Positions 1 to 64,000 of a stretch of DNA of 64,000 nucleotides are shown here, one piece after another. The position numbers and the translations under genes were made by a program. This DNA is from Sphingosinicella sp. LHD-64 (GTDB taxonomy: Bacteria > Pseudomonadota > Alphaproteobacteria > Sphingomonadales > Sphingomonadaceae). The stretch is from the NCBI RefSeq assembly GCF_031157375.1, contig NZ_JAVIFV010000001.1, positions 1,240,001-1,304,000 on the forward strand. Direction: 5' to 3'. Below the pieces are notes generated by a model, which made no database searches, was not told the DNA's origin, and saw only the letters and a program-made list of their open reading frames with translations. Each line of letters starts with the position of its first letter. The first letter of the stretch is position 1.

Positions 1-1070
1 GCATCGGTGCCGAACGCGATGCGGACGCCGGCCGGCACGGCGCGGCGGAGCGCCTGGCCGGTGATCGAGATCCGCCATTCGATCTTCTCGCGCACTTCGC
101 CGGTATAGGCATTGGGATTGGCGCGCATCCGCTCGATATAGCCGTTCACGGTCGACAGGGTCGGCACGTAGTAGGCGTTGGTCTGCCGGAACAGCCGCAG
201 GCTCTCGTCGTCGATCAGCGTGCCGTGCTCGATCGAATCCGCGCCGACGCGCAGCGCCAGGTTGATCCCGTCGGCGCCGTGCGCATGGACCGCGACGCGC
301 TTCCCGTAGAGGTGCGCTGTCTCGACGATCGCCCGCGCCTCGTCCTCGAACATCTGGGCGCCGAGCCCGAGGCCGATGCGGCTGTTCACCCCGCCCGTGG
401 TCGCGATCTTGATGACGTCGACGCCGCGGGCGATCTGGCGGCGCACCGCGCGGCGGCAATCGTCGGGGCCATCGCAGGTGCTGCCCGAATGGCGCAGCAC
501 ATCGTGGAACTCCTCGCGCACGCCCAGGGTCGGATCCATATGCCCGGTGGTCGCCGACAGGCTGGTGCCCGCATCGACGATGCGCGGCCCGATCGCCCAG
601 CCGCGGCTGATCGCATCGCGCAGGCCGAGGGTAACCCCGTCGCTGGAGCCGAGATTGCGCACCGTGGTGAAGCCCGCCCGCAGCGTCTTGCGCGCATTCC
701 ATGCGGCCTCGTGCGCGGTCAGTGCGACATTGTCCGTGACCGCGGCGAGCGTGCCCTCCACGCCCGCCCGGTCCGAATCGAGATGGACATGGCTGTCGAT
801 GAGGCCGGGCAGCACGAAGCGATCGGAGAGATCAATCAGCCGCGCCCCTTCCGGCGCCGGCACGAACCCGTCCTGCACGGACTCGATCCGGTCGCCCCGC
901 ACGACGATGCTCACGTTGCGGCGCGGCGCACGGCCGGGCCGGTCGAGCAACGTCCCCGCATGGATCACCACCACATCTGCGGCAGGAGCCGAAGCCGGTT
1001 GCTGCGCGGAAACCGCCGCGGCGCCGGAGAGAATCAGGGCGACAAATGGCAACACGGCAGCCAGGCGCAT
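1..1070 (-). CDS. Secreted metal-dependent amidohydrolase (3' end outside window)
   Basis: This is an amidohydrolase-superfamily enzyme with a cleavable signal peptide (about residues 1-22, ending near VSAQ), so it should act in the periplasm. After the short beta strands typical of the family comes the metal-binding H-V-H pair (H94 and H96, in a segment reading LIDSHVH), then a KIATTGG lysine segment, a second pair in VAVHAHG and the IEHG motif. The start at 1070 has a strong ribosome binding site (AGGGGG) about 8 bases upstream. The gene is cut by the window edge just after a GTDA motif, which normally carries the last metal ligand. The family hydrolyses N-acyl amino acids, dipeptides or cyclic amides; the substrate cannot be read here. 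It is divergent from a TonB-dependent receptor, which fits a role in using an imported compound. Confidence 0.9.
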   Translation of the reverse strand, partial: MRLAAVLPFVALILSGAAAVSAQQPASAPAADVVVIHAGTLLDRPGRAPRRNVSIVVRGDRIESVQDGFVPAPEGARLIDLSDRFVLPGLIDSHVHLDSDRAGVEGTLAAVTDNVALTAHEAAWNARKTLRAGFTTVRNLGSSDGVTLGLRDAISRGWAIGPRIVDAGTSLSATTGHMDPTLGVREEFHDVLRHSGSTCDGPDDCRRAVRRQIARGVDVIKIATTGGVNSRIGLGLGAQMFEDEARAIVETAHLYGKRVAVHAHGADGINLALRVGADSIEHGTLIDDESLRLFRQTNAYYVPTLSTVNGYIERMRANPNAYTGEVREKIEWRISITGQALRRAVPAGVRIAFGTD

Positions 1071-1273
1071 GATTTCGAACCCCCTTTTTCCTGTATTGTC
1101 GCGACGATAGCCGATCCGGCCCCGCCGCCAACCCCTTACCGGCAAAACCGCAGTTGTGGCTGGCCCGCAACATGGCTGTCACATTCGCTTGAGCTTACGT
1201 AGCGGCAACCTGTTCGCCCGTCCCGCCCTCCTGTATTTTGCGCAGCATAAACATAAACCCAGGGAGGGACCGA

Positions 1274-3670
1274 ATGCTTGACCGTGCAACCTTGCGCGCG
1301 TGCGCGATGCTTGCCGCCACGTCGCTGATCGCCATTGGCGCCGCAACACCAGCGGCGGCGCAGGAGACGGCGCAACCCGTCGACGAAGAAGGCACGATCG
1401 TCGTCACCGCCACCTTGCGCGAGACCTCGCTGCTCGACGTGCCGTTCTCGATCAATGCGCAGACGGAGGAGGACATCCGGCGCGCCAATGCGAACACGAT
1501 CGAGGATCTCTCGCGCAACGTCGCCGGCCTCACCGTGCAGAATCTCGGGCCGGGCCAGAGCCAGGTTTCCGTCCGCGGCGTGTCCGCCGGCCAGGTCGTG
1601 CGCGACCAGCCAGGCGTGAAGGAGCAGGTCGGCGTCTATCTCGACGATTCGGTGATCTCGCTCTCGCTGTTCACCCCGGACCTCGATCTGTTCGACCTCA
1701 ACCGCGTCGAGACGCTGCGCGGGCCGCAGGGCACCCTGTTCGGCGCCGGCTCGGTCGGCGGCACCCTGCGCTACATCACCAACCAGCCGGTGCTCGGCGC
1801 CTTCGAAGGCGTGGTCGAGGCCAATCTCAACACGGTCGCCGAGGACGACTGGGGCGGCCATCTCAAGGGCGCGATCAACGTGCCGCTCGGCGACACCGCC
1901 GCGATCCGCGCCGTCGGCTACTACACCCAATATGGCGGCTTCGTGGACGCGCTGCGCGAAGACGGCACAATCGACCAGAATGTCAATGACGGCCACCGCG
2001 TCGGCGGCCGCATCTCGCTGCGCTGGGAACCCAGCGACGGCATCGTGATCACGCCGCGTGTCCTCTACCAGGAAATCCGCGCCGACGGCTTCAACCGGCA
2101 AGAGGTCTACAACCTCTACGCCAATCCCTTCACCACCACCCGCCCGCCCGTCGTCTTCGACGAGCGGGAGCAGTTCCTGCTGCTCGACGAGAGCTTCGCC
2201 GACGACACGCTGCTCGCCGACCTCAATGCCAGCATCGACTTCGGTGCCGTGACGCTCACTTCGGTCACCACTTATATCAATCGCGATATCGTCGTCAGCC
2301 GCGACGCCAGCGCACTGAGCGGCAGCGTCTCGGTCGACCTCGGCTTCCCGACCGCCGCGGTGCTGCTGCCGTCGAACCTGGTCGACACCACCGATCTCGA
2401 GACCTGGTCGCAGGAGGTCCGTCTGGGCTCTAGCCGCAGCGGTCCGTTCCAGTGGCTGGTCGGCGCCTTCTATTCCAAGGTCGACCGCTTCTATCGCCAG
2501 CGCCTGCCGACCCCCGGCTATGACGCGTTCACCGATGCCACCTTGGGCGCCGGCACCTCGGCGGCCGTGGCGAACGGATTCCCGGCCGATTCGCCCTACA
2601 ATTCGGATCTGCCCTACGACATCCGCCAGTTCGCGGTGTTCGGCGAGGCGAGCCTCGACATCACGGAGCGCTTCACCGTCACGGCCGGCGGCCGCTACTA
2701 CGACTTCAAGGAGGAGCGCAGCTTCATTTCCGGCGGCCTCTTCGCCAATGGCGACAACCGCACCGACGAGACCTCGTCGAACGGCTTCAGCCCGCGCGTG
2801 ATCGCCCAGTACGAGGTCGACAACAACATCTTCCTGAATGCCCAGGCATCCAAGGGCTTCCGTCTCGGCGGTGTCAACGATCCGCTGAACCTGCCATTGT
2901 GCACGCCCGAAGACGAAGCGATCTTCGGTGGCTTCCAGGATTATGACGACGAGACGCTGTGGAACTATGAGGTCGGCCTTCGCGGCCAGCGTCGCGGAAT
3001 CCGCTTCTCCGCCGCGGGATTCTACACCGACATCAGCAATCTCCAGGTCACGCTCGATGCCGGGTCCTGCTCGTCGCGCATCGTGTTCAACGTGCCCAAG
3101 GCCCATACTGCGGGCGTCGAGTTCGAGGTGGGCTTCACCCCGCTGGACGGCCTCGACGTGTCGCTCGCCGGAAGCGTCCTCGACGCGAAGTTCGATTCGA
3201 CCGTCGTGGACGGCACCGGCACCGTGATCGGCGGCATCCGCGACGGCAACCGCCTGCCGTCGGTGCCGAACTTCCAGATCGCGGCGAGCGTCAACTACAG
3301 CTTCCCGGTCAATGATCGCGCGGAAGGCTTCTTCGGCTTCACCTTCCAGCATGTCGGCACGCGCTACACCCAGCCGAGCGACCAGGAGAACAATCCGCGC
3401 GCCTTCGTCTCCGGCCTGCCGTTCGGCGGCGCGACCGGCAACGAAGCGACGGTGGTGAACCTCCAGCTGCCCAGCTATCAGCTGGTCAACCTCACCGCCG
3501 GCATCGATTGGGACAACGGCCTGGGCGTCAGTGTCTACGTCAACAATCTGCTCGACGAGAATACCTTGCTGTCGTTCGACCGCGAGCGTGGCGGGCGGGC
3601 CCGGCTCGGCTTCAACATCGGGCAGCCGCGCACGATCGGCATCACTGTGCGCAAGACGTTCGGGTCGTAG
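1274..3670 (+). CDS. TonB-dependent outer membrane receptor
   Basis: This 798-residue protein has a signal peptide (about residues 1-26, ending AAAQ). A plug domain follows, with the TonB-box-like TIVVTA stretch and the RVETLRGPQGTLFGAGSVGG segment, and then a long beta barrel ending in an aromatic-rich C terminus (RKTFGS). It should import a scarce substrate across the outer membrane with energy from TonB-ExbBD. The start at 1274 is chosen over an in-frame ATG at 1238 because AGGGAGGG lies 6 bases upstream and the signal peptide begins there. Neighbouring secreted hydrolases and an oxidoreductase suggest a peptide or amino-acid derivative as substrate, but this is inference. A stable hairpin follows the stop codon. 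Confidence 0.95.
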   Translation: MLDRATLRACAMLAATSLIAIGAATPAAAQETAQPVDEEGTIVVTATLRETSLLDVPFSINAQTEEDIRRANANTIEDLSRNVAGLTVQNLGPGQSQVSVRGVSAGQVVRDQPGVKEQVGVYLDDSVISLSLFTPDLDLFDLNRVETLRGPQGTLFGAGSVGGTLRYITNQPVLGAFEGVVEANLNTVAEDDWGGHLKGAINVPLGDTAAIRAVGYYTQYGGFVDALREDGTIDQNVNDGHRVGGRISLRWEPSDGIVITPRVLYQEIRADGFNRQEVYNLYANPFTTTRPPVVFDEREQFLLLDESFADDTLLADLNASIDFGAVTLTSVTTYINRDIVVSRDASALSGSVSVDLGFPTAAVLLPSNLVDTTDLETWSQEVRLGSSRSGPFQWLVGAFYSKVDRFYRQRLPTPGYDAFTDATLGAGTSAAVANGFPADSPYNSDLPYDIRQFAVFGEASLDITERFTVTAGGRYYDFKEERSFISGGLFANGDNRTDETSSNGFSPRVIAQYEVDNNIFLNAQASKGFRLGGVNDPLNLPLCTPEDEAIFGGFQDYDDETLWNYEVGLRGQRRGIRFSAAGFYTDISNLQVTLDAGSCSSRIVFNVPKAHTAGVEFEVGFTPLDGLDVSLAGSVLDAKFDSTVVDGTGTVIGGIRDGNRLPSVPNFQIAASVNYSFPVNDRAEGFFGFTFQHVGTRYTQPSDQENNPRAFVSGLPFGGATGNEATVVNLQLPSYQLVNLTAGIDWDNGLGVSVYVNNLLDENTLLSFDRERGGRARLGFNIGQPRTIGITVRKTFGS

Positions 3671-3717
3671 ATCCCGCTTCCCTCCTCCCCGCTGGACTCG
3701 GCGGGGAGGATCGGGAT
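3671..3717 (+). terminator. Strong intergenic hairpin after the TonB receptor gene
   Basis: A perfect 10-base stem (683-692 with 701-710 of the 3600s, that is 3683-3692 and 3701-3710) with an 8-base loop sits inside a second 6-base pair (3671-3676 with 3712-3717). No T run follows, so it is not a classic intrinsic terminator. It may stabilise the receptor mRNA 3' end or lower expression of the oxidoreductase gene that starts 9 bases later. Confidence 0.55.
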
Positions 3718-3726
3718 GATGTCCGC

Positions 3727-4974
3727 ATGTCCGGACTGACGCGCCGCTTCCTGCTCACCGCCAGCGCCGCCGCGGCCGGGTCGGCCGTGCTGCCGAAATC
3801 GCTCCGCGCACAATCCCGGCGCCGGCCCGACATCGTCGTGGTCGGCGCCGGCGTGTTCGGCGCCTGGACGGCGAAGCGGCTGCAGGAGGGGGGACGCAGC
3901 GTGCTGCTGCTCGACGCCTGGGGACCGGCCCATGCCCGTGCCTCATCGGGTGGAGAATCCCGCATGACGCGCGGTGCCTATGGCGCCGACGAGGTCTATA
4001 CGCGGATGGCGACCGACTCCCTGTCCGACTGGCAGGCGCTGTCGGACCGCGCCGGCCTCCCGCTCTTCCATCGCACCGGCGTGCTGTTCTTCTTTCCGCG
4101 GGTGGAGCCGTTCCTCGAGCAGACGATGGCGGTGCATCGGCGGATCGGCCTGCCGACCGAATTGCTCGACGCCGCGGCGCTCCGCCGACGCTTCCCGCAG
4201 ATCGACTTCGCCGGCATCGAGGCCGGTTTGTTCGAGCCCGGCTTCGGCGCGCTGATGGCCCGCCGCGCGGTGCAGACCCTGGTCGCCGGTTTCGTCCGTG
4301 CCGGCGGCGGCTACCGGCAGGCCGCGGTCGCGCCGCCCCGGTCGGACGCCGACACCCTGGCGGCGATCCGCACCGTGGACGGCGCCACCGTTGCGGCCGA
4401 GCGCTTCGTCTTTGCCTGCGGGCCGTGGCTCGGGCGCGTCTTCCCGGATCTGCTCGCCGCGCGTATCTTCCCGACGCGGCAGGAGGTCTTCTTCTTCGCG
4501 CCCCCACCCGGCGACCGGCGCTTCGCGCCCGACCGGTTCCCCGGCTGGGCCGATTTCAACGGCGGCGACATCTATTACGGTTTCCCCGATCTCGAGGCGC
4601 GTGGCTTCAAGATCGCCCATGACGCGCACGGCCCGCGGATGGACCCGGACACCGGAGACCGGACGCCGTCCGCGGCAGCCCTCGCCGACGTCCGCGCCTT
4701 CATGGCCCGCCGCTTTCCTGCCCTCGCCGACCGCCCGTTAAGCGAGGCGCGGGTCTGCCAGTATGAGAACAGCTCGAACGGCGACCTGCTGATCGACCGT
4801 CATCCGCGCTGGCGCAACGTCGTCCTCGTCGGCGCCGGCTCGGGTCACGGCTTCAAGCACGGTCCGGCCGTCGGCCGCTATGCCGCCGACCTCGTCCTCG
4901 GCCGGCTGGCGACGCCCGAACCCCGCTTCTCGCTGGCAACCAAGGCCGAAACCGAGAATCGCGCCGTTCACTAG
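3727..4974 (+). CDS. FAD-dependent oxidoreductase of the DAO/sarcosine oxidase family, Tat-exported
   Basis: The 415-residue product begins with a twin-arginine type leader (LTRRFLLTASAAAAG). A Rossmann dinucleotide motif VGAGVFG follows near residue 38, and the C terminus has the VGAGSGHGFKHGP segment typical of the DAO family (monomeric sarcosine oxidase, N-methyltryptophan oxidase and relatives). These enzymes bind FAD and oxidise the C-N bond of secondary or primary amines, giving an imine and hydrogen peroxide. The start at 3727 is the only one that begins directly with the Tat leader. The stop overlaps the convergent serine hydrolase stop by 4 bases. The substrate is unknown; an N-methyl or D-amino acid released by the nearby hydrolases is possible. 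Confidence 0.88.
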   Translation: MSGLTRRFLLTASAAAAGSAVLPKSLRAQSRRRPDIVVVGAGVFGAWTAKRLQEGGRSVLLLDAWGPAHARASSGGESRMTRGAYGADEVYTRMATDSLSDWQALSDRAGLPLFHRTGVLFFFPRVEPFLEQTMAVHRRIGLPTELLDAAALRRRFPQIDFAGIEAGLFEPGFGALMARRAVQTLVAGFVRAGGGYRQAAVAPPRSDADTLAAIRTVDGATVAAERFVFACGPWLGRVFPDLLAARIFPTRQEVFFFAPPPGDRRFAPDRFPGWADFNGGDIYYGFPDLEARGFKIAHDAHGPRMDPDTGDRTPSAAALADVRAFMARRFPALADRPLSEARVCQYENSSNGDLLIDRHPRWRNVVLVGAGSGHGFKHGPAVGRYAADLVLGRLATPEPRFSLATKAETENRAVH

Positions 4975-6071
4975 CGGACGAACACGTCGCCGATCCGCTG
5001 GGCGAAGACGTCGAGATCCGCGCGGTTCGTGTTGGCGAGGAGCACCACCGTCGCGTCGCGATCGAGTAGCCGGTAGAGGACCGCGTTCGCCCCCATCACG
5101 CTGCCCGGACGCTTGGCGACACGGTGCGGACGGCCGCCGCGGGTGATCGTGTAGGACCAGAGGCCGTAGCCATAATCGTCCAGGCCCGGCATCAGCATCC
5201 GGGCCAGCATGTCGCGCCCGATCAGACGCCCGCCATAGAGCGCATCGGCGAAATCCGCGAGGTCCGCGGCGGTCGAATACATGCCGCCCGCGGCATCCCA
5301 ATTCTCGAAATAGACCGGCATGTCCGGAACGAGCCGGCGCGTGTCGTCGCGGAAGAAATAGGTCGGCGCCAGGCGCGGGACGATCCGGTCCCAGTGCGAC
5401 ATGCCGGTCCCGTCGAGCCCGAGCGGACGCAGGATGCGCTCGGCCAGCACCGCCTCGAACGGCCTGTCGGCAATCCGCTCGATGATCCGGCCGAGCACGA
5501 TATAGTCCGCATTGTTGTAGTCGAACGCCGTCCCCGGGGCGCGCGCCAGCGGCCCGCTGCAGCAACGCTGCAGCATAGCGGCAGGCGAAAGCGGCCGCTG
5601 ATACTGCTCGATTCCGTTCGCGAACCCTTCTTGATAGCTCGATATTCGGTCATATTGGACAAGGCCCGACGTGTGGTTGAGCAGGTGATGGACGGTGACC
5701 CGGTCGGCGCCCTGGCCGGGATAGTCGGGAAGGTAGGTACGGATCGGCGCGTCGAGGCGAAGCCGCCCGTCCTCGACCAGCTGGAGCGCTAGGACCGCGG
5801 TAAACAGCTTGGTGATCGACGCGATCCTGAAGCGGGTGTCGGCGGCGGCCGGGATGTCGAAGGCGCGATCGGCGAGCCCGAAGCTGCGGGCATAGAGGGT
5901 GCGGCCCCGGGCGCGCAGCAGGATCGTGCCGCTGAACTCATGCTCGCCGGCAAAGGAGTCGATGACCTGCGCAAGCGAGGGCGTTGCCTGGGCCCGACCG
6001 GGCGAGGGCAGCAGGACGAGGAGCATGAGCGCGGCGGCGGCCAGCTTGGCACGGGCGAGTCTGTGCAACAT
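4971..6071 (-). CDS. Class C beta-lactamase-like serine hydrolase
   Basis: The 366-residue protein has a signal peptide (residues 1-28, ending GRAQA) and the penicillin-binding/AmpC-like fold: the catalytic SITK tetrad (S85 and K88), a Tyr-Asn motif in DYNNADY, and a late KRPGSVMG segment in place of the KTG triad. Family members include esterases, D-aminopeptidases and peptidases, so resistance to beta-lactams is not implied. The ATG at 6071 is preferred; an in-frame TTG at 6080 adds three residues. The start lies 14 bases from the divergent XRE-cupin gene and shares a promoter/operator region with it, so the regulator very probably controls this gene. Confidence 0.88.
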   Translation of the reverse strand: MLHRLARAKLAAAALMLLVLLPSPGRAQATPSLAQVIDSFAGEHEFSGTILLRARGRTLYARSFGLADRAFDIPAAADTRFRIASITKLFTAVLALQLVEDGRLRLDAPIRTYLPDYPGQGADRVTVHHLLNHTSGLVQYDRISSYQEGFANGIEQYQRPLSPAAMLQRCCSGPLARAPGTAFDYNNADYIVLGRIIERIADRPFEAVLAERILRPLGLDGTGMSHWDRIVPRLAPTYFFRDDTRRLVPDMPVYFENWDAAGGMYSTAADLADFADALYGGRLIGRDMLARMLMPGLDDYGYGLWSYTITRGGRPHRVAKRPGSVMGANAVLYRLLDRDATVVLLANTNRADLDVFAQRIGDVFVR

Positions 6072-6109
6072 AATGCGCAATCGATATGAGCAGTATATTG
6101 CACAGTCAA
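6046..6109. promoter_or_regulatory. Overlapping divergent promoters with an operator-like inverted repeat
   Basis: An imperfect 12-base inverted repeat pairs CTGTGCAACATA (6061-6072) with TATATTGCACAG (6094-6105), 11 of 12 matching. A third half site TGCGCAA lies at 6074-6080, in the same orientation as and 12 bases from TGTGCAA at 6062. For the regulator gene I read -35 TTGGCA (6046-6051) and -10 CATAAT (6069-6074), 17 apart. For the hydrolase gene on the other strand I read -35 TTGACT (6104-6109) and -10 TATCGA (6081-6086), also 17 apart. Both transcripts would start within a few bases of the start codons. Confidence 0.6.
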
Positions 6110-6651
6110 GCGCGCCCCGAGGTGCTGGCGCATGTCGCCGAAAATGTCCGCGCCCGACGCCAGGCGCGGGGTCTCAGCCAGGCCGGGCTCTCCGAACTGT
6201 CCGGCATCAGCCGCCGGATGGTCATCGCGATCGAGACCGACGAGGCCAATGTCAGCCTGTCGACGCTCGATCGCCTCGCCGCGGCCCTGGGCTGCAGCCT
6301 TTCGGAGCTGGTCCGTCCGCCCGACGCGCCCGACAACCGCCGCATCGACAGCATCGCCTGGCGCGGCGCCGATCCGGAGAGCAAGGGCGTGCTGCTCGGC
6401 ACGGCCCCGGCAACGCGCGAGGCGGAGCTCTGGCTCTGGTCGCTGGCGGAGGGCGAACGCTATCCGTCCGAGGCGGACTCCGAGAACTGGCACGAGATGC
6501 TGCTGGTGATCGAAGGCGTCCTCGTCGTCGAGGCCGCCGACGGCCGGCACGAAATCGGCGCCGGCGACTTCCTGATCTTCAGCAGCGCACAGCCCTATGT
6601 CTTCGCCAACGGCGGCGGCGGCACGGTGCGCTTCGTGCGCAACGTGATCCT

Positions 6652-6655
<4 letters not shown>
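6086..6655 (+). CDS. XRE-family transcriptional regulator with C-terminal cupin domain
   Basis: Residues 17-70 form an XRE helix-turn-helix (ARRQARGLSQAGLSELSGIS, then an RMVIAIE recognition region), and residues 100-185 form a small beta-barrel cupin (HEMLLVIEGVLVVEA and GAGDFLIFSS). The cupin usually senses a small ligand. The gene is divergent from the serine hydrolase with a palindromic site between them, the usual layout of a local regulator that also controls itself. The stop overlaps the convergent peptidase stop by 4 bases. The ligand cannot be inferred, but amino-acid-like compounds are common for this class. Confidence 0.9.
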
Positions 6656-8328
<1,673 letters not shown>

Positions 8329-8397
8329 GCGCACCTCCTTCACCCGGCGGCGCTCATCGGCCGCTTTGGCGGTCGGCGCAAGCCGGATGGCGGAAAA

Positions 8398-8425
8398 TTG
8401 ACAGCCGATCATCGGCTGTTAGACC
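8398..8425 (+). promoter_or_regulatory. Promoter with a perfect palindromic operator, upstream of the S9 peptidase gene
   Basis: A perfect inverted repeat with 9-base arms and one central base (ACAGCCGAT-C-ATCGGCTGT, 8401-8419) fills the spacer between a consensus -35 TTGACA (8398-8403) and a -10-like TAGACC (8420-8425). A repressor bound here would block transcription of the peptidase gene that starts at 8461. The regulator is not identifiable from the window. Confidence 0.6.
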
Positions 8426-8460
8426 TCGCATCGCTCTTGCCGAAACGAAGGTGCCGATCC

Positions 8461-10617
8461 ATGCGTCTGCCCGCTGCCCTCCTCGCCATTTCCCTCGCCG
8501 CTTTGGCCATGAACGCGCCGGCCCAGACCGCCGGGCCCGCCCTCACCTATCCCGAGACGACGCGCGGGACCGTGGTCGAGGAGCAGTTCGGCGAGCGGAT
8601 CGCCGATCCCTATCGCTGGCTCGAGAACGATGTGCGCGAAGATGCGCAGGTCCGTGCCTGGGTGACGTCGCAGAACGAGGTCACCAACGCCTATCTCGCC
8701 ACCCTGCCGGGCCGCGACGCCTTCCGCGCGCGGATGACGCAGATGTACGATTACGAGCGGTTCGGCTTGCCCGAGGAAGCCGGCGGCCATTATTTCTACA
8801 CCCGCAACGACGGTCTGCAGAACCAGTCGGTCCTCTATGTCCGCGATGGCCTCAATGGCACGCCGCGGGTGCTGATCGACCCCAATGGCTGGTCGCAGGA
8901 CGGCGCCACCGCGCTCGCCGAATGGTCGCCCTCGGAAGACGGCCGCCACCTCATCTATTCGGTGCAGGACGGCGGCACCGACTGGCGGACCGTGCGCGTG
9001 CTCGATGTCGCGACCGGCCAGCCCACCCAGGACGAGATCCGCTGGGTCAAATTCTCCAACATCGACTGGGCGAAGGACGGCTCCGGCTTCTATTATTCCC
9101 GCTTTCCCGAGCCGGCCCAGGGCGCACAGTTCCAGTCGTTGAACGAGAATCAGGCGGTCTACTTCCACCGTCTCGGCACGCCGCAGAGCGCAGACCGGCT
9201 GATCTACGCCACGCCGGATCATCCCCGCTACAATCACAACGCGCAGGTTTCGGACGACGGCCGCTGGCTGGTGATCTACACGTCGGAAGGCACCGACGCG
9301 CGCTACGACATCACCCTCGTCGACCTCACCGTGCCCAATGCCCGGCCGCAGCCCTACGTCATCGGGCGCGAGCATGACTGGACCTATGTCGGCAATCGCG
9401 GCACCACCTTCTACTGGCGGACGAACAGCGGCGCGGCGCGCCAGCGCATCGTCACTGCCGACATCACCCGTCCGGTCGCCGAGGCCCGCGAGATCGTGCC
9501 GGAGGACGCGGCGACGCTCGATGGCGCCTCGATCATCGGCGACCAGCTCGTCGCCGAATATCTCGTCGACGCGAAGAGCGAGGTTCGGACCTTTGACCTG
9601 AACGGCCGCCGCACCGGCGCCGTCGCCCTGCCCGGCATCGGTACCGCCACGGGCTTCCAGGGCCATGGCAGCAGCACCGAGACCTTCTATGCGTTTGCGA
9701 GCTACAACCGGCCGCCGACCGTCTACCGCTACGACAGCGCGACCGGCCAGAGCAGCGTCTTCGCCCAGACCGAGCTCGCCTTTGATCCGAACAATTACGA
9801 GGTCCGCCAGGTCTTCTTCAATTCGCGCGACGGAACACGGGTGCCGATGTTCCTCGTCCACCGCAGGGATCTCGATCGGGCGCGGCCGCAGCCGACCCTG
9901 CTCTACGGCTATGGCGGCTTCAACGTCTCCTCGACCCCGGCCTTCCAGCCGCGCTGGATGACCTGGGTCGACATGGGCGGCGTGCTCGCGGTCGCCAACA
10001 TCCGCGGCGGCGGCGAATATGGTCAGGCCTGGCACGATGCCGGGCGGCGCGCCAACAAGCAGAACGTGTTCGACGACTTCATCGGCGCGGCCGAATATCT
10101 GATCCGCGAGGGCGTCACCTCGAACCGCAATCTTGCGATCGAGGGCCGCTCGAACGGCGGCCTTCTCGTCGGCGCGGTGGTCAATCAGCGGCCGGACCTG
10201 TTCGCCGCGGCGCTGCCCGGCGTCGGCGTCATGGACATGCTGCGCTTCGACCGGTTCACCGCGGGCCGCTACTGGGTCGACGATTACGGCTATCCGGACC
10301 GCGAGCCGGACTTCCGGATCCTGCGCGCCTATTCGCCCTATCACAACATCCGCGCGGGCGCGCCCTACCCGGCCGTGCTGGTCACGACCGCCGACACGGA
10401 CGACCGCGTCGTGCCGGGGCACAGCTTCAAATATATCGCCGCGCTCCAGGCCGCCGATGCCGGCCCGCAGCCGCACCTCATCCGCATCGAGACGCGCGCC
10501 GGCCACGGCTCCGGCAAGCCGACCGACAAGCAGATCGAGGAATATAGCGACATGTACGCGTTCATCGCCCATTTCACAGGGCTGAACGTGCCGGCAGGCA
10601 GCACCACCGCCCCCTAA
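8461..10617 (+). CDS. Prolyl oligopeptidase, S9A family
   Basis: The 718-residue product has a signal peptide (about 1-22, ending NAPAQT), an N-terminal beta-propeller (residues 60-430) and a C-terminal alpha/beta hydrolase domain. The catalytic serine is in GRSNGG (family consensus GGSNGG), the aspartate in TADTDDRVVPGHS and the histidine in RAGHGSGKP. It should cut short proline-containing peptides after proline in the periplasm. A large in-frame extension reaches back over the neighbouring genes, but the signal peptide and a GAAGG-type ribosome site 8 to 12 bases upstream fix the start at 8461. Its promoter holds a 19-base palindrome. Confidence 0.95.
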   Translation: MRLPAALLAISLAALAMNAPAQTAGPALTYPETTRGTVVEEQFGERIADPYRWLENDVREDAQVRAWVTSQNEVTNAYLATLPGRDAFRARMTQMYDYERFGLPEEAGGHYFYTRNDGLQNQSVLYVRDGLNGTPRVLIDPNGWSQDGATALAEWSPSEDGRHLIYSVQDGGTDWRTVRVLDVATGQPTQDEIRWVKFSNIDWAKDGSGFYYSRFPEPAQGAQFQSLNENQAVYFHRLGTPQSADRLIYATPDHPRYNHNAQVSDDGRWLVIYTSEGTDARYDITLVDLTVPNARPQPYVIGREHDWTYVGNRGTTFYWRTNSGAARQRIVTADITRPVAEAREIVPEDAATLDGASIIGDQLVAEYLVDAKSEVRTFDLNGRRTGAVALPGIGTATGFQGHGSSTETFYAFASYNRPPTVYRYDSATGQSSVFAQTELAFDPNNYEVRQVFFNSRDGTRVPMFLVHRRDLDRARPQPTLLYGYGGFNVSSTPAFQPRWMTWVDMGGVLAVANIRGGGEYGQAWHDAGRRANKQNVFDDFIGAAEYLIREGVTSNRNLAIEGRSNGGLLVGAVVNQRPDLFAAALPGVGVMDMLRFDRFTAGRYWVDDYGYPDREPDFRILRAYSPYHNIRAGAPYPAVLVTTADTDDRVVPGHSFKYIAALQAADAGPQPHLIRIETRAGHGSGKPTDKQIEEYSDMYAFIAHFTGLNVPAGSTTAP

Positions 10618-10731
10618 GCACCCGGCCGGCCAGGGCTATCGGACCGAAGGCGTTTACAAGGCGCTGACTTCCGGTCGGCTTTGATGCTACGGGCGTTGCG
10701 CCGTGAGCGGACAAAGTCGGCATAGACGCGC

Positions 10732-11820
10732 ATGAACGCGCCCATCTCGATCGTAGCGGAACGCGAGACGCTGCTTGCCGAGCGCCGACGCGCGACCTTG
10801 GTCCTCATCGGTCTGTTCTGGCTGTTCGCGTTCGTCGTCCTGTCGCTGCGCGCCGCCTTTGTCGATACGATACCGTTCGAGGTGATGGCGCCGCGCCGCT
10901 TCGTCTACGCCTGCTTCGGCACGCTGATGTGCGTCGGCATGGTCTATGCCCTGGATCGGTTGCATGGCAGCACCTTTTCCCGGCGAGTCCTCTGGGGCGT
11001 TGCCGGCGCGATCCTGATGGCGGTCGTCCAGTCGCTGTTCAACAACGTCATCGTGCGAGAGCTGTTTCCCATCCCGGGCATCGCACCGATGAGCGTCAGC
11101 ATTTTCGTGCAGTGGATGGTGGTCTGGCTGGGTTATTTCCTCGCCTGGACCGGCACCCACCTCGCGCTCACCTATCACTGGGATGCGCAGGACCAGCAGA
11201 TGCGCACCGCCGCGATGCGCGAGCTCGCCCAGGAAGCGCGGATCGCGGCCCTGCGTTACCAGGTGAACCCGCATTTCCTGTTCAATGCATTGAACTCGAT
11301 CTCCTCTCTCGTTCTGGAGCGGCGCAATGAGGAAGCGGAGGTGATGCTGCTCAACCTCGCCGCCTTTCTTCATTCCACGCTTGCCGCCGATCGCGAGGGG
11401 ACGATCGGCCTCGACGAGGAGATCGCTCTCCAGCGACGCTATCTCGACATCGAGGCGGCGCGATTCTCCGAGCGGATGAAGGTGACGATCGAGGTGCCCG
11501 AAGCCCTGGCCCATGCCCGCGTGCCGACCCTGATCCTGCAACCGCTGATCGAGAATGCGGTGCGCCATGGCGTCGACCGGTCCGAGCAGATCACCACGAT
11601 CCGCATCGTCGCGGCGGCGGATCGCGGCCAGCTTCGCCTTGTGGTGGAAGACGATGGCGAGGGCGATGGGCCGTCCCGCCGCGGCACCGGCCTCGGCCTC
11701 GCGAATGTCGGCGAGCGGCTCCAGGCCCATTTCGGCGATCACGGTCGACTGACCGCCGGCCCGCTCTCTCCTTCCGGCTATCGCGCTGCCATCGAGCTGC
11801 CGCTGGAGCTGGCGGCATGA
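10732..11820 (+). CDS. LytS/YehU-type sensor histidine kinase
   Basis: This is a 362-residue membrane kinase with four predicted membrane segments (about 21-40, 58-74, 86-105 and 123-147). The PF06580 kinase region follows, with the phosphorylated histidine in VNPHFLFNALNSI (H181), and then an HATPase domain with the N box ENAVRHGV and G boxes DDGEGDG and GTGLGL. It has no extracytoplasmic sensor domain, so it probably senses something in the membrane. Its stop overlaps the ATG of the LytTR response regulator by 4 bases, so the two are translationally coupled and form one signalling pair. Confidence 0.93.
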   Translation: MNAPISIVAERETLLAERRRATLVLIGLFWLFAFVVLSLRAAFVDTIPFEVMAPRRFVYACFGTLMCVGMVYALDRLHGSTFSRRVLWGVAGAILMAVVQSLFNNVIVRELFPIPGIAPMSVSIFVQWMVVWLGYFLAWTGTHLALTYHWDAQDQQMRTAAMRELAQEARIAALRYQVNPHFLFNALNSISSLVLERRNEEAEVMLLNLAAFLHSTLAADREGTIGLDEEIALQRRYLDIEAARFSERMKVTIEVPEALAHARVPTLILQPLIENAVRHGVDRSEQITTIRIVAAADRGQLRLVVEDDGEGDGPSRRGTGLGLANVGERLQAHFGDHGRLTAGPLSPSGYRAAIELPLELAA

Positions 11821-12596
11821 GCCGGCTGCGTGCGCTGATCGTCGACGACGAGCCGCTCGCGGTCCGGCGCCTCGCCCATTCCCTCGCCGCATTCGACGAC
11901 ATCGAGGTGGTCGATTGCACGACCAGCGCGCGCCGCGCCGTGCAGCTCATCGACGAGCACAATCCCGATATCGTCTTCCTCGATATCGCGATGCCGGGTC
12001 TTGGCGGGTTCGACGTCGCCGCGCGTGTCCCGGCACGGCTCCGACCCGCGATCATCTTCGTCACCGCCTATGACCGCTACGCGGTACGCGCCTTCGACAC
12101 CGACGCCGCCGACTATCTGATGAAGCCGGTCGCGCCCGACCGACTCGCCGCGGCACTGGAGAAGGCGCGTACCTGGTTGCGCGGCCGGCGCTCCGTCGCC
12201 TCCGAAAGCGCCGACAAACTGGGCGCGCAGGACAGTCTCTGGGTGCATCGGCGCGGTGAGTTCATTCGCGTTCCGATCGGCGGAATCGAATGGATCGAGG
12301 CGGAGGGCGACTATGTGCGCCTCCATGCCGACAATGGCGGCGGCCTGATGCGCGAGACCCTGACCCATCTGGCCGATCGGCTTGACCCGAACGAGTTCAT
12401 CCGCGTCCATCGCTCCGCCATCTGCCGGACGCGCGCGATCACCGGTCTCAGGCGCAAGGCGACCGGCGCCTTGACCGTCCAGCTCGTGAGTGGCGGTGAA
12501 GCGCCCGTCGGCCGCCGCTACGTCAGCGGACTGCGCGCGCTCCTGACGAAGGTACGCGGCATTGCCGACGAGGGCAGAGCGCTGCCGGATTTGTGA
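11817..12596 (+). CDS. LytTR-family DNA-binding response regulator
   Basis: Residues 1-120 form a receiver domain with acidic pocket D10/D11, phosphorylated D56 (FLDIAMP), and the conserved T (VTAYD) and K (LMKPV). Residues about 140-245 form a LytTR DNA-binding domain (RIPVGGIEWIEAEGDYVRLH-like segment and FIRVHRS). It is the partner of the kinase encoded just upstream. LytTR proteins bind paired imperfect direct repeats and often regulate nearby envelope genes; I could not identify such repeats with confidence here. The next gene encodes a surface glycine-zipper protein, a possible but unproven target. Confidence 0.93.
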   Translation: MSRLRALIVDDEPLAVRRLAHSLAAFDDIEVVDCTTSARRAVQLIDEHNPDIVFLDIAMPGLGGFDVAARVPARLRPAIIFVTAYDRYAVRAFDTDAADYLMKPVAPDRLAAALEKARTWLRGRRSVASESADKLGAQDSLWVHRRGEFIRVPIGGIEWIEAEGDYVRLHADNGGGLMRETLTHLADRLDPNEFIRVHRSAICRTRAITGLRRKATGALTVQLVSGGEAPVGRRYVSGLRALLTKVRGIADEGRALPDL

Positions 12597-12790
12597 CGTT
12601 CGTCGCGCCCGGCTGACACCGGTCGCTCTCCGGCTGAATCCTCCAACCTGCAGGCTTAACCGAAGATAACCGGATGACGACGCAGCCAACCGTCGTCTAC
12701 GGGTGTTCGAGCCGAAACGGCTCGGCGTCCAGCCGCGTGACTTTCACGTCCCCGACGGTCGGGCCGCGTTGTATTGCGATCCGTCCGTTT
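12597..12790. other. Intergenic region after the LytTR gene
   Basis: This is the first part of a 327-base gap. A 72-codon open frame starting at 12674 overlaps the hairpin further on and has no recognisable protein. I see no RNA gene here. Confidence 0.5.
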
Positions 12791-12827
12791 CCGGCCCCGT
12801 CCAATAAATCCCCCCGGACGGGGCCGG
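12791..12827. repeat. Perfect 12-base inverted repeat (hairpin)
   Basis: CCGGCCCCGTCC (12791-12802) pairs exactly with 12816-12827 across a 13-base loop. No T run follows on either strand, so terminator function is uncertain. It lies about 100 bases before the glycine-zipper gene and could act in the leader of that transcript or end read-through from the two-component genes. Confidence 0.55.
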
Positions 12828-12923
12828 GATCCGGTTCATGTCAGGCTCAGCCTTTAAGGATTATGGCGAGATTGGGGCGAACTCCGTGCTGAGTCCGCCA
12901 CGATGTCGCAAGGAGCCCGTATC

Positions 12924-13397
12924 ATGCTCAAGACTCTCATCTTCGGCGCCGCAGCGTCGGTGACGGCGCTGATCGCGCTGCCCGCGGCGGCCGAGGCCCA
13001 ATATTATGGCGACGGCTATTACGGTCGTGGCTACTACGACCGCGGTTACTACGATCGCGGCTATTATCGCGACTACCCCCGCCGCTACCGGCGCGGCGAC
13101 TATTATGGCGGCTACCGCGGCTATCGCGGCCGGCGCTATTATCGCGATCGCGGCTATTACGGCCGCGGCTACGGCTATTATGACCGCGGCTATTATGGCC
13201 GGCGCTATCGCTGCGGGAGCGGCACGACCGGCGCGATCATCGGCGGCGCCACCGGGGCGTTGCTCGGACGCGAGATCGGACGCGGCGGGCGCTATGGCCG
13301 TTACGGCTACCGCCGTGGCGGCAGCGGCACGACCGGCGCGATCATCGGCGGTGCCGTCGGCGCACTCGTCGGGCGCGAGATCGACCGCGGCTGCTGA
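12924..13397 (+). CDS. Tyr/Gly/Arg-rich surface protein with two glycine-zipper repeats
   Basis: The 157-residue protein has a signal peptide (about 1-23, ending AAAEA). A low-complexity region rich in Y, G, R and D (residues 24-95) is followed by two copies of a glycine-zipper segment, GTTGAIIGG, each running into GREIxRG. Glycine-zipper (17 kDa antigen-like) domains pack against or insert into membranes. The ATG at 12924 has AAGGAG 8 bases upstream, which decides against the in-frame ATG at 12903. A strong intrinsic terminator follows, so it is probably a single-gene unit. Its function is unknown; a cell-envelope role is likely. Confidence 0.8.
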   Translation: MLKTLIFGAAASVTALIALPAAAEAQYYGDGYYGRGYYDRGYYDRGYYRDYPRRYRRGDYYGGYRGYRGRRYYRDRGYYGRGYGYYDRGYYGRRYRCGSGTTGAIIGGATGALLGREIGRGGRYGRYGYRRGGSGTTGAIIGGAVGALVGREIDRGC

Positions 13398-13420
13398 GCC
13401 TCTAGTCTAGACAAAAGAAA

Positions 13421-13456
13421 GGCCCGGCTGAGCATTTGCTCGGCCGGGCCCTTTTT
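13421..13456 (+). terminator. Intrinsic terminator of the glycine-zipper gene
   Basis: A 14-base stem (13421-13434 with 13437-13450, one G-T wobble, loop TT) is followed directly by CTTTTT. It lies 24 bases after the stop codon. Confidence 0.9.
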
Positions 13457-13514
13457 CCAGGCGTTGGCTCCATGGCCGACGCGACTTCCGGCTCGCCGGG
13501 ACAGTCTACGACCA

Positions 13515-13648
13515 ATCGACATTCAGCATGAAACTCCCTCTCCCCAGCGGGGAGAGGGTTGGGGTGAGGGGGTTCTGCCTCCGAGAATAGTCCCAAATGC
13601 CCGACACCCTCACCCTGCCCTCTCCCTCAAGGGAGAGGGTACAAAACT
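13515..13648. repeat. Palindromic intergenic repeat element
   Basis: A perfect 12-base terminal inverted repeat (ATCGACATTCAG at 13515-13526, complement at 13637-13648) encloses two CCCTCTCC-type hairpins. One is 13536-13545 with 13549-13558; the other lies around 13618-13639. Elements built from CCCTCTCCCC/GGGGAGAGGG plus a GGGGTGAGGG arm are widespread between genes in proteobacteria. No open frame of interest lies inside, so it is probably a non-autonomous mobile repeat. Confidence 0.75.
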
Positions 13649-13663
13649 GAATGTCGATCCGTC

Positions 13664-14161
13664 CTAGGCGTCGGCGCCCAGGCCGGCGGCAAGCTCCTCG
13701 AGCTGATCGGCGCAAAGGCCCCAGCCTTCCTGGAAGCCCATTTTCTCGTGGGTCTCGCGGTCCGCCGCGTTCCGGTGCAGTGCAACGGCGCGGTAGAAGG
13801 TCTTGCCGTCGCCCGCATCGGCGAAGGTGATGACCGCAGTCATCGGAAAGGATTCGCAGCCCTCACCCATCTCGGCCGGGCGATATTCGGGCGAAAGCGC
13901 GTTCGTCCAAACGAGCTTCTCGCCCTCCACCACTTCGAGCACGCAGCCGGGATTGCCGTGGCCGGTGTCGAAGCCGTCCGGGCCCACCATGCGCAGGCGG
14001 AAGATGCCCCCCGGACGCAGGTCCAGCTCCATCTCGCTGATCTCGTAGGGCTTCGGCGCGAACCAGCGCTTGAGATGCTCCGGATCGGTCCAGGCCTTCC
14101 AGACCAAGTCGCGCGGGGCGTTGAGGGTGCGTTCCAGCACCAGGTCGATTTGCTCACTCAT
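13664..14161 (-). CDS. SRPBCC/AHSA1-family protein (ArsR operon partner)
   Basis: The 165-residue protein has the START-like AHSA1 fold: an N-terminal strand with LERTLNAPRDLVWKAWTDPE, then KRWFAP, the GGIFRLRM core strands and the long C-terminal helix starting at EGWGLCADQLEEL. Such proteins bind hydrophobic ligands in a central cavity; the ligand is unknown. The ATG at 14161 overlaps the end of the ArsR gene by 8 bases, so the two are translationally coupled. The same ArsR + SRPBCC layout occurs again at 20053-20846, which supports a regulator/effector unit. Confidence 0.9.
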   Translation of the reverse strand: MSEQIDLVLERTLNAPRDLVWKAWTDPEHLKRWFAPKPYEISEMELDLRPGGIFRLRMVGPDGFDTGHGNPGCVLEVVEGEKLVWTNALSPEYRPAEMGEGCESFPMTAVITFADAGDGKTFYRAVALHRNAADRETHEKMGFQEGWGLCADQLEELAAGLGADA

Positions 14162-14501
14162 GTTTCTCTCCGTCGTCTTGCAGGGTTGCGAGATAATCTT
14201 CGAGCCGGTCGGCGCTGGCTTCCCAGTTCGAACGCTGCTCGGTGAACCAGTTCTCGGCAGCATTCATCGCCGCGGGCTCGATCGAGACTGTGCGCACCCT
14301 CCCTTGCTTTGCCGAGCTGACCAGTCCGCTCGCCTCCAGCGCCTGCAGGTGCTGGAGTACGGCCGGAAGGCTCATCGGCAAAGGCCGGGCGAGATCGCTT
14401 ACCGATGCGGGGCCACGGCTCAGCCGGGCCAGGATGCCGCGCCGGGTCGGATCGGCGAGGGCCTGGAATGTCCGGTCGAGCAGGGCCGAATCGTTAAGCA
14501 T
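14154..14501 (-). CDS. ArsR-family transcriptional regulator
   Basis: This 115-residue winged-helix repressor opens with the typical QALADPTRRGILARLSRG helix pair. The recognition helix region is SLPAVLQHLQALEASGLV and the wing follows (RVRTVSIEP). There are no metal-binding cysteines, so a metal sensor is unlikely. It is the first gene of an operon with an AHSA1 protein. Its promoter is read at 14507-14535 and implies a leaderless or nearly leaderless mRNA, and an inverted repeat covers the start codon and the -10 box, consistent with self-repression. Confidence 0.92.
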   Translation of the reverse strand: MLNDSALLDRTFQALADPTRRGILARLSRGPASVSDLARPLPMSLPAVLQHLQALEASGLVSSAKQGRVRTVSIEPAAMNAAENWFTEQRSNWEASADRLEDYLATLQDDGEKHE

Positions 14502-14535
14502 GAGCTTAAGTATTGCGAGTCGGCGACCCTGTCAA
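14494..14535 (-). promoter_or_regulatory. ArsR promoter with overlapping inverted repeat
   Basis: On the minus strand, -35 TTGACA (14530-14535) and -10 TACTTA (14507-14512) are 17 bases apart. The -10 box ends 5 bases before the ATG at 14501. The inverted repeat TTAAGC-ATGA-GCTTAA (14494-14509) overlaps both start codon and -10 box, and another GCTTAA lies at 14552-14557. Confidence 0.7.
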
Positions 14536-14639
14536 CAAAGCTTTAGCCGTCGCTTAACTTTTGGCTCACAGCCCCTCGCATGCCGCTACGTGCCGAGGGG
14601 GCGACCGGCAATTACCGCTCGGGTAGGATTGTGGTCGCG

Positions 14640-16274
14640 CTAGCGCGGGCAGGTCGTGGCCGGACCCGGGTCGAGATCCAGGCAGCGCCCGTCGACGGAA
14701 CCCGGCGCGAGCGGCAGGCCGATCAGCCCGGCGAGGGTCGGCATGATGTCGACCGTCTCGACGCTGAGCGGCTGCTCGAACGCGGTCATGCCGCGCCGCC
14801 AGAACAGGATCGGCACCCGCCGGTCATAGTCCCAGACGCTGCCGTGCGTGGCGATCGATCCGGTCGCGCCCACCGTCGGGATCGGCGTCACCCGGGGCTT
14901 CAGCACCACATAGAAGTCGCCCGAGCGTTCGGCGTCGAACGAGGCGCGGATCCGCTGCAGCACACTCCACGTATCAGGCGGCCCGGCCGGCGCGGGGGCC
15001 GCTTCAATCTCCACGCGGGTGAACACCGCAGCGACGTGCGGATGGGCGCGATAGGCCTGAACCGCCTCGTCGAGCACACGCCGGCGATCGGCCTCGGCCA
15101 GCGCGCGATCGACGTAGAAATCGCCGAACACCGAGTCGCCATAGATCAGCTGGCCGGGAAGCCCCAGCCGTTGCCCGATCGCCGGGCCCATGACCCGCGC
15201 CCTGAGGTCCGCATCGGCACGCTCCGCCTGCCCGCCTGCCTGTTCGCGCACCCGCTCCGGCAGGTCATGCCCGCCATGATCGGCGGTGAGCACGACGGCA
15301 TAGTCGATGCCTTGCGTGTCCAGCCGGTCGAAGAAGCCGCCGAGCATCCGGTCGAGCGCCAGCAGCTGGATGCACATCTCGCTGCCCTGGGTGCCGAAGC
15401 GATGGCCGACATAGTCGGTCGCCGAGAGGCCGACGATCAGCAGGTCGGTCCCCGCACCCTGGCCGAGCCGCATCTCGCCGCTTATGCCTTCGGCGAGGCC
15501 GAGCACGATCTCGTCATATTCGGGCGAATCGAGCAACGCCTCGCCATCGCCGGCGGCGTGGCCGAAACGTCCGTCGCCCACGGTCCGGCCGGCCGGGCCC
15601 ACCGGCACGGCACGGCTGCGCGGCTGGCACGGCGCGGGCAGCGCCATGGGCGGCGCGGTCTCGGCCAGCCGCCGCGCAATATCCTGATTCGCCGATGCCA
15701 CCGCGGCTGGGGCCGGGGTTTCGCGGTCGCTGACGAAGCGGGTGCCGCTGCGGAACCAGCGCTGGGTGGGGTTGTGCCCGCTCATCATGATCGCCGCGCG
15801 GTCCTTGCCGGCGACCGCGACGACGCGGCTGCGCGGATCGCGCCGGCGCATCAGATCGCCGAGGGTGGGCACGCGCAGGTGGACACCCGACGGCGTGTAA
15901 TCCTCGGAATTGCTCCCCGGTACGCGCTCATCTTCGGCACAGTAAATGAGCTTGTCGGGCCGCTCCGTCCCGAGATCGAACCAGTTGTTGGCGATGATCC
16001 CGGTTCGCGCCGGCCGCGCGCCGGTGAGGATCGTCGAATGGCCCGGGCAGGTCTCGGTCGCGGCATGGGACTGGAAGCCGGCGGGAAACACCGCCCCCTC
16101 GCTCAGCCGCCTGAGACCACCGGTGAAATACTGGCGGTACTCGGCGAACAGATCGCCGGAAAACTGATCCACCGAAATGGCGACGATCAGCTTCGGCGGG
16201 TTCCGCGGCGCCTGGGCAACGGCGGCGGCACTGGCCGCCAACACCAAAGCGGCGGCGAAAAGCTTGAGCTTCAT
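14640..16274 (-). CDS. Secreted PafA/PhoK-type alkaline phosphatase
   Basis: The 544-residue protein has a signal peptide (1-21, ending AVAQA) and the alkaline phosphatase superfamily metal site: D36 in [10 protein letters not shown], a threonine nucleophile (probably T75) in [10 protein letters not shown], and the later TADHGGHD ligand motif. A threonine rather than serine nucleophile is characteristic of the phosphate-insensitive PafA and sphingomonad PhoK enzymes. It should release phosphate from organic esters in the periplasm. The start at 16274 has AAGGGA about 7 bases upstream. It is divergent from guaA with under 100 bases between. No Pho box was recognised. Confidence 0.92.
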
Positions 16275-16372
16275 GGACTCCCTTCCCGGACCTCTTGACG
16301 GCGCCTTTGCCACGTTCGTGTGACGATTCAAGTGCGCTTGCCAGATGCCACGACCCTGCCTATCGGCTGCCC

Positions 16373-17932
16373 ATGACAGTCCAGCCCGCCGATTCCATCC
16401 TCATCGTCGACTTCGGAAGCCAGGTGACGCAGCTCATCGCGCGGCGCGTGCGCGAGGCCGGCGTCTACAGCGAGATCGCCCCGTTCAGCCACGCCGCCGA
16501 GGCGTTCGAGCGCCTCAGGCCGAAGGGCATCATCCTCTCCGGCGGCCCCTCCTCGGTGATGTGGGACGACAGCCCGCGCGCGCCGCAGCATTTCTTCGAC
16601 GCGGGCCTGCCGATCCTCGCGATCTGCTACGGCCAGCAGACGATGGCGCATCAGCTCGGCGGTCGCGTCGCGCCGTCCGACAATCGCGAGTTCGGCCGCG
16701 CCTTCATCGAGATCACCGGCGAGAGCATGCTGTTCGACGGCCTGTGGAAACAGGGCGAGGTCCACCAGGTCTGGATGAGCCACGGCGACCGGGTCGAGGC
16801 GCTGCCCGAGGGCTTCAGCGTCGTCGCTGCGTCGGAAGGCGCGCCCTATGCCATTGCCACCGACGAAAAGCGCCGCTTCTTCAGCCTGATGTTCCACCCG
16901 GAGGTGGTCCACACACCGGACGGCGGCAAGCTGCTTGCCAATTTCGTCCGCCACGTCTGCGGCCTGCCCGGCGACTGGACGATGGCCGAATATCGCCAGA
17001 CCAAGATCGCCGACATCCGCGCGCAGGTCGGCGACGGGCGAGTCATCTGCGGCCTGTCCGGCGGCGTCGACAGCGCCGTCGCCGCGGTGCTGATCCACGA
17101 GGCGATCGGCAGCCAGCTCACCTGCGTCTTCGTCGACCACGGCCTGATGCGCGCCAACGAGGCCGAGCAGGTCGTGAGCCTGTTCCGCAACAGCTACAAC
17201 ATTCCGCTCGTCCACGTCGAAGCCGAGCAGCTCTTCCTCTCCGGCCTCAAGGGCGTCGACGACCCCGAGGCCAAGCGAAAGTTCATCGGCAAGACCTTCA
17301 TCGACGTGTTCGAGGCGGAGGCGCAGAAGATCGGCGGCGCCGATTTCCTCGCCCAGGGCACGCTCTATCCCGACGTGATCGAGAGCGTCAGCTTCACGGG
17401 CGGGCCGTCCGTGACGATCAAGAGCCACCACAATGTCGGCGGCCTCCCCGAGCGCATGAACATGCAGCTCGTCGAACCCTTGCGCGAACTCTTCAAGGAC
17501 GAGGTCCGTGCGCTCGGGCGCGAGCTCGGCCTCCCCGAAGCCTTCGTCGCCCGCCACCCCTTCCCCGGCCCCGGCCTCGCCATCCGCATTCCGGGCGAGG
17601 TGACGCGCGAGAAATGCGACATCCTCAGGAGGGCCGACACGATCTATCTCGAGGAAATCCGCAACGCCGGCCTCTACGACGCGATCTGGCAGGCCTTCGC
17701 CGTGCTGCTCCCCGTCCGCACCGTCGGCGTGATGGGCGATCATCGCACCTACGACCATGTCTGCGCCCTGCGCGCCGTCACATCGACCGACGGCATGACC
17801 GCCGACATCTATCCCTTCGACGCCGCCTTCCTGAGCCGAGTGGCGACACGGATCGTCAACGAGGTGCGGGGGATCAACCGGGTCGTCTACGACTATACGT
17901 CGAAGCCGCCCGGCACGATCGAGTGGGAATGA
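16373..17932 (+). CDS. guaA: GMP synthase (glutamine-hydrolysing)
   Basis: The 519-residue cytosolic enzyme converts XMP, ATP and glutamine to GMP in purine synthesis. The N-terminal class I glutamine amidotransferase domain has the catalytic C85 in AICYGQQ and its His-Glu pair in MFHPEVVH. The ATP pyrophosphatase domain has the PP-loop SGGVDS (229-234), and the C-terminal dimerisation domain ends KPPGTIEWE, the highly conserved end of GuaA. Length matches the family. The start at 16373 directly precedes the amidotransferase fold. It is convergent with the arginase-like gene, 4 bases apart. Confidence 0.98.
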
Positions 17933-17936
17933 CCGG

Positions 17937-18839
17937 CTAGACCGGGACGGTCGCAGGCGCCGCGAGGGCAGAGGCCAGCACCTCGACGAGACCGCGGCCG
18001 GCGCTGCCATCCGCGTCGAGATTCGGGTTGTAGATCGTGATCTCGATCCCGACCGCCTCTTCGCTCGCCAGCGCGATCGCGAGCGCCGCTGCCAGCTCGT
18101 CCCAGGACAGACCGTAGGGCACGCGGAAATCAACGGCGGGCATGATCGCATCGTCCAGGCAGTCGGCATCGACGTGGATGAAGAAGCCGTCGAGCTCTTC
18201 TCGTGTCAGATGGGCGACCGCCGCGTGCGCCGCAGCCTCCACGCCCAAGCGACGGATCGCGGGAAGATCATAGCTGCGCAGCTCGGCTGGCAAGGGCTGG
18301 CTGCCGAACTCGGCCTGGTCCTCATGGTCACGGAAGGCGAACGCGACGCTGTCGCTCGCCCGCACCAGGGGGCGACGCCCCTCCAGATCGGTGAGCAGCG
18401 GCGGCCCGTAACCGGTCGCGAACGCGAGATCCATCGACGCGCCCTCGCCATTGGGCTCGGCCTCCGGCTGGAAGAAGTCGGCGTTGCCGTCGATGAAGAG
18501 CAGGCCATAACGGCCGCGCCGGCGCAGCGCGAGCATGGAGCCCAGCACGATCGTGCAGTCGCCGCCCAGCACCACCGGGAACTCGCCGGCATCGAGCACC
18601 GCTTCCACCGCATCGGCAAGCACCGGCGACCAGGCGGCGATCGCCCCGGCATTCAGCGTCAGGGTGTCGGGATCAGGCGTCGGATTCTTGGGAGGGGTGG
18701 CGAGCCGCCCGGCGCGGCGCGCCCCGATCCGGTCGGCGAGGCCGAGTTCCAACAGCCGCTGCGGCAACCCCTCCACGCCGTCCGTCGCCAGCCCAAGCGT
18801 GGAGGGCGCCTCGACAATGACATAGCGGCGGTTCGGCAT
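17937..18839 (-). CDS. Arginase/agmatinase-fold protein with altered metal site
   Basis: The 300-residue protein follows the ureohydrolase fold, with motifs in the expected order: GGDCT (residues 92-96), FIDGNAD (115-121), HVDADCLDD (222-230) and a late [11 protein letters not shown]. In arginases the metal ligands are one His in GGDH, D-x-H-x-D, and D-x-D. Here the aspartates D117, D121, D224 and D226 are kept, but the two histidines are replaced by C95 and N119. The activity may differ from arginase or agmatinase, or be lost. Some bacterial arginase-family proteins do carry GGDC. The gene stands alone between guaA and an AraC-type regulator. Confidence 0.8.
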
Positions 18840-18921
18840 GGCGGTTCCTGCAGCCTTCGAACCGGCTCGGCGCCGCATTGTTCCTGATCACCGGAAAGTC
18901 AGCCTCTGCTGGCCGTCGCCG

Positions 18922-19896
18922 TCACGGCTCCGCGTGCATCTTCTGGTACAGGTTCGGCGCCATTCCGAACCGGCGCGTGAAGACCTTGCTGAAACGCGCC
19001 GTCGGGGACAGTCCCACCTGGGCCGCCACCGCCTTGATCGGCAGGCCGCGTGAAAGCAGCATCCGCGCGGCATCGAGACGGATATTCTCCACATAGCGTG
19101 CCGGCGACATGCCCATCGCGGCCATGAACTTGCGATGGAAGCTGCGCTCGCTCAGCCCCGCCTGCGCCGCGAGAGTGGCAACATCGAGGACGCCGTCCAG
19201 ATTGGCCTGGATCCAGTCGGCCAAGGCGCCGAACGGATGATCGGCCCGCGCCTGGGCGCGCAGCAGCGGGCTGAACTGCGACTGGTGCCCCGGACGGCGG
19301 GCATAGAGGACGAGCCCGCGCGCGACCATATTGGCAATGTCCACGCCCACGTCACGGGCAATCATGGCGAGCGCGAGATCGATCCCGGCGGTGACGCCGG
19401 CCGACGTCCAGAGACTGTCGTCCACCACGAACAGGGCATCCGGATCGACATCGACGGCAGGGAAGCTTCGCGTCAGCAAGTCGCACGCTTCCCAATGCGT
19501 GGTCACCCGCCGGCCGTCGATCAGGCCCAGTTCGGCGAGGATGAACGTGCCGGTACAGATGGACCCGAAGCGCGCCGCGGCGCTGGCGCAACGGATCACC
19601 CATTGCGCGACATCCGGTGCGATCGCGAGCCGGGCGAGGTCCGACGTATGACCGCCTGTCACAAGGAGCGTGTCGATCCGATCGGGCGGAATCTCGGCGA
19701 CGGCGCGTGAGTGCAGCTGGAGGATGCTGCAGCTCTGCAAGGGGCCTCCCTCCGGAGACGCCAGCTCGACGGAATAGGCCGGCTTCCTGCCGGTCAGCTC
19801 CAGGGCGTAGTTGGCGGAGGCAAAGACCGAGGCCGGGCCGGTCACATCGAGCAGCTCGAAGTCGGGCAGGGCCAACAGCACGATCTTGTGGGGCAT
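18922..19896 (-). CDS. GlxA-family AraC-type regulator with DJ-1/PfpI domain
   Basis: The 324-residue regulator has an N-terminal DJ-1/PfpI glutamine-amidotransferase-like domain (residues 1-190, with ALPDFELLDVTGP and the SICTGTFILAELGLI elbow) and a C-terminal AraC double helix-turn-helix (residues 215-320, with AAQAGLSERSFHRKF and AAQVGLSPTARFSKVF). The cysteine at the nucleophile elbow is present. Family members control catabolism of amines or quaternary amines, but the targets here are unknown. The ATG at 19896 is preferred over a start nine codons upstream because translation there begins right at the domain. An inverted repeat lies just upstream. Confidence 0.92.
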   Translation of the reverse strand: MPHKIVLLALPDFELLDVTGPASVFASANYALELTGRKPAYSVELASPEGGPLQSCSILQLHSRAVAEIPPDRIDTLLVTGGHTSDLARLAIAPDVAQWVIRCASAAARFGSICTGTFILAELGLIDGRRVTTHWEACDLLTRSFPAVDVDPDALFVVDDSLWTSAGVTAGIDLALAMIARDVGVDIANMVARGLVLYARRPGHQSQFSPLLRAQARADHPFGALADWIQANLDGVLDVATLAAQAGLSERSFHRKFMAAMGMSPARYVENIRLDAARMLLSRGLPIKAVAAQVGLSPTARFSKVFTRRFGMAPNLYQKMHAEP

Positions 19897-19902
19897 TGGC
19901 AG

Positions 19903-19924
19903 ATAATGACAATCTTTTGTCATT
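19903..19924 (-). promoter_or_regulatory. Inverted repeat over the GlxA-type gene promoter
   Basis: AATGACA (19905-19911) and TGTCATT (19918-19924) form a perfect 7-base inverted repeat with a 6-base spacer. On the minus strand a -10-like CATTAT (19903-19908) overlaps it and ends 6 bases before the ATG at 19896. I see only a weak -35. Confidence 0.45.
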
Positions 19925-20015
19925 TTCGCCAGAGCGGGCCGCGGCTACTGATTTCGGCCCCAACCACCGAGATCTTCCAATGAGCACCTCGAAATCACCA
20001 TCCTAAGGATTAGCG

Positions 20016-20044
20016 TTGACTAATGAATTAGTCGTTGCTAATGA
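20016..20044 (+). promoter_or_regulatory. ArsR promoter with palindrome in the spacer
   Basis: The -35 TTGACT (20016-20021) and -10 TAATGA (20039-20044) are 17 bases apart. A 16-base palindrome with 7-base arms (GACTAAT-GA-ATTAGTC, 20018-20033) covers the -35 and spacer. The -10 box ends 8 bases before the ATG at 20053, so the transcript should begin at or next to the start codon. Confidence 0.7.
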
Positions 20045-20052
20045 TTCGTCTC

Positions 20053-20382
20053 ATGATCGGAGGCATTCCCATCGACACCGTCATGCGCGCCCTCGGCGAT
20101 CCGACGCGCCGTGCGGTGTTCGAGCGGATTTCCCGGGTCGACGAGATCACCGTGGTCGAGCTGACGCGGGGCAGCGGCGTGACGCAGGGCGCCGTATCCC
20201 AGCATCTCAAGGCCTTGAAGCGCGCCGGCCTGGTCGCCGAGCGCCCGGCGGGCCGCAACGTCTATTACCGCGCCAGGCCGGAGGGCCTCGCCCCGCTGTT
20301 CGATTGGCTGAGCCATTATGACGGCTTCTGGCGTGAACGCTTCGCCAACCTGCGCACGCTTCTGAAGGAGATCGATCCGTGA
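20053..20382 (+). CDS. ArsR-family transcriptional regulator
   Basis: This 109-residue winged-helix regulator reads TVMRALGDPTRRAVFERISR at the front, with recognition helix SQHLKALKRAGLV and wing GRNVYYRARPEGLAPL. It belongs to the SdpR-like ArsR group without metal cysteines. The ATG at 20053 is chosen because the promoter places the transcript start there; in-frame ATG 20041 lies inside the -10 box. Its stop overlaps the GTG start of the SRPBCC gene. Self-regulation through the palindrome at 20018-20033 is likely. Confidence 0.92.
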   Translation: MIGGIPIDTVMRALGDPTRRAVFERISRVDEITVVELTRGSGVTQGAVSQHLKALKRAGLVAERPAGRNVYYRARPEGLAPLFDWLSHYDGFWRERFANLRTLLKEIDP

Positions 20383-20846
20383 ACCACGGTCCAATGCATT
20401 CCGGTACTGAGGAGATCGTGGTCGACGAGGTCTTCCCGCATGCGCCCGAGACGATCTGGAAAACGCTGACCTCGGGCGAACTGATGGGCCGGTGGCTCGG
20501 CATGGCGCCGGCCGGATTCGAACCGGTGGTCGGCAACCGCTTCACCTACAGGACCAACCCCGCCGGCAAATGGGACGGCACCATCCGGTGCGAAGTGCTG
20601 GAAGTTATCCCGAACGAACGCTTCGCTTATTCCTGGAAGGGCGGGCACGAAGGCAATGTCGGCTACGGCTCGCTTCTCGATACGGTGGTGACGTTCACCC
20701 TTTCCAAAGTTGCCGAGGGAACACGCGTCCGCCTGTTTCATTCTGGCTTCGTCTTCCCGAGGAACGAGACGGCCTATCGGAACATGAGCGGCGGCTGGTC
20801 GCAGGTCGTTCCGCGCATCGGGACGCTCACGGACGAACAGGATTAG
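20379..20846 (+). CDS. SRPBCC/AHSA1-family protein
   Basis: The 155-residue START-like protein shows the strand DEVFPHAPETIWKTLTSGEL, then MGRWLG, FTYRTNPAGKWDG, the EVIPNERFAYSWKGG core and the C-terminal GGWSQVVPRIGTL helix. It starts with GTG at 20379 (AAGGAG 9 bases upstream), overlapping the ArsR stop, so it depends on ArsR translation. The pair repeats the ArsR + AHSA1 operon at 13664-14501, but the two proteins are not close copies. Ligand and role are unknown. Confidence 0.9.
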   Translation: MNHGPMHSGTEEIVVDEVFPHAPETIWKTLTSGELMGRWLGMAPAGFEPVVGNRFTYRTNPAGKWDGTIRCEVLEVIPNERFAYSWKGGHEGNVGYGSLLDTVVTFTLSKVAEGTRVRLFHSGFVFPRNETAYRNMSGGWSQVVPRIGTLTDEQD

Positions 20847-20887
20847 AGGCGACTGATGCGGGGGACGTTGAAATCGGAGATGCCGCC

Positions 20888-21039
20888 ATGGAGCAGGAAA
20901 GCGGACCCCTGGAGCACCACCCGCCCGTCGTCTCGCGAGATGAGTGGAAAGCCGCTGGGGGCCAATCACTCGCGAAGGAAAAGAGCCACACCCGTGCCGG
21001 TTATGTCCAGGCCACTGAGCGCCGGCGGACGCCGTGGTT
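20888..21039 (+). pseudogene. Decayed 5' fragment of a DUF899 gene
   Basis: Translation from the ATG at 20888 gives a reading that aligns with the first 50 residues of the intact DUF899 gene at 21313. Both share HHPPVV/NHPPVV, RDEWKAA, KEK-HTRAG and ERRR-PW in the same order. Similarity stops at about 21039, before the thioredoxin-like core. The bases upstream also resemble the leaders of the two intact copies (TGATGCG followed by a G run). This is a truncated remnant of a tandem duplication. Confidence 0.8.
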
Positions 21040-21312
21040 CAACCATACCGCAGCTCTGAATGACTGTCGGTCTTGGCGCAAGTCGAGAGACGGCCCGCAA
21101 GCTGTGAACCAAACGCACACCTGCCTCCATAACATGCGCATATGTCAGTCAGCGGTTCGACGCCATTTTGGACACATGGCCTGTCAGGGGACTCGCCCGA
21201 TTGTCTCTTCTTTTCTGGGATCAGGGCCTCACGCGCTTCGATCACCGCGACCAGGCCCCTCGACGAAATCCCAATGATGCGACGGGGGACGTGAGTGGCA
21301 GGAGCAATAGCT
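21040..21312. other. Gene-free stretch before the first intact DUF899 gene
   Basis: This stretch is lower in G+C than its neighbours and contains no convincing gene, repeat or RNA. It probably holds the promoter of the DUF899 run and scrambled remains from the duplication. Confidence 0.4.
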
Positions 21313-22092
21313 ATGGGAAAAGACACGCATTTGCGCGACGAAGCATTGGGGAACCACCCGCCCGTCGTCCCGCGGGACGAATGGAAAGCCGCGTGGGACC
21401 AGCTGCTCGTCAAGGAAAAGGCCCACACGCGCGCCGGCGACGCCCTGGCCGCCGAGCGCCGGCGAATGCCATGGCTTGCAGTGGAGAAGGACTACGAATT
21501 CATCGGCCTCGACGGCAAGCTGAGCCTGCTCGATCTGTTCGGCGGCCGCCGTCAATTGATCGTCTACCGCGCCTTCTTCGAGCCCGGCGTGTTCGGCTGG
21601 CCCGAACATGCCTGCCGGGGCTGCTCCCAGATCGCCGATCAGGTGGGCCACCCCGCTCATCTCAACGCGCGCGACACCAGCTTCGCGTTCGTCTCGCGCG
21701 CGCCGCAGGCGGACATCGCGCGGGTGAAGGCGCGGATGGGCTGGGAGCATATCCCCTGGTACACCCTGACCGACGATTTCGATGCCGATTTCGACGTGGA
21801 CGAATGGCATGGGACGAACGCCTTCATCCGCGACGGCGACCGCGTGTTCCGCACCTATTTCGTCAACTGGCGCGGCGACGAGACGATGGGGCCCACCTGG
21901 GCCTATCTCGACATCACCGCGCTCGGCCGCCAGGAGGCGTGGGAGGACTCGCCGGAAGGCTATCCGCAAACCCCGCCGTACAAGTGGATAAACTGGCACG
22001 ACAACTATGTCGCTGGCGCCACACCCGACCCGAAATGGGTCGAGATATCCGAGGCGGGACAGGCGGCGTGGGAGAAACCCGACCAAGCCTAG
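21313..22092 (+). CDS. DUF899 thioredoxin-like protein, copy 1
   Basis: This 259-residue soluble protein of the DUF899 family has a thioredoxin-like fold. Visible marks are the helical N terminus (RDEWKAAWDQLLVKEKAHTR), the core LLDLFGGRRQLIVYRAFF, a CRGC motif (the family's CxxC), and the tail YLDITALGRQEAWEDSPEGYP. The CxxC suggests a redox or peroxide-linked role, but no substrate is established. The ATG at 21313 follows CAGGAG by 9 bases. It is 110 bases upstream of a close paralogue, with a truncated third copy in front. Confidence 0.88.
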   Translation: MGKDTHLRDEALGNHPPVVPRDEWKAAWDQLLVKEKAHTRAGDALAAERRRMPWLAVEKDYEFIGLDGKLSLLDLFGGRRQLIVYRAFFEPGVFGWPEHACRGCSQIADQVGHPAHLNARDTSFAFVSRAPQADIARVKARMGWEHIPWYTLTDDFDADFDVDEWHGTNAFIRDGDRVFRTYFVNWRGDETMGPTWAYLDITALGRQEAWEDSPEGYPQTPPYKWINWHDNYVAGATPDPKWVEISEAGQAAWEKPDQA

Positions 22093-22202
22093 TTGCCGGG
22101 TCCGGCAGAAGTGGAAAGCCCATGCGCGATGCCGGCGAACCGGGGAGGTCGAAGAATCCAGAGTGATGCGGTGGGGTCTCTTGAACGACAGGAGCAACAG
22201 CC

Positions 22203-22922
22203 ATGGAACATGATACGCTCTCGCGTGACGAAGCGCTGAAGAATCGACCACCGACCGTATCGGCCGAGGAATGGGAGGCAGCGTACCAGCGGTTGCGCGC
22301 GAAGGAAAAAGCCGTGATGCGCGAACGCGATGCGCTGGCCGCCGAGCGGCGGCGGATGCCATGGCTGGCCGTCGAGAAGGACTATGCGTTCATCGGCCCC
22401 GACGGCAAGATGAGCCTGCTCGATCTGTTCGACGGCCGCCGGCAGCTGATCGTCTACCGCGCATTCATGGAGCCCGGCACAGGGAAATGGCCCGAGCATG
22501 GCTGCATCGGCTGCTCCCTGATTGCCGATCAGGTCGCCCACCCAGCGCATATCAACGCCCGCGATACGAGCCTCGCGTTCGTCTCGCGCGTAGCGCAGGC
22601 GGACCTCGGTCGCATGAAAGCGCAGATGGGCTGGGAGCACATCCCCTGGTACACGCTGACCGACGATTTCGATGCCGACTTCGGGGTGGATGAATGGCAC
22701 GGCACGAACGCCTTCATCCGGGAGGGCGACAAGGTGTTCCGCACCTATTTCATCAACGGTCGCGGCGACGAGCAGATGGGCAACCCCTGGAACTATCTCG
22801 ATATGACCGCGCTCGGACGCCAGGAGGAGTGGGAAGACTCGCCGGAGGGCTATCCTCAGACACCCCCCTACGGCTGGTGGGTCTGGCATGACGACCTCGA
22901 CACGGATCCTGGCCGAGAGTGA
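22203..22922 (+). CDS. DUF899 thioredoxin-like protein, copy 2
   Basis: This 239-residue paralogue of the preceding gene shares long stretches such as MGWEHIPWYTLTDDFDADF and the same tail, with CIGC as its CxxC motif. Its leader (ACAGGAGCAACAGCC before the ATG) is nearly the same as that of copy 1, so the duplicated unit included the ribosome binding site. The C terminus is about 20 residues shorter. Retention of both copies suggests some division of role, which cannot be named. Confidence 0.88.
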   Translation: MEHDTLSRDEALKNRPPTVSAEEWEAAYQRLRAKEKAVMRERDALAAERRRMPWLAVEKDYAFIGPDGKMSLLDLFDGRRQLIVYRAFMEPGTGKWPEHGCIGCSLIADQVAHPAHINARDTSLAFVSRVAQADLGRMKAQMGWEHIPWYTLTDDFDADFGVDEWHGTNAFIREGDKVFRTYFINGRGDEQMGNPWNYLDMTALGRQEEWEDSPEGYPQTPPYGWWVWHDDLDTDPGRE

Positions 22923-22988
22923 CAGATCGAGAGGCCGGCGTGGCGGCGTACCGGCACCGCGGCGACGCACAGCCACGGGAGCAAGAGC

Positions 22989-23240
22989 ATGAGCGAATAT
23001 CCTATCGCCGAGCGGGCCGCCGCCTGGCTGAGCCTCGCGGCGGCACCGGCCTTCGCGGCCATGGCGCTGGTGACGGCCACGCACGGCGGCGGCCCGGCGG
23101 ACATCCTGTGTTCGGCCGCGCACGGTTCCTCGCCGTTCGGCGGCATGGTGCCGATGTATGTCCTGATGAGTGTCTTCCATGCGCCGCCCTGGCTCAAGCT
23201 GATCTCCAGGTGGCGCGATCGTCGCCTCACCGCATTCTGA
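22989..23240 (+). CDS. Small hypothetical membrane protein
   Basis: The 83-residue protein has two hydrophobic segments (about 10-28 and 52-68) separated by a Gly/Ser/Pro-rich loop and ends in a basic tail (SRWRDRRLTAF). I do not recognise a family. It starts 66 bases after the second DUF899 gene and ends 13 bases before the GFA gene, so it is probably co-transcribed with them. Confidence 0.65.
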   Translation: MSEYPIAERAAAWLSLAAAPAFAAMALVTATHGGGPADILCSAAHGSSPFGGMVPMYVLMSVFHAPPWLKLISRWRDRRLTAF

Positions 23241-23253
23241 CGAAGGAAAGCAG

Positions 23254-23685
23254 ATGACTGAACCCTATACCGGCGGCTGCGCCTGCGGCGCCGTGCGCTA
23301 CGAAGTTTCGGGCGAGCCGATGATGATGAACGACTGCCAGTGCCGCAATTGCCAGCGCGAAAGTGGAACCGGCCACAGTTCCCATCTGACCTTCGTCGGC
23401 GCGCCCGTGCAGGTCACCGGCGAGGCCAGTCTGCGGACGACCGCCGGAGAGGAGGGAACCCGCAAGAGCCGCGCCTTCTGCCCGACGTGCGGCGCGCCGG
23501 TCTTTATCGCCTTCCCCGACATGCCGGAGGTGTTTGTCGCCAGCGCGGGGAGTCTCGACGATCCTGCCCGCTACAAGCCGCAGCTCGTCATGTGGACAGC
23601 GGCCGGCCATGCCTGGGACCATATCGATCCGGCACTGCCCCGGTTCGAGAAGATGCCGCCGCCACCGCAACAGGACGTCACGTAG
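23254..23685 (+). CDS. GFA/CENP-V-family zinc protein
   Basis: The 143-residue protein has the conserved cysteine pattern of the GFA fold: GGCACGAVRYE, then CQCRNCQRESG, then CPTCGAPV. These bind structural and catalytic-type zinc. The family was named for glutathione-dependent formaldehyde activation, but most members are uncharacterised, so the reaction here is unknown. It sits in the DUF899 run with a GA-rich ribosome site (GAAGGAAAG) close upstream. A second GFA protein is encoded at 40568. Confidence 0.9.
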   Translation: MTEPYTGGCACGAVRYEVSGEPMMMNDCQCRNCQRESGTGHSSHLTFVGAPVQVTGEASLRTTAGEEGTRKSRAFCPTCGAPVFIAFPDMPEVFVASAGSLDDPARYKPQLVMWTAAGHAWDHIDPALPRFEKMPPPPQQDVT

Positions 23686-23737
23686 GACGGATTGCCGAAC
23701 CGCGTGCGAGCCGCTTCAATTCCTCGAGGAGAGACGC

Positions 23738-24487
23738 ATGAACGACGTCACGACCAACGACCGCGCCGCCCCCGAGGTGGTCGATCGCGCCACCTTCCAG
23801 GCTGAACTGGACGCATTGCGGATTCGGGAGAAGGAACACATGCGCGAAGGCGACGTCATCGCGGCCGCCCGCCGGCGGCTGCCCATGGTGGCGGTCGACG
23901 GAGCGACGCCCCTTGTCGGCCCGCAAGGCCCGCTGACGCTGCTCGATGCCTTCGAGGGCCGGCGGCTGCTCGTCGCCTATTATTTCATGTGGTTCCCCGG
24001 CCGTCCGGCCGCCAATCAGTGCGAGGGATGTACTTGGTTCACGACCCAGGTCCGCGAGCTGTCCCATCTCCACAGCCGCGACGTGACCTACGCGACGTTC
24101 TGCCAGGGTCCCTACGAGGAAAGCGTCCGCTATCGCGACTTCATGGGCTGGACGATGCCCTGGTACTCGGCCCAGGAGTCGCTCGACACGCTTCTCGCCG
24201 GTCGCCGGATCGGCATGATGCACCTCGTCTGCTACCTGCGGCAGGGGTCGGATGTGTTCGAGACCTACTGGACGTGGATGCGCGGCGTCGAGGCGATGGA
24301 CAACAGCTATCGCCTGCTCGACCTGACCGTCTACGGCCGGCAGGAAGACTGGGAAGATTCGCCCGCCAGCTGGCCACAATATTGGGGCGAAACCAACCAT
24401 CCGTTCCGTCGCGACGGCCGCCCCCTCTCCCAATGGCCCCGCCTGGAGGCCGGACATTCCGACGACCTGCACAAAGGCAGCCGCTGA
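23738..24487 (+). CDS. DUF899 thioredoxin-like protein, copy 3 (divergent)
   Basis: The 249-residue DUF899 protein keeps the family pattern (ATFQAELDALRIREKEHMRE, LLDAFEGRRLLVAYYFMW, a CEGC motif, and LLDLTVYGRQEDWEDSPASWP) but is much more diverged than copies 1 and 2. It is an older paralogue rather than part of the recent duplication. The ATG at 23738 has GAGGAGAG 8 bases upstream. Having three DUF899 genes within 3.2 kb is unusual. Confidence 0.88.
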   Translation: MNDVTTNDRAAPEVVDRATFQAELDALRIREKEHMREGDVIAAARRRLPMVAVDGATPLVGPQGPLTLLDAFEGRRLLVAYYFMWFPGRPAANQCEGCTWFTTQVRELSHLHSRDVTYATFCQGPYEESVRYRDFMGWTMPWYSAQESLDTLLAGRRIGMMHLVCYLRQGSDVFETYWTWMRGVEAMDNSYRLLDLTVYGRQEDWEDSPASWPQYWGETNHPFRRDGRPLSQWPRLEAGHSDDLHKGSR

Positions 24488-24558
24488 TCCTGCTGGCCCT
24501 CGACGAATCCGGGTTGCCGCCGTATCGCGAGACGAAGCCAACGCACGAGGTCCAGGCC

Positions 24559-24966
24559 ATGACGGAAGAAAATCCCGGTCGATCCGCCTGGACCGCCATC
24601 CCGATCCTGCGCATCTTTTCCGAGGAGAAGGCGCGGGAATTCTATGTCGATTTCCTCGGCTTCTCGATCGACTGGGAGCATCGCTTCGGCCCCGGCATGC
24701 CGCTCTACATGCAGGTCTCGCGCGATGGGCTGCGCCTGCATCTCAGCGAGCATCACGGCGACGCGACGCCGGGCTCCACCGTGTTCGTGTGGATGCAGGG
24801 GATCGAGGAGTTCCACCGCGCCCTGATGGCGAAGAACTATGGCTACAACCGCCCGGGTCTCGAGCAGGCCGAATGGGACGCGCGGCTGGTGACGGCGCAC
24901 GACCCCTTCGGCAACAGCATCCGCTTCTCTGAGCCCAACGAGGGCGGCGACGCGCGGGATCGCTGA
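24559..24966 (+). CDS. Glyoxalase-superfamily protein (bleomycin-resistance type)
   Basis: The 135-residue single-domain VOC-fold protein shows AIPILRIFSEEKAREFYVDFLGF, then HLSEHHGD and HDPFGNSIRFSEP at the end. The His and Glu positions match the metal or ligand-binding sites of glyoxalase/bleomycin-resistance proteins. Whether it is an enzyme or a binding protein cannot be told. Its TGA shares one base with the ATG of the YdeI gene, so the two are coupled. Confidence 0.88.
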   Translation: MTEENPGRSAWTAIPILRIFSEEKAREFYVDFLGFSIDWEHRFGPGMPLYMQVSRDGLRLHLSEHHGDATPGSTVFVWMQGIEEFHRALMAKNYGYNRPGLEQAEWDARLVTAHDPFGNSIRFSEPNEGGDARDR

Positions 24967-25565
24967 TGGCGCCCGTCCACGTCGATCCCGACAAGGTCCA
25001 TGAATTCGCCGACGCGGCGAGCTTCTACGCGTGGCTCGGCGTGCATCATGCCACCGAAAGTGAAGTGTGGATCAAGATCCACAAGGTGAAATCGGGCCTC
25101 AGGTCGATCACGCCCGAGGAGGCGATCCAGGTCGTGCTCTGCTGGGGCTGGATCGACGCCATCCGCAAGGGCTTCGACGAGAAGAGCTTTCTCCAGCGCT
25201 ACACGCCACGCGGGCCGAAGAGCGTCTGGAGCCGCATCAACGTCGAGAATGTCGCCCGGCTGATCGCCGACGGCCGGATGACCGCGCACGGCCTCAAGGC
25301 GGTCGAGGCGGCCAAGGCCGACGGCCGCTGGGATCGCGCCTATGGCGGCAGCCAGACGATGCCGATCCCGCCCGATCTGCAAGCCGCGATCGACGCCGAG
25401 CCCGCGGCAAAGACGATGCTGACCAAGCTGAACGCAAAAAATCGCTTCGCCCTCGCCTTCCGGCTCCACAACATCAAGACCGAAGCCGGCCGGAAGAAGA
25501 AGATCGCGACCTTCGTCAACATGCTGAAACGCGGCGAGATGATCCATCCGCAGCGCAACGTGTGA
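24966..25565 (+). CDS. YdeI/OmpD-associated family protein
   Basis: The 199-residue cytosolic protein has the YdeI pattern: EFADAASFYAWLGVHHA at the front, SEVWIKIHKVKSG, a CWGWIDAIRKGFDEKSF core and FLQRYTPRGPKSVWS. The C-terminal part is Lys-rich (GRKKKIATFVNMLKRGE). Family members occur widely near DUF1801, VOC and SRPBCC genes; the biochemical role is not established. It is coupled to the glyoxalase gene by overlapping stop and start. Confidence 0.9.
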   Translation: MAPVHVDPDKVHEFADAASFYAWLGVHHATESEVWIKIHKVKSGLRSITPEEAIQVVLCWGWIDAIRKGFDEKSFLQRYTPRGPKSVWSRINVENVARLIADGRMTAHGLKAVEAAKADGRWDRAYGGSQTMPIPPDLQAAIDAEPAAKTMLTKLNAKNRFALAFRLHNIKTEAGRKKKIATFVNMLKRGEMIHPQRNV

Positions 25566-25647
25566 GATCGGTCGGCTCGCCGCCAAACCGGTCGCGGCGG
25601 CGGGTCGACAGGAACCGAGTCTGCGCTCGTACATTCCTGCGTGCAGT

Positions 25648-26079
25648 ATGAAGCCGCGGATATCCGTCCTGACCCTGGCCGTCGCCGATCTCGAGCGCGC
25701 CGTTGGCTTCTATCGCGACGGCCTCGGCCTGCCGACGGAGGGCATCGTCGGCCGCGAGTTCGAGCATGGCGCGGTTGCCTTCTTCGATCTTTCCGGCGGG
25801 CTGAAGCTCGCCGTCTGGGCGCAGGACGACCTCTCCCATGACAGCGGCCTTCCCAAGGCTGCAATCAGCCCCACATCCTTCTCGATCGGGCACAATGTCG
25901 CCCGCCGCGAAGAAGTGGACGAGGTGATCGCGCAGGCGCGTCAAGCCGGCGCCGAGATCGTGAAGTCGCCGCAGGATACCTTCTACGGCGGCTATGCCGC
26001 GTATTTCCGGGACCTCGACGGCCATCTCTGGGAGGTCGTCTGGAATCCCGCGAACCTCCCCGACGACGAACATGGCTGA
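25648..26079 (+). CDS. VOC-family protein
   Basis: The 143-residue protein has two beta-alpha-beta-beta-beta modules: LTLAVADLERAVGFYRDGLG at the front, and SFSIGHNVARREEVDEVI with YAAYFRDLDGHLWEVVWNP at the end. The final GHLWEVVW is the usual metal-site or ligand strand. Function is open (ligand sequestration, lyase or dioxygenase-like). It is the last gene of the plus-strand accessory run and is convergent with a DUF1579-like gene 12 bases away. Confidence 0.88.
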   Translation: MKPRISVLTLAVADLERAVGFYRDGLGLPTEGIVGREFEHGAVAFFDLSGGLKLAVWAQDDLSHDSGLPKAAISPTSFSIGHNVARREEVDEVIAQARQAGAEIVKSPQDTFYGGYAAYFRDLDGHLWEVVWNPANLPDDEHG

Positions 26080-26091
26080 GACGGCAGACCG

Positions 26092-26670
26092 CTAGGCCGT
26101 CCGCAAGTAACGCATCACCCAGTTGGTCTCCCAGGTCGCCCCCTCATCGGTCGAGAAGGCCTGGTCCCAGCGCGCTTCGCTATCGCTGACGGAGGAGAAC
26201 TGCCCGCGCACCAGCACCGGCCGTCCTTCATAGGTTTCGCGCGAATAGAAGGTGCCGACGCCGCCCGCGAAGCGGCCGTAGAGCGGCGGATCGATCTTGC
26301 TGAGGTCGCTCGCCGCGAGATACCAGTCGACCCAGCGCCCGCCCGGCTCGTCGAGCGCGCGCAGGCCCATCCCGTAGGAGGTGCGACCGCCGCGCTGCGA
26401 GATGCTCTCGTTGAGGTTGACCAGCCCGCCGAACAGCTGCTGGCAATGGGTACGGCCGGGAAACTCCTCCCAGTCGGTGCTGCCGGCCAGACGCTGACGC
26501 AGGCGGCGATGCTCGACCTGCCAGGTGCCGAGAAAATAGTCGAAATCCGTTCGGGACGCCGTGCCTTCGGGAAGCGGCGCGGCCGTCTCCTGAGCCAACC
26601 CCGGTGCGGCGAGGCCGGCAAGCGTCAGGGCGGCGCCCTTCATCAACATCCGACGATCCGCCTGCATCAT
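26092..26670 (-). CDS. DUF1579-like protein, single-domain copy
   Basis: The 192-residue protein has a short leader (MKGAALTLAGLAAPGLAQE) and one copy of a domain reading FLGTWQVEHRRLRQRLAGST, then YGMGLRALDEPGGRWVDWYL and DEGATWETNWVMRY. It resembles DUF1579-type lipocalin-like proteins. The ATG at 26670 overlaps the TGA of the upstream gene, whose product carries two copies of the same domain, so the pair is translationally coupled. It is probably exported. Function is unknown. Confidence 0.75.
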   Translation of the reverse strand: MMQADRRMLMKGAALTLAGLAAPGLAQETAAPLPEGTASRTDFDYFLGTWQVEHRRLRQRLAGSTDWEEFPGRTHCQQLFGGLVNLNESISQRGGRTSYGMGLRALDEPGGRWVDWYLAASDLSKIDPPLYGRFAGGVGTFYSRETYEGRPVLVRGQFSSVSDSEARWDQAFSTDEGATWETNWVMRYLRTA

Positions 26671-27761
26671 ACAACCCTCGTGAAATCGGAGGTCCAGTTG
26701 ATCTCCCAGCTCTGTCCGCCGTCGGCGGAGAAGGCCTGCTCCCAGCGCGCCGTCGCTCCGCTGATCCGCGACCAGGTGACCCGCGCCTTGACCGGGCGCC
26801 CCTCGTGCACGTCGTCGGACAGGTAGAGGCCGACGCCGTTGACGAAGCGTCCGCGCAAGGGTGTGCCGATTCGCGTCGGGTCGCGTCCGTCCAGCCACCA
26901 GCTCAGCCATTCGCGTGTCGTGGGATCCCAGGCACGGAAACCGACGCCGCGGAACGTGCCGGTCGGCGCCTCCATCAGATTGTCGCCGGCATTGCCGTTG
27001 CCGCCCAGGATCGGCCAGTTGACGAAGGTCCCGCCGAACTCGTCCCAGTCGTTGCTGCCCGCGAGCCGCCGCCGCAGCTTGCGGTGATGCACCCGCCAGC
27101 GGCCGGCGAGAAAGGCCCAGTCATCCGGCGCGCGTTCGGGGTCGCCCGCCGGGAGCAACGGCAATGGTGTCGGCTGTGCGGCGGTGCGGGTGAAGAAATT
27201 CTCCCAGTTCATTTCCCAGGTCGCACCGCGGTCGGGCGAGAAGCTCTGCTGCCAGTGCGGCCGCCGCCCGTGGATCGCCTGCCAGTGGAACCGCACGTCG
27301 ATGGGTCGGCCCTCGAACGTGTCGGTGCCGGTGAAGGTGCCGGCGTCGCCGTCGAAGCGGCCCATGACCGGCGGATCGATCCGGGTCGGATTGCGCCCGT
27401 CCAGCCACCAGATCGACCAGCGGTCCGTTGCCGGATCGTAGGCGCGGATGCCGGCGGCGCGATAGATGCCGCCCGGCAGGTCGAGGATATTGTCGTCGAT
27501 CGTGCCGAGCCCGCCCATGGTCAGCCACATCGCGCTCGTGCCTTCGAATGTGTCCCAGTCGGTGCTGCCGGCGAGCCGCCGCCTCAGGCGCCGGTGGTGG
27601 ACGTCCCAGTTGCCGACCAGCCATTCCCAGTCGCGCGCCCGCGCCGCCAGATCGCGCTGCGGCGACTGGGCGAACGCGAGCTTCGGAAGCGCCGCGATCC
27701 CGGTACCGGCGCCGATCAGTCCGGCGAGAAGATCGCGCCGATTTGGCGAGCTTTGAAACAT
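26667..27761 (-). CDS. Exported protein with two tandem DUF1579-like domains
   Basis: The 364-residue protein has a leader with an SPNRRDLLAGLIGAG twin-arginine-like motif and then two copies of the same domain. Copy 1 (about 45-190) has LVGNWDVHHRRLRRRLAGST and WSIWWLDGRNPTRIDPP. Copy 2 (about 210-362) has LAGRWRVHHRKLRRRLAGSN and WLSWWLDGRDPTRIGTP. Each ends with a GATWEMNWENFF or GQSWEINWTSDF strand. With the next gene there are three copies. The domains look like ligand-binding barrels; the ligand is unknown. It is divergent from a LysR gene, which may regulate it. Confidence 0.78.
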   Translation of the reverse strand: MFQSSPNRRDLLAGLIGAGTGIAALPKLAFAQSPQRDLAARARDWEWLVGNWDVHHRRLRRRLAGSTDWDTFEGTSAMWLTMGGLGTIDDNILDLPGGIYRAAGIRAYDPATDRWSIWWLDGRNPTRIDPPVMGRFDGDAGTFTGTDTFEGRPIDVRFHWQAIHGRRPHWQQSFSPDRGATWEMNWENFFTRTAAQPTPLPLLPAGDPERAPDDWAFLAGRWRVHHRKLRRRLAGSNDWDEFGGTFVNWPILGGNGNAGDNLMEAPTGTFRGVGFRAWDPTTREWLSWWLDGRDPTRIGTPLRGRFVNGVGLYLSDDVHEGRPVKARVTWSRISGATARWEQAFSADGGQSWEINWTSDFTRVV

Positions 27762-27851
27762 GGGGACCCCTGCGATTTCCGTCCGACCTGTCTCGCCGCG
27801 GGCGCCCTGAATTGACATGCAAAGATCGCCGGCAGAGGCTAAGGCAAACTT

Positions 27852-28793
27852 ATGGTCGACGCGCAACGCTTCCCGTCCCTGGCTTCCATCCGCGCCTTCG
27901 AGGCGGCGGCACGGCTCGGCAATTTCGCGGGGGCCGCGCGCGAGCTCGACATGTCGGCGGCATCGGTCAGCTATCATGTGCGCCAGCTCGAGCGGCAGCT
28001 GGGCCTCGTCCTCTTCATCCGCCATCCGCAGCGGGTCGCGCTCACCGAGGCTGGCTCGCTGATCGCAGGCGAGGCGACCAAGGCCTTCGCGGCACTGCGC
28101 GCCAGCTTCGTCCGTGCCGCCGATCTCGACGAGGCGCGGCTGTCGATCACGACACTCCCGACACTCGGAACGAGTTGGCTGACACCCCGTCTGGGCCGCT
28201 TCCGCGCGCTTCATCCGGAAATCACCGTCGCGCTCGACCTGTCCGCCGAGCCGGAGGAGTTGGGCGCCGGCCGCTTCGACGCCGCGATCCGTAATGGCCA
28301 TGGCCGCTGGCCGGGACTGCGCACGACCTTCCTCTTCCCGGCCATCTTCACGCCGCTCTGCGCGCCGGCCCTGAAATCAGCTGCGGCGAAGCTCGTCGAT
28401 CCTGACGCGCTGCCCGACGTGCCGTTGCTTGGCCGGCCAGACTGGTGGACGCTCTGGTATCGTGCGCTGGGGGCGAAACGGACGCCGGCGGCGGACCGCT
28501 TCGGCACCAGCCTTTCCGCCGAGCACCTCGATGTCGCCGCGGCGCTTGCCGGGCACGGCATCGCGATCGCCTCGCCGATCCTGTTCCGCAGCGAGATCGA
28601 GGCGGGACGACTGGTGCCGGTGCACGATCTCGTGACCGGGGATGGCCGCGCCTTCTGGTTCGTCTATCCGGTCGTCCGCCAGCACAGCGCCAAGCTCGCC
28701 CGGTTTCGCGACTGGCTCGGCGCTGAGGCGGAGCAGGCCCGCGAGGCCGCGGCGGCGGCGATCAAATCGGCGATAGTCGTCGGACCGGCTTGA
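27852..28793 (+). CDS. LysR-family regulator (GcvA-like)
   Basis: The 313-residue regulator has an N-terminal winged helix (LASIRAFEAAARLGNFAGAA, then SVSYHVRQLERQLG) and a two-lobe effector-binding domain. The GcvA-type signature GRWPGLRTTFLFPAIFTPLC is visible. It is divergent from the two-gene DUF1579-like operon, 90 bases apart, with a consensus TTGACA at 27812-27817 between them, so those genes are its most likely targets. The C terminus carries a long alanine-rich tail. Confidence 0.9.
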   Translation: MVDAQRFPSLASIRAFEAAARLGNFAGAARELDMSAASVSYHVRQLERQLGLVLFIRHPQRVALTEAGSLIAGEATKAFAALRASFVRAADLDEARLSITTLPTLGTSWLTPRLGRFRALHPEITVALDLSAEPEELGAGRFDAAIRNGHGRWPGLRTTFLFPAIFTPLCAPALKSAAAKLVDPDALPDVPLLGRPDWWTLWYRALGAKRTPAADRFGTSLSAEHLDVAAALAGHGIAIASPILFRSEIEAGRLVPVHDLVTGDGRAFWFVYPVVRQHSAKLARFRDWLGAEAEQAREAAAAAIKSAIVVGPA

Positions 28794-28824
28794 TCGGACG
28801 GAAGCGCCGGTTCAAGCTCGCCCG

Positions 28825-29382
28825 ATGACCATTCCCCGGCGCTGCGCCTGGGCCGGCAGCGATCCGCGCATGCAGGCCTATCACGACACCGAATGGGGCG
28901 TTCCCGAACGCGACTCCCGCGCGCTCTGGGAGAAACTGATGCTCGACGGCTTCCAGGCCGGCCTCTCGTGGAGCACCATCCTCTACAAGCGCGACGCCTT
29001 CCGCGCCGCCTTCCTTGGCTTCGAACCGCACCTGGTCGCCCGCTTCGGCGAAGCCGATGTGGCGCGCCTGCTCGGTAATGCCGGCATCGTCCGCTCACGC
29101 GCCAAGATCGAAGCGACGATCCACGCTGCCCGCCTCTATTGCGACATGGCCGACCGCGGCGAGGACTTCGCCGCCTTCTGCTGGTCGTTCACCGACGGCA
29201 AGGTGGTGACGGGCGACGGCAGGACCTTTCCCGCCACCACGCCGCTCTCCGAAACGGTCTCGAAAGAACTGAAGCGGCGCGGTTTCAAGTTCGTCGGGTC
29301 GACGATCGTCTATGCCTGGATGCAGGCGGTCGGCATCGTCAACGATCATGCCGCGACCTGCTTCCGGCGTGCGCAGGTCTAG
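28825..29382 (+). CDS. tag: DNA-3-methyladenine glycosylase I
   Basis: The 185-residue repair enzyme removes 3-methyladenine from alkylated DNA. It has the TAG zinc-site pattern RRCAWAGSDPRMQAYHDTEW with the Cys and His near the N terminus, the helix-hairpin-helix core with LMLDGFQAGLSWSTIL, and the C-terminal KFVGSTIVYAWMQAVGIVND and HAATC. It follows a LysR gene by 31 bases and overlaps the convergent second LysR gene by 4 bases. No Ada-type regulator is nearby. Confidence 0.95.
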   Translation: MTIPRRCAWAGSDPRMQAYHDTEWGVPERDSRALWEKLMLDGFQAGLSWSTILYKRDAFRAAFLGFEPHLVARFGEADVARLLGNAGIVRSRAKIEATIHAARLYCDMADRGEDFAAFCWSFTDGKVVTGDGRTFPATTPLSETVSKELKRRGFKFVGSTIVYAWMQAVGIVNDHAATCFRRAQV

Positions 29383-30275
29383 CGCAGCTTCTCGACCAGA
29401 TAATCGACGAACACGCGGACCCGCGCCGGCATCGTCGTGCCGCCGATGAAGAGCGCGTGGATCGGCTCGCGGTCACCGGGGTTATAGTCATCGAGCAGCG
29501 GCACCAACCGGCCCTCCTCGATCATCCGGGCGACGTGGAAGGTGCCGACCCGGGCGATGCCGATCCCCTCCTCGACCAGTTGCACCACCGTCTCACCGTT
29601 GTTCGCCTCGATATTGCCGGCGACATCGAGCTCGAAATCCTCGCCGTCGCGCCGGAACGACCAGTCGGGGTTGTGGCGGCGGAAATTGAAGTTGATGATA
29701 TTGTGATTGCGCAGGTCCTCCGGCTCGCGCGGCGTGCCGTGACGGGCGAGATAGGCGGGCGATGCGATAACCGTCCGGCCACTGTCGCCAAGCCGGCGCG
29801 CCATCAGATTGCTGTCGGGCAGCGGCCCGATCCGGATCGCGACATCGGCACGCTCCTCGACCAGATCGATCCGGGCATCGGTGAGGCTGAGATCGACCTT
29901 GATCGCCGGATAGCGTTCGAGGAACTCGGGCAGCAGCGGGATGAGGACGTGCCGCCCGTGCGACAGGGTGGAGCTCACCCGCAACCGCCCGCGCGGAGAT
30001 CCCTGGTTGCAGATCGCATGCTCGGCCTCGGCCAGGTCCTCGAGGATGCGGCGCGCGGCGCGGTGATAGGCCTCGCCCTCCGGCGTCACCGCGAGCTGCC
30101 GGGTGGTCCTGATGACGAGCCGCACCCCAAGCCGCGCCTCGATCCCCGCGACGGTCCGGCTGACCGCCGACGGCGAGAGCCCGAGCACCCGCGCCGCCGC
30201 CGAGAAGCTGCCGCGCTCGATCGCGGTCGCGAACACCTCCATATCGGCTGCCCGGTTGACGCGCTCGCGTGTCAT
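29379..30275 (-). CDS. LysR-family regulator (DmlR-like)
   Basis: The 298-residue regulator has a winged helix (ADMEVFATAIERGSFSAAAR, SAVSRTVAGIEARLGVRLV) and an effector domain of the DmlR/AaeR type (SLTDARIDLVEERADVAIRI). It is divergent from the aldo/keto reductase and MFS genes. A LysR-type site (T-N11-A) lies at 30340-30360, and a further half site is near its own start, so control of the reductase is the most likely role. Confidence 0.92.
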   Translation of the reverse strand: MTRERVNRAADMEVFATAIERGSFSAAARVLGLSPSAVSRTVAGIEARLGVRLVIRTTRQLAVTPEGEAYHRAARRILEDLAEAEHAICNQGSPRGRLRVSSTLSHGRHVLIPLLPEFLERYPAIKVDLSLTDARIDLVEERADVAIRIGPLPDSNLMARRLGDSGRTVIASPAYLARHGTPREPEDLRNHNIINFNFRRHNPDWSFRRDGEDFELDVAGNIEANNGETVVQLVEEGIGIARVGTFHVARMIEEGRLVPLLDDYNPGDREPIHALFIGGTTMPARVRVFVDYLVEKLR

Positions 30276-30289
30276 CTTTGCGTCCTGCT

Positions 30290-30360
30290 CACAGATGTTT
30301 GACCGAAATCGTGTCTAAAAGCCGCGCAGGGCGGCGGCCATCTGTGCGTAGAACACAGAT
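30290..30360. promoter_or_regulatory. LysR-type binding site between regulator and aldo/keto reductase
   Basis: ATCTGTG (30340-30346) and CACAGAT (30354-30360) form a perfect inverted repeat with a 7-base spacer, fitting the T-N11-A rule. A third CACAGAT half site is at 30290-30296, just upstream of the LysR start. The ribosome site AAGGGG of the reductase begins at the next base. Confidence 0.65.
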
Positions 30361-30372
30361 AAGGGGTTTGTC

Positions 30373-31407
30373 ATGGACTATCGTCGTCTCGGAAATTCCG
30401 GCCTCATCGTCCCGGCACTGAGCTTCGGTGCGGGCACATTCGGCGGCAAGGGGCCATTGTTCAGCGCCTGGGGCACCAGCGATGCCGACGACGCACGCAG
30501 GCTGGTCGACATCTGCCTGGAGGCCGGGGTCAACCTGTTCGACACCGCCGACGTCTATTCCGGCGGCGCCTCGGAAGAGGTGCTGGGCGCTGCGATCAAA
30601 GGCCGGCGCGACGCGGTGCTGATCTCCACCAAGACCGGCCTGCCGATGGGCGACGGGCCGAACGACGCCGGCACGTCGCGCCTTCGCCTGATCCGCGCGG
30701 TCGAGGACGCGCTGCGCCGCCTCGGCACCGACTATGTCGACCTCCTGCAGCTCCACGCCTTCGACGCCGCAACGCCCGTCGAGGAAGTCTTGCAGACGCT
30801 CGACCAGCTCGTTCGCGACGGCAAGGTCCGCTATGCCGGCGTCTCCAATTTCTCCGGCTGGCAGGTCATGAAGTCGCTCGCTGCCGCGGACCGCCACGGC
30901 TGGCCGCGCTATGTCGCGCAGCAGACCTACTATTCCCTCGTCGGCCGCGACTATGAGTGGGAGCTGATGCCGCTCGGCCTCGACCAGGGCCTCGGCGCGC
31001 TGGTCTGGAGCCCGCTCGGCTGGGGCCGGCTCACCGGCAGGGTCCGCCGCGGCCAACCCCTGCCCGAAGGCAGCCGCCTCCACGACACTGCGCAATGGGG
31101 TCCGCCGGTCGAGGAAGAGCGGCTCTACCGCATCGTCGACGCGATCGACGCGATCGCCGCCGAAACCGGAAAAACGGTGCCGCAGATCGCCATCAGCTGG
31201 CTGTTGCAGCGCCCGACCGTCTCCTCGGTGATCATCGGCGCGCGCAACGAGTCGCAGCTCATGGACAATCTCGGCGCGGTCGGCTGGGCGCTGACGCCCG
31301 AGCAGATCGCCGCGCTCGACGCCGCCAGCGCCGGCCCGGTCGCCTATCCCTATTATCCCTATCGCACCCAGGACGGCTTCGCCCGGCTCAATCCGCCGGC
31401 CGTCTGA
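30373..31407 (+). CDS. Aldo/keto reductase
   Basis: The 344-residue TIM-barrel NADPH-dependent reductase has the family tetrad: D in FDTADVYSGG, Y in the same stretch, K in LISTKTG and H in LLQLHAFD. The C-terminal cofactor segment is VIIGARNESQLMDNLG. It resembles the general stress/YvaA-type group that reduces aldehydes, with broad substrates. AAGGGG lies 6 bases before the ATG. The gene is followed by an MFS exporter and divergent from a LysR regulator, so reduction and export of a toxic carbonyl is a reasonable inference. Confidence 0.93.
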   Translation: MDYRRLGNSGLIVPALSFGAGTFGGKGPLFSAWGTSDADDARRLVDICLEAGVNLFDTADVYSGGASEEVLGAAIKGRRDAVLISTKTGLPMGDGPNDAGTSRLRLIRAVEDALRRLGTDYVDLLQLHAFDAATPVEEVLQTLDQLVRDGKVRYAGVSNFSGWQVMKSLAAADRHGWPRYVAQQTYYSLVGRDYEWELMPLGLDQGLGALVWSPLGWGRLTGRVRRGQPLPEGSRLHDTAQWGPPVEEERLYRIVDAIDAIAAETGKTVPQIAISWLLQRPTVSSVIIGARNESQLMDNLGAVGWALTPEQIAALDAASAGPVAYPYYPYRTQDGFARLNPPAV

Positions 31408-31438
31408 TCCGCGCACCCCGTCAGGAAGGTCTGATCCC

Positions 31439-32614
31439 ATGAAGCTCAACCTGGGCCTCGTCGCGCTCGCCGTCGGCGCGTTCGGCATCGGCGTCACCGA
31501 ATTCACCCCGATGGGCATCCTGCCCCTGCTCGCCAGCGATCTCGGCGTCTCGATCCCGACCGCGGGCCTGCTGGTCAGCGCCTATGCCCTCGGTGTGGTG
31601 CTCGGCGCGCCGCTGATGACGCTCACCACCGGTCGGGTGCCGCGCAAGACGCTGCTGATCGGCCTCATGGGCATCTTCACGCTCGGCAACTTCCTCTCCG
31701 CCGTGGCCGACGGCTACACCATGCTGCTCGCCGCGCGGATCGTCACGTCGCTGAACCACGGCGCCTTCTTCGGCGTCGGCTCCGTCGTCGCGACCGGGCT
31801 GGTTCCGCCGGACAAGCGCGCCGGTGCGGTCGCGGCGATGTTCATGGGCCTCACAGTCGCGACGATCGGCGGCGTGCCGCTCGCGTCATGGGTCGGCGAA
31901 CAGCTCGGCTGGCGCATCGCGTTCGCCGGGATTGCGGGGCTGGGCGCGGTCGCGATGGCCTCGCTCTGGCTGGCCCTGCCGCGCATCGCGATGGACGGTC
32001 CCAGCGACGCGATGGCGGAGCTGCGCGTGCTCGGCCGCAGCGAGGTGTTGGTCGCGCTGCTGCTCACCGTGCTCGGCTCCAGCGCGATGTTCACCGTCTT
32101 CACCTACATCGCCCCGATCCTGCACGAGGAGACGCAGGCCTCCACCCTGTTCGTGACCGCCATGCTGGTGATCTACGGCGTCGGCCTGACGGTCGGGAAC
32201 TGGCTCGGCGGCTGCTATGCCGACCGGTCGATCGACCGGGCGCTGATCGTCACTCTCGCCCTCCTGACCGCCCTCCTGCTGCTCTTCGCGGTGACGATGC
32301 GGTGGCCGGTCCCGGCGGCGCTGTCGATCTTCGCCTGGGGCGTCGCCACCTTCGCTTTGGTGCCGCCGCTCCAGATGCGGGTGATGGCGACCGCCGCCGA
32401 TGCGCCCAACCTCGCCTCGGCGATGAACATCGGCGCCTTCAACCTCGGCAATGCGATCGGCGCGGCCGTCGGCGGCGGCGTGATCGAGCTGGGTCTCGGC
32501 TATCCGGCGGTGTCGATCGCCGGCGCGGCGATGGCGGCGGCCGGTCTCGCGCTCGTGCTGGCGACGCGGGCGAGGCCGCGGCGGATGCCCGCCGCCGTCG
32601 AGGCTGCCTGCTAG
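31439..32614 (+). CDS. MFS transporter, DHA1 drug-efflux type
   Basis: The 391-residue protein has about 12 membrane segments and the DHA1 landmarks: GVTEFTPMGILPLLASDLGV in the first segment, a motif A-like loop (GRVPRKTLLIGLMG) between segments 2 and 3, and LLAARIVTSLNHGAFFGVG in segment 4. The family exports drugs, sugars or arabinose-type polymers by proton antiport. It lies 31 bases after the aldo/keto reductase and probably shares its LysR control. Its stop overlaps the convergent XRE gene stop. Confidence 0.92.
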   Translation: MKLNLGLVALAVGAFGIGVTEFTPMGILPLLASDLGVSIPTAGLLVSAYALGVVLGAPLMTLTTGRVPRKTLLIGLMGIFTLGNFLSAVADGYTMLLAARIVTSLNHGAFFGVGSVVATGLVPPDKRAGAVAAMFMGLTVATIGGVPLASWVGEQLGWRIAFAGIAGLGAVAMASLWLALPRIAMDGPSDAMAELRVLGRSEVLVALLLTVLGSSAMFTVFTYIAPILHEETQASTLFVTAMLVIYGVGLTVGNWLGGCYADRSIDRALIVTLALLTALLLLFAVTMRWPVPAALSIFAWGVATFALVPPLQMRVMATAADAPNLASAMNIGAFNLGNAIGAAVGGGVIELGLGYPAVSIAGAAMAAAGLALVLATRARPRRMPAAVEAAC

Positions 32615-32823
32615 CCTTCCTCCCACTGGAACGCCTCGTCCAGCCGGACACCGAACACGTCGGCGATCCGGAAGGCGGTTTCCAGTGTCGGCGAATATTT
32701 GCCCTGCTCGATCGCCGCGACCGTCTGGCGGGTGACGCCGATCTTCTCGCCCAGCTCCGCCTGCGTCATCTCGCCGGCATGGAAGCGCAGGGTGCGGATC
32801 GCGTTGGTGAGCCGTTTCGCCAT
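32611..32823 (-). CDS. Small XRE-family regulator
   Basis: The 70-residue helix-turn-helix protein (EMTQAELGEKIGVTRQTVAA, IEQGKYSPTLE) belongs to the short YozG/Cro-like group and has no sensor domain. It follows a membrane protein gene by 2 bases. This membrane-protein plus mini-XRE pair is common in bacteria and is usually self-regulated. The palindrome at 33291-33302 inside the shared promoter is the likely binding site. Confidence 0.92.
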   Translation of the reverse strand: MAKRLTNAIRTLRFHAGEMTQAELGEKIGVTRQTVAAIEQGKYSPTLETAFRIADVFGVRLDEAFQWEEG

Positions 32824-32825
32824 GG

Positions 32826-33251
32826 TCAGGCGGCCATGCGGCGATAGGCGACGATCTCGAGCGTGTAGCGGACGCTCTCGGCCAGGATGAAGACGAGCAT
32901 CACCGCGTTGACCGCGAAGAAGGCGGTCCAGTTGAACAGGGTCGCGCCGACCGCGAGGACGAGCCCGACCGCCAGGACATTGTAGGCGATGCTGGCGGCT
33001 CGCCGGGCGATGGCTTGTTCACGCTCGTCCGTCTCGCTGCGCGCCTCGCCCGGCTTCCACAATGCCACGGCGACATGGGCGACAATGTGGATGACGGTGA
33101 TGGCGACGATCACCGGCAGCATCATCGCGATCATATAGGGCACGTTCGGCACGCCCGCCGCATGGAGCCGCGCGACGGCGACGAAGTACCAGCTCCACGC
33201 CGCGAGGTTGGCGAGCAGCGCGATCCAGCGGCTCTTCTCGTGAAAGGTCAT
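32826..33251 (-). CDS. Four-helix membrane protein partnered with XRE regulator (DUF2178-like)
   Basis: The 141-residue protein has four hydrophobic segments (about 11-28, 38-62, 84-103 and 106-126), with a charged loop between the second and third (KPGEARSETDEREQAIARRA). That loop pattern, with DERE, is typical of DUF2178-type membrane proteins found next to small XRE regulators. The start at 33251 has AGGAG 7 bases upstream. It may sense membrane state, but no function is established. Confidence 0.8.
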   Translation of the reverse strand: MTFHEKSRWIALLANLAAWSWYFVAVARLHAAGVPNVPYMIAMMLPVIVAITVIHIVAHVAVALWKPGEARSETDEREQAIARRAASIAYNVLAVGLVLAVGATLFNWTAFFAVNAVMLVFILAESVRYTLEIVAYRRMAA

Positions 33252-33284
33252 ACGGGCACTCCTAGGTTTAATCCACATGACATC

Positions 33285-33312
33285 ATGTTAGTTATATATA
33301 ACATCGAGTCAA
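33285..33312 (-). promoter_or_regulatory. Promoter with palindrome in the spacer, for the membrane protein/XRE operon
   Basis: On the minus strand, -35 TTGACT (33307-33312) and -10 TAACAT (33285-33290) are 16 bases apart. The spacer contains the perfect 12-base palindrome GTTATATATAAC (33291-33302). A bound XRE dimer would exclude RNA polymerase. Confidence 0.65.
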
Positions 33313-33359
33313 GAATATTTGCCTTTCGAGACCTGCCTCTCCTGTGCAAGGGAAGCGCG

Positions 33360-33764
33360 ATGATCGTGGCTGGCCGGCAAGACGCAGAGGACGTCATCGC
33401 GCTCTGGCATGCCTGCGGCCTCACCCGCCCCTGGAACGATCCCGCCGCGGATTTCGCGCGTGCGGTCGACGGCGCGGCCTCTGCAATCCTGCTCGACCGG
33501 GAAGGCGACATCCTGACCGCCAGCGTCATGGTCGGTCATGACGGCCATCGCGGCTGGGTCTATTACCTGGCGGTGGCGCCGGACCGGCGGCGGGCGGGCC
33601 TCGGCCGCGAGATGATGGCGGCCGCCGAAGCCTGGCTGCGGGCCCGCAGCGTGCCGAAGATCCAGCTCATGGTCCGCGACGACAATGTCGCGGCCCTGGG
33701 CTTCTACGAGGCGCTCGGCCTGGAGCGCCAGTCCGTCATAACCCTGGGACGCTTCCTGACATGA
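33360..33764 (+). CDS. YpeA-like GNAT acetyltransferase
   Basis: The 134-residue N-acetyltransferase has the YpeA pattern: VIALWHACGLTRPWNDPAAD at the front, GHDGHRGWVYYLAV, the acetyl-CoA loop RRRAGLGREMM, and IQLMVRDDNVAALGFYEALG. The substrate is unknown. The ATG at 33360 has AAGGGAAG just upstream; longer open frames run through the operator region and are not real. Its TGA overlaps the ATG of the ArsC-like gene (ATGA). Confidence 0.92.
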   Translation: MIVAGRQDAEDVIALWHACGLTRPWNDPAADFARAVDGAASAILLDREGDILTASVMVGHDGHRGWVYYLAVAPDRRRAGLGREMMAAAEAWLRARSVPKIQLMVRDDNVAALGFYEALGLERQSVITLGRFLT

Positions 33765-34108
33765 TCACGATGTACGGCATCAAGAATTGCGACACGGTCA
33801 AGAAGGCGCGCGCCTGGCTCGACGCCCAGGGGATCCCTTACGCCTTCCACGACTACAAGACCGCCGGCATCGACGAACCTCGCCTGCGCGGCTGGGTGAA
33901 GGAGCTGGGCTGGGACAAGCTGCTCAACCGCGCGGGCACGACCTTTCGCGCGCTGCCGGATGCCGAAAAACAGGGCCTCGACGAGGACAAGGCGGTCGCA
34001 CTGATGCTGGCGCAGCCGTCCATGATCAAGCGACCGGTGCTCGACCTCGGCGACCAGCGCCTGCTGGGGTTCAAGCCCGACTTGTACGGCGACGCGATCG
34101 GCGACTGA
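33761..34108 (+). CDS. ArsC-family reductase, YffB/Spx-like
   Basis: The 115-residue thioredoxin-fold protein has the single cysteine motif MYGIKNCDTVKKARAWL, the KELGWDKLLNRAGTTFR segment and the IKRPVLDLG cis-proline loop. YffB-type proteins are thought to be glutathione-dependent thiol reductases rather than true arsenate reductases. Translation is coupled to the upstream GNAT gene. There is no ars operon nearby. Confidence 0.92.
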   Translation: MITMYGIKNCDTVKKARAWLDAQGIPYAFHDYKTAGIDEPRLRGWVKELGWDKLLNRAGTTFRALPDAEKQGLDEDKAVALMLAQPSMIKRPVLDLGDQRLLGFKPDLYGDAIGD

Positions 34109-34206
34109 AACCGTCTATGCCCGCCGCCCGGACGGGGTAGGATGACGGAAATCGCTGCGATTCGAGATCCGGGAACCGACCAAGCCGGGTTGCTCAAGGG
34201 GGCGCC

Positions 34207-36516
34207 ATGTCCGAACTTTCCGACGGCGAACGCATGGCGGCACGGCCGGACGACGGCCGCCTTGCGGCGCTGGAGGCCGAGAATGCCCGCCTGCGTGCCG
34301 CACTGGCGGAGCGCGAGACGGCGCTGGAACGGTTCGGCGCCGCGTCGTCGCACGAGGCGCAGATCCGCAGGCTGGCAGATGCCCTGTCCATTCTCATCTG
34401 CTACGTCGATTCCGGTCAGCGCTACCGTTTCAACAACAAGGCCTATGAGGAGTGGTTCGGCTGCCGGCGCGAGGATCTGTTCGGCGCGCATCTGCGCGAC
34501 GTGCTCGGCGAGACCGCCTATCAGGAGGTCCAGCCGACGGTCGAGGAGGTTCTGGCCGGCAGACGGCTGACGGTCGAGCGCGTCCTCCACTACAGGGACG
34601 GCGGCGAGCGGTTCGTCCATATCGAATATGTGCCGGACCGGCAGGGCGACGGGGCGGTCGCGGGCTATTATGCGCTGGTCCAGGACATCAGCGCCGCCAA
34701 GGCGGCCGAAGCGGCGCTGCACGAGGAGACCCGGCGGCTCGAGACGCTGAACCGGACGGGCGCGGCGCTGGCCGGCGAGCTCGACGTCCAGCGCGTCGTG
34801 CAGCAGGTCACCGATGCCGGCGTCGCGCTGATCGGCGCGCAGTTCGGCGCCTTCTTCTACAACGTGATCGACCCGGCGGGCGACCGCTACATGCTGTTCA
34901 CGATCTCGGGCGCCGACCGGGCCGAGTTCGAGAAATTCCCGATGCCGCGCAAGACGGCGATTTTCGCGCCGACCTTCGACGGCGAGGGCGTGGTCCGTTC
35001 CGACGACATCACGAAAGACTCCCGCTACGGCCGGAACACGCCGCGCCAAGGCATGCCGGAGGGGCATCTGCCGGTCACCTCCTATCTCGCCGTCCCGGTC
35101 GTCTCGCGATCGGGCGAAGTGATCGGCGGCCTGTTCTTCGGCCATGCGGAACCCGGCCGCTTCACCGCGCGCCACGAGGAGCTGCTCGTCGGCATCGCCG
35201 GCCAGGCGGCCGTCGCGATCGACAATGCCCGGCTCTACGAGGCCGCGCAGCGCGAGATCGCCGAGCGGCGCCGGGCCGAGGAAGCCATGGGGGAGCTCAA
35301 TCGCTCGCTGGAGACGCGGATCGCGGCTGCCGTCGCCGAACGCGAGCAGATCGAGGAGGCGCTCCGGCAGGCGCAGAAGATGGAAGCGGTGGGTCAGCTG
35401 ACCGGCGGCATCGCGCACGACTTCAACAATCTGCTCACCATCATCACTGGCAATGTCGACGCCGCCCGCCGCCATCTCGGCCCTGAGGCCGAGGCGCGGG
35501 TGCAGCGCGCGCTCGGCAGCGCGCTGACCGGCGCCGAGCGGGCGGCGATGCTCACCCAGCGGCTGCTCGCCTTCTCGCGCCGCCAGCCGCTCGCGCCCAA
35601 GCCGATCGACGCCAACCGGCTGGTCACCGGCATGTCCGAGCTGCTCCACCGCACCCTCGGCGAGACGGTCGAGATGGAGACGGTTCTGGCGGCCGGCCTG
35701 TGGCGAGTCGAGGCCGATCCCCACCAGCTCGAAAATGCGATCCTGAACCTCGCGGTCAACGCCCGCGACGCGATGCCGAACGGCGGCAAGCTCACGATCG
35801 AGACCGCCAACACCCATTTCGACCGCGACTATGCCCGCGCCAATCCCGGCGTCGTGCCGGGCCAATATGTCTCGATCTGCGTGTCGGACATCGGCGGCGG
35901 CATGGACGAGGAGACGCGCAGCCGCGCCTTCGAGCCCTTCTTCACCACCAAGGAGGTCGGCAAGGGCACCGGCCTCGGCCTCTCGATGGTCTACGGCTTC
36001 GTCAAGCAATCGGGCGGCCATCTCAAAATCTATTCGGAGGAGAAGCAGGGGACGACGGTGCGGATCTATCTGCCGCGGCTGGCCGGCAATGCGGCGGTCG
36101 AGGAGGAGCGGCTCGACGCGCCGGTGCCCGAAGGCTCGCGCGAGGAGACCATCCTCGTCTGCGAGGACGACGACGATGTCCGCGCCTATACGGTCGAAGC
36201 GCTGCGCGAGCTCGGCTACCGCGTGCTCGAGGCGCATGACGGCCCCTCCGCCTTGCGCCTGCTCGAGCGGCAGGAAGGCCGCGTCGACCTGCTGTTCACC
36301 GACGTCGTCCTGCCCGGCGGCATGACGGGCGCGGTCCTGGCGAAGGAGGCACGCGTGCTCCGGCCCGATCTCAGGGTCCTGTTCACCACCGGCTATGCCC
36401 GCAACGCCATCGTCCATCACGGCCGCCTCGACGCGGGCGTCGAGCTGATCACCAAGCCGTTCGCCTATGCCGATCTTGCCGCGCGCATCCGGGATATGCT
36501 TGATCGCGCGGACTGA
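34207..36516 (+). CDS. Soluble hybrid histidine kinase (PAS-GAF-HisKA-HATPase-REC)
   Basis: The 769-residue protein has a coiled N terminus (residues 15-50) and a PAS domain (about 55-170, with [14 protein letters not shown]). A GAF domain follows (about 180-340). HisKA has the phosphorylated H404 in [11 protein letters not shown]. HATPase_c has N-box [12 protein letters not shown]-box and [13 protein letters not shown]-terminal receiver has acidic residues at EDDDD and phospho-acceptor D699 in FTDVVLPGG. There is no membrane segment, so it senses a cytoplasmic signal. No separate response regulator or output gene is adjacent. Confidence 0.93.
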
Positions 36517-36532
36517 TCTTGAGGGGTTTCAG

Positions 36533-37603
36533 ATGCGTGCTTTGATTTTCCTCGCCGTGCTGCTGCTTGGCGTGCCGGCTGCCGCGCAGACCGACTGGGC
36601 GGCGCGCCTGACCGAAGGCGATGTGACGCTGCGCAATTTCCGCTTCCGCTCGGGCGAGACGTTGCCGGAACTCCGGATGCACTACGCGACGCTCGGCACG
36701 CCGCAGCGCGACGCCGCCGGCAACGTCACCAATGCGGTGATGGTCCTGCACGGCACCGGCGGCAGCGGACGACAGTTCCTCAGCCCCCAGTTCGCCGACC
36801 AGCTCTACGGCCCCGGCCAGCCGCTCGACATCACCCGCTACTTCATCATCCTGCCCGACAATATCGGTCACGGCCGCTCGTCCAAGCCGAGCGACGGCCT
36901 GCGCACCCGCTTCCCGCACTACGACTATGACGACATGGTCGAGGCGCAGCGGCGCATGCTGGCCGAGCTCGGCGTACGGCAGCTCAGGCTCGTCATGGGC
37001 ACGTCGATGGGCTGCATGCACATCTTCGTCTGGGCCGAGGCGCATCCCGATTTCGCCCGCGCCGCGATGCCGATGGCGTGCCTGCCAACCGAGATCGCCG
37101 GCCACAACCGGATGTGGCGCCGCATGGCCGCCGAGGGCATCCGCCAGGATCCGGCCTGGAACGACGGCAACTACACCAACCAGCCGGTCCAGGGCCTGCG
37201 CACCGCCGTCTCGATCCTCCAGATCGCCGGCATGAACCCGCTCCAGCTCCAGGTCGCCTACCCGACCCGCGACGCGGCCGAGGCCTATATCGATGAGCGT
37301 GTCACCCGCGACATCGCTAGCCGCGATGCCAACGATCTGATCTACCAGCTCGATTCATCCCGGACCTACAATCCGCTGCCCGATCTTGAGCGCATCCGCG
37401 TGCCGATGACCTGGGTGAACAGCGCCGACGATTTCATCAATCCGCCCGCCTACGGCATCGCCGAGGCTGCGGCGCGGCGGATGCCGAGTGCGCGCTACGT
37501 CCTCATCCCGGCAAGCGCCGAAACCCGCGGCCACGGCACCCATACCTGGGCGCGCTTCTGGCGACAGGAGTTGATCGACCTGCTGGCGCGGACCGGCCGC
37601 TAG
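36533..37603 (+). CDS. Secreted alpha/beta hydrolase of the MetX-like family
   Basis: The 356-residue protein has a signal peptide (1-19, ending PAAAQ) and an alpha/beta hydrolase fold like homoserine O-acetyltransferase. The nucleophile elbow is GTSMGCMH, the aspartate is in VNSADDFINPP and the histidine is in ETRGHGTHTW. A signal peptide makes a methionine-pathway role unlikely, so it is better seen as a periplasmic esterase or acyltransferase of that family. The start has GAGGGG 9 bases upstream. It lies 16 bases after the kinase gene and overlaps the convergent cytochrome gene by 4 bases. Confidence 0.9.
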   Translation: MRALIFLAVLLLGVPAAAQTDWAARLTEGDVTLRNFRFRSGETLPELRMHYATLGTPQRDAAGNVTNAVMVLHGTGGSGRQFLSPQFADQLYGPGQPLDITRYFIILPDNIGHGRSSKPSDGLRTRFPHYDYDDMVEAQRRMLAELGVRQLRLVMGTSMGCMHIFVWAEAHPDFARAAMPMACLPTEIAGHNRMWRRMAAEGIRQDPAWNDGNYTNQPVQGLRTAVSILQIAGMNPLQLQVAYPTRDAAEAYIDERVTRDIASRDANDLIYQLDSSRTYNPLPDLERIRVPMTWVNSADDFINPPAYGIAEAAARRMPSARYVLIPASAETRGHGTHTWARFWRQELIDLLARTGR

Positions 37604-38211
37604 ACATCGTCGCGCGGGCGTGCCTCGATGCCGCCTGGCGCCCGGAACGGCGGCATGCGGCCGGCAACGCGGGCGCGGTCGATGAACTGGTGCTTCAGCG
37701 CCGCGGCGACGTGGATGACGAGGAGCGCGATGGTGAGTTTGACCAGCGCCTCGTGCGCCCCGCCGAACAGGTCGCCCGCCGCCTCGGAAAGGCCCGGGAT
37801 GACCGGCAAGGCGAGGCCGAACTTCAACGGCGTCATCGCCTCCTCGGCGCCGCCCGAAACGGCGGACAGGCCGGTCAGCGGAATGACGATGAGCAGCGCG
37901 TAGAAGATCCGGTGATTCCAGACGGCGGCGATCCGCTCCCAATGCGGCAGGTCCTCCGGAAAGGGCGGCGGCTTGTGCAGGAGCCGCCAGATCAGCCGGA
38001 TGATCGCGAGCATCAGGATCGTGGCGCCGACGGTCTTGTGCCACAGGAACATGTCGGCACGCTCCGGCCCCCTCGGCATGTTGTGGAACGTGAAGCCGAT
38101 CCAGACCTGGACGACCACCAGAGCGGCCATCAGCCAGTGCAGAAGGATTGCCCCGTCGGTGTAGCGCAGCAGGACCTCCCGCTGCGGCGTGGCTTCGGGA
38201 ACGGTCGCCAT
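37600..38211 (-). CDS. Cytochrome b561
   Basis: The 203-residue integral membrane haem protein has four main helices. Histidines lie where haem ligands are expected: GAILLHWLMAAL, FLWHKTVGATI, GGAHEALVK and LVIHVAAALKHQFIDR, the last being the b561 helix-4 signature. It should pass electrons from quinol to a periplasmic acceptor. A YceI-type partner is not adjacent. The next gene downstream is the MetX-like hydrolase on the opposite strand. Confidence 0.93.
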   Translation of the reverse strand: MATVPEATPQREVLLRYTDGAILLHWLMAALVVVQVWIGFTFHNMPRGPERADMFLWHKTVGATILMLAIIRLIWRLLHKPPPFPEDLPHWERIAAVWNHRIFYALLIVIPLTGLSAVSGGAEEAMTPLKFGLALPVIPGLSEAAGDLFGGAHEALVKLTIALLVIHVAAALKHQFIDRARVAGRMPPFRAPGGIEARPRDDV

Positions 38212-38238
38212 CTCTCCCTCCTTTCGGGTACGGAGATG

Positions 38239-38724
38239 CTATCGTCCCTGCTGAACGTTCGAATCCGGCGACGGCTCCGTGGCCTCGCGCGAGCTCACAT
38301 GATTGAGCGCGATGACCCAGCGGCCGTCGACCTTGCGCATCAGGCGGGTGTTGATGCCGTCCTGCGGCTGCCCGCCGCCTTCGAGCCGGTAACGGCTGAT
38401 CAGTTGCGCGGCATCGGGCGACAGCATCTCGATCCGGATGTCAGAAAAATGAAGCCGGCCGCGCCGTTCCGGATCGCCGCCATAATCGCGGACATAATGA
38501 TCGAGCGTCCCTTGCCAGTCGCGCTGGAACCGGCCGCGCGACACGAAGACGACATCGGGATTCTTGAAGCCGGCCATATAGCCGCGGAAGTCGCCGCGAT
38601 TCCACGCCGCCTCCATGTCGGCGATCACCTGCCGGATCGCCGCTTCGTCGGCTGAATGATCAGGCGCCGAAGGCTCGGCGGTGCAGGCCGCGAGCAGCAG
38701 AATGAGGCCAAGCGCTTTCTTCAC
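38239..38724 (-). CDS. NTF2/SnoaL-like (DUF4440) lipoprotein
   Basis: The 161-residue protein has a lipoprotein signal with lipobox LAAC (C14). A SnoaL/DUF4440-type fold follows: DEAAIRQVIADMEAAWNRGD helix, YMAGFKNPDVVFVSRG, and the closing LMRKVDGRWVIALNHVS strand pair. Such periplasmic lipoproteins usually bind small ligands. A broken DUF4440-type gene lies nearby at 39139, but the two are not close copies. Confidence 0.85.
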   Translation of the reverse strand: MKKALGLILLLAACTAEPSAPDHSADEAAIRQVIADMEAAWNRGDFRGYMAGFKNPDVVFVSRGRFQRDWQGTLDHYVRDYGGDPERRGRLHFSDIRIEMLSPDAAQLISRYRLEGGGQPQDGINTRLMRKVDGRWVIALNHVSSREATEPSPDSNVQQGR

Positions 38725-38912
38725 GGCGGCTCCTTCGAGAACGGGTGCCGGCCATCATTCCAGCTCGGCTCCGTCTCTGCAACGGTCCTCCATCTCGATG
38801 TCTGCGCGGGGAGACGCGGTCCGCGTCGAAGCCGGCAGCCGTTGCGGCCGGAGCCATGGGCGCGCGCTTTCCGGCCGCAAAACCGGAAACCGCTCTTGCC
38901 GGAAAGCGCTGT

Positions 38913-39038
38913 TTAGCCCTGGCGCGCCTTGAAGCGGCGGTTCGTCTTGTTGATGACGTAGGTGCGGCCCCGGCGACGGATCACGCGGCAGTCGCGGTGG
39001 CGCGACTTCAAGGACTTCAGAGAGTTGCGGATCTTCAT
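38913..39038 (-). CDS. rpmJ: 50S ribosomal protein L36
   Basis: The 41-residue protein reads [20 protein letters not shown] at the front, then a basic [21 protein letters not shown] tail without the final residue written here in full. It is the 41-residue form with only one cysteine, so it lacks the zinc ribbon of the CXXC-containing form. Stand-alone rpmJ away from the ribosomal operon is normal in alphaproteobacteria. A likely promoter is -35 TTGACT (39115-39120) with a weak -10 at 39092-39097, spacing 17. Confidence 0.95.
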
Positions 39039-39138
39039 GGCTCGGAACGCCTGCCTGTCTTCTTGCGATTCTGTTGCTGAAAAGAGGCGCCCACCTAGTC
39101 GCGGGGGGCGCCCAAGTCAACCCGCCTGCTCTGGCCGC

Positions 39139-39482
39139 TCACTCGGCAATATAGCGCCACGGCCGGTCCGGCGCAGCCCGGCGCCCGATGCGATGAACAT
39201 GGGCGCCGCCGTCGGCCGCCCCTCCGGCACCGGCCCGTTGGACCGGATCATCCCGCTGACCGGGCTGCCGGGTTCGGATGAGGCGACCAGCTCTCCGATC
39301 GCCGCGTTGCCGATCGTGAAACCGGCGCCGGCGCCCATGTTCATCGCATCGGGCGCACCGGCCTCGCGGAAGGCCGGGCCGATGCCGATCCGCTGCGCGT
39401 TGTCCGAAAAGGCCTGCTCGGCGTTGCTGAGGCTCCGGCTCTGGCGGTCGAGCACCGCCGGGTCGCTCGTCGCATGTCGCAC
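39139..39482 (-). pseudogene. Frameshifted DUF4440/SnoaL-like gene
   Basis: One frame starting at a GTG near 39482 gives a recognisable DUF4440 front (NAEQAFSDNAQRIGIGPAFR, then APDAMNMGAGAGFTIGNAAIGE and NGPVPEGRP). The family's normal ending, PWRYIAE followed by TGA (39139-39141), is in a different frame. The middle is also shorter than expected. Together these show a gene broken by at least one frameshift, probably with a deletion. An undamaged reading frame across it ends in unrelated sequence. Confidence 0.7.
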
Positions 39483-39685
39483 CTCGCAAACCGACTTCGA
39501 TTCGATCCTGGGGCGGGCGCCAACCACGCGCGATCCGGGACACCGCGCCTGGCAGAAAAGCCGTGGCGCTTGGTCGAAAGCCCACCCGATCGATAAGGTG
39601 AATTGTTCACATGGAGAAGATTATTGCTCTTGAACCACTCCATGGGCCGGTTATTGGAAGATCGTTCCACTTCTGAAAGCACGAC

Positions 39686-40147
39686 ATGGACCGCACCGAC
39701 CTCAAGATCCTCGCCATCCTCCAAGAGGACGCATCGCTGCCCGTGGCCGAAGTCGCCAACCGGGTGAACCTGTCGCAGACCCCCTGCTGGCGGCGCATCC
39801 AGAAGCTGGAGGCGCAGGGCGTGATCGAAAAGCGCGTCGCCCTGGTCGATCCGGTCTCGATCGGCCTCGGCATCTCTGTCTTCGTCGAGGTCGAGGCGGC
39901 CGATCATTCGCCCGAATGGCTGGCCCGCTTCGCCGAATCCGTCGCGGCCATGCCCGAGGTCATGGACGTCTACCGCATGGCCGGCGACGTCGACTATCTG
40001 TTGCGCGTCGCCGTCGGCAGCATGGCCGAGTTCGACGATTTCTACAGACGCCTCATCGCCGACGTGCCCTTGAAGAACGTCACCTCCCGCTTCGCCATGG
40101 AGCGGGTGAAGAGCACCACCGCCTATCCGCTGAAGCTCGACCGCTAG
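39686..40147 (+). CDS. Lrp/AsnC-family regulator
   Basis: The 153-residue regulator has an N-terminal helix-turn-helix (MDRTDLKILAILQEDASLPV, LSQTPCWRRIQKLEAQGVI) and a C-terminal RAM ligand-binding domain (VFVEVEAADHSPEWLARF, and MAGDVDYLLRVAV with the ligand-pocket GDVDYLL). It responds to amino acids. No amino-acid gene is adjacent, so it may act in trans. The gap before it (39483-39685) contains no other recognisable gene. Confidence 0.94.
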   Translation: MDRTDLKILAILQEDASLPVAEVANRVNLSQTPCWRRIQKLEAQGVIEKRVALVDPVSIGLGISVFVEVEAADHSPEWLARFAESVAAMPEVMDVYRMAGDVDYLLRVAVGSMAEFDDFYRRLIADVPLKNVTSRFAMERVKSTTAYPLKLDR

Positions 40148-40167
40148 CCGTCCATGGCGGCGCCGGG

Positions 40168-40509
40168 TCACTTCACGGGATCGTGCCCCCAGTTCATCAG
40201 CGAATAGCGCCAGCGCGAGGTGACCTCATTCTCCGGCCGCTGCGCGAGATGACGGCGGACATAGCCGACCACCTTGCGCATATGGGCATAGTCGTCGTCG
40301 CCAAGCTCGGCCTTCCGCCGGCGCAGGATCTGCAAGATCCGCCGGCCGGACGCGTGGCCGATGCTTTCGCCTGCACCTTTCCCGTCCGACCCCTTCCAGC
40401 CGACCTTGCGGCTGTCCTCGGTGTCCAGCCAGCGTTCAAGCTCGGCCGGCGCCATGTTCACGGCCTCGCCGAACTCCCGGTACACCTTGTCGCGATCGAG
40501 CCTCGCCAT
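40168..40509 (-). CDS. DUF3140 protein
   Basis: The 113-residue soluble protein shows the DUF3140 pattern: FGEAVNMAPAELERWLDTED at the front, then SIGHASGRRILQILRRRKAE and DYAHMRKVVGYVRRHLAQRP. It is basic and helical and may contact DNA, but no function is known. It is convergent with the Lrp gene and divergent from the GFA gene 58 bases away. Confidence 0.85.
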   Translation of the reverse strand: MARLDRDKVYREFGEAVNMAPAELERWLDTEDSRKVGWKGSDGKGAGESIGHASGRRILQILRRRKAELGDDDYAHMRKVVGYVRRHLAQRPENEVTSRWRYSLMNWGHDPVK

Positions 40510-40567
40510 GGCTCCCCAATTCCCGAACCGCGTTGTAGTTCAATCGCCGCCACAAGGGAGAGAGGTG

Positions 40568-41029
40568 ATGGACGACTGGAAACTGCCCTGGGACGGCGGC
40601 TGCCGCTGCGGCGAGGTGCGGATCCGGGTGACGAAGCCGCCGCTGCTCGCCATGGCCTGCCACTGCGCCGGCTGCCAGTCGATGAGCGCCAGCGCCTTTT
40701 CGCTCTCGCTCGCGATCCCCGCCGACGGCTTCGAAATCACCGCCGGCGCGCCGGTTCTCGGCGGCCTCAACCGCGACGTGCATTATTTCTGCCCGAGCTG
40801 CATGACCTGGATGTTCACCCGTCCGGGGCGCGCGGCGGGGTTCGTGAATCTGCGGCCGACCATGCTCGACGACCACGACTGGTTCGAACCCCATGTCGAA
40901 ACCTGTACGGACGAGAAGCTGCCCTGGGCGACAACTCCGGCGAAGCACAGCTTCGGAGGCATACCGGACCTGCCCGTTTTCGAGCCGCTGGTTGCCGAAT
41001 ATGCCGTGGAGGGCACGCGGCCCGTATAG
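40568..41029 (+). CDS. GFA/CENP-V-family zinc protein (second)
   Basis: The 153-residue GFA-fold protein has the zinc cysteine pattern DGGCRCGEVRIRV, then CHCAGCQSMSAS and later CPSCMTWM. Compared with the GFA protein at 23254, the last motif has CMT in place of CGA, and the tail is longer. Function is unproven. The ATG at 40568 has GAGAGAGGTG just upstream. It is convergent with the antiporter gene, 12 bases apart. Confidence 0.9.
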   Translation: MDDWKLPWDGGCRCGEVRIRVTKPPLLAMACHCAGCQSMSASAFSLSLAIPADGFEITAGAPVLGGLNRDVHYFCPSCMTWMFTRPGRAAGFVNLRPTMLDDHDWFEPHVETCTDEKLPWATTPAKHSFGGIPDLPVFEPLVAEYAVEGTRPV

Positions 41030-41041
41030 GGCCACCCGCCC

Positions 41042-42583
41042 CTATCCCTCCTCCATCGTGCGGCCGCCTTCCGGCAGCATGGCGAGCTCGCGCCAGTCGA
41101 GCTCCTCCTGCAGCGCCTGATAGACGTCCTCGCCGATCGTCTCGTCGTCGCGCAGCGCCTGGAGCTTGTCGCGCTGGGCGGCGATCGCAGCGAGCTTCAA
41201 CCGGCGGCGCGCGACGAACTCCTTGTGCCCCTCCCCTTCGTCGGCGGCGGCGCGGTCGATCTCGAGCTGCCGCCGGGTCTCGTCCGCGACCCGCCCCTTG
41301 GCGCCGGCCACTGCCGCCAGCGCGACGTCGGCGAGCGCGCAGCGCGCCGCCACGAACTCGCGCGCGCGCTCGCTGCTGTCCTGCATGCCGAGCAGGCGGA
41401 TCAGCGGCGCCAGCGTCAGCCCCTGGAACACCAGGGTCGCCAGCACCACGCTGAACGCGGCGAGCACGATCAGGTCGCGCTGGGGAAAATCCGCCGGCAG
41501 CGCGAAGGCGGCGGCGAGCGACACGAGCCCGCGCATCCCGCACCAGCCGACCAGCAGCCCCTGTTTGACGCTGGCCGCCGGGGCCTTGCCGCGCAGCCAG
41601 CCGAACCGCGCGGCCAGCCGGTTGTAGGCGAGCACCCAGCCGAGCCGCGTCATGATCACCGCGGCCACCACGATCCCGGCGAAGCGCAGCGCCTCGCCGA
41701 GCTCGCCCGGCGACATCGCGCCGACGATCTCGCGGGCCTGCATCCCCATCAGGAGGAAGGCGAGCACATTCAGCAGGAACACCGCCGCGCTCCACACGGC
41801 GAAGGACTGGACGCGATGCCGCGGCGCCTGCTGCACCGCCGGCACGTTCGCCATGTACATCGCCATCGCGACCACCGCGAGCACCGCGGACAGATGGAGC
41901 CGCTCGGCAATGAACCACAGCAGATAGGCGTTGACGAACTCGAGCAGGTTGCCGCCCAGCGAGTTGCGCGTGAACGGCATGATCTGGCGGAACAGCCAGC
42001 CCGAGGCGAGGCCCAGTGCGATCCCGCCGGGCACTGCGAGCGACAGCTGCAGCCCCAGCCCGCCGCCGATGCCGCCCTGGCTCTGGATCGCGACTGCGGC
42101 GCTGAAGATCAGCAGCGCCGACGCGTCGTTGAGCAGGCTCTCGCCGGTCAGCACCTCGACGGTCCGCCGCGGCAGGGTCGCCGAGCGCAGGATCGAGGTC
42201 GCCGCCGCCGCATCCGGGGGCGCGACGATCGCCCCGAGAGCGATCGCCGCCGCGATCGGCAGGCCGGCAAAGGCCCAGCCGATCCAGGCCACCACGGCCG
42301 TCGTCAGCAGCACCGCGACCACGGCCAGCGCCAGCAATTGCCGCCACAGCGTCCGGATCGCCGCCAGCGGGAAATCGAACGCCGCATCGGCCAGCACCGG
42401 CGCGAGGAACAGGGCGAGCGCGGTATGCCCTTCCAGCCCGATCGCCGGCGTGCCCGGAATCAGCGCCACGACCACCCCCGCCCCGGCCAGCATCGTCGGA
42501 TAGGGGATCGCCGTCCGCCGCGACACCTGCAGCAGCACGATCGCCACCAGCAGCAGGACGACCAGGCTCTCGAAGAAGCTCAT
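41042..42583 (-). CDS. Na+/H+ antiporter, CPA1 family
   Basis: The 513-residue membrane protein has about 12 helices up to residue 390. The CPA1 landmarks are the IVAPPDAAAATSIL helix and the GESLLNDASALLIFSAAVAI ion-binding signature with N-D. A cytoplasmic tail of about 120 charged residues ends in LDWRELAMLPEGG. It exchanges sodium or potassium for protons. A LysR regulator lies 67 bases upstream on the same strand and may be co-transcribed. Confidence 0.94.
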   Translation of the reverse strand: MSFFESLVVLLLVAIVLLQVSRRTAIPYPTMLAGAGVVVALIPGTPAIGLEGHTALALFLAPVLADAAFDFPLAAIRTLWRQLLALAVVAVLLTTAVVAWIGWAFAGLPIAAAIALGAIVAPPDAAAATSILRSATLPRRTVEVLTGESLLNDASALLIFSAAVAIQSQGGIGGGLGLQLSLAVPGGIALGLASGWLFRQIMPFTRNSLGGNLLEFVNAYLLWFIAERLHLSAVLAVVAMAMYMANVPAVQQAPRHRVQSFAVWSAAVFLLNVLAFLLMGMQAREIVGAMSPGELGEALRFAGIVVAAVIMTRLGWVLAYNRLAARFGWLRGKAPAASVKQGLLVGWCGMRGLVSLAAAFALPADFPQRDLIVLAAFSVVLATLVFQGLTLAPLIRLLGMQDSSERAREFVAARCALADVALAAVAGAKGRVADETRRQLEIDRAAADEGEGHKEFVARRRLKLAAIAAQRDKLQALRDDETIGEDVYQALQEELDWRELAMLPEGGRTMEEG

Positions 42584-42650
42584 GGCGACATTCTACGCCG
42601 GGCCGGCCGCCGCGGTCCAATCATGACTGGCGCAGCCTTGGGTCCAGACC

Positions 42651-43529
42651 CTATCCCGGCGTGCCCACCAGCCAGTCCCGGAAAATCCGCACGGCACGAC
42701 GATTGAGCGCGGCGCGACGGCAGACGAACCAATAGGCATAGGGGCTTTCGGCCGCGATGCCGAACAATTGGGCCAGCCGCTCGTCATGCGCGCCCTCCAG
42801 GTGCATTTCGAACATGAAGGCGACGCCGAGCCCCTGGATCGCCGCGTTGAGCAGGAGCTGGCCCGAATCGAACATATCGGTCTCGGCCATGTGGAGATCC
42901 GGAACGCCCGCCGCCTCGCGCCAATAGTCGAAGGCGTTCGGCAGGTCGCGGTGGATGAGCGCGGTCATGCCGGCGAGCTGCCCCGGATCGGCGAGCGCCT
43001 CCGGTCCTTCGGCGAACTTGCTGGCGCCGATCGCGATCACCCGGTTGAGGCCGAGCTCGTGGGCGTAAAGGCCCGGCTCCGGCTCGCGCGCCAGGATGAT
43101 CGCCGCGTCGAGTCCGTCCTCGAGCCGGCCGACGGCGCCCGCGCCGGTGTCGAGATCGAGATGCAGCTCGGGATGCAGTTGCTTGAGCTCCGGCAGGCGC
43201 GGCATCAGCCGGTAGGAGGCGAAGAGCGGCAGCACGCCGAGCCTGAGACGCAGATGCGCCCCGCCGCCGGTCGCCCGCTCCAGCGCCTGGCCGAGCTCGT
43301 CGAGCACCGGGCCGACCTCGGCGAGCAGCCGCTCGCCATCCTCGTTGAGGTGGATCGACTGGTGGCGCCGCTCGAACAGGGGCCGGTTCACATGGCGCTC
43401 GAGCGCCTGGATTCGCCGGGTCAGCGCCGGCGACGACAAGGCCAGCGCGTCAGCGGCAGCCTTGACCGAGCCCAGGCGCGCGGTCTGGACGAAGGCTTCG
43501 ATGGCGGTGAGCGGCGGCAACCTCTTCAT
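42651..43529 (-). CDS. LysR-family regulator (GcvA-like)
   Basis: The 292-residue regulator has a winged helix (LTAIEAFVQTARLGSVKAAA, SPALTRRIQALERHVNRPLF) and an effector domain with GVLPLFASYRLMPRLPEL. It is on the same strand as the CPA1 antiporter that follows, and its other side faces the lower-G+C restriction-modification island. Target genes cannot be named. Confidence 0.92.
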   Translation of the reverse strand: MKRLPPLTAIEAFVQTARLGSVKAAADALALSSPALTRRIQALERHVNRPLFERRHQSIHLNEDGERLLAEVGPVLDELGQALERATGGGAHLRLRLGVLPLFASYRLMPRLPELKQLHPELHLDLDTGAGAVGRLEDGLDAAIILAREPEPGLYAHELGLNRVIAIGASKFAEGPEALADPGQLAGMTALIHRDLPNAFDYWREAAGVPDLHMAETDMFDSGQLLLNAAIQGLGVAFMFEMHLEGAHDERLAQLFGIAAESPYAYWFVCRRAALNRRAVRIFRDWLVGTPG

Positions 43530-43559
43530 GCGGGGCCTTTCCGTGTTCGGGCATCCCTA

Positions 43560-43718
43560 TTGTGCAGCGCACATTGCGGCGCTTTTGCTACAAGCCTGTG
43601 AAATCCGCGCATCTGGAGTGCATTTTTTGCACTCGTGATTGCCCATTTCGCACTTGCACAATTTCTTCGCAAGCGCAAAAAGAGCCCTGCCTTTCAGGCA
43701 TCCTCTCCTAAAACTTCC
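43560..43718 (+). other. Gene-free AT-richer stretch ending in an orphan terminator, possible small RNA
   Basis: No open frame of note lies here, but the stretch contains a hairpin (GAGTGCA at 43616-43622 with TGCACTC at 43628-43634) and a short TGCC-GGCA stem near 43689-43701. It runs into a good intrinsic terminator on the plus strand with no plus-strand gene upstream. A small RNA is possible; no known family was recognised. Confidence 0.3.
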
Positions 43719-43746
43719 AGGCCGGCCTTCGGGTCGGCCTTTTTTT
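43719..43746 (+). terminator. Intrinsic terminator with TTCG loop
   Basis: A 9-base stem (43719-43727 with 43732-43740, one G-T wobble) closed by a TTCG loop is followed by seven Ts. It does not follow any plus-strand coding gene. Confidence 0.85.
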
Positions 43747-43825
43747 GCCCACGCGCTTCAGATGGTCTTGACCGGAAGACGTCCAGACGTCAAAGTCAAA
43801 GCAACTAGGCGAAAGGGCGACAACC

Positions 43826-44935
43826 ATGGCGGTGGCACCGGGTCTCGTACGAGACGCAGTGATTGGCTTCCTTGAAACGAGAGACGAGCCCGCTTCGGTC
43901 AAAGAGATACTTGACGCTGTTTCGGCCAGCTTAGGTCGTGTCTCCCCTTCCTCAGTGCGATCATATTTGACGCTGAATGTCCCGTCGCTCTTTAGCAGGA
44001 CGGAACGAGGCAAGTACTCGCTTTCCGCCATCGATGACGGCAATGTCAGCCATGTCGCTCTTGCGCCCGCCGTGACCGTCGACAAAGCCTCACTTTATCA
44101 TGCGAATTGTATGGACTGGCTACGGAGCAGGGACCCAAATTCGATCCATGCCGTCGTAACCGATCCTCCCTACGGTCTCGTCGAATATAGCGAACGCGAA
44201 CTCACTAAATTGAGAGAAGGGAACGGCGGGATCTGGCGCATACCGCCGGCCTTTGATGGTCATCGCCGAGCACCCTTACCTCGCTTTACCGTTTTAAGTG
44301 CACAAGATCGGGTGCAACTCCATTCCTTCTTCAATCTCTTCGCAAAGCGTCTGCGCAAGGTGCTCGTGCCAGGGGCGAACGTGGTGGTCGCAAGCAATCC
44401 ATTATTGTCACATCTTGTCGCCTCAGCAATGTCCGACGCCGGCCTTGAACTGCGCGGTACGATCGTTCGGCTCAGCATGACGATGCGGGGAGGTGATCGG
44501 CCGAAGAATGCCCATCATGAATTTAGCTCTGTAAGCGTGATGCCCCGTTCCATGTGGGAGCCTTGGGTTGTGTTGCGTAAGCCCTTAGAAGGACGTGTTC
44601 AGGACAATCTTAGAAAATGGAAAACAGGCGGCTTCAGGAGAATTTCCGACGATCTTCCTTTCGGAGATGTAATTAAGTCGAGCCCTACCCCCAGGGCCGA
44701 GCGACTCATTGCACCTCATCCCTCTTTGAAGCCGCAGAGCTTTTTAAGAAGAATAGTGCGAGGCTCATTACCTCTCGGCGAGGGCGTGGTGCTTGATCCT
44801 TTCGCTGGATCGGGTTCGACGTTAGCCGCCGCCAATGCACTTGGTTACGAGAGCATAGGGGTAGAAGCTGATCCGAAATTTGTGCGTTTGGCGGACGAGG
44901 CAATCGCCAAGCTAAGCACGCTCACGCCCCGTTGA
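43826..44935 (+). CDS. DNA N4/N6 methyltransferase with N-terminal winged helix (R-M system)
   Basis: Residues 1-70 look like a winged-helix domain (VRDAVIGFLETRDEPASVKE, VSPSSVRSYLTLNVP). The methyltransferase domain then has motif IV first (TDPPYGL, DPPY at 113-116) and the SAM-binding motif I near the C terminus (LDPFAGSGSTLAA, 323-335). That order marks the beta class of amino-methyltransferases, making N6-methyladenine or N4-methylcytosine. It is followed by a nuclease-like gene, so it should protect host DNA from it. G+C and codon use are clearly lower than in the neighbours, a sign of transfer. The recognition site is unknown. Confidence 0.9.
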   Translation: MAVAPGLVRDAVIGFLETRDEPASVKEILDAVSASLGRVSPSSVRSYLTLNVPSLFSRTERGKYSLSAIDDGNVSHVALAPAVTVDKASLYHANCMDWLRSRDPNSIHAVVTDPPYGLVEYSERELTKLREGNGGIWRIPPAFDGHRRAPLPRFTVLSAQDRVQLHSFFNLFAKRLRKVLVPGANVVVASNPLLSHLVASAMSDAGLELRGTIVRLSMTMRGGDRPKNAHHEFSSVSVMPRSMWEPWVVLRKPLEGRVQDNLRKWKTGGFRRISDDLPFGDVIKSSPTPRAERLIAPHPSLKPQSFLRRIVRGSLPLGEGVVLDPFAGSGSTLAAANALGYESIGVEADPKFVRLADEAIAKLSTLTPR

Positions 44936-45012
44936 GCCTGAATGAACGCCATTCCTCCCGACTTGCCAATCGGCTTTTCAAGCTGCAACGATTGTCGCCC
45001 CGGGGGGAAGTT

Positions 45013-45579
45013 ATGCCGCTGCCAAAGAATCTCCAGCAGAGCCAGATTGAGCGCGCCGTCGAATATATCGAAAAGGGAGCGACGGAACTCGTCGATCTCT
45101 ACTGGGAACAGGCGAATATATTCAGCGCGGTGATCGGGATACTGGGGATTCGAGCCCTCGACGTGTTCAGTCCGTATAAGCGGCACAAACACCCGGATAT
45201 CGCTCAACAGCGCTTTCCGGACTTGTCGCTCGGGGGCAAGCTCAATCCGTCCCCTTCGGAAGCGTTGGAATCCAAGGGAAGTTCGCGAGATTGGCCGATC
45301 CAGTCCCATTACAATCATCCCGGTTGGTATATCGTTTGGCGCTATCTTGTTGACGAAACAAAGACGATTCGACCCGATCGATCCGTGGTGATTTGGCGAG
45401 TGGACGTAGCATTCCTGGAAACGGAAGACTGGAAATACGAAGGCAGCAGAGCCGGGGCATCGCAAGGCGGCCGCACCCATACCTTCGGCCTAAGGAAGCC
45501 TGCCACCAAGCTTCGCGATGCAGCCGCTTATGCTCTTCCAGACATCGAGTTACGGGGCGGCAAACCAGTCCTGGTATGA
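45013..45579 (+). CDS. Probable type II restriction endonuclease (PD-ExK)
   Basis: The 188-residue protein has no signal or membrane segment. A PD-(D/E)xK-like active site is visible: P69-D70 in QRFPDLSLGG and E86-S87-K88 in EALESKGS, 15 residues apart. Conserved-looking segments SVVIWRVDVAFLETEDW and SQGGRTHTFGLRKPATKL follow; they remind me of the ApaLI-like family, but I cannot confirm that. The ATG at 45013 has GGGGGAAG close upstream. An in-frame TTG at 44932, overlapping the methyltransferase stop, would add 27 residues. Gene order and overlap support a restriction-modification pair. Confidence 0.75.
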   Translation: MPLPKNLQQSQIERAVEYIEKGATELVDLYWEQANIFSAVIGILGIRALDVFSPYKRHKHPDIAQQRFPDLSLGGKLNPSPSEALESKGSSRDWPIQSHYNHPGWYIVWRYLVDETKTIRPDRSVVIWRVDVAFLETEDWKYEGSRAGASQGGRTHTFGLRKPATKLRDAAAYALPDIELRGGKPVLV

Positions 45580-45584
45580 CGCGC

Positions 45585-45598
45585 TTCAAAATTTTGAA
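45585..45598. promoter_or_regulatory. Perfect 14-base palindrome between the nuclease and CDC48 genes
   Basis: TTCAAAATTTTGAA reads the same on both strands, with no loop. It lies 6 bases after the nuclease stop and 67 bases before the ATPase start. It is more like a protein-binding site than a terminator. Confidence 0.4.
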
Positions 45599-45664
45599 CC
45601 GTAAGGTGTACGATCCGTTGTCGGTCCCTATGTGGGGTGCTTCATAAGGGAAAGACTGGAGCCG

Positions 45665-47965
45665 ATGGCCGATCAGGAACGCCAACCCAAGCGCTTGCAG
45701 GTCGCGACGATGCGGCCGGGCGACAGCGGTCGCGGCATCGCCCGCCTGCCGCGCGCAACGATGACCGAGCTGGGTTTGGCGGAAGGCGACGTGATCGAGC
45801 TGGCGGGCAAGCGCACCACGCCGGCCCGCGCCGTCGGCCCCTATCCCGAGGACGAGGAGCTTGCGATCATCCGCCTCGACGGCCTGCAGCGCGCCAATGC
45901 CGAGATCGGCACCGGCGATTTCGTCGAGGTCCGCAAGGCCGACGCCAAGCCGGCCCAGCGCGTCGTCTTCGCACCTGCACAAAAGAATCTCCGCCTGCAC
46001 GGCTCCGCCCAGGCGCTGAAGCGCAGCTTCGGCATGAAGCCGATCACCGCCGGCGACGTCGTCGCCACCACCGGCCAGCAGCAGATGCCGCGCGGCGATC
46101 TGCCGCCGGAGCTGCGGCAGATGCTGACCGCGCCGGCCTATGCGCTCCAGGAGATCCGGCTCGTCGTCGTCTCGACCGTGCCCAAGGGCATCGTCCTCAT
46201 CGACGCCAATACCGAGGTCGAGCTTCGCCCCGAATATACCGAGGCCAAGGAGACGCGCCGCGCCGACGTCACCTATGACGATATCGGCGGCATCGGCAGC
46301 ACGATCGATCAGCTGCGCGAGATGGTCGAGCTTCCCTTGCGCTATCCCGAGATCTTCGAGCGGCTGGGCGTCGATCCGCCCAAGGGCGTGCTGCTGCATG
46401 GCCCGCCCGGCACCGGCAAGACCCGCCTGGCGCGCGCCGTCGCCAACGAGAGCGATGCCAGCTTCTTCCACATCGCCGGCCCGGAGATCATGGGATCGGC
46501 CTATGGCGAGAGCGAGAAGCGCCTGCGCGACCTGTTCGAGGAAGCCTCCGCCAATGCGCCGGCGATCATCTTCATCGACGAGATCGATTCGATCGCCCCC
46601 AAGCGCGGGCAGGTGACCGGCGAGACCGAGAAGCGGCTCGTCGCCCAGCTCCTCACCCTGCTCGACGGCCTGGAGCCCAGGCAGAATCTCGTCGTCATCG
46701 CCGCGACCAACCGGCCCGAGGCGATCGATGAAGCCCTCAGGCGGCCCGGCCGCTTCGACCGCGAGATCGTGATCGGCGTCCCCGACGAGAGCGGCCGCCG
46801 CGAGATCCTCGCCATTCACACCCGCGGCATGCCGCTCGCCACCGACGTCGAGCTGGGCGGTCTCGCCCGCCAGACCTACGGCTTCGTCGGCGCCGACCTC
46901 GCCGCGCTCACCCGCGAGGCGGCGATCGAGGCGGTGCGGCGGATCATGCCGGAGCTCAATCTCGAGGAAGGGACGATCCCGCCCGAGGTGCTCGACACGC
47001 TCTCGGTCACCCGCAAGGATTTCGAGGAGGCGCTGAAGCGCGTTCAGCCGTCCGCGATGCGTGAGGTGATGGTCCAGGCGCCGAACATCGGCTGGGCCGA
47101 TGTCGGCGGCGTCGACGACGCGCGCGAGCGGCTGCGCGAGGGCGTCGAGCTGCCCCTGAAGCACCCCGACGCCTTCCGACGGCTCGGCATCCGGCCGGCC
47201 AAGGGCTTCCTGCTCTATGGTCCGCCCGGCACCGGCAAGACCCTCCTCGCCAAGGCGACGGCGCGTGAGGCGGAGGCGAACTTCATCGCCACCAAGTCCT
47301 CCGACCTCCTCTCCAAATGGTATGGCGAGAGCGAGCAGCAGATCGCCCGCCTGTTCGCCCGCGCCCGCCAGGTCGCGCCGACGGTGATCTTCATCGACGA
47401 GCTGGACAGCTTGGTTCCGGCGCGCGGCGGCGGCCTCGGCGAGCCGCAGGTCACCGAGCGCGTGGTCAATACGATCCTCGCGGAGATGGACGGCCTCGAG
47501 GAGCTGCAATCGGTCGTCGTCATCGGCGCGACCAACCGGCCGAACCTCATCGATCCGGCGCTGCTCCGCCCTGGCCGTTTCGACGAGCTCGTCTATGTCC
47601 CCGTTCCCGACGCGGAGGGCCGCCGCCACATCCTCGGCATCCACACCAAGAACATGCCGCTCGCCGACGACGTCGATCTCGATTCGCTTGCCCAGCGCAC
47701 CCTGCGCTTTACCGGCGCGGACCTCGAGGATCTCGTCCGCCGCGCCGGCCTGTTCGCGCTGCGCGAGCGGATCGAGGCGGCCACCGTCACGATGGCGGAG
47801 TTCGAACGCGCCCTCGACGACACCCGTCCCTCGGTCACCGAGGAGATGGAGCGCGACTATGAGCAGATCCAGGCCAGCCTCAAGCAGGAGGCGCGCAGCA
47901 TCGGCTCCGGCGGCATCGGCTTCGTCGTCCCCGGCATGCTGACGCCGCGGGGTCCGAAAGGCTAG
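45665..47965 (+). CDS. CDC48/VCP-type AAA ATPase
   Basis: The 766-residue protein has the archaeal CDC48/p97 plan. The N domain (double-psi barrel, residues 1-190) starts with [20 protein letters not shown]. Two AAA modules follow, each with Walker A GPPGTGKT (246-253 and 519-526), Walker B ([10 protein letters not shown] and [10 protein letters not shown]) and arginine-finger [18 protein letters not shown] segments. It should be a hexameric cytosolic unfoldase. The ATG at 45665 has a GGAG site, 5 bases upstream; a longer in-frame start is not needed by the domain. CDC48 homologues are known but uncommon in bacteria. Confidence 0.95.
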
Positions 47966-48051
47966 CCGCCGGATCCCGGAACCGGGCGTACCTGCGCGCT
48001 GCCGGCAGGGCACTGGAAAACCGGCGCTCTTCCCACTAGATACGCGCACCC

Positions 48052-49248
48052 ATGACGCAAGCGATGCCCATTCCCGGTCATATCGACCCGGTCACCGTGC
48101 CGCGCCCCGCGCCGGCGCGCGAGGATGCGCGCGTCGAGCTGGTCGGCCTGTCCAAGGCCGAAATGCGCGAGGCGCTGGCGGCCGCCGGGCTCGACGACAA
48201 GCAGGCGAAGCTGCGCGCCAAGCAGCTCTGGCACCAGATCTACAATCGCGGCGCCACCGGCTTTGCCGCGATGAGCGACATCGCCAAGCCGCAGCGCGCT
48301 TGGCTCGCCGAGCGCTTCACCATCGGCCGGCCGGAGGTGGTCGTCGCGCAGGTCTCGACCGACGGGACGCGCAAGTGGCTGCTGCGCACCGTCGACGGCC
48401 ACGATTTCGAGATGGTGTTCATCCCCGACGCGGACCGCGGCACGCTCTGCGTCTCCAGCCAGGTCGGCTGCACGCTCAACTGCCGCTTCTGCCACACCGG
48501 CACGATGCGCCTGGTGCGCAACCTCGATGCCGGCGAGATCGTCGGCCAGGTGATGCTGGCGCGCGATTCGCTCGGGGAGTGGCCGAGCCAGCCCGAGGGC
48601 CGGATGCTCTCCAACATCGTCATGATGGGCATGGGCGAGCCATTGTACAATTTTGACAATGTTCGCGATGCTTTGAAAATTGTCATGGACGGCGACGGCC
48701 TCGGCCTGTCGCGGCGGCGGATCACGCTGTCGACCTCCGGTGTGGTGCCGATGATGGCGCGCGCCGGGGAGGAGATCGGCGTCAACCTCGCCGTCTCGCT
48801 CCATGCGGTGACCAAGGAAATCCGCGACGAGATCGTGCCTCTGAACCGCAAATACGGCATCGACGAGCTGCTCGAGGCCTGCGCCGCCTATCCCGGCGCC
48901 AACAATGCGCGGCGCATCACCTTCGAATATGTGATGCTGAAGGACAAGAACGACAGCGACGCAGATGCCCGCGAGCTGGTCCGCCTGATCCGCAAGTACA
49001 AGCTGCCCGCCAAGGTGAACCTGATCCCGTTCAACCCCTGGCCCGGCGCCGACTACGAATGCTCGTCGGACGAACGCGTGCAGCGTTTCTCCGACATCGT
49101 CTTCGAGGCCGGCATCTCCGCCCCGATCCGCCGCCCGCGGGGCCGCGACATCATGGCCGCCTGCGGGCAGCTCAAATCCGCGGCGGAAAAGAAGAGCCGC
49201 GCCGAACTGGACCGAATCGCGGCGGAAAAACAGGCGGCGTTGGCCTGA
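48052..49248 (+). CDS. rlmN: Dual-specificity 23S rRNA A2503 / tRNA A37 C2-methyltransferase
   Basis: The 398-residue radical SAM enzyme has the CxxxCxxC cluster motif C140-TLN-C144-RF-C147. RlmN landmarks are LWHQIYNRG in the N domain, [25 protein letters not shown], and the later catalytic cysteine region ending [14 protein letters not shown]. It methylates the C2 of adenine 2503 in 23S rRNA and A37 in some tRNAs, using a methyl-cysteine intermediate. Length fits the family. A stretch of about 50 residues before the core is charged and variable. Confidence 0.97.
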
Positions 49249-49341
49249 GCACCCAGGCGACCGACGAACCCATTGTTAACCCTGTTCCGCTAGCGCCTCG
49301 CCAAGGCGCCGCACCTGTCGTGCGCGCGCCCCGGAGGGGAG

Positions 49342-50409
49342 ATGACGGACCGCAGGGAAGCACACGCGGCAGGCCTCGGGATCGCCACCGTCGCGATCTA
49401 TATGGCGCTCGTCCTGGCGACCGGGCGCGTTGACCCAACGGATTTCGGGCGGCTCTTCCTGACCTATCTCAAGGGCAGCTTCGGATTGTGGCTGGTGATC
49501 GGCCTGCTGGGTCTGGTCTGGAAGCTCTACCAGAACCGGCCGAGGAGCGGGCCGGCACCATCGCCGTTCGCGGTCATGCTTGCATGGGGACGAACGCGCT
49601 GGGCACGCGATCATGGCATTTCGTTCTTCTGGCCGCCGCTTCTCTTCGCGTCGCTGATGGCGTCGTTCAACGCCTTCAAGCAAATGGTGCTGCCCCTCGC
49701 CGGCTTTCGCTTCGATCCGCTGTTTGCGGCGATGGACCGGACGCTCTTCCTTGGCCACGACCCGTGGCGTGTCACGCACGCTTTGCTGAGCTCGCCGGCA
49801 GCGACGGGGCTCATCAACGCCGCCTATCATGGCTGGTTTGTACCGATGGCGCTCGGGGTCATGATCTGCGCCTGGCTGCCCGATAGCAGCTATCGGCTGC
49901 GCACGCAGTATCTGCTGAGCTATATTGCCATGTGGATCGGTGTGGGAAGCGTGCTCGCCTTCCTCCTTCCCGCGGCCGGCCCCTGTTTCTATTCCCATTT
50001 CGTCGGCCCAGCGCCCGAATTCCAGGCGCTCATGAACCGATTGGCCGCAGACCAGGCGACACTCGGCGCGCCGCTCTCCGCGCTGACCTTTCAGAACGGC
50101 CTCCTTGATTCATTCGGCAGCGATACGCTGAGGGTCGGTGGCGGGATTTCCGCCATGCCTTCGGTCCACAATGGCCTGGCTGCTCTTTTCGCCTTTGCGG
50201 CCTTCCGGCTCAACCGCTGGGCGGGCTGGACAATGACGGCATTCGCGGCGCTGATCTGGATCGGCTCGATCCACCTCGGCTGGCACTATGCGATCGACGG
50301 CATCGTCTCGATTGCATTGGCCTGGGGAATCTGGACCGTGGCGGGACGAATCGCCGAACGTCTCGAACGCCAGCCCAAGCCGATGGAGGCCGCCGCCGCA
50401 ATTGCCTGA
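49342..50409 (+). CDS. PAP2-superfamily membrane enzyme, inositol-phosphorylceramide synthase-like
   Basis: The 355-residue protein has about seven membrane segments and a PAP2_3-type active site: GGISAMPSVHNGLAALFA with the first catalytic His, and HLGWHYAIDGIVSIAL with the second His and the Asp. This form (MPSVH, HY-ID) is shared with sphingomyelin/inositol-phosphorylceramide synthases. In a sphingolipid-making bacterium it could transfer a phospho-headgroup to a lipid, but plain phosphatase activity is equally possible. GGAGGGGAG ends 1 base before the ATG. It opens an envelope gene block. Confidence 0.82.
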   Translation: MTDRREAHAAGLGIATVAIYMALVLATGRVDPTDFGRLFLTYLKGSFGLWLVIGLLGLVWKLYQNRPRSGPAPSPFAVMLAWGRTRWARDHGISFFWPPLLFASLMASFNAFKQMVLPLAGFRFDPLFAAMDRTLFLGHDPWRVTHALLSSPAATGLINAAYHGWFVPMALGVMICAWLPDSSYRLRTQYLLSYIAMWIGVGSVLAFLLPAAGPCFYSHFVGPAPEFQALMNRLAADQATLGAPLSALTFQNGLLDSFGSDTLRVGGGISAMPSVHNGLAALFAFAAFRLNRWAGWTMTAFAALIWIGSIHLGWHYAIDGIVSIALAWGIWTVAGRIAERLERQPKPMEAAAAIA

Positions 50410-50496
50410 CGAGCAGGCCGTTGGCGGGCGTGCACTTTTCCTGTTGAAGTTTCGGACGAATGACGGAAGGCATCGTGGCGGGGACCCAGCCACGAG

Positions 50497-52083
50497 ATGC
50501 ATCCTTCAGAACCTTTCCCGACGGCCAAGGAACGCGACGCCTTCTGGGAAAGGCGGATCGTGCTCGTGCTGCTGCTCGTCCTCACCGCCTTGCCGATGGT
50601 TTGGCCGAACGTGCCGCCCCTGCTCGACCTTCCCGGACATATGGGCCGCTACCGGGTCCAGCTCGACCTCGCGAGTTCGCCAGCGCTCCAGCAATTCTAC
50701 ATGTTCGACTGGCGGCTGATTGGCAATCTCGGAGTCGATCTCCTTGTCGAGCTGCTCGCGCCGTTGATCGGGTTGGAGCTGGCGGTCAGGCTCATCGTTC
50801 TCGCGATCCCGCCGCTTACGGCCGGCGGGCTGCTCTGGGTCGCGCACGAAGTGCATGGACGGATTCCGCCGACAACACTTTTCGCGTTGCCGTTTGCGTA
50901 TAATTTTCCTTTCTTCTTCGGCTTTGCGAATTTCGCATTGTCGATGGCGCTGGCCTTGCTCGCCTTCGCGCTGTGGCTGCGGCTCGCCCGCAAGGGCCGA
51001 CCTGGGCTGCGCGCGATCCTGTTCGTGCCGATCTCGATGATCCTGTGGGTGGTTCATGCCTTCGGCTGGGGCACGCTCGGCGTGCTCGCCTTCTCGGCCG
51101 AGCTGGTCCGCCAGTTCGACCAGCGTCGCAGCGCCTGCCCGCCAGACCTGCTGGGCGGCGTTCAATGTTTCGTCGCCGCGGGCTTCTTCGCCGGCCTCCA
51201 CTGTCTCGCGTTGGCGCCACCACTCGGGCTGATGCTGCTCTGGCGTAGCGAGGCCGGCGGGCAGACCGGCGACTGGTTCAACTGGGAGCGCAAATGGGAA
51301 TGGGTGACCCAGGCGCTGCGCGATCGCTGGGAATGGTTCGATCTGGCTTCGGTCGGCCTCGTCAGCCTGATTCTCGCCGGCACGATCCTTTTCCCGCGCA
51401 GCTATTCGCGCAACCTGCTCGCCTCCACGCTGTTCCTAATAGTCGTCTTCATCCTGTTGCCGCGGATCGTGTTCGGCTCGGCCTATGCCGATATGCGTCT
51501 GGCGCCTTATCTGTTCGCGATCGGTCTCGTCGCGATCCGCTTCCCGTATCGCTTCCGCCACAGCGCTGTAACGGCGATCGGCATCATCGGCCTGTCCTTC
51601 TTCCTCGTCCGGACCGCCGCCACGACCGCGAGCACCTGGATCTACGATCAGCGCTACGACCGCGAACTCGCCGCACTGGCGCATGTCCCGCACGGTGCGC
51701 GGATGGTGAGCTTCGTCGGCCGCCCGTGCACCGAGCGCTGGGCGATGACCCGGCTGCTCCATCTGCCGGCGATGGCGATCGTGCGGCGCGAGGCCTTCTC
51801 GAACGACCAGTGGACGATGGCCGGCGCGCAGCTCCTTCAGGTCCGTTACCGGCCGGGCTGGCCGTTCATCCGCGACGCCAGCCAGGTCGTGACCTACTGG
51901 CGCTGCCGCAACGAGGTGTGGCGGACGATCGACGTCGCGCTCAAGACCTTCCCGCGTCACGGCTTCGACTATGTCTGGCTGATCGATCCGCCCCGTTACG
52001 ATCCAGCGCTGACCGAGGGCCTCACGCCGATCTGGCGCGATGGGACCAGCGTCCTCTATAGGGTCGATGACCGCAGCCTTTGA
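50497..52083 (+). CDS. Multi-pass membrane protein, GT-C glycosyltransferase-like
   Basis: The 528-residue protein has about 10 membrane helices in residues 20-400. An acidic first outer loop (PPLLDLPGHMGRY) and a soluble C-terminal region of about 130 residues follow the GT-C plan. I recognise no specific family. It lies 15 bases upstream of a GT2 polyprenyl-type transferase and probably uses the lipid-linked sugar that enzyme makes. Function is inferred from layout and context only. Confidence 0.6.
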   Translation: MHPSEPFPTAKERDAFWERRIVLVLLLVLTALPMVWPNVPPLLDLPGHMGRYRVQLDLASSPALQQFYMFDWRLIGNLGVDLLVELLAPLIGLELAVRLIVLAIPPLTAGGLLWVAHEVHGRIPPTTLFALPFAYNFPFFFGFANFALSMALALLAFALWLRLARKGRPGLRAILFVPISMILWVVHAFGWGTLGVLAFSAELVRQFDQRRSACPPDLLGGVQCFVAAGFFAGLHCLALAPPLGLMLLWRSEAGGQTGDWFNWERKWEWVTQALRDRWEWFDLASVGLVSLILAGTILFPRSYSRNLLASTLFLIVVFILLPRIVFGSAYADMRLAPYLFAIGLVAIRFPYRFRHSAVTAIGIIGLSFFLVRTAATTASTWIYDQRYDRELAALAHVPHGARMVSFVGRPCTERWAMTRLLHLPAMAIVRREAFSNDQWTMAGAQLLQVRYRPGWPFIRDASQVVTYWRCRNEVWRTIDVALKTFPRHGFDYVWLIDPPRYDPALTEGLTPIWRDGTSVLYRVDDRSL

Positions 52084-52098
52084 GGCTGCCCCACAAGG

Positions 52099-53148
52099 AT
52101 GCTTCGCGTGCCGCTGCCGCTTTCGATCGTCGTTCCCTGCTACAACGAGGAAGGCTGCCTCGGCGAGCTGCATGCCCGTTTGACGAAGGCGGCCGCCGCC
52201 GTTGCCGGCGACGATTACGAAATCGTCCTGATCAACGACGGCTCACGCGACCGCACCTGGGCGATCATGCAGGAGCTGGCCGGAACCGACCCGCATCTCG
52301 TCGCGATCAACCTGTCGCGCAATCACGGCCACCAGCTCGCGCTCACCGCCGGCCTCGACCTGTGCGCCGGCGAGCGGATCCTGGTCATCGACGCGGACCT
52401 GCAGGACCCGCCCGAATTGCTGCCGGACATGATGGCCGAGATGGATCGTCAAAAGGCCGACGTGGTCTATGCGGTGCGTCGCGCCCGGGCCGGCGAGACC
52501 GCGTTCAAGCGCGGCACTGCCAAAGCCTTCTACCGCCTGCTCTCCCGCCTTGCCGACATCGAGATTCCGGTCGACACCGGCGATTTCCGCCTGATGAGCC
52601 GGCGGGCGCTGGACGCGCTGCTCAGCCTGCCCGAGCAGGCGCGTTTCATCCGCGGCATGGTCGCGTGGGTCGGCTTCCGCCAGGTGCCGATCGCCTATGA
52701 CCGGGCCGAGCGCCATGCCGGCGAGACCAATTATCCGCTCGCCAAGATGATGCGCCTCGCGCTCGATGCGGTGACCGGTTTCTCCACCGCGCCGCTGCGC
52801 TTCGCCAGCCACATCGGCCTCTGGCTCGTCGCCGCCTCGATCCTCCTGTTCATCTATATCGGGATCGGCTTCTTTACGGGCAGCGCGATCCAGGGCTGGA
52901 CATCGCTGATGCTGGTCGTGGTGGTCCTCGGCGCCGTGCAGATGTTCGTGCTCGGCATGATCGGCGAATATCTCGGACGGCTCTACATCGAGGCGAAGCG
53001 CCGGCCGCTGTACATCGTCTCGGAGATCGCCGGCCGCGCCGGCGGCCGCCCGAGCCTCGGCCATGTCGCCGAAGGCGGCGCTCAGGGCAGCGAGACGATC
53101 GCCGCGAGCGAGACGCCGGGCGGGAACGGCAGCCGGCCGATCGCATAG
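52099..53148 (+). CDS. GT2 family glycosyltransferase, GtrB/DPM1-like
   Basis: The 349-residue enzyme has an N-terminal GT-A domain: LSIVVPCYNEEGCLGE, LINDGSRDRTW, the DADLQDPPELL metal motif and TGDFRLMSRRAL. Two C-terminal membrane helices follow (about 236-258 and 268-292), ending EYLGRLYIEAKRRP. This is the layout of enzymes that attach glucose or a similar sugar to undecaprenyl phosphate on the inner face. It works with GtrA-type flippases, and one is encoded close by. The last 67 bases overlap the convergent methyltransferase gene. Confidence 0.92.
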   Translation: MLRVPLPLSIVVPCYNEEGCLGELHARLTKAAAAVAGDDYEIVLINDGSRDRTWAIMQELAGTDPHLVAINLSRNHGHQLALTAGLDLCAGERILVIDADLQDPPELLPDMMAEMDRQKADVVYAVRRARAGETAFKRGTAKAFYRLLSRLADIEIPVDTGDFRLMSRRALDALLSLPEQARFIRGMVAWVGFRQVPIAYDRAERHAGETNYPLAKMMRLALDAVTGFSTAPLRFASHIGLWLVAASILLFIYIGIGFFTGSAIQGWTSLMLVVVVLGAVQMFVLGMIGEYLGRLYIEAKRRPLYIVSEIAGRAGGRPSLGHVAEGGAQGSETIAASETPGGNGSRPIA

Positions 53149-53810
53149 CGCTCCAGGCCGAAAATCTTCTCGAACAGGCTGTTGACCGGTCTCGGCGGCA
53201 GGCTGTCGTCGCTGTCTTCCTTGCCGGTGATCCGTCCCGCAACGCGCGCGCCCGCGGCGAGCGGGAACAGCAGGCTGTTGAACCAGCTCAGCATCTCGAT
53301 CTTCAGGCCGGCCTCGCCGATCACCGATCTCAGCGTGGCGCGCGTGTAGCGCCGCTTGTGGTGGTTGACGACGTCATGCGCGCTCCACATCCAGGGATGG
53401 GCCGGGACGGTGATCAGGATGCGCCCGCCGGGCTTCAGCTTGCGCGCCATGCCTTCCAGCGCGGCGCGATCCTCCTCGACATGCTCCAGCACGTCGAGGA
53501 TGGCGATGAGATCGTAGGCGCCGTCCTCGACACCGGTGAGCGCGGGCAGCGGCGCATTCATCACGACGCGGCCGAGCCGCCTGCTCGCGATGTCGCGCGC
53601 CGCGCCATCCACCTCGATCGCGTCCACCCGGCCGAAACCGCCGAGCATCGCCAGGTTGTGGCCGGTGCCGCAGCCGATCTCAAGGATGCGTGCGCCGACC
53701 GGTGGCGCGATCCGCCGCGCGATCAGATCGGAAAGGATTTCGCGGCGGGCACGATACCACCAATGCTGCTCGTCGAGCTCGGCCATCCGGTCGTAGACGA
53801 TGCGTTCCAT
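53082..53810 (-). CDS. Class I SAM-dependent methyltransferase
   Basis: The 242-residue protein has motif I ILEIGCGTGHN, DAIEVDGAA after strand 2, and YDLIAILDVLEHVEEDRAAL, typical of the UbiE/Methyltransf_11-23 group. The front (DEQHWWYRARREIL) and the late HHKRRYTRATLR segment are typical of methyltransferases in sugar or lipid glycosylation clusters. The 3' end overlaps the GT2 gene by 67 bases on the opposite strand, and both reading frames look intact there. It precedes no gene on its own strand but follows gtrA. Confidence 0.9.
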   Translation of the reverse strand: MERIVYDRMAELDEQHWWYRARREILSDLIARRIAPPVGARILEIGCGTGHNLAMLGGFGRVDAIEVDGAARDIASRRLGRVVMNAPLPALTGVEDGAYDLIAILDVLEHVEEDRAALEGMARKLKPGGRILITVPAHPWMWSAHDVVNHHKRRYTRATLRSVIGEAGLKIEMLSWFNSLLFPLAAGARVAGRITGKEDSDDSLPPRPVNSLFEKIFGLERYAIGRLPFPPGVSLAAIVSLP

Positions 53811-53868
53811 CAGGCTTTCGTCTCCCGGGCGGCACCAGCTCGCTGGTGCAGTGCGAGTGCGAACGAGA

Positions 53869-54282
53869 TCATGACCCGAACACCCACTGGCGGTTGAGCG
53901 CGAAGGTGACGAGCGGGGTCACGAACAGGATCGGGATCAGCGGCCACCACCAGGGGCCGTCGAGCATCGTGCTGTCGGTCAGCACGAAGACGAACAGCGC
54001 GTTGAGCCCCAGGCTCACCAGCGAGACGATGAAGAAACGGCTCGTCGTCCGCGCGGCGTTGTCGCGCACGCCGTGGCCGCGGAAGCTCCAGCGGCTGTGG
54101 AGGATGTAGCCGGTCACCATCGCGACGAAATAGCCTGCGAGATTGGCAATTTGCGGCGAGGTGATCTCCAGGCTCGCGAGCGGCGAATAGACGAGCGCGT
54201 AGAGCCCGGTGACGAAGCCGCCGACCAGGCCGAACCGGACCAGCTGTCCGATGATCGCGGGAATCGCGCCGCTTCGCTCCAT
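53869..54282 (-). CDS. GtrA-family membrane protein
   Basis: The 137-residue protein has four membrane helices and the GtrA pattern: LVRFGLVGGFVTGLYALVYS, ANLAGYFVAMVTGYILHSRW, FRGH, and the closing FALNRQWVF. GtrA proteins are thought to flip polyprenyl-linked sugars across the inner membrane. The ATG at 54282 is preferred; an in-frame GTG at 54294 would add four residues. It is divergent from the GT-C-like gene at 54373 and close to GtrB, so a three-part glycosylation system is likely. Confidence 0.92.
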   Translation of the reverse strand: MERSGAIPAIIGQLVRFGLVGGFVTGLYALVYSPLASLEITSPQIANLAGYFVAMVTGYILHSRWSFRGHGVRDNAARTTSRFFIVSLVSLGLNALFVFVLTDSTMLDGPWWWPLIPILFVTPLVTFALNRQWVFGS

Positions 54283-54372
54283 TTTCGTCGGCACCTGCCT
54301 TTCCTGCCGCGCTTGCCCTTTGACGCCGAGCGACTAATGCCCTTGCAAGGGGTTGAAAAGGGGCGAAAGTCG

Positions 54373-56139
54373 ATGAAGGCGCTGGACCAGATCGAACGGC
54401 ACTGGCGCTGGTGGCTGCTCGCCTTCTGGCTGATCGTCGCCGGCTATTCGATCTATGCGCGCTGGGCAGCGATCCAGGGTTTCGGGCTCGGCGACACCGA
54501 CGACAATCTGAGGATGATGCAGGTGCGCGCCTGGCTCGGCGGGCAGGCCTGGTACGATCTCCGCCAATATCGGCTCAATCCGCCGATGGGCGCCGACGTC
54601 CACTGGTCCCGGCTCGTCGACCTGCCGATCGCCGGGCTCAAACTGCTGCTCATGCCGATCCTCGGTGGCGCGCGGGCCGAGCAGGTCGCGGTGGCGGTCG
54701 CACCCCTGCTGCCGATGCTGGTCGCGATGGCCGCGCTTGCAGTCGCGGTCCGCCGGCTGCTCGACAACCGCGCCTTCCTCATCGCGATCCTGCTCCTCGC
54801 CTGCGCAGGCTCGGCGCGCGGCATGTGGGCGCCGCTCAGGATCGACCATCATGGCTGGCAGCTCGCCATGCTGGCGCTGGCGGTGATGGCGCTGACCGAT
54901 CCGAAGCGCGGCCGCGGCGGCGTCATTCTCGGCCTCGCCACCGCCGCCTCGCTGACAATCGGCCTCGAGATGCTGCTCTATCTGGCGCTGGCCGGCATCG
55001 TCACCGTGCTGCGCTGGGTGTGGGACGGTGAGGAAGCCAGGCGGCTCGGCGCCTATGGCGTGTCGCTTGCCGGCGGCTGCGCGTTCGGATTTCTGGCCTT
55101 CGCCTCCTATGCGAACCGCGCGCCCGTTTGCGACGCTCTCTCTCCCGTCTGGCTGTCTGCCATGACCGCGGCCGGCGCGATTGCCGTCGGCCTCGCCTGG
55201 GCGAACCCGCACGCGCGCCACTGGCGCCTCGCCGCGGCGGCCGCGGGCGGACTCGTCATCGCCGGCGCGTTCGCGCTGACCTGGCCGGGCTGCCTCGGCC
55301 GGCTGGAGCAGGCGCCCCCCGAGCTCGACCGCCTGTGGCTGAGCCGGGTGCGCGAGGCGATGCCGATCTATCGGCACGGCTTCCAGACTGCGGCGGCAAC
55401 GCTGACGCTGCCGATCGCCGGGTTGATCGGCTACGCGCTGATGCTCTGGACGCATCGACGCGATCCGGCGCGCTGGCTCCCCTGGGCCGCCGTCGCCATT
55501 CCCGCAATCCTCGCGCTCGCGCTGCTGTTCTGGCAGACCCGCGCCGGGCCCGCGGCCCAGCTCCTGTCCGTTCCCGGCGCCACCGCCTTGGTCTGGGCGG
55601 CCATCCTGTGGCTCGCCAGCCTCAGGCAAATCGTCCTGCGCGTCGCGGGCATCCTCGTCGTCTTCCTGATCGTGTCGGGCACCGTCACCGGCTATCTAAA
55701 CAGCCTCTTTCCGAGCAGCGTCAGCGCCTATCGCAAGAGCGTCAACATCGCCAACGCGACCTGCCCGACGCTGCGCGCCCTGCGACCGGTGGCGCAGCAG
55801 CCGAAGGGCACGGTCCTCACCTTCGTCGACCTGGGCCCGCGCCTGATCACTGTCACCCACCATGACGCGATCGCCGGTCCTTACCACCGCAACGCGCAGC
55901 AGATCCTCGATGTCATGCATGCCTGGCGCGGCACGGCCGAGAATGCCCGTCAGGCCATCCGCCAGTATCGCGTCGCCTATGTGCTGATCTGCCCGAACAT
56001 GTCGGAATCGACGATCTACCGGTCGGAGGCGCCGGAAGGCCTCTATGCCCAACTCGCCCGCGGCCGGGTCCCAGGCTGGCTCCAGCCGGTGCAGCTCCCC
56101 TCCGGTTCGCCCTACAAAATGTGGCGCGTGATCAGCTGA
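54373..56139 (+). CDS. Large membrane protein, GT-C glycosyltransferase-like
   Basis: The 588-residue protein has about 12 helices and an acidic first periplasmic loop, GLGDTDDNLRMMQVRAWLGG, followed by QYRLNPPMGADVHWSRLVDL. This matches the catalytic-loop layout of GT-C transferases, which take sugar from a polyprenyl carrier. The C-terminal 130 residues are soluble and have a cysteine pair region (NATCPTLR, LICPNMSES). It starts 90 bases from the divergent gtrA gene. The acceptor is unknown; lipid A, O-antigen or glycosphingolipid are all possible. Its stop overlaps the convergent marC-like gene by 8 bases. Confidence 0.72.
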   Translation: MKALDQIERHWRWWLLAFWLIVAGYSIYARWAAIQGFGLGDTDDNLRMMQVRAWLGGQAWYDLRQYRLNPPMGADVHWSRLVDLPIAGLKLLLMPILGGARAEQVAVAVAPLLPMLVAMAALAVAVRRLLDNRAFLIAILLLACAGSARGMWAPLRIDHHGWQLAMLALAVMALTDPKRGRGGVILGLATAASLTIGLEMLLYLALAGIVTVLRWVWDGEEARRLGAYGVSLAGGCAFGFLAFASYANRAPVCDALSPVWLSAMTAAGAIAVGLAWANPHARHWRLAAAAAGGLVIAGAFALTWPGCLGRLEQAPPELDRLWLSRVREAMPIYRHGFQTAAATLTLPIAGLIGYALMLWTHRRDPARWLPWAAVAIPAILALALLFWQTRAGPAAQLLSVPGATALVWAAILWLASLRQIVLRVAGILVVFLIVSGTVTGYLNSLFPSSVSAYRKSVNIANATCPTLRALRPVAQQPKGTVLTFVDLGPRLITVTHHDAIAGPYHRNAQQILDVMHAWRGTAENARQAIRQYRVAYVLICPNMSESTIYRSEAPEGLYAQLARGRVPGWLQPVQLPSGSPYKMWRVIS

Positions 56140-56749
56140 AGCTGCGCTCGATCCCGTCGATCACGAACTGGGCGGCGAGCGCGGCGAGGATGACGCCGAG
56201 CAGGCGGGTGATCATCGCCTCCATCTTGTGCCCCAGGAGCCGCATCAGCGGCCCGGCCAGGAGGAGGGCAAGCAGGGTCAAAGCCAGCGTCGCGCCGAGC
56301 GCGGCGAGCACGATCAGTGATTCATTGAGGCCGTTGCCGCGCGCGGTCAGCAGCATCACCGACGCGATCGAGCCGGGCCCGGCGATCATCGGGATCGCCA
56401 TCGGGAAGACCGAGATGTCCTCGACCTTCGCCGCGCTCACCTCCTCGGCGCGGTGCTCGCGTCGCTCGGTGCGCTTCTCGAACACCATTTCGAGCGCGAT
56501 CAGGAACAGCATGATGCCACCGGCGATGCGGAAGGCCGAGAGCGAGATGCCGAGCGCGCGCAGCAGGTCCTCGCCAAGCACCGCGAAGAACAGCAGGATG
56601 CCGGTCGCGACCAGCACCGAGCGGACCGCCATGGCCCGGCGATGCTGCGGCGTCGCGCCCTGGGTCAGGCTGGCGAAGATCGGCGCGCAGCCCGGCGGAT
56701 CGATCACCACCAGGAAGGTGACGAAGGCCGAGACGAAGAGCTCGGTCAC
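56132..56749 (-). CDS. MarC-family integral membrane protein
   Basis: The 205-residue protein has six helices in two repeats: [20 protein letters not shown] at the front, [18 protein letters not shown], and the second-repeat [17 protein letters not shown]. The name comes from the mar locus, but no antibiotic role is established. It starts with GTG at 56749, overlapping the folD stop (GTGA), so it is translationally coupled to folD. Confidence 0.92.
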
Positions 56750-57636
56750 AGGTCCTCTGGCGGCGGCAGGCCGGCGCGGGCATGGGCCGCGACGAGGGTG
56801 TTGCGCAGCAGGACGGCGATGGTCATCGGCCCGACCCCGCCCGGCACCGGCGTGATCGCGCCCGCGACCCCGGCGGCGCTGGCAAAATCGACGTCGCCGA
56901 CCAACCGGGTCCTGCCTTCATCGGCGGCGGGCACGCGGTTGATGCCGACGTCGATCACCGTCGCGCCGGGCTTCAGCCAGTCGCCGGTCACCATCTCCGG
57001 CCGGCCGACGGCGGCGACGACGATATCGGCGCGGCGGACGACCGCGGGCAGATCGCGGGTGCGGCTGTGCGCGACCGTCACCGTGCAGCTCTCGCGCAGC
57101 AGCAGCTGCGCCATCGGCTTGCCGACGATGTTGGAGCGGCCGATCACCACCGCCTCGAGACCGGAGAGGTCGCCGAGCCGATCCTTCAGCAGCATCAGGC
57201 AGCCGAGCGGGGTGCAGGGCACCAGCGCGTCCTCGCCGATCGCGAGCCGGCCGGCATTGACGACGTGGAAGCCGTCGACGTCCTTGGCGGGGTCGATCGC
57301 GTCGATCACCGCCTTCTCGTCGATCTGCGGCGGCAGCGGCAGCTGGACGAGGATGCCGTCGACCGCCTCGTCGCCATTGAGCCGCGCCACGAGCGCGAGC
57401 AGGTCGGCCTGGCTGGTGTGGACAGGCAGGCGGTGCTCGAAGCTTTCCAGGCCGGCCGCCACGGTCGCCTTGCCCTTGGAGCGGACATAGACCTGACTCG
57501 CCGGATCCTCGCCGACCAGCACCACGGCCAGCCCCGCCTTGCGCCCGGTCTGTGCCTCGAAAGCGGCCCCGGCTTTGCCGACCCGCGCCCGCAGCCCCTC
57601 GGCGAACGCCTTGCCGTCGATGACCGATGCTGCCAT
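56746..57636 (-). CDS. folD: Bifunctional methylenetetrahydrofolate dehydrogenase/cyclohydrolase
   Basis: The 296-residue cytosolic enzyme interconverts 5,10-methylene-, methenyl- and 10-formyl-tetrahydrofolate using NADP. The catalytic lysine is in VYVRSKGKA, the signature [12 protein letters not shown] is present, and [11 protein letters not shown] and [17 protein letters not shown] line the substrate and cofactor sites. The C terminus has [19 protein letters not shown]. It lies 4 bases after the yggT-like gene and overlaps marC, giving the order yggT-folD-marC. Confidence 0.97.
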
Positions 57637-57640
57637 CCGC

Positions 57641-57940
57641 TCAGCCCGCCATGGCGATGTCGGCGGCGACGCCGGAGAGCAGGATGCGGATCACGTAAAT
57701 CAGCAGCAGCACGACCATCGGCGAGAAATCGAGCCCGCCGAAATCGGGCAGGATCTTGCGGATCGGCCGGTAGAGCGGCTCGGTGATCCGGTCGAGCGCG
57801 CCCAGGAAGGAGCGCACGAAGTCGTTATAGGTGTTGATCACGTTGAAGGCGACGAGCCACGACAGGATCGCCTGGGCGATGATCACGTACATCGCCACCC
57901 GCAGCAACAGATCGGCAACGCCGAACAAGGCCAACAGCAT
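57641..57940 (-). CDS. YggT-family membrane protein
   Basis: The 99-residue protein has two membrane segments flanking the YggT loop [40 protein letters not shown]. YggT proteins affect envelope or osmotic stress tolerance in some bacteria. The ATG at 57940 has GGGAGA 6 to 11 bases upstream; a TTG one codon earlier is less likely. In many relatives a DUF167 gene lies between yggT and folD, and it is absent here. Confidence 0.92.
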
Positions 57941-58047
57941 CAAGGTCTCCCGCTCGAAATCGAGCCACGCATGTAGGCGAGGCGGCGGGAGCGGGCAATG
58001 GCGGCTGCCAGCTTCCGTTCGGGGCCGGAGAAGGATACGCTGCCGTC

Positions 58048-59061
58048 ATGATCCTTCTCGCCCTCGCCCTTCAGGCCGCCGCGCCGCAGCCAGGCGAGCT
58101 GCGCACTTTCCAGGACTGGACCGTCGGCTGCGACAATGGCCGCTACTGCCAGGCGGTCTCGCTGGTGCCGGAGGGAAGCGACGATGGGCGTTCGCTGAGT
58201 GTACGGCGCAATCCCGCCGCCGATGCGGAGCCGGTCTTCTCCTTCTATCGCTACGACGATGAGGATTTGTGCGGCGCGCAGGTCAGCGCCGACGGCCGTC
58301 CCTTGCCGGTACGGATCCTCGAGGGGCCTGACTGCACGATCGTTCATCCGGCCGATGTGCCGGCCCTGCTGAGGGCCTTGCGCTCGGCCGCCCAGATCAC
58401 GGTGACCGCGGCGGATGGAAGCGATCTCGGCCGCGTCTCGCTCGCCGGCGCCTCGGCTGCGTTGCTGGCGATGGATGAGGCACAGCTGCGGACCGGGACG
58501 GTGACCGCGCTGGTCCGCCCCGGCGACCGCCCCGCCTCCGCCGTGCCGGTGCCACCGGTCGTGCCGGAGATACGGATAGCGCCGTTCCCGCGTGGCGAGA
58601 CGCCATCGGTGGACGATGCACGGATCGCGCGGCTGCGGCGGGACATCGGCTGCACCGTCGGCGACGTCGGAGGGCCCGACGAGTATCGCGCCGTACCGCT
58701 GGACGAGGGCAAGACCCTGATCCTGCTCGCCTGCGGCAGCGGCGCCTACAATGTGACCTGGATGCCGTTCGTCGCGAGCGCCGGGCAGGACGGCCGCACC
58801 GAGATCGCGCCCGCCCTGTTCGACGCGCAATGGGCCCAGGCGGACGGAGGCCGCGCCGAGCTGATCAACGCCGAATGGGATTCGGGGGCGCGGACGATCA
58901 GCGAGCTGTCGCTGGGCCGGGGCATCGGCGATTGCGGCACACGCTCCCTCTACGGCTGGGACGGCCAGCGCTTCCGGCTGCTGCGTCAATCGGCCATGGG
59001 CGAATGCCGCGGCGCCCGCGACTATATCACGGTCTGGCGGACCCGCGTCAGAGGGCGGTAG
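58048..59061 (+). CDS. DUF1176 protein
   Basis: The 337-residue protein has a short hydrophobic leader (MILLALALQAAAPQ) and the DUF1176 pattern: LRTFQDWTVGCDNGRYCQAV, the paired cysteines of the first half (GCDNGRYC, DLC, DC) and the second half (IGCTVGDV, ACGSGAY, DCGTRSLYGW). It is probably periplasmic with several disulfides. Function is unknown. It is a single plus-strand gene divergent from yggT, and a palindromic repeat follows its stop. Confidence 0.88.
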   Translation: MILLALALQAAAPQPGELRTFQDWTVGCDNGRYCQAVSLVPEGSDDGRSLSVRRNPAADAEPVFSFYRYDDEDLCGAQVSADGRPLPVRILEGPDCTIVHPADVPALLRALRSAAQITVTAADGSDLGRVSLAGASAALLAMDEAQLRTGTVTALVRPGDRPASAVPVPPVVPEIRIAPFPRGETPSVDDARIARLRRDIGCTVGDVGGPDEYRAVPLDEGKTLILLACGSGAYNVTWMPFVASAGQDGRTEIAPALFDAQWAQADGGRAELINAEWDSGARTISELSLGRGIGDCGTRSLYGWDGQRFRLLRQSAMGECRGARDYITVWRTRVRGR

Positions 59062-59073
59062 GCACTGCCTCTC

Positions 59074-59156
59074 CGTCACTGCGAGCGACGCGAGGCAATC
59101 CAGTACGCGTCATAAGCTCACTGGATTGCTTCGTCGCAAAACTCCTCGCAATGACG
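59074..59156. repeat. Palindromic intergenic repeat
   Basis: CGTCACTGCGAG (59074-59085) pairs with CTCGCAATGACG (59145-59156), with one mismatch, and GCAATCCAGT (59095-59104) pairs perfectly with 59120-59129. This GTCATTGCGAG...GCAATCCAG design is a known dispersed repeat type in alphaproteobacteria. It sits between convergent DUF1176 and egtD genes. Confidence 0.8.
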
Positions 59157-59182
59157 ATTCATGCAGCCGCCCTTCTGCACAT

Positions 59183-60148
59183 CTATGGCGCAAATCTCGG
59201 TGGCTCCGCTTCGGCGAGCAGGATCGAGAACCATTCCTTCTCGTCGGTCCATTCCTGCACCACGCCCCAGCCGGCGGCGCGCAGCAGGATACGGCTGTCG
59301 CGATGGCCGTATTTGTGGCTGTTCTCGGTGTGGATCGTCGCGCCCTCGCGGAAGGAGAAGCGCTCACCGGAGACGGTGAAGCTGACGTCGCGCACCGCTT
59401 CCAGATGCATTTCGATGCGGCTCAGCGGATCGTTCCAGATCGCGCGGTGGCGGAAGGCGTCGACGGGGATGTCGCCGACGAGCTCGGCATTGATCCGGTG
59501 GAGGAGGTTGAGGTTGAACGCGGCCGTCACGCCCGCCGCATCGTCATAGGCGTTCAGGAGCACGTTGACGTCCTTGATCCGGTCCATGCCGATCAGCAGG
59601 CGCGCACCCTCGCCCAGCGTCTCCTTCATCACGCGCAACAGATCGACCGCGGTGCGCGCGACGAGATTGCCGATCGTCGAGCCGGGAAAGAAGCCGAGCT
59701 TCTGCATCCACGTCACCTCGGCCGGCAGGGTGATCGGCCGCATGAAGTCCGCCTCGACGGGATGGATCGGGAGGCCGGGGAACTGGGCCTGCAGCGCATC
59801 GGCGGATTCGCGCAGGAAATCGCCGCTGATGTCGATCGGCACATAGGCGCCGGGCCGGATCGCGCTCAGCAGGATCGGCGTCTTGGTCGACGAACCCGAG
59901 CCGAACTCCACCACCGCCTCGCCACGGCCGAGCAGACGCGCAAATTCGTGGCTGTGCCGCCGGAGCAGATCGGCCTCCGTCCGCGTCGGATAATATTCGG
60001 GAAGCTCGGTGATCGCCTCGAACAGCTCGGAGCCGCGATGGTCGTAGAACCAGCGCGCCGGCACCGCCGGGACCGGTGCGGCAAGGCCGGCGAGCACGTC
60101 GTTGCGGAAGGCAGGGTCGACCCGCGGCCGGATGGCGATGGCGTCCAC
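59183..60148 (-). CDS. egtD: L-histidine N-alpha-methyltransferase (ergothioneine synthesis)
   Basis: The 321-residue SAM-dependent enzyme makes hercynine by trimethylating histidine. EgtD marks are ARWFYDHRGSELFEAITELP, EYYPTRTE, VVEFGSGSSTKT, YVPIDISGDFL, GFFPGSTIGN and the histidine-binding region near the C terminus (RILLRAAGW). It starts 3 bases after the egtB stop, so the two form an operon. No egtA, egtC or egtE is in the window. Confidence 0.97.
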   Translation of the reverse strand: MDAIAIRPRVDPAFRNDVLAGLAAPVPAVPARWFYDHRGSELFEAITELPEYYPTRTEADLLRRHSHEFARLLGRGEAVVEFGSGSSTKTPILLSAIRPGAYVPIDISGDFLRESADALQAQFPGLPIHPVEADFMRPITLPAEVTWMQKLGFFPGSTIGNLVARTAVDLLRVMKETLGEGARLLIGMDRIKDVNVLLNAYDDAAGVTAAFNLNLLHRINAELVGDIPVDAFRHRAIWNDPLSRIEMHLEAVRDVSFTVSGERFSFREGATIHTENSHKYGHRDSRILLRAAGWGVVQEWTDEKEWFSILLAEAEPPRFAP

Positions 60149-60151
60149 GGT

Positions 60152-61441
60152 CTAGAGATCCTTTGCGAGCCTGAGGCCGGAGAACATCCAGCGCTGATGG
60201 GGATAGAAGAAGTTTCGATAGCTGGCGCGCATGTGGCCGCGCGGGGTGCCGGACGAGCCGCCGCGCAACACCATCTGCCCGCTCATGAACTTGCCGTTAT
60301 ATTCGCCGACCGCGCCCTCGGTCGGTCGGAAGCCCGGATAGGGAAGGAAGGCGCTCGCCGTCCATTCCCAGACCCCGCCGAAGAACTTCTCGATTCTGGG
60401 CGGCTCGAGCGGCGGCTTCGGCCGCACCGGGCCAGCGGCGTCAAAGAAATCGCCGGCGTCAGGGTCGCTCATTCGTGCGGCATGTTCCCATTCCTGCTCG
60501 GTGGGCAGCCGGGCGCCGGCCCAGCGGGCATAGGCGTCCGCCTCGTAATAGCTGATGTGGCAGACCGGTTCGGCTGGGTTGACCGGCTGCAGGCCGTCGA
60601 GCCCGAACCGCAGCCAGCCAGTCTCGCCCTTTTCCCAGTAGAGCGGCGCCTCGATGCCCTCGGCCTGCACCCAGGCCCAGCCGTCCGACAGCCAGAGCAG
60701 AGGATCGGCATAGCCGCCCTCGTCCATGAACCGGAGCCATTCCTGCACCAGCACCGGCCGGTCGGCGATCTGGTAGGGACGCAGGACATGCTGGTGGCGC
60801 GGCGTCTCCGCGTCGAAGGCGAAGCCTGTCCTGAGCGACGTCGAAGGGCCGGTGCCATCATGGCCGATCTCGACCACGCCGCCCTCGATGTGGAGCATCC
60901 TCGGCGCGTCATAATCGGGGCGCGGGCGCCACGGCGCGGCCGGCCACACCGCCGGCTTCAGCGGATTTTCCGCCATCGCGGCGGTCAGATCCATCAGCAT
61001 CAGTTCCTGATGCTGCTGCTCGTGGTTGAGCCCGAGCTCGACCAGCGCCAACGCCTCCGCCGAAAAGCCCGGCAGCGCCGCCATCATCACGGCGTCGACC
61101 GCGCCGCGATAGGCGCGTACCTCATCGAGCGATGGCCGGCTCAGCATGCCGCGACGCGGGCGGGCGTGACGCTCCCCCTCGGCTTCGTAATAGGAATTGA
61201 ACAAGAACGCCCAGCGCTCGTCATGGGCACGATAGCCCGGCACATGGTCGCGCAGCAGGAAGGTCTCGAAGAACCAGGTCGTGTGGGCGAGGTGCCATTT
61301 GGCCGGCGAAGCATCAGGCATCGGCTGGATCGTCGCGTCGGCGTCTGAGAGCGGCGCCGCGATGGCGAGGCTGAGCTGCCGTACCGCCGCATAACGCGAC
61401 GCAAAGCTGTCGCTCGTGTCCGGCCGGGCCTGCGTCGCCAT
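60152..61441 (-). CDS. egtB: Ergothioneine synthesis sulfoxide synthase
   Basis: The 429-residue non-haem iron enzyme joins hercynine and a thiol to form a sulfoxide. The DinB-like N domain supplies the iron ligands: a His at 50 or 53 (AKWHLAHTTWFF), and H140 and H144 in NHEQQHQE. The C-terminal FGE-sulfatase fold has YEADAYARWAGARLPTEQEW and VWEWTASAFLPYPGF. Residues about 199-206 (PSTSLRTG) come from a REP-like DNA unit read in frame between GHDG and FAFD; the frame stays open and both sides match the family. It is first in the egtB-egtD operon. Confidence 0.96.
   Translation of the reverse strand: MATQARPDTSDSFASRYAAVRQLSLAIAAPLSDADATIQPMPDASPAKWHLAHTTWFFETFLLRDHVPGYRAHDERWAFLFNSYYEAEGERHARPRRGMLSRPSLDEVRAYRGAVDAVMMAALPGFSAEALALVELGLNHEQQHQELMLMDLTAAMAENPLKPAVWPAAPWRPRPDYDAPRMLHIEGGVVEIGHDGTGPSTSLRTGFAFDAETPRHQHVLRPYQIADRPVLVQEWLRFMDEGGYADPLLWLSDGWAWVQAEGIEAPLYWEKGETGWLRFGLDGLQPVNPAEPVCHISYYEADAYARWAGARLPTEQEWEHAARMSDPDAGDFFDAAGPVRPKPPLEPPRIEKFFGGVWEWTASAFLPYPGFRPTEGAVGEYNGKFMSGQMVLRGGSSGTPRGHMRASYRNFFYPHQRWMFSGLRLAKDL
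60825..60848. repeat. REP-like unit inside egtB
   Basis: A 24-base unit (CCTGTCCTGAGC...CGTCGAAGGG) of the kind normally found between genes in sphingomonads lies within the egtB coding sequence. Its length is a multiple of three, so it adds eight codons without shifting the frame. Confidence 0.7.
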
Positions 61442-61505
61442 CCTTCGTCTCCCGTTGTCGGGCGGATTTCAGCTACCGCAATACACGGTACAAAACAAGA
61501 ACAAT

Positions 61506-62078
61506 CTACGCGTCCCCACGTGTTGCGCCAGGCTGCCAGAGAATGTCCCCGCCATGCTCACGCGTCACCCAACGCGCGAGCACGAACAAATGGTCCGACA
61601 GGCGGTTGAGGTAGGTGAGCGCCAGCGGATTGAGCGACACGCGTGCCGCCGCCTCCACCGCGGCGCGCTCCGCCCGGCGCACCACGGCGCGCGCGAGGTG
61701 GAGATGGGCCGCCTTGGGGCCGCCCGGCAGGATGAAGCTGCGCAGCGGTTCGAGGTCGGCATTCATGGCGTCGATCTCGCGCTCCAGCCGGTCGATCTGT
61801 TCGGCCACGATCCGGAGCGTCATCTCGCCCGGCGCGAAGGTCTCGCCGGGGGTCGCGAGATCGGCGCCGAGATCGAACAGCTCGTTCTGGATCCGCCCGA
61901 GCATCGCCGCAGCGTCTGCGTCCGCATGAAGCAGTGCGACCCCGATCGCGCTGTTCGCCTCGTCGACGTCGCCGATCGCCGCCATGCGCGGGTCCGCCTT
62001 CGAGACGCGCGAGCCGTCGACCAGCCCGGTCTCGCCGGCATCGCCGGTGCGGGTATAGATCTTGTTGAGCCTGACCAC
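61506..62078 (-). CDS. PduO-type cob(I)alamin adenosyltransferase
   Basis: The 190-residue enzyme attaches the adenosyl group of ATP to cobalamin. It has the PduO/MMAB pattern: an N-terminal KIYTRTGDAGETGLVDGSRV ATP-binding loop, DVDEANSAIGVA, the FILPGGPKAAHLHLARAVVR signature and LNRLSDHLFVLAR. It starts with GTG at 62078. It follows the HIG1-like gene by 16 bases on the same strand. No cobalamin riboswitch was recognised upstream. Confidence 0.95.
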   Translation of the reverse strand: MVRLNKIYTRTGDAGETGLVDGSRVSKADPRMAAIGDVDEANSAIGVALLHADADAAAMLGRIQNELFDLGADLATPGETFAPGEMTLRIVAEQIDRLEREIDAMNADLEPLRSFILPGGPKAAHLHLARAVVRRAERAAVEAAARVSLNPLALTYLNRLSDHLFVLARWVTREHGGDILWQPGATRGDA

Positions 62079-62094
62079 CGCCCCGGAGTCGACG

Positions 62095-62301
62095 CTAGCG
62101 GCGGCCGCCGCCCGCGACGAGCAGCAGCACGACGGCGATCAGAATCGCGACCGCCTGGAAGAGGACGCGCTTGCGCATCAGCTCCTGCGAGCGCTGGCCA
62201 GTGAGGTCCTTCTGCTGCGCCATGTTGATGACGCCCTTGATCAGCACGAACAGGGTCGCGCCGGCGGCGAGGACGAGCAGGATCACCAGAAGCCAGGTCA
62301 T
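62095..62301 (-). CDS. Small twin-transmembrane protein with HIG1-like motif
   Basis: The 68-residue protein has two membrane helices (about 1-22 and 47-63) joined by a charged loop containing QRSQELMRKRVLFQ. This matches the QRRQ-type motif of the HIG1 family, whose members associate with cytochrome oxidase. In alphaproteobacteria such short proteins are common. It is upstream of, and probably co-transcribed with, the cobalamin adenosyltransferase gene. Confidence 0.75.
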   Translation of the reverse strand: MTWLLVILLVLAAGATLFVLIKGVINMAQQKDLTGQRSQELMRKRVLFQAVAILIAVVLLLVAGGGRR

Positions 62302-62313
62302 GGCGCCTATCTA

Positions 62314-62548
62314 GGGCCCAGACCCATGATCGGCAACGGCCGTGACGGAGCGGATTTTGGGTCAGGGCAAGGAGCGAGGAGGGAGCGATGCTTGGCGCAT
62401 CGTGACCGACGAGCGACGCTGCCCTGGCGAAAAATGGGCAGGTGCGAATGTCCCGCGGACATTCGCGGCCATGCCGGGGGCATGGCGACCTGCCCATGCC
62501 CGCCTTCTCCGGGCGATTACGACCATTGCCGATCATGGGTCTGGGCCC
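62314..62548. repeat. Nested foldback element (MITE-like) at the gluQRS 3' end
   Basis: A perfect 23-base terminal inverted repeat (62314-62336 with 62526-62548) encloses a perfect 10-base inner pair (62434-62443 with 62488-62497). Inside that are two hairpins, 62445-62453 with 62457-62465 and 62468-62475 with 62479-62486, and a further short stem near the left end. The right arm supplies the last codons and TGA (62533-62535) of gluQRS. There is no transposase, so it is probably a non-autonomous mobile element. Confidence 0.8.
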
Positions 62549-63402
62549 TCGGCTTCTACGAGCGAATATCCAGCCGGATATTCCCCTCGACGCATGGCCG
62601 CCACCAGCGCCGCCGGATCGGCGCCCGCCTCGCGCAGGCTGGCGATGGTCGGGGCGCCGTGCCGCTTGGCGAGGCGCGACCCGTCGGCGCCGGTGAGGAG
62701 GCCGTGATGGTGGTAGCGCGGGGTCGGCAGGTCGAGCAGCGCCTGGAGCAGGCGGTGGACGTGGGTCGCGGCGAACAGGTCCTGCCCCCGCACGATGTCG
62801 GTCACGCCCTGCGCCGCATCGTCGACGGTGACGGCGAGATGATAGCTCGCCGGCGCGTCCTTGCGGGCGAGCACGATGTCGCCGAACGCTTCGGGGGTGG
62901 CGATGATCTCTTTGTCGTCGTCCATCCAATTCGGCATGCTCCCGCGTCCGCGGGAGAACACGGGAAGGGCTTTCGTCATGTCGAGCCGCCAGGCATGGGG
63001 CCGGCTTAGATCGCGATCGACGAGCCCGCGGCACGTCCCCGGATAGACGGGACCGTCGGGCCCATGCGGCGCCGCCACGCTCGCGGCAATGTCCGCGCGG
63101 GTGCAGAAGCAGGGATAGACCAGACCTGCAGCCTTCAGCTGGTCCAAGGCTGCGGCGTACAGATCCAGCCGCTCGGACTGGTAGATCATCTCCCCGTCCC
63201 ATTCGAGCCCGAGCCAGATCAGGTCCTCGAGGATCGCATCGACATGCTCGAGGCGCGACCGGCCGGGATCGATGTCCTCGATCCGAAGCAGAAAGGTCCC
63301 GTCCCGTTCCCGGGCGAAATCATGGGCTGCCAGCGCCGAGAAGGCGTGCCCCAGATGGAGCCGGCCGGTCGGCGAGGGAGCGAAGCGGGTGACGGGATGC
63401 AT
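62533..63402 (-). CDS. gluQ: Glutamyl-Q tRNA(Asp) synthetase
   Basis: The 289-residue enzyme is a truncated glutamyl-tRNA synthetase homologue that attaches glutamate to queuosine in tRNA(Asp). It has the HIGH-type motif RFAPSPTGRLHLGHAFSAL, RIEDIDPGR, the zinc-site YPCFCTRADI, and the KMSKS-equivalent SRLAKRHGA. It lacks the anticodon-binding domain, which is what separates it from GltX. The last residues (EGPDP) and the stop codon lie in the arm of a foldback element, so the original end may have been different. Confidence 0.95.
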   Translation of the reverse strand: MHPVTRFAPSPTGRLHLGHAFSALAAHDFARERDGTFLLRIEDIDPGRSRLEHVDAILEDLIWLGLEWDGEMIYQSERLDLYAAALDQLKAAGLVYPCFCTRADIAASVAAPHGPDGPVYPGTCRGLVDRDLSRPHAWRLDMTKALPVFSRGRGSMPNWMDDDKEIIATPEAFGDIVLARKDAPASYHLAVTVDDAAQGVTDIVRGQDLFAATHVHRLLQALLDLPTPRYHHHGLLTGADGSRLAKRHGAPTIASLREAGADPAALVAAMRRGEYPAGYSLVEAEGPDP

Positions 63403-63595
63403 GGCCTTCGTAAAATTCCGCGCTTGACCGGGAGTCGCAACCTATGGTGTCATCATGGCGTCACGTCCACCAGCCATGGGCGTGGCGGACAGGAGAAGAC
63501 GGCCGGACCGACCGCTTTCTCCCTCGTTTCGGGTGCGACGGTATCGGGGGCGGCGTTTCGGGAGTAGTCTCCGCGAAACGGGAGCCTTTTGAACC

Positions 63596-64000
63596 GTGTA
63601 CCATCCCGATCTCCTCCGCCACCCCGAAAGCTGCCCCGCGCTCGTCCTGAACGCGGACTACACCCCCCTGAGCTACTATCCGCTGAGCCTGTGGCCGTGG
63701 CAGACCGCGGTCAAGGCGGTGTTCCTGGAGCGGGTCGACATCGTCGCCCAATATCGGCGCAAGGTGCACAGCCCGAGCTTCGAGATGAGCTTGCCGAGCG
63801 TGATCGCGCTTCGGCAATATGTGCGCCCGAGCGAATATCCGGCCTTCACCCGGTTCAACCTGTTCCTGCGCGACCGCTTCCAGTGCCAATATTGCGGGAC
63901 CTTCTCGGAGCTCACCTTCGACCATGTCGTGCCTCGCGCCCAAGGCGGCCGGACGACCTGGGAGAATGTCGCCACCGCCTGCGCACCGTGCAACCTCAAG
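63596..64000 (+). CDS. HNH endonuclease (3' end outside window)
   Basis: The first 135 codons encode an HNH nuclease of the common bacterial type: ALVLNADYTPLSYYPLSLWP, then AVKAVFLERVDIVAQYRRKV, then FLRDRFQCQYCGTFSELTFD, HVVPRAQGG and CAPCN at the window edge. The four cysteines bind zinc and H/N supply catalysis. It starts with GTG at 63596, since an in-frame TGA lies at 63590-63592. No phage genes are nearby, so it is probably a chromosomal single gene of unknown role. Confidence 0.92.
   Translation, partial: MYHPDLLRHPESCPALVLNADYTPLSYYPLSLWPWQTAVKAVFLERVDIVAQYRRKVHSPSFEMSLPSVIALRQYVRPSEYPAFTRFNLFLRDRFQCQYCGTFSELTFDHVVPRAQGGRTTWENVATACAPCNLK

Follow-up and report, generated by a model that had tools for sequence, protein, structure and literature searches.

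Introduction

Small mobile repeats with TA ends, REPINs and other structured repeats are already known in bacteria (PMC2229807; PMC3116915). The RUP repeats of pneumococcus and the Correia/NEMIS repeats of Neisseria are bacterial MITEs with TA ends; they are short, non-coding and intergenic, carry terminal inverted repeats and are predicted to fold (PMC2229807). The CIR repeats of Caulobacter and Brucella are alphaproteobacterial and intergenic as well, have two stem-loop arms and TA ends, and are described without terminal inverted repeats (PMC2229807); their criterion also includes GANTC in the apical loop. REPINs and RAYT-linked REPs are paired inverted hairpins with compensatory changes, for which an IS200/IS605-like recognition has been proposed, and a “clover” configuration is mentioned in the same paper (PMC3116915). 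Finally, CGTC-tagged REPs, palindromes of 20–40 bp, are common in Alphaproteobacteria, and no dedicated transposase is known for them (PMC3733652).

Here we analyse a foldback unit at the end of gluQRS in Sphingosinicella sp. LHD-64, located in a stretch of 64,000 nucleotides (“the window”; contig NZ_JAVIFV010000001.1, positions 1,240,001–1,304,000). The unit is a decayed copy of element A, a dispersed family, into which a second repeat, B, is nested. Element A resembles RUP and Correia/NEMIS in all the features named above, but differs from their description in its two inverted arms, its G.A ladder, its copy-specific terminal repeats, its habit of lying in TAG stop codons and in that no cognate IS was found (PMC2229807). 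It shares the general layout of CIR repeats, yet has long terminal inverted repeats, and it shares the paired inverted hairpins with REPINs, from whose description it is set apart by long terminal repeats, TA-flanked ends and an own genome without Y1 transposase (PMC3116915). Element B resembles the “clover” configuration but lacks the GTAG tag at the hairpin foot, and its stems vary freely (PMC3116915). By eye, several B copies sit in CGTC-REP-like sequences, although both A and B are larger than such REPs and branched (PMC3733652).

In Rfam 15, no family matched at its gathering threshold, and the two models reaching E ≤ 1 were microRNA models (E 0.55 and 0.43) that fell far short of their thresholds. 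No paper on A or B was found in the open-licence PMC literature, where a search for sequence strings matched one string to one paper, which apparently concerns isobutanol (PMC8072342). Family A is apparently undescribed, its combination of features being absent from Rfam and from the literature searched.

Results

The unit at gluQRS consists of two nested elements

The features of the locus are as follows, the plus strand of element A being defined by the tandem G.A ladder in its arm 1.

62095–62301, minus: small membrane-protein gene with HIG_1 domain (PF04588), 3′ of gluQRS
62312–62313: TA target copy facing the HIG_1 gene, continuing on the minus strand with G ATAGGCGCC ATG, as in empty sites
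62314–62548, plus: element A (foldback)
62314–62336, plus: left terminal inverted repeat, complementary to the right one at 23 of 23 positions
62349–62440, plus: arm 1, a covarying stem with the tandem G.A ladder GGAGCGAGGAGGGAGC / GTGACCGACGAGCGAC
62434–62497, plus: element B, a cloverleaf of two hairpins on the stem ATGGGCAGGT/ACCTGCCCAT; matched by its model at 62430–62501
62444–62466, plus: B hairpin 1, 10 bp, loop CGC (often CCC in other copies)
62468–62486, plus: B hairpin 2, 8 bp, loop GGG
62498–62518, plus: remnant of the small hairpin and arm 2, from comparison by eye with C3:835703–835971 and C3:327267–327537
62526–62548, minus: right terminal inverted repeat, holding the TGA stop and the last codons of gluQRS
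62549–62550: second target copy, on the gluQRS side, now TC on the plus strand (GA on the minus strand)
62533–63402, minus: gluQRS, tRNA glutamyl-Q(34) synthetase (NCBIfam NF004315, 340 bits, cut-off 250)

The first-pass annotation, made from the letters of the window, had described a 235-base unit with perfect 23-base terminal inverted repeats, a perfect inner repeat and two small hairpins, and this geometry holds throughout. The outermost perfect inverted repeat in fact comprises 24 bases (62313–62336 / 62526–62549), but because its outermost A/T pair is target site, the limits of the element are 62314–62548 with arms of 23 bases; similarity between the terminal arms extends to 42 bases at 83%. 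The inner repeat (62434–62443 / 62488–62497) encloses the two perfect hairpins. The branched folding envisaged for the unit was borne out by a fold test, in which positions 62313–62549 reached –159.6 kcal/mol as RNA versus –102.4 ± 4.9 kcal/mol for 200 dinucleotide shuffles (z = –11.6, no shuffle as low), the opposite strand giving z = –11.4. What had been taken for a single unit is, however, two families, with B nested inside A, and the match of the arm-1 model overlaps the first bases of B. The window copy is without about 100 bases of arm 2 that both complete copies of its own genome have.

Element A is dispersed across Sphingomonadales

In the own genome, four copies of A were found by BLAST and likewise four by a covariance model of arm 1. 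Besides the window copy, these are two complete copies (C3:835703–835971 and C3:327267–327537) and C4:792170–792335 with C1:1–119, apparently split; shorter BLAST matches of the unit are family B. Both split pieces lie at contig ends, where the assembly apparently breaks within one A copy, and C4 and C1 may thus be neighbours in the real chromosome. These two matches (C4 end, C1 start), positioned as repeats are, also represent the one point in favour of dismissing the unit as a meaningless GC-rich palindrome that arose by chance or in assembly. This reading, whose probability is practically nil, is refuted by the folding energy (z = –11.6), by 103 comparable copies and by empty sites in relatives.

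With BLAST (E ≤ 0.001), matches were obtained in 22 of 41 genomes, own included, which are 20 of the 25 genus genomes plus two genomes of other families (G029 and G036). Judging by which query region was matched, 15 of them have A-type matches (14 genus genomes and G036) and seven have B-type matches alone. Of 196 genomes of the order, the own one among them, 29 contained A according to the arm-1 covariance model (E ≤ 1e-6), a lower bound because filters were stricter and 22 candidates were scored per genome. An exact scan of public genomes for the core motif yielded at least 118 stretches. Among the 80 matches listed, most belong to Sphingomonadales (Sphingomonas, Sphingobium, Sphingopyxis, Novosphingobium, Sphingosinicella, Porphyrobacter, Croceibacterium, Qipengyuania and others), and those outside the order, by assembly label, to Aureimonas (1), Gordonia rhizosphera (2), a Muribaculaceae MAG (2) and a Bacteroidales MAG (7). 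Three further listed matches come from an assembly labelled Bacillus that, with 67–69% GC, is probably mislabelled. Searches of plasmids with arm 1 only, of phages with the whole unit and of viral contigs with the exact core motif gave no match.

The arm-1 core recurs under labels, as deposited, of other phyla (L136 and L183 for Gordonia rhizosphera, L107 and L123 for the Muribaculaceae MAG, L121 for the Bacteroidales MAG). The terminal repeats of these copies are very different, and Bacteroidales-type ends are AT-rich, such as AGAAACTGTTTAAATTTATG.

The genome G174 contains nine arm-1 matches of one type with near-identical cores and one match of another type, several of them at contig ends; the nine-copy set shows recent spread. 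Taken together, the mobility of element A is well supported.

Empty sites and the history of the gluQRS end

In all 24 other genus genomes where the end of gluQRS is readable, the 110 bases after its stop are free of element A; the GluQRS proteins of these genomes are at most 80% identical to that of the window (one further gluQRS match, L100, is unreadable and outside the 24 compared). In 21 of these 24 relatives (stop codon TAG in 17, TAA in four), the next gene begins 9–10 bases downstream of the stop and by eye resembles the small HIG_1 gene; the remaining three have other sequence there. The proposed insertion of a dispersed element agrees with this empty site in 24 genomes and with the four own-genome copies. 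We also looked for relatives that have the element at this site and no copies elsewhere, and saw the opposite, none here and many elsewhere.

The empty site of G001 reads ...TAG ATAGGCGGC ATG, and the minus strand of the window reads ...GCC GAG GGC CCA GAC CCA TGA ... GGGCCC TAG ATAGGCGCC ATG. In the simplest history suggested by this comparison, element A would have inserted at the TA of the TAG stop of gluQRS, duplicating the TA. The TC at 62549–62550 would then be a TA with one substitution, as judged from the empty sites and the junctions of other copies, and the rebuilt TAG (62550–62548, minus strand) would have become GAG. By this T to G change, gluQRS gains five codons (E-G-P-D-P) and stops at the TGA of the terminal repeat, so that its last codons (GAG GGC CCA GAC CCA TGA) lie inside the element and its target copy. 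After landing in the gluQRS stop, the window copy would thus have lost arm 2, gained the B cloverleaf beside arm 1 and changed TAG to GAG, not necessarily in this order. The first-pass annotation was right in that the right arm forms the end of gluQRS, the TGA falling inside it. Its view that the insertion itself rebuilt the gene end needs amendment: TAG insertions normally restore the same stop (28 of 56 gene ends, see below), and the shift into the arm would stem from the later base change. Nor does the insertion look recent, given a copy that lost arm 2, carries B and has a mutated target copy.

At a second locus, the own copy C3:327267 splits two convergent stops that are three bases apart in G041 (partly by eye), its flanks fitting a 3-base TTA repeat better than TA; in this comparison, three of 12 loci were readable, own included, L340 being uninformative and the second stop of L338 being assigned by eye. 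On target duplication the observations are mixed, with empty sites at these two loci and TA on both sides of many copies, but GA for one TA in the window copy and a better fit to three bases in some copies.

Element A often lies in stop codons

To describe the position of A relative to genes, we collected 180 junctions in GC-rich loci, of which 64 have no clear coding frame, 60 have genes pointing away and 56 are assessable gene ends facing a copy. In 28 of the 56, the stop codon is exactly TA plus the first base of the element (26 TAG, two TAA). Three others end at the junction, 17 end 1–30 bases before it and eight run into the element, among them gluQRS of the window at +15. A separate table of open reading frames has both convergent genes stopped at the junction in four copies (L105, L114, L138 and L188), and the junctions in G174, by eye, mostly show TAG at a gene end.

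These positions suggest that A would insert at TA, mostly within Y-TA-R sites, and would duplicate the TA as a chemical step. Because CTAG and TTAG are often stops and A nearly always starts with G, TA plus G remakes TAG and leaves the gene unchanged, a simple way for an element to occupy gene ends harmlessly; the window illustrates how one base change converts part of such an element into coding sequence. The stop-codon habit of A is well supported.

The frequent position exactly at gene ends would also be expected if A were a host-selected RNA structure of 3′ ends, for example one that terminates transcription in both directions or stabilises mRNA between gene ends, with some mobile step behind its spread, and its strong RNA-like fold and the wobble and non-canonical covariation of arm 1 (see below) point the same way. 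We consider this improbable, because the TA/TAG target accounts for the stop-codon position, the orientation of the flanking genes is not fixed (left/right ++ 26, –+ 20, –– 15, +– 14), the two arms favour opposite strands, the ladder strand of the window copy is antisense to both neighbours and Rfam has no match at gathering thresholds.

Terminal repeats largely match within copies and vary between them

For the comparison of copies, 88 copies from the exact-motif scan and 22 from BLAST loci (110 in total) were reduced to 103 by removing identical ones; these 103 are related rows, not independent ones. Twenty scan matches are without a partner repeat, of which 16 are near a locus end and four exceed the mismatch limit yet have a similar fold. 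Copies are mostly about 190 or about 270 bases long (range 108–391). Within a copy, the terminal repeats form Watson–Crick pairs in 2,136 of 2,266 cells (94%; 22 positions, 103 copies), and between copies nearly all positions show all four pair types. In the G174 set, as at L355, a copy may have ends that disagree at two positions, which speaks against strict matching within a copy.

Most ends read TA/G... and ...C/TA (the slash marking the boundary), with TA at the left end in 63 and at the right end in 72 of the 103 copies, counts to be read in the light of copy boundaries that were anchored with a TA bonus. Many copies lack TA on at least one side; TAA/TAA flanks fit seven of the 103, and TTA fits one own copy. 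Five genomes, chosen because loci there showed it, have the end type GAGCGGTTTCCGATC in common. At L328 (about 1500–1615), ends of the GAGCGGTTTCCGATC type enclose a copy of about 114 bases in which a short stem replaces the ladder of arm 1; such ends without a ladder imply that the arms may be exchangeable modules.

A folded strand under selection tolerates G.T but not A.C mismatches, and the ratio of the two therefore reports on the strand that folds. For the terminal repeats, it is 54 to 39 (p = 0.15), and because they are without clear wobble bias they are unlike a selected folded strand.

The arms of A are inverted hairpins that fold on opposite strands

Arm 1 and a small hairpin make up the interior of A, joined in the long form by arm 2. 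Arm 1 combines a variable stem, maintained by compensatory change, with a conserved ladder of non-Watson–Crick G.A pairs in its middle. All 17 stem pairs have double-sided changes in 28 rows, and the covariation score is 0.448 versus 0.126 ± 0.013 for shuffled rows (none of 500 as high), the structure having been predicted from the same rows on which it was scored and counted. In the ladder, with strands opposed, standard pairs are separated by tandem G.A/A.G pairs. One non-canonical position is A.G (51) or C.A (20) in 71 of the 74 copies in register (29 others uncounted), and a second is G.A (52) or A.C (36) in 88 of 103 copies. C.A may substitute for A.G in trans Hoogsteen/sugar-edge geometry. 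Part of the invariance seen in the core is built in, since 88 of the 110 copies come from the exact-motif scan.

The two arms differ in the strand that they favour. Wobbles outnumber A.C mismatches 127 to 14 in arm 1 (97 helices), and 35 to 4 in its aligned set. Arm 2 has the reverse sense with 29 to 50 (80 helices; 79 cells, p = 0.024). Fold-based counts may favour G.U through the choice of helix register, and for arm 1 the aligned set agrees with them. Furthermore, of 72 long copies, 52 have the AGGAG/CGACG-type basal motif of arm 1 on the minus strand of arm 2 and two have it on the plus strand, against 4.4 expected from shuffling; the strand bias of arm 2 consists of this motif count and the 79 cells. 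The motif on the minus strand and the opposite wobble sense imply that long A is an inverted pair of related hairpins, and each hairpin would so fold on the strand running inward from its end. Strand-specific folding of the arms is well supported. As G.T is tolerated in single-stranded DNA too, the wobble bias cannot separate RNA from DNA, and the form in which the arms are read, RNA or single-stranded DNA, is a matter of inference.

Candidate mobilisers of element A

Given the observed dispersion, empty sites, TA-flanked ends and stop-codon statistics, we interpret A as a small non-coding transposable element that inserts at TA, rebuilds TAG stops and has folded ends recognised by a mobilising protein, a reading to which we assign a probability of about two in three. 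Each end of long A carries a hairpin. The left hairpin would act on the top strand, and its inverted homologue at the right end would act on the bottom strand; both ends would thus present the same kind of folded strand when read inward, and a mobilising protein may recognise these folded ends as single-stranded DNA or RNA. We prefer folded-end recognition because conservation at both ends is strand-specific and partly non-canonical. On the other side of the account stand the terminal repeats, which vary greatly between copies, odd for a transposase that reads sequence, and are without wobble bias. Small mobile repeats are usually defined by sequence; what A conserves is a structure, covarying non-Watson–Crick pairs included, with the opposite strand preserved at either end, and folded-end recognition thereby becomes testable. 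That A belongs to an undescribed transposition system, in which both ends are recognised as single strands folded via the G.A ladder, one terminal repeat of a copy is rewritten from the other so that the two stay alike, and spread across phyla takes place through harmless insertion into TAG stops that are then rebuilt, is a more tentative proposal that we hold to be possible, with the odds against it.

The search for a partner covered Y1, DDE_3/IS630 and DUF4096 transposases in the own genome. Y1 (PF01797) had no match there. The same applies to DDE_3 (PF13358), the domain expected of an IS630/Tc1-mariner partner, which may have been lost. An IS5-type DUF4096 protein is present in 10 of the 26 genus genomes, with one match in the own genome, and no matching ends were seen in a crude search in which most loci gave no repeat whatever. 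A copy of A bearing a gene was found neither in the own genome nor in five other genomes, where six loci were read, nor among the copies and four further loci read in G174, draft assemblies breaking at repeats; 18 terminal-repeat matches in G174 are, as far as read, short copies, pieces at contig ends or fragments.

The main rival is an ordinary MITE, in which a TA-targeting DDE transposase of the Tc1/mariner/IS630 or IS5 type reads double-stranded terminal repeats, and the arms are passenger hairpins or by-products of replication errors that correct palindromes. Like MITEs, A is short, dispersed in many copies and bounded by terminal inverted repeats, and its TA-flanked ends are those of known bacterial MITEs (PMC2229807). 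According to PMC2170065, IS630-type elements insert into and duplicate TA, and the reference list of that paper names an IS630 preference for the TA in CTAG. The terminal repeats, without wobble bias (54 to 39, p = 0.15), behave as double-stranded DNA, the end type GAGCGGTTTCCGATC is shared by five genomes, the near-identical short copies of G174 are expected from a MITE burst and L328 retains such ends with its arm-1 ladder replaced by a short stem. However, no DDE_3 domain is present in the own genome and no partner was found, and a plain MITE leaves the strand-specific wobble, the covarying non-canonical pairs and the inverted homology of the arms unexplained. We therefore regard it as unlikely, at about half the weight of an even bet, and retain recognition of folded ends as the preferred reading.

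Element B is a cloverleaf that often lies inside other palindromes

Element B forms a three-way cloverleaf, modelled from 12 copies (covariation 0.415 versus 0.151 shuffled). A loose structural scan for cloverleaves gave many chance matches and was replaced by a stricter pattern and a covariance model. The model places B at 16 positions of the own genome, window included and the reverse reading of the window copy excluded (one at E = 0.01; 150 of 6,037 candidates scored), and in 23 of the 26 genus genomes (E ≤ 1e-6; 150 candidates scored per genome).

A two-hairpin structure is readable in 75 of 79 copies, and the pair cells of the two hairpins are Watson–Crick in 543 of 556 and 469 of 476 cases, the others including 10 G.T and four A.C. 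Hairpin 1 is almost free in sequence despite this near-perfect pairing, and B thus poses the question of how nearly free hairpin stems stay almost perfectly paired. The outer stem is less perfectly paired and has a wobble bias of 53 to 21. Hairpin 1 is preceded by AGGT in nine of 12 rows, otherwise by GGGT, TGGT or CGGT types and never by GTAG.

B is often found inside other palindromic repeats and may home to hairpin loops. At L072 and L073 (around 1501–1572), B breaks the same GCTTGTCGAAGGAC-type repeat between TCGA copies, and other copies lie, by eye, within CGTCATTCCCGCG-type hairpins, which look similar to CGTC-tagged REPs (PMC3733652). Among the copies read, B is inside A in the window, L043 and L054, at differing positions.

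Two side observations concern the setting of B. At L072 and L073, the inner part runs in the opposite sense to the flanks, as though it had flipped between its own stem arms. By eye, B is also seen in or near the loops of palindromes resembling CGTC-tagged REPs at L061, L063, L065, L067, L287 and L311.

Beyond the repeats, two adjacent open reading frames on the minus strand of the window (60152–61441 and 59183–60148) look like an EgtB/EgtD pair, which would serve ergothioneine synthesis.
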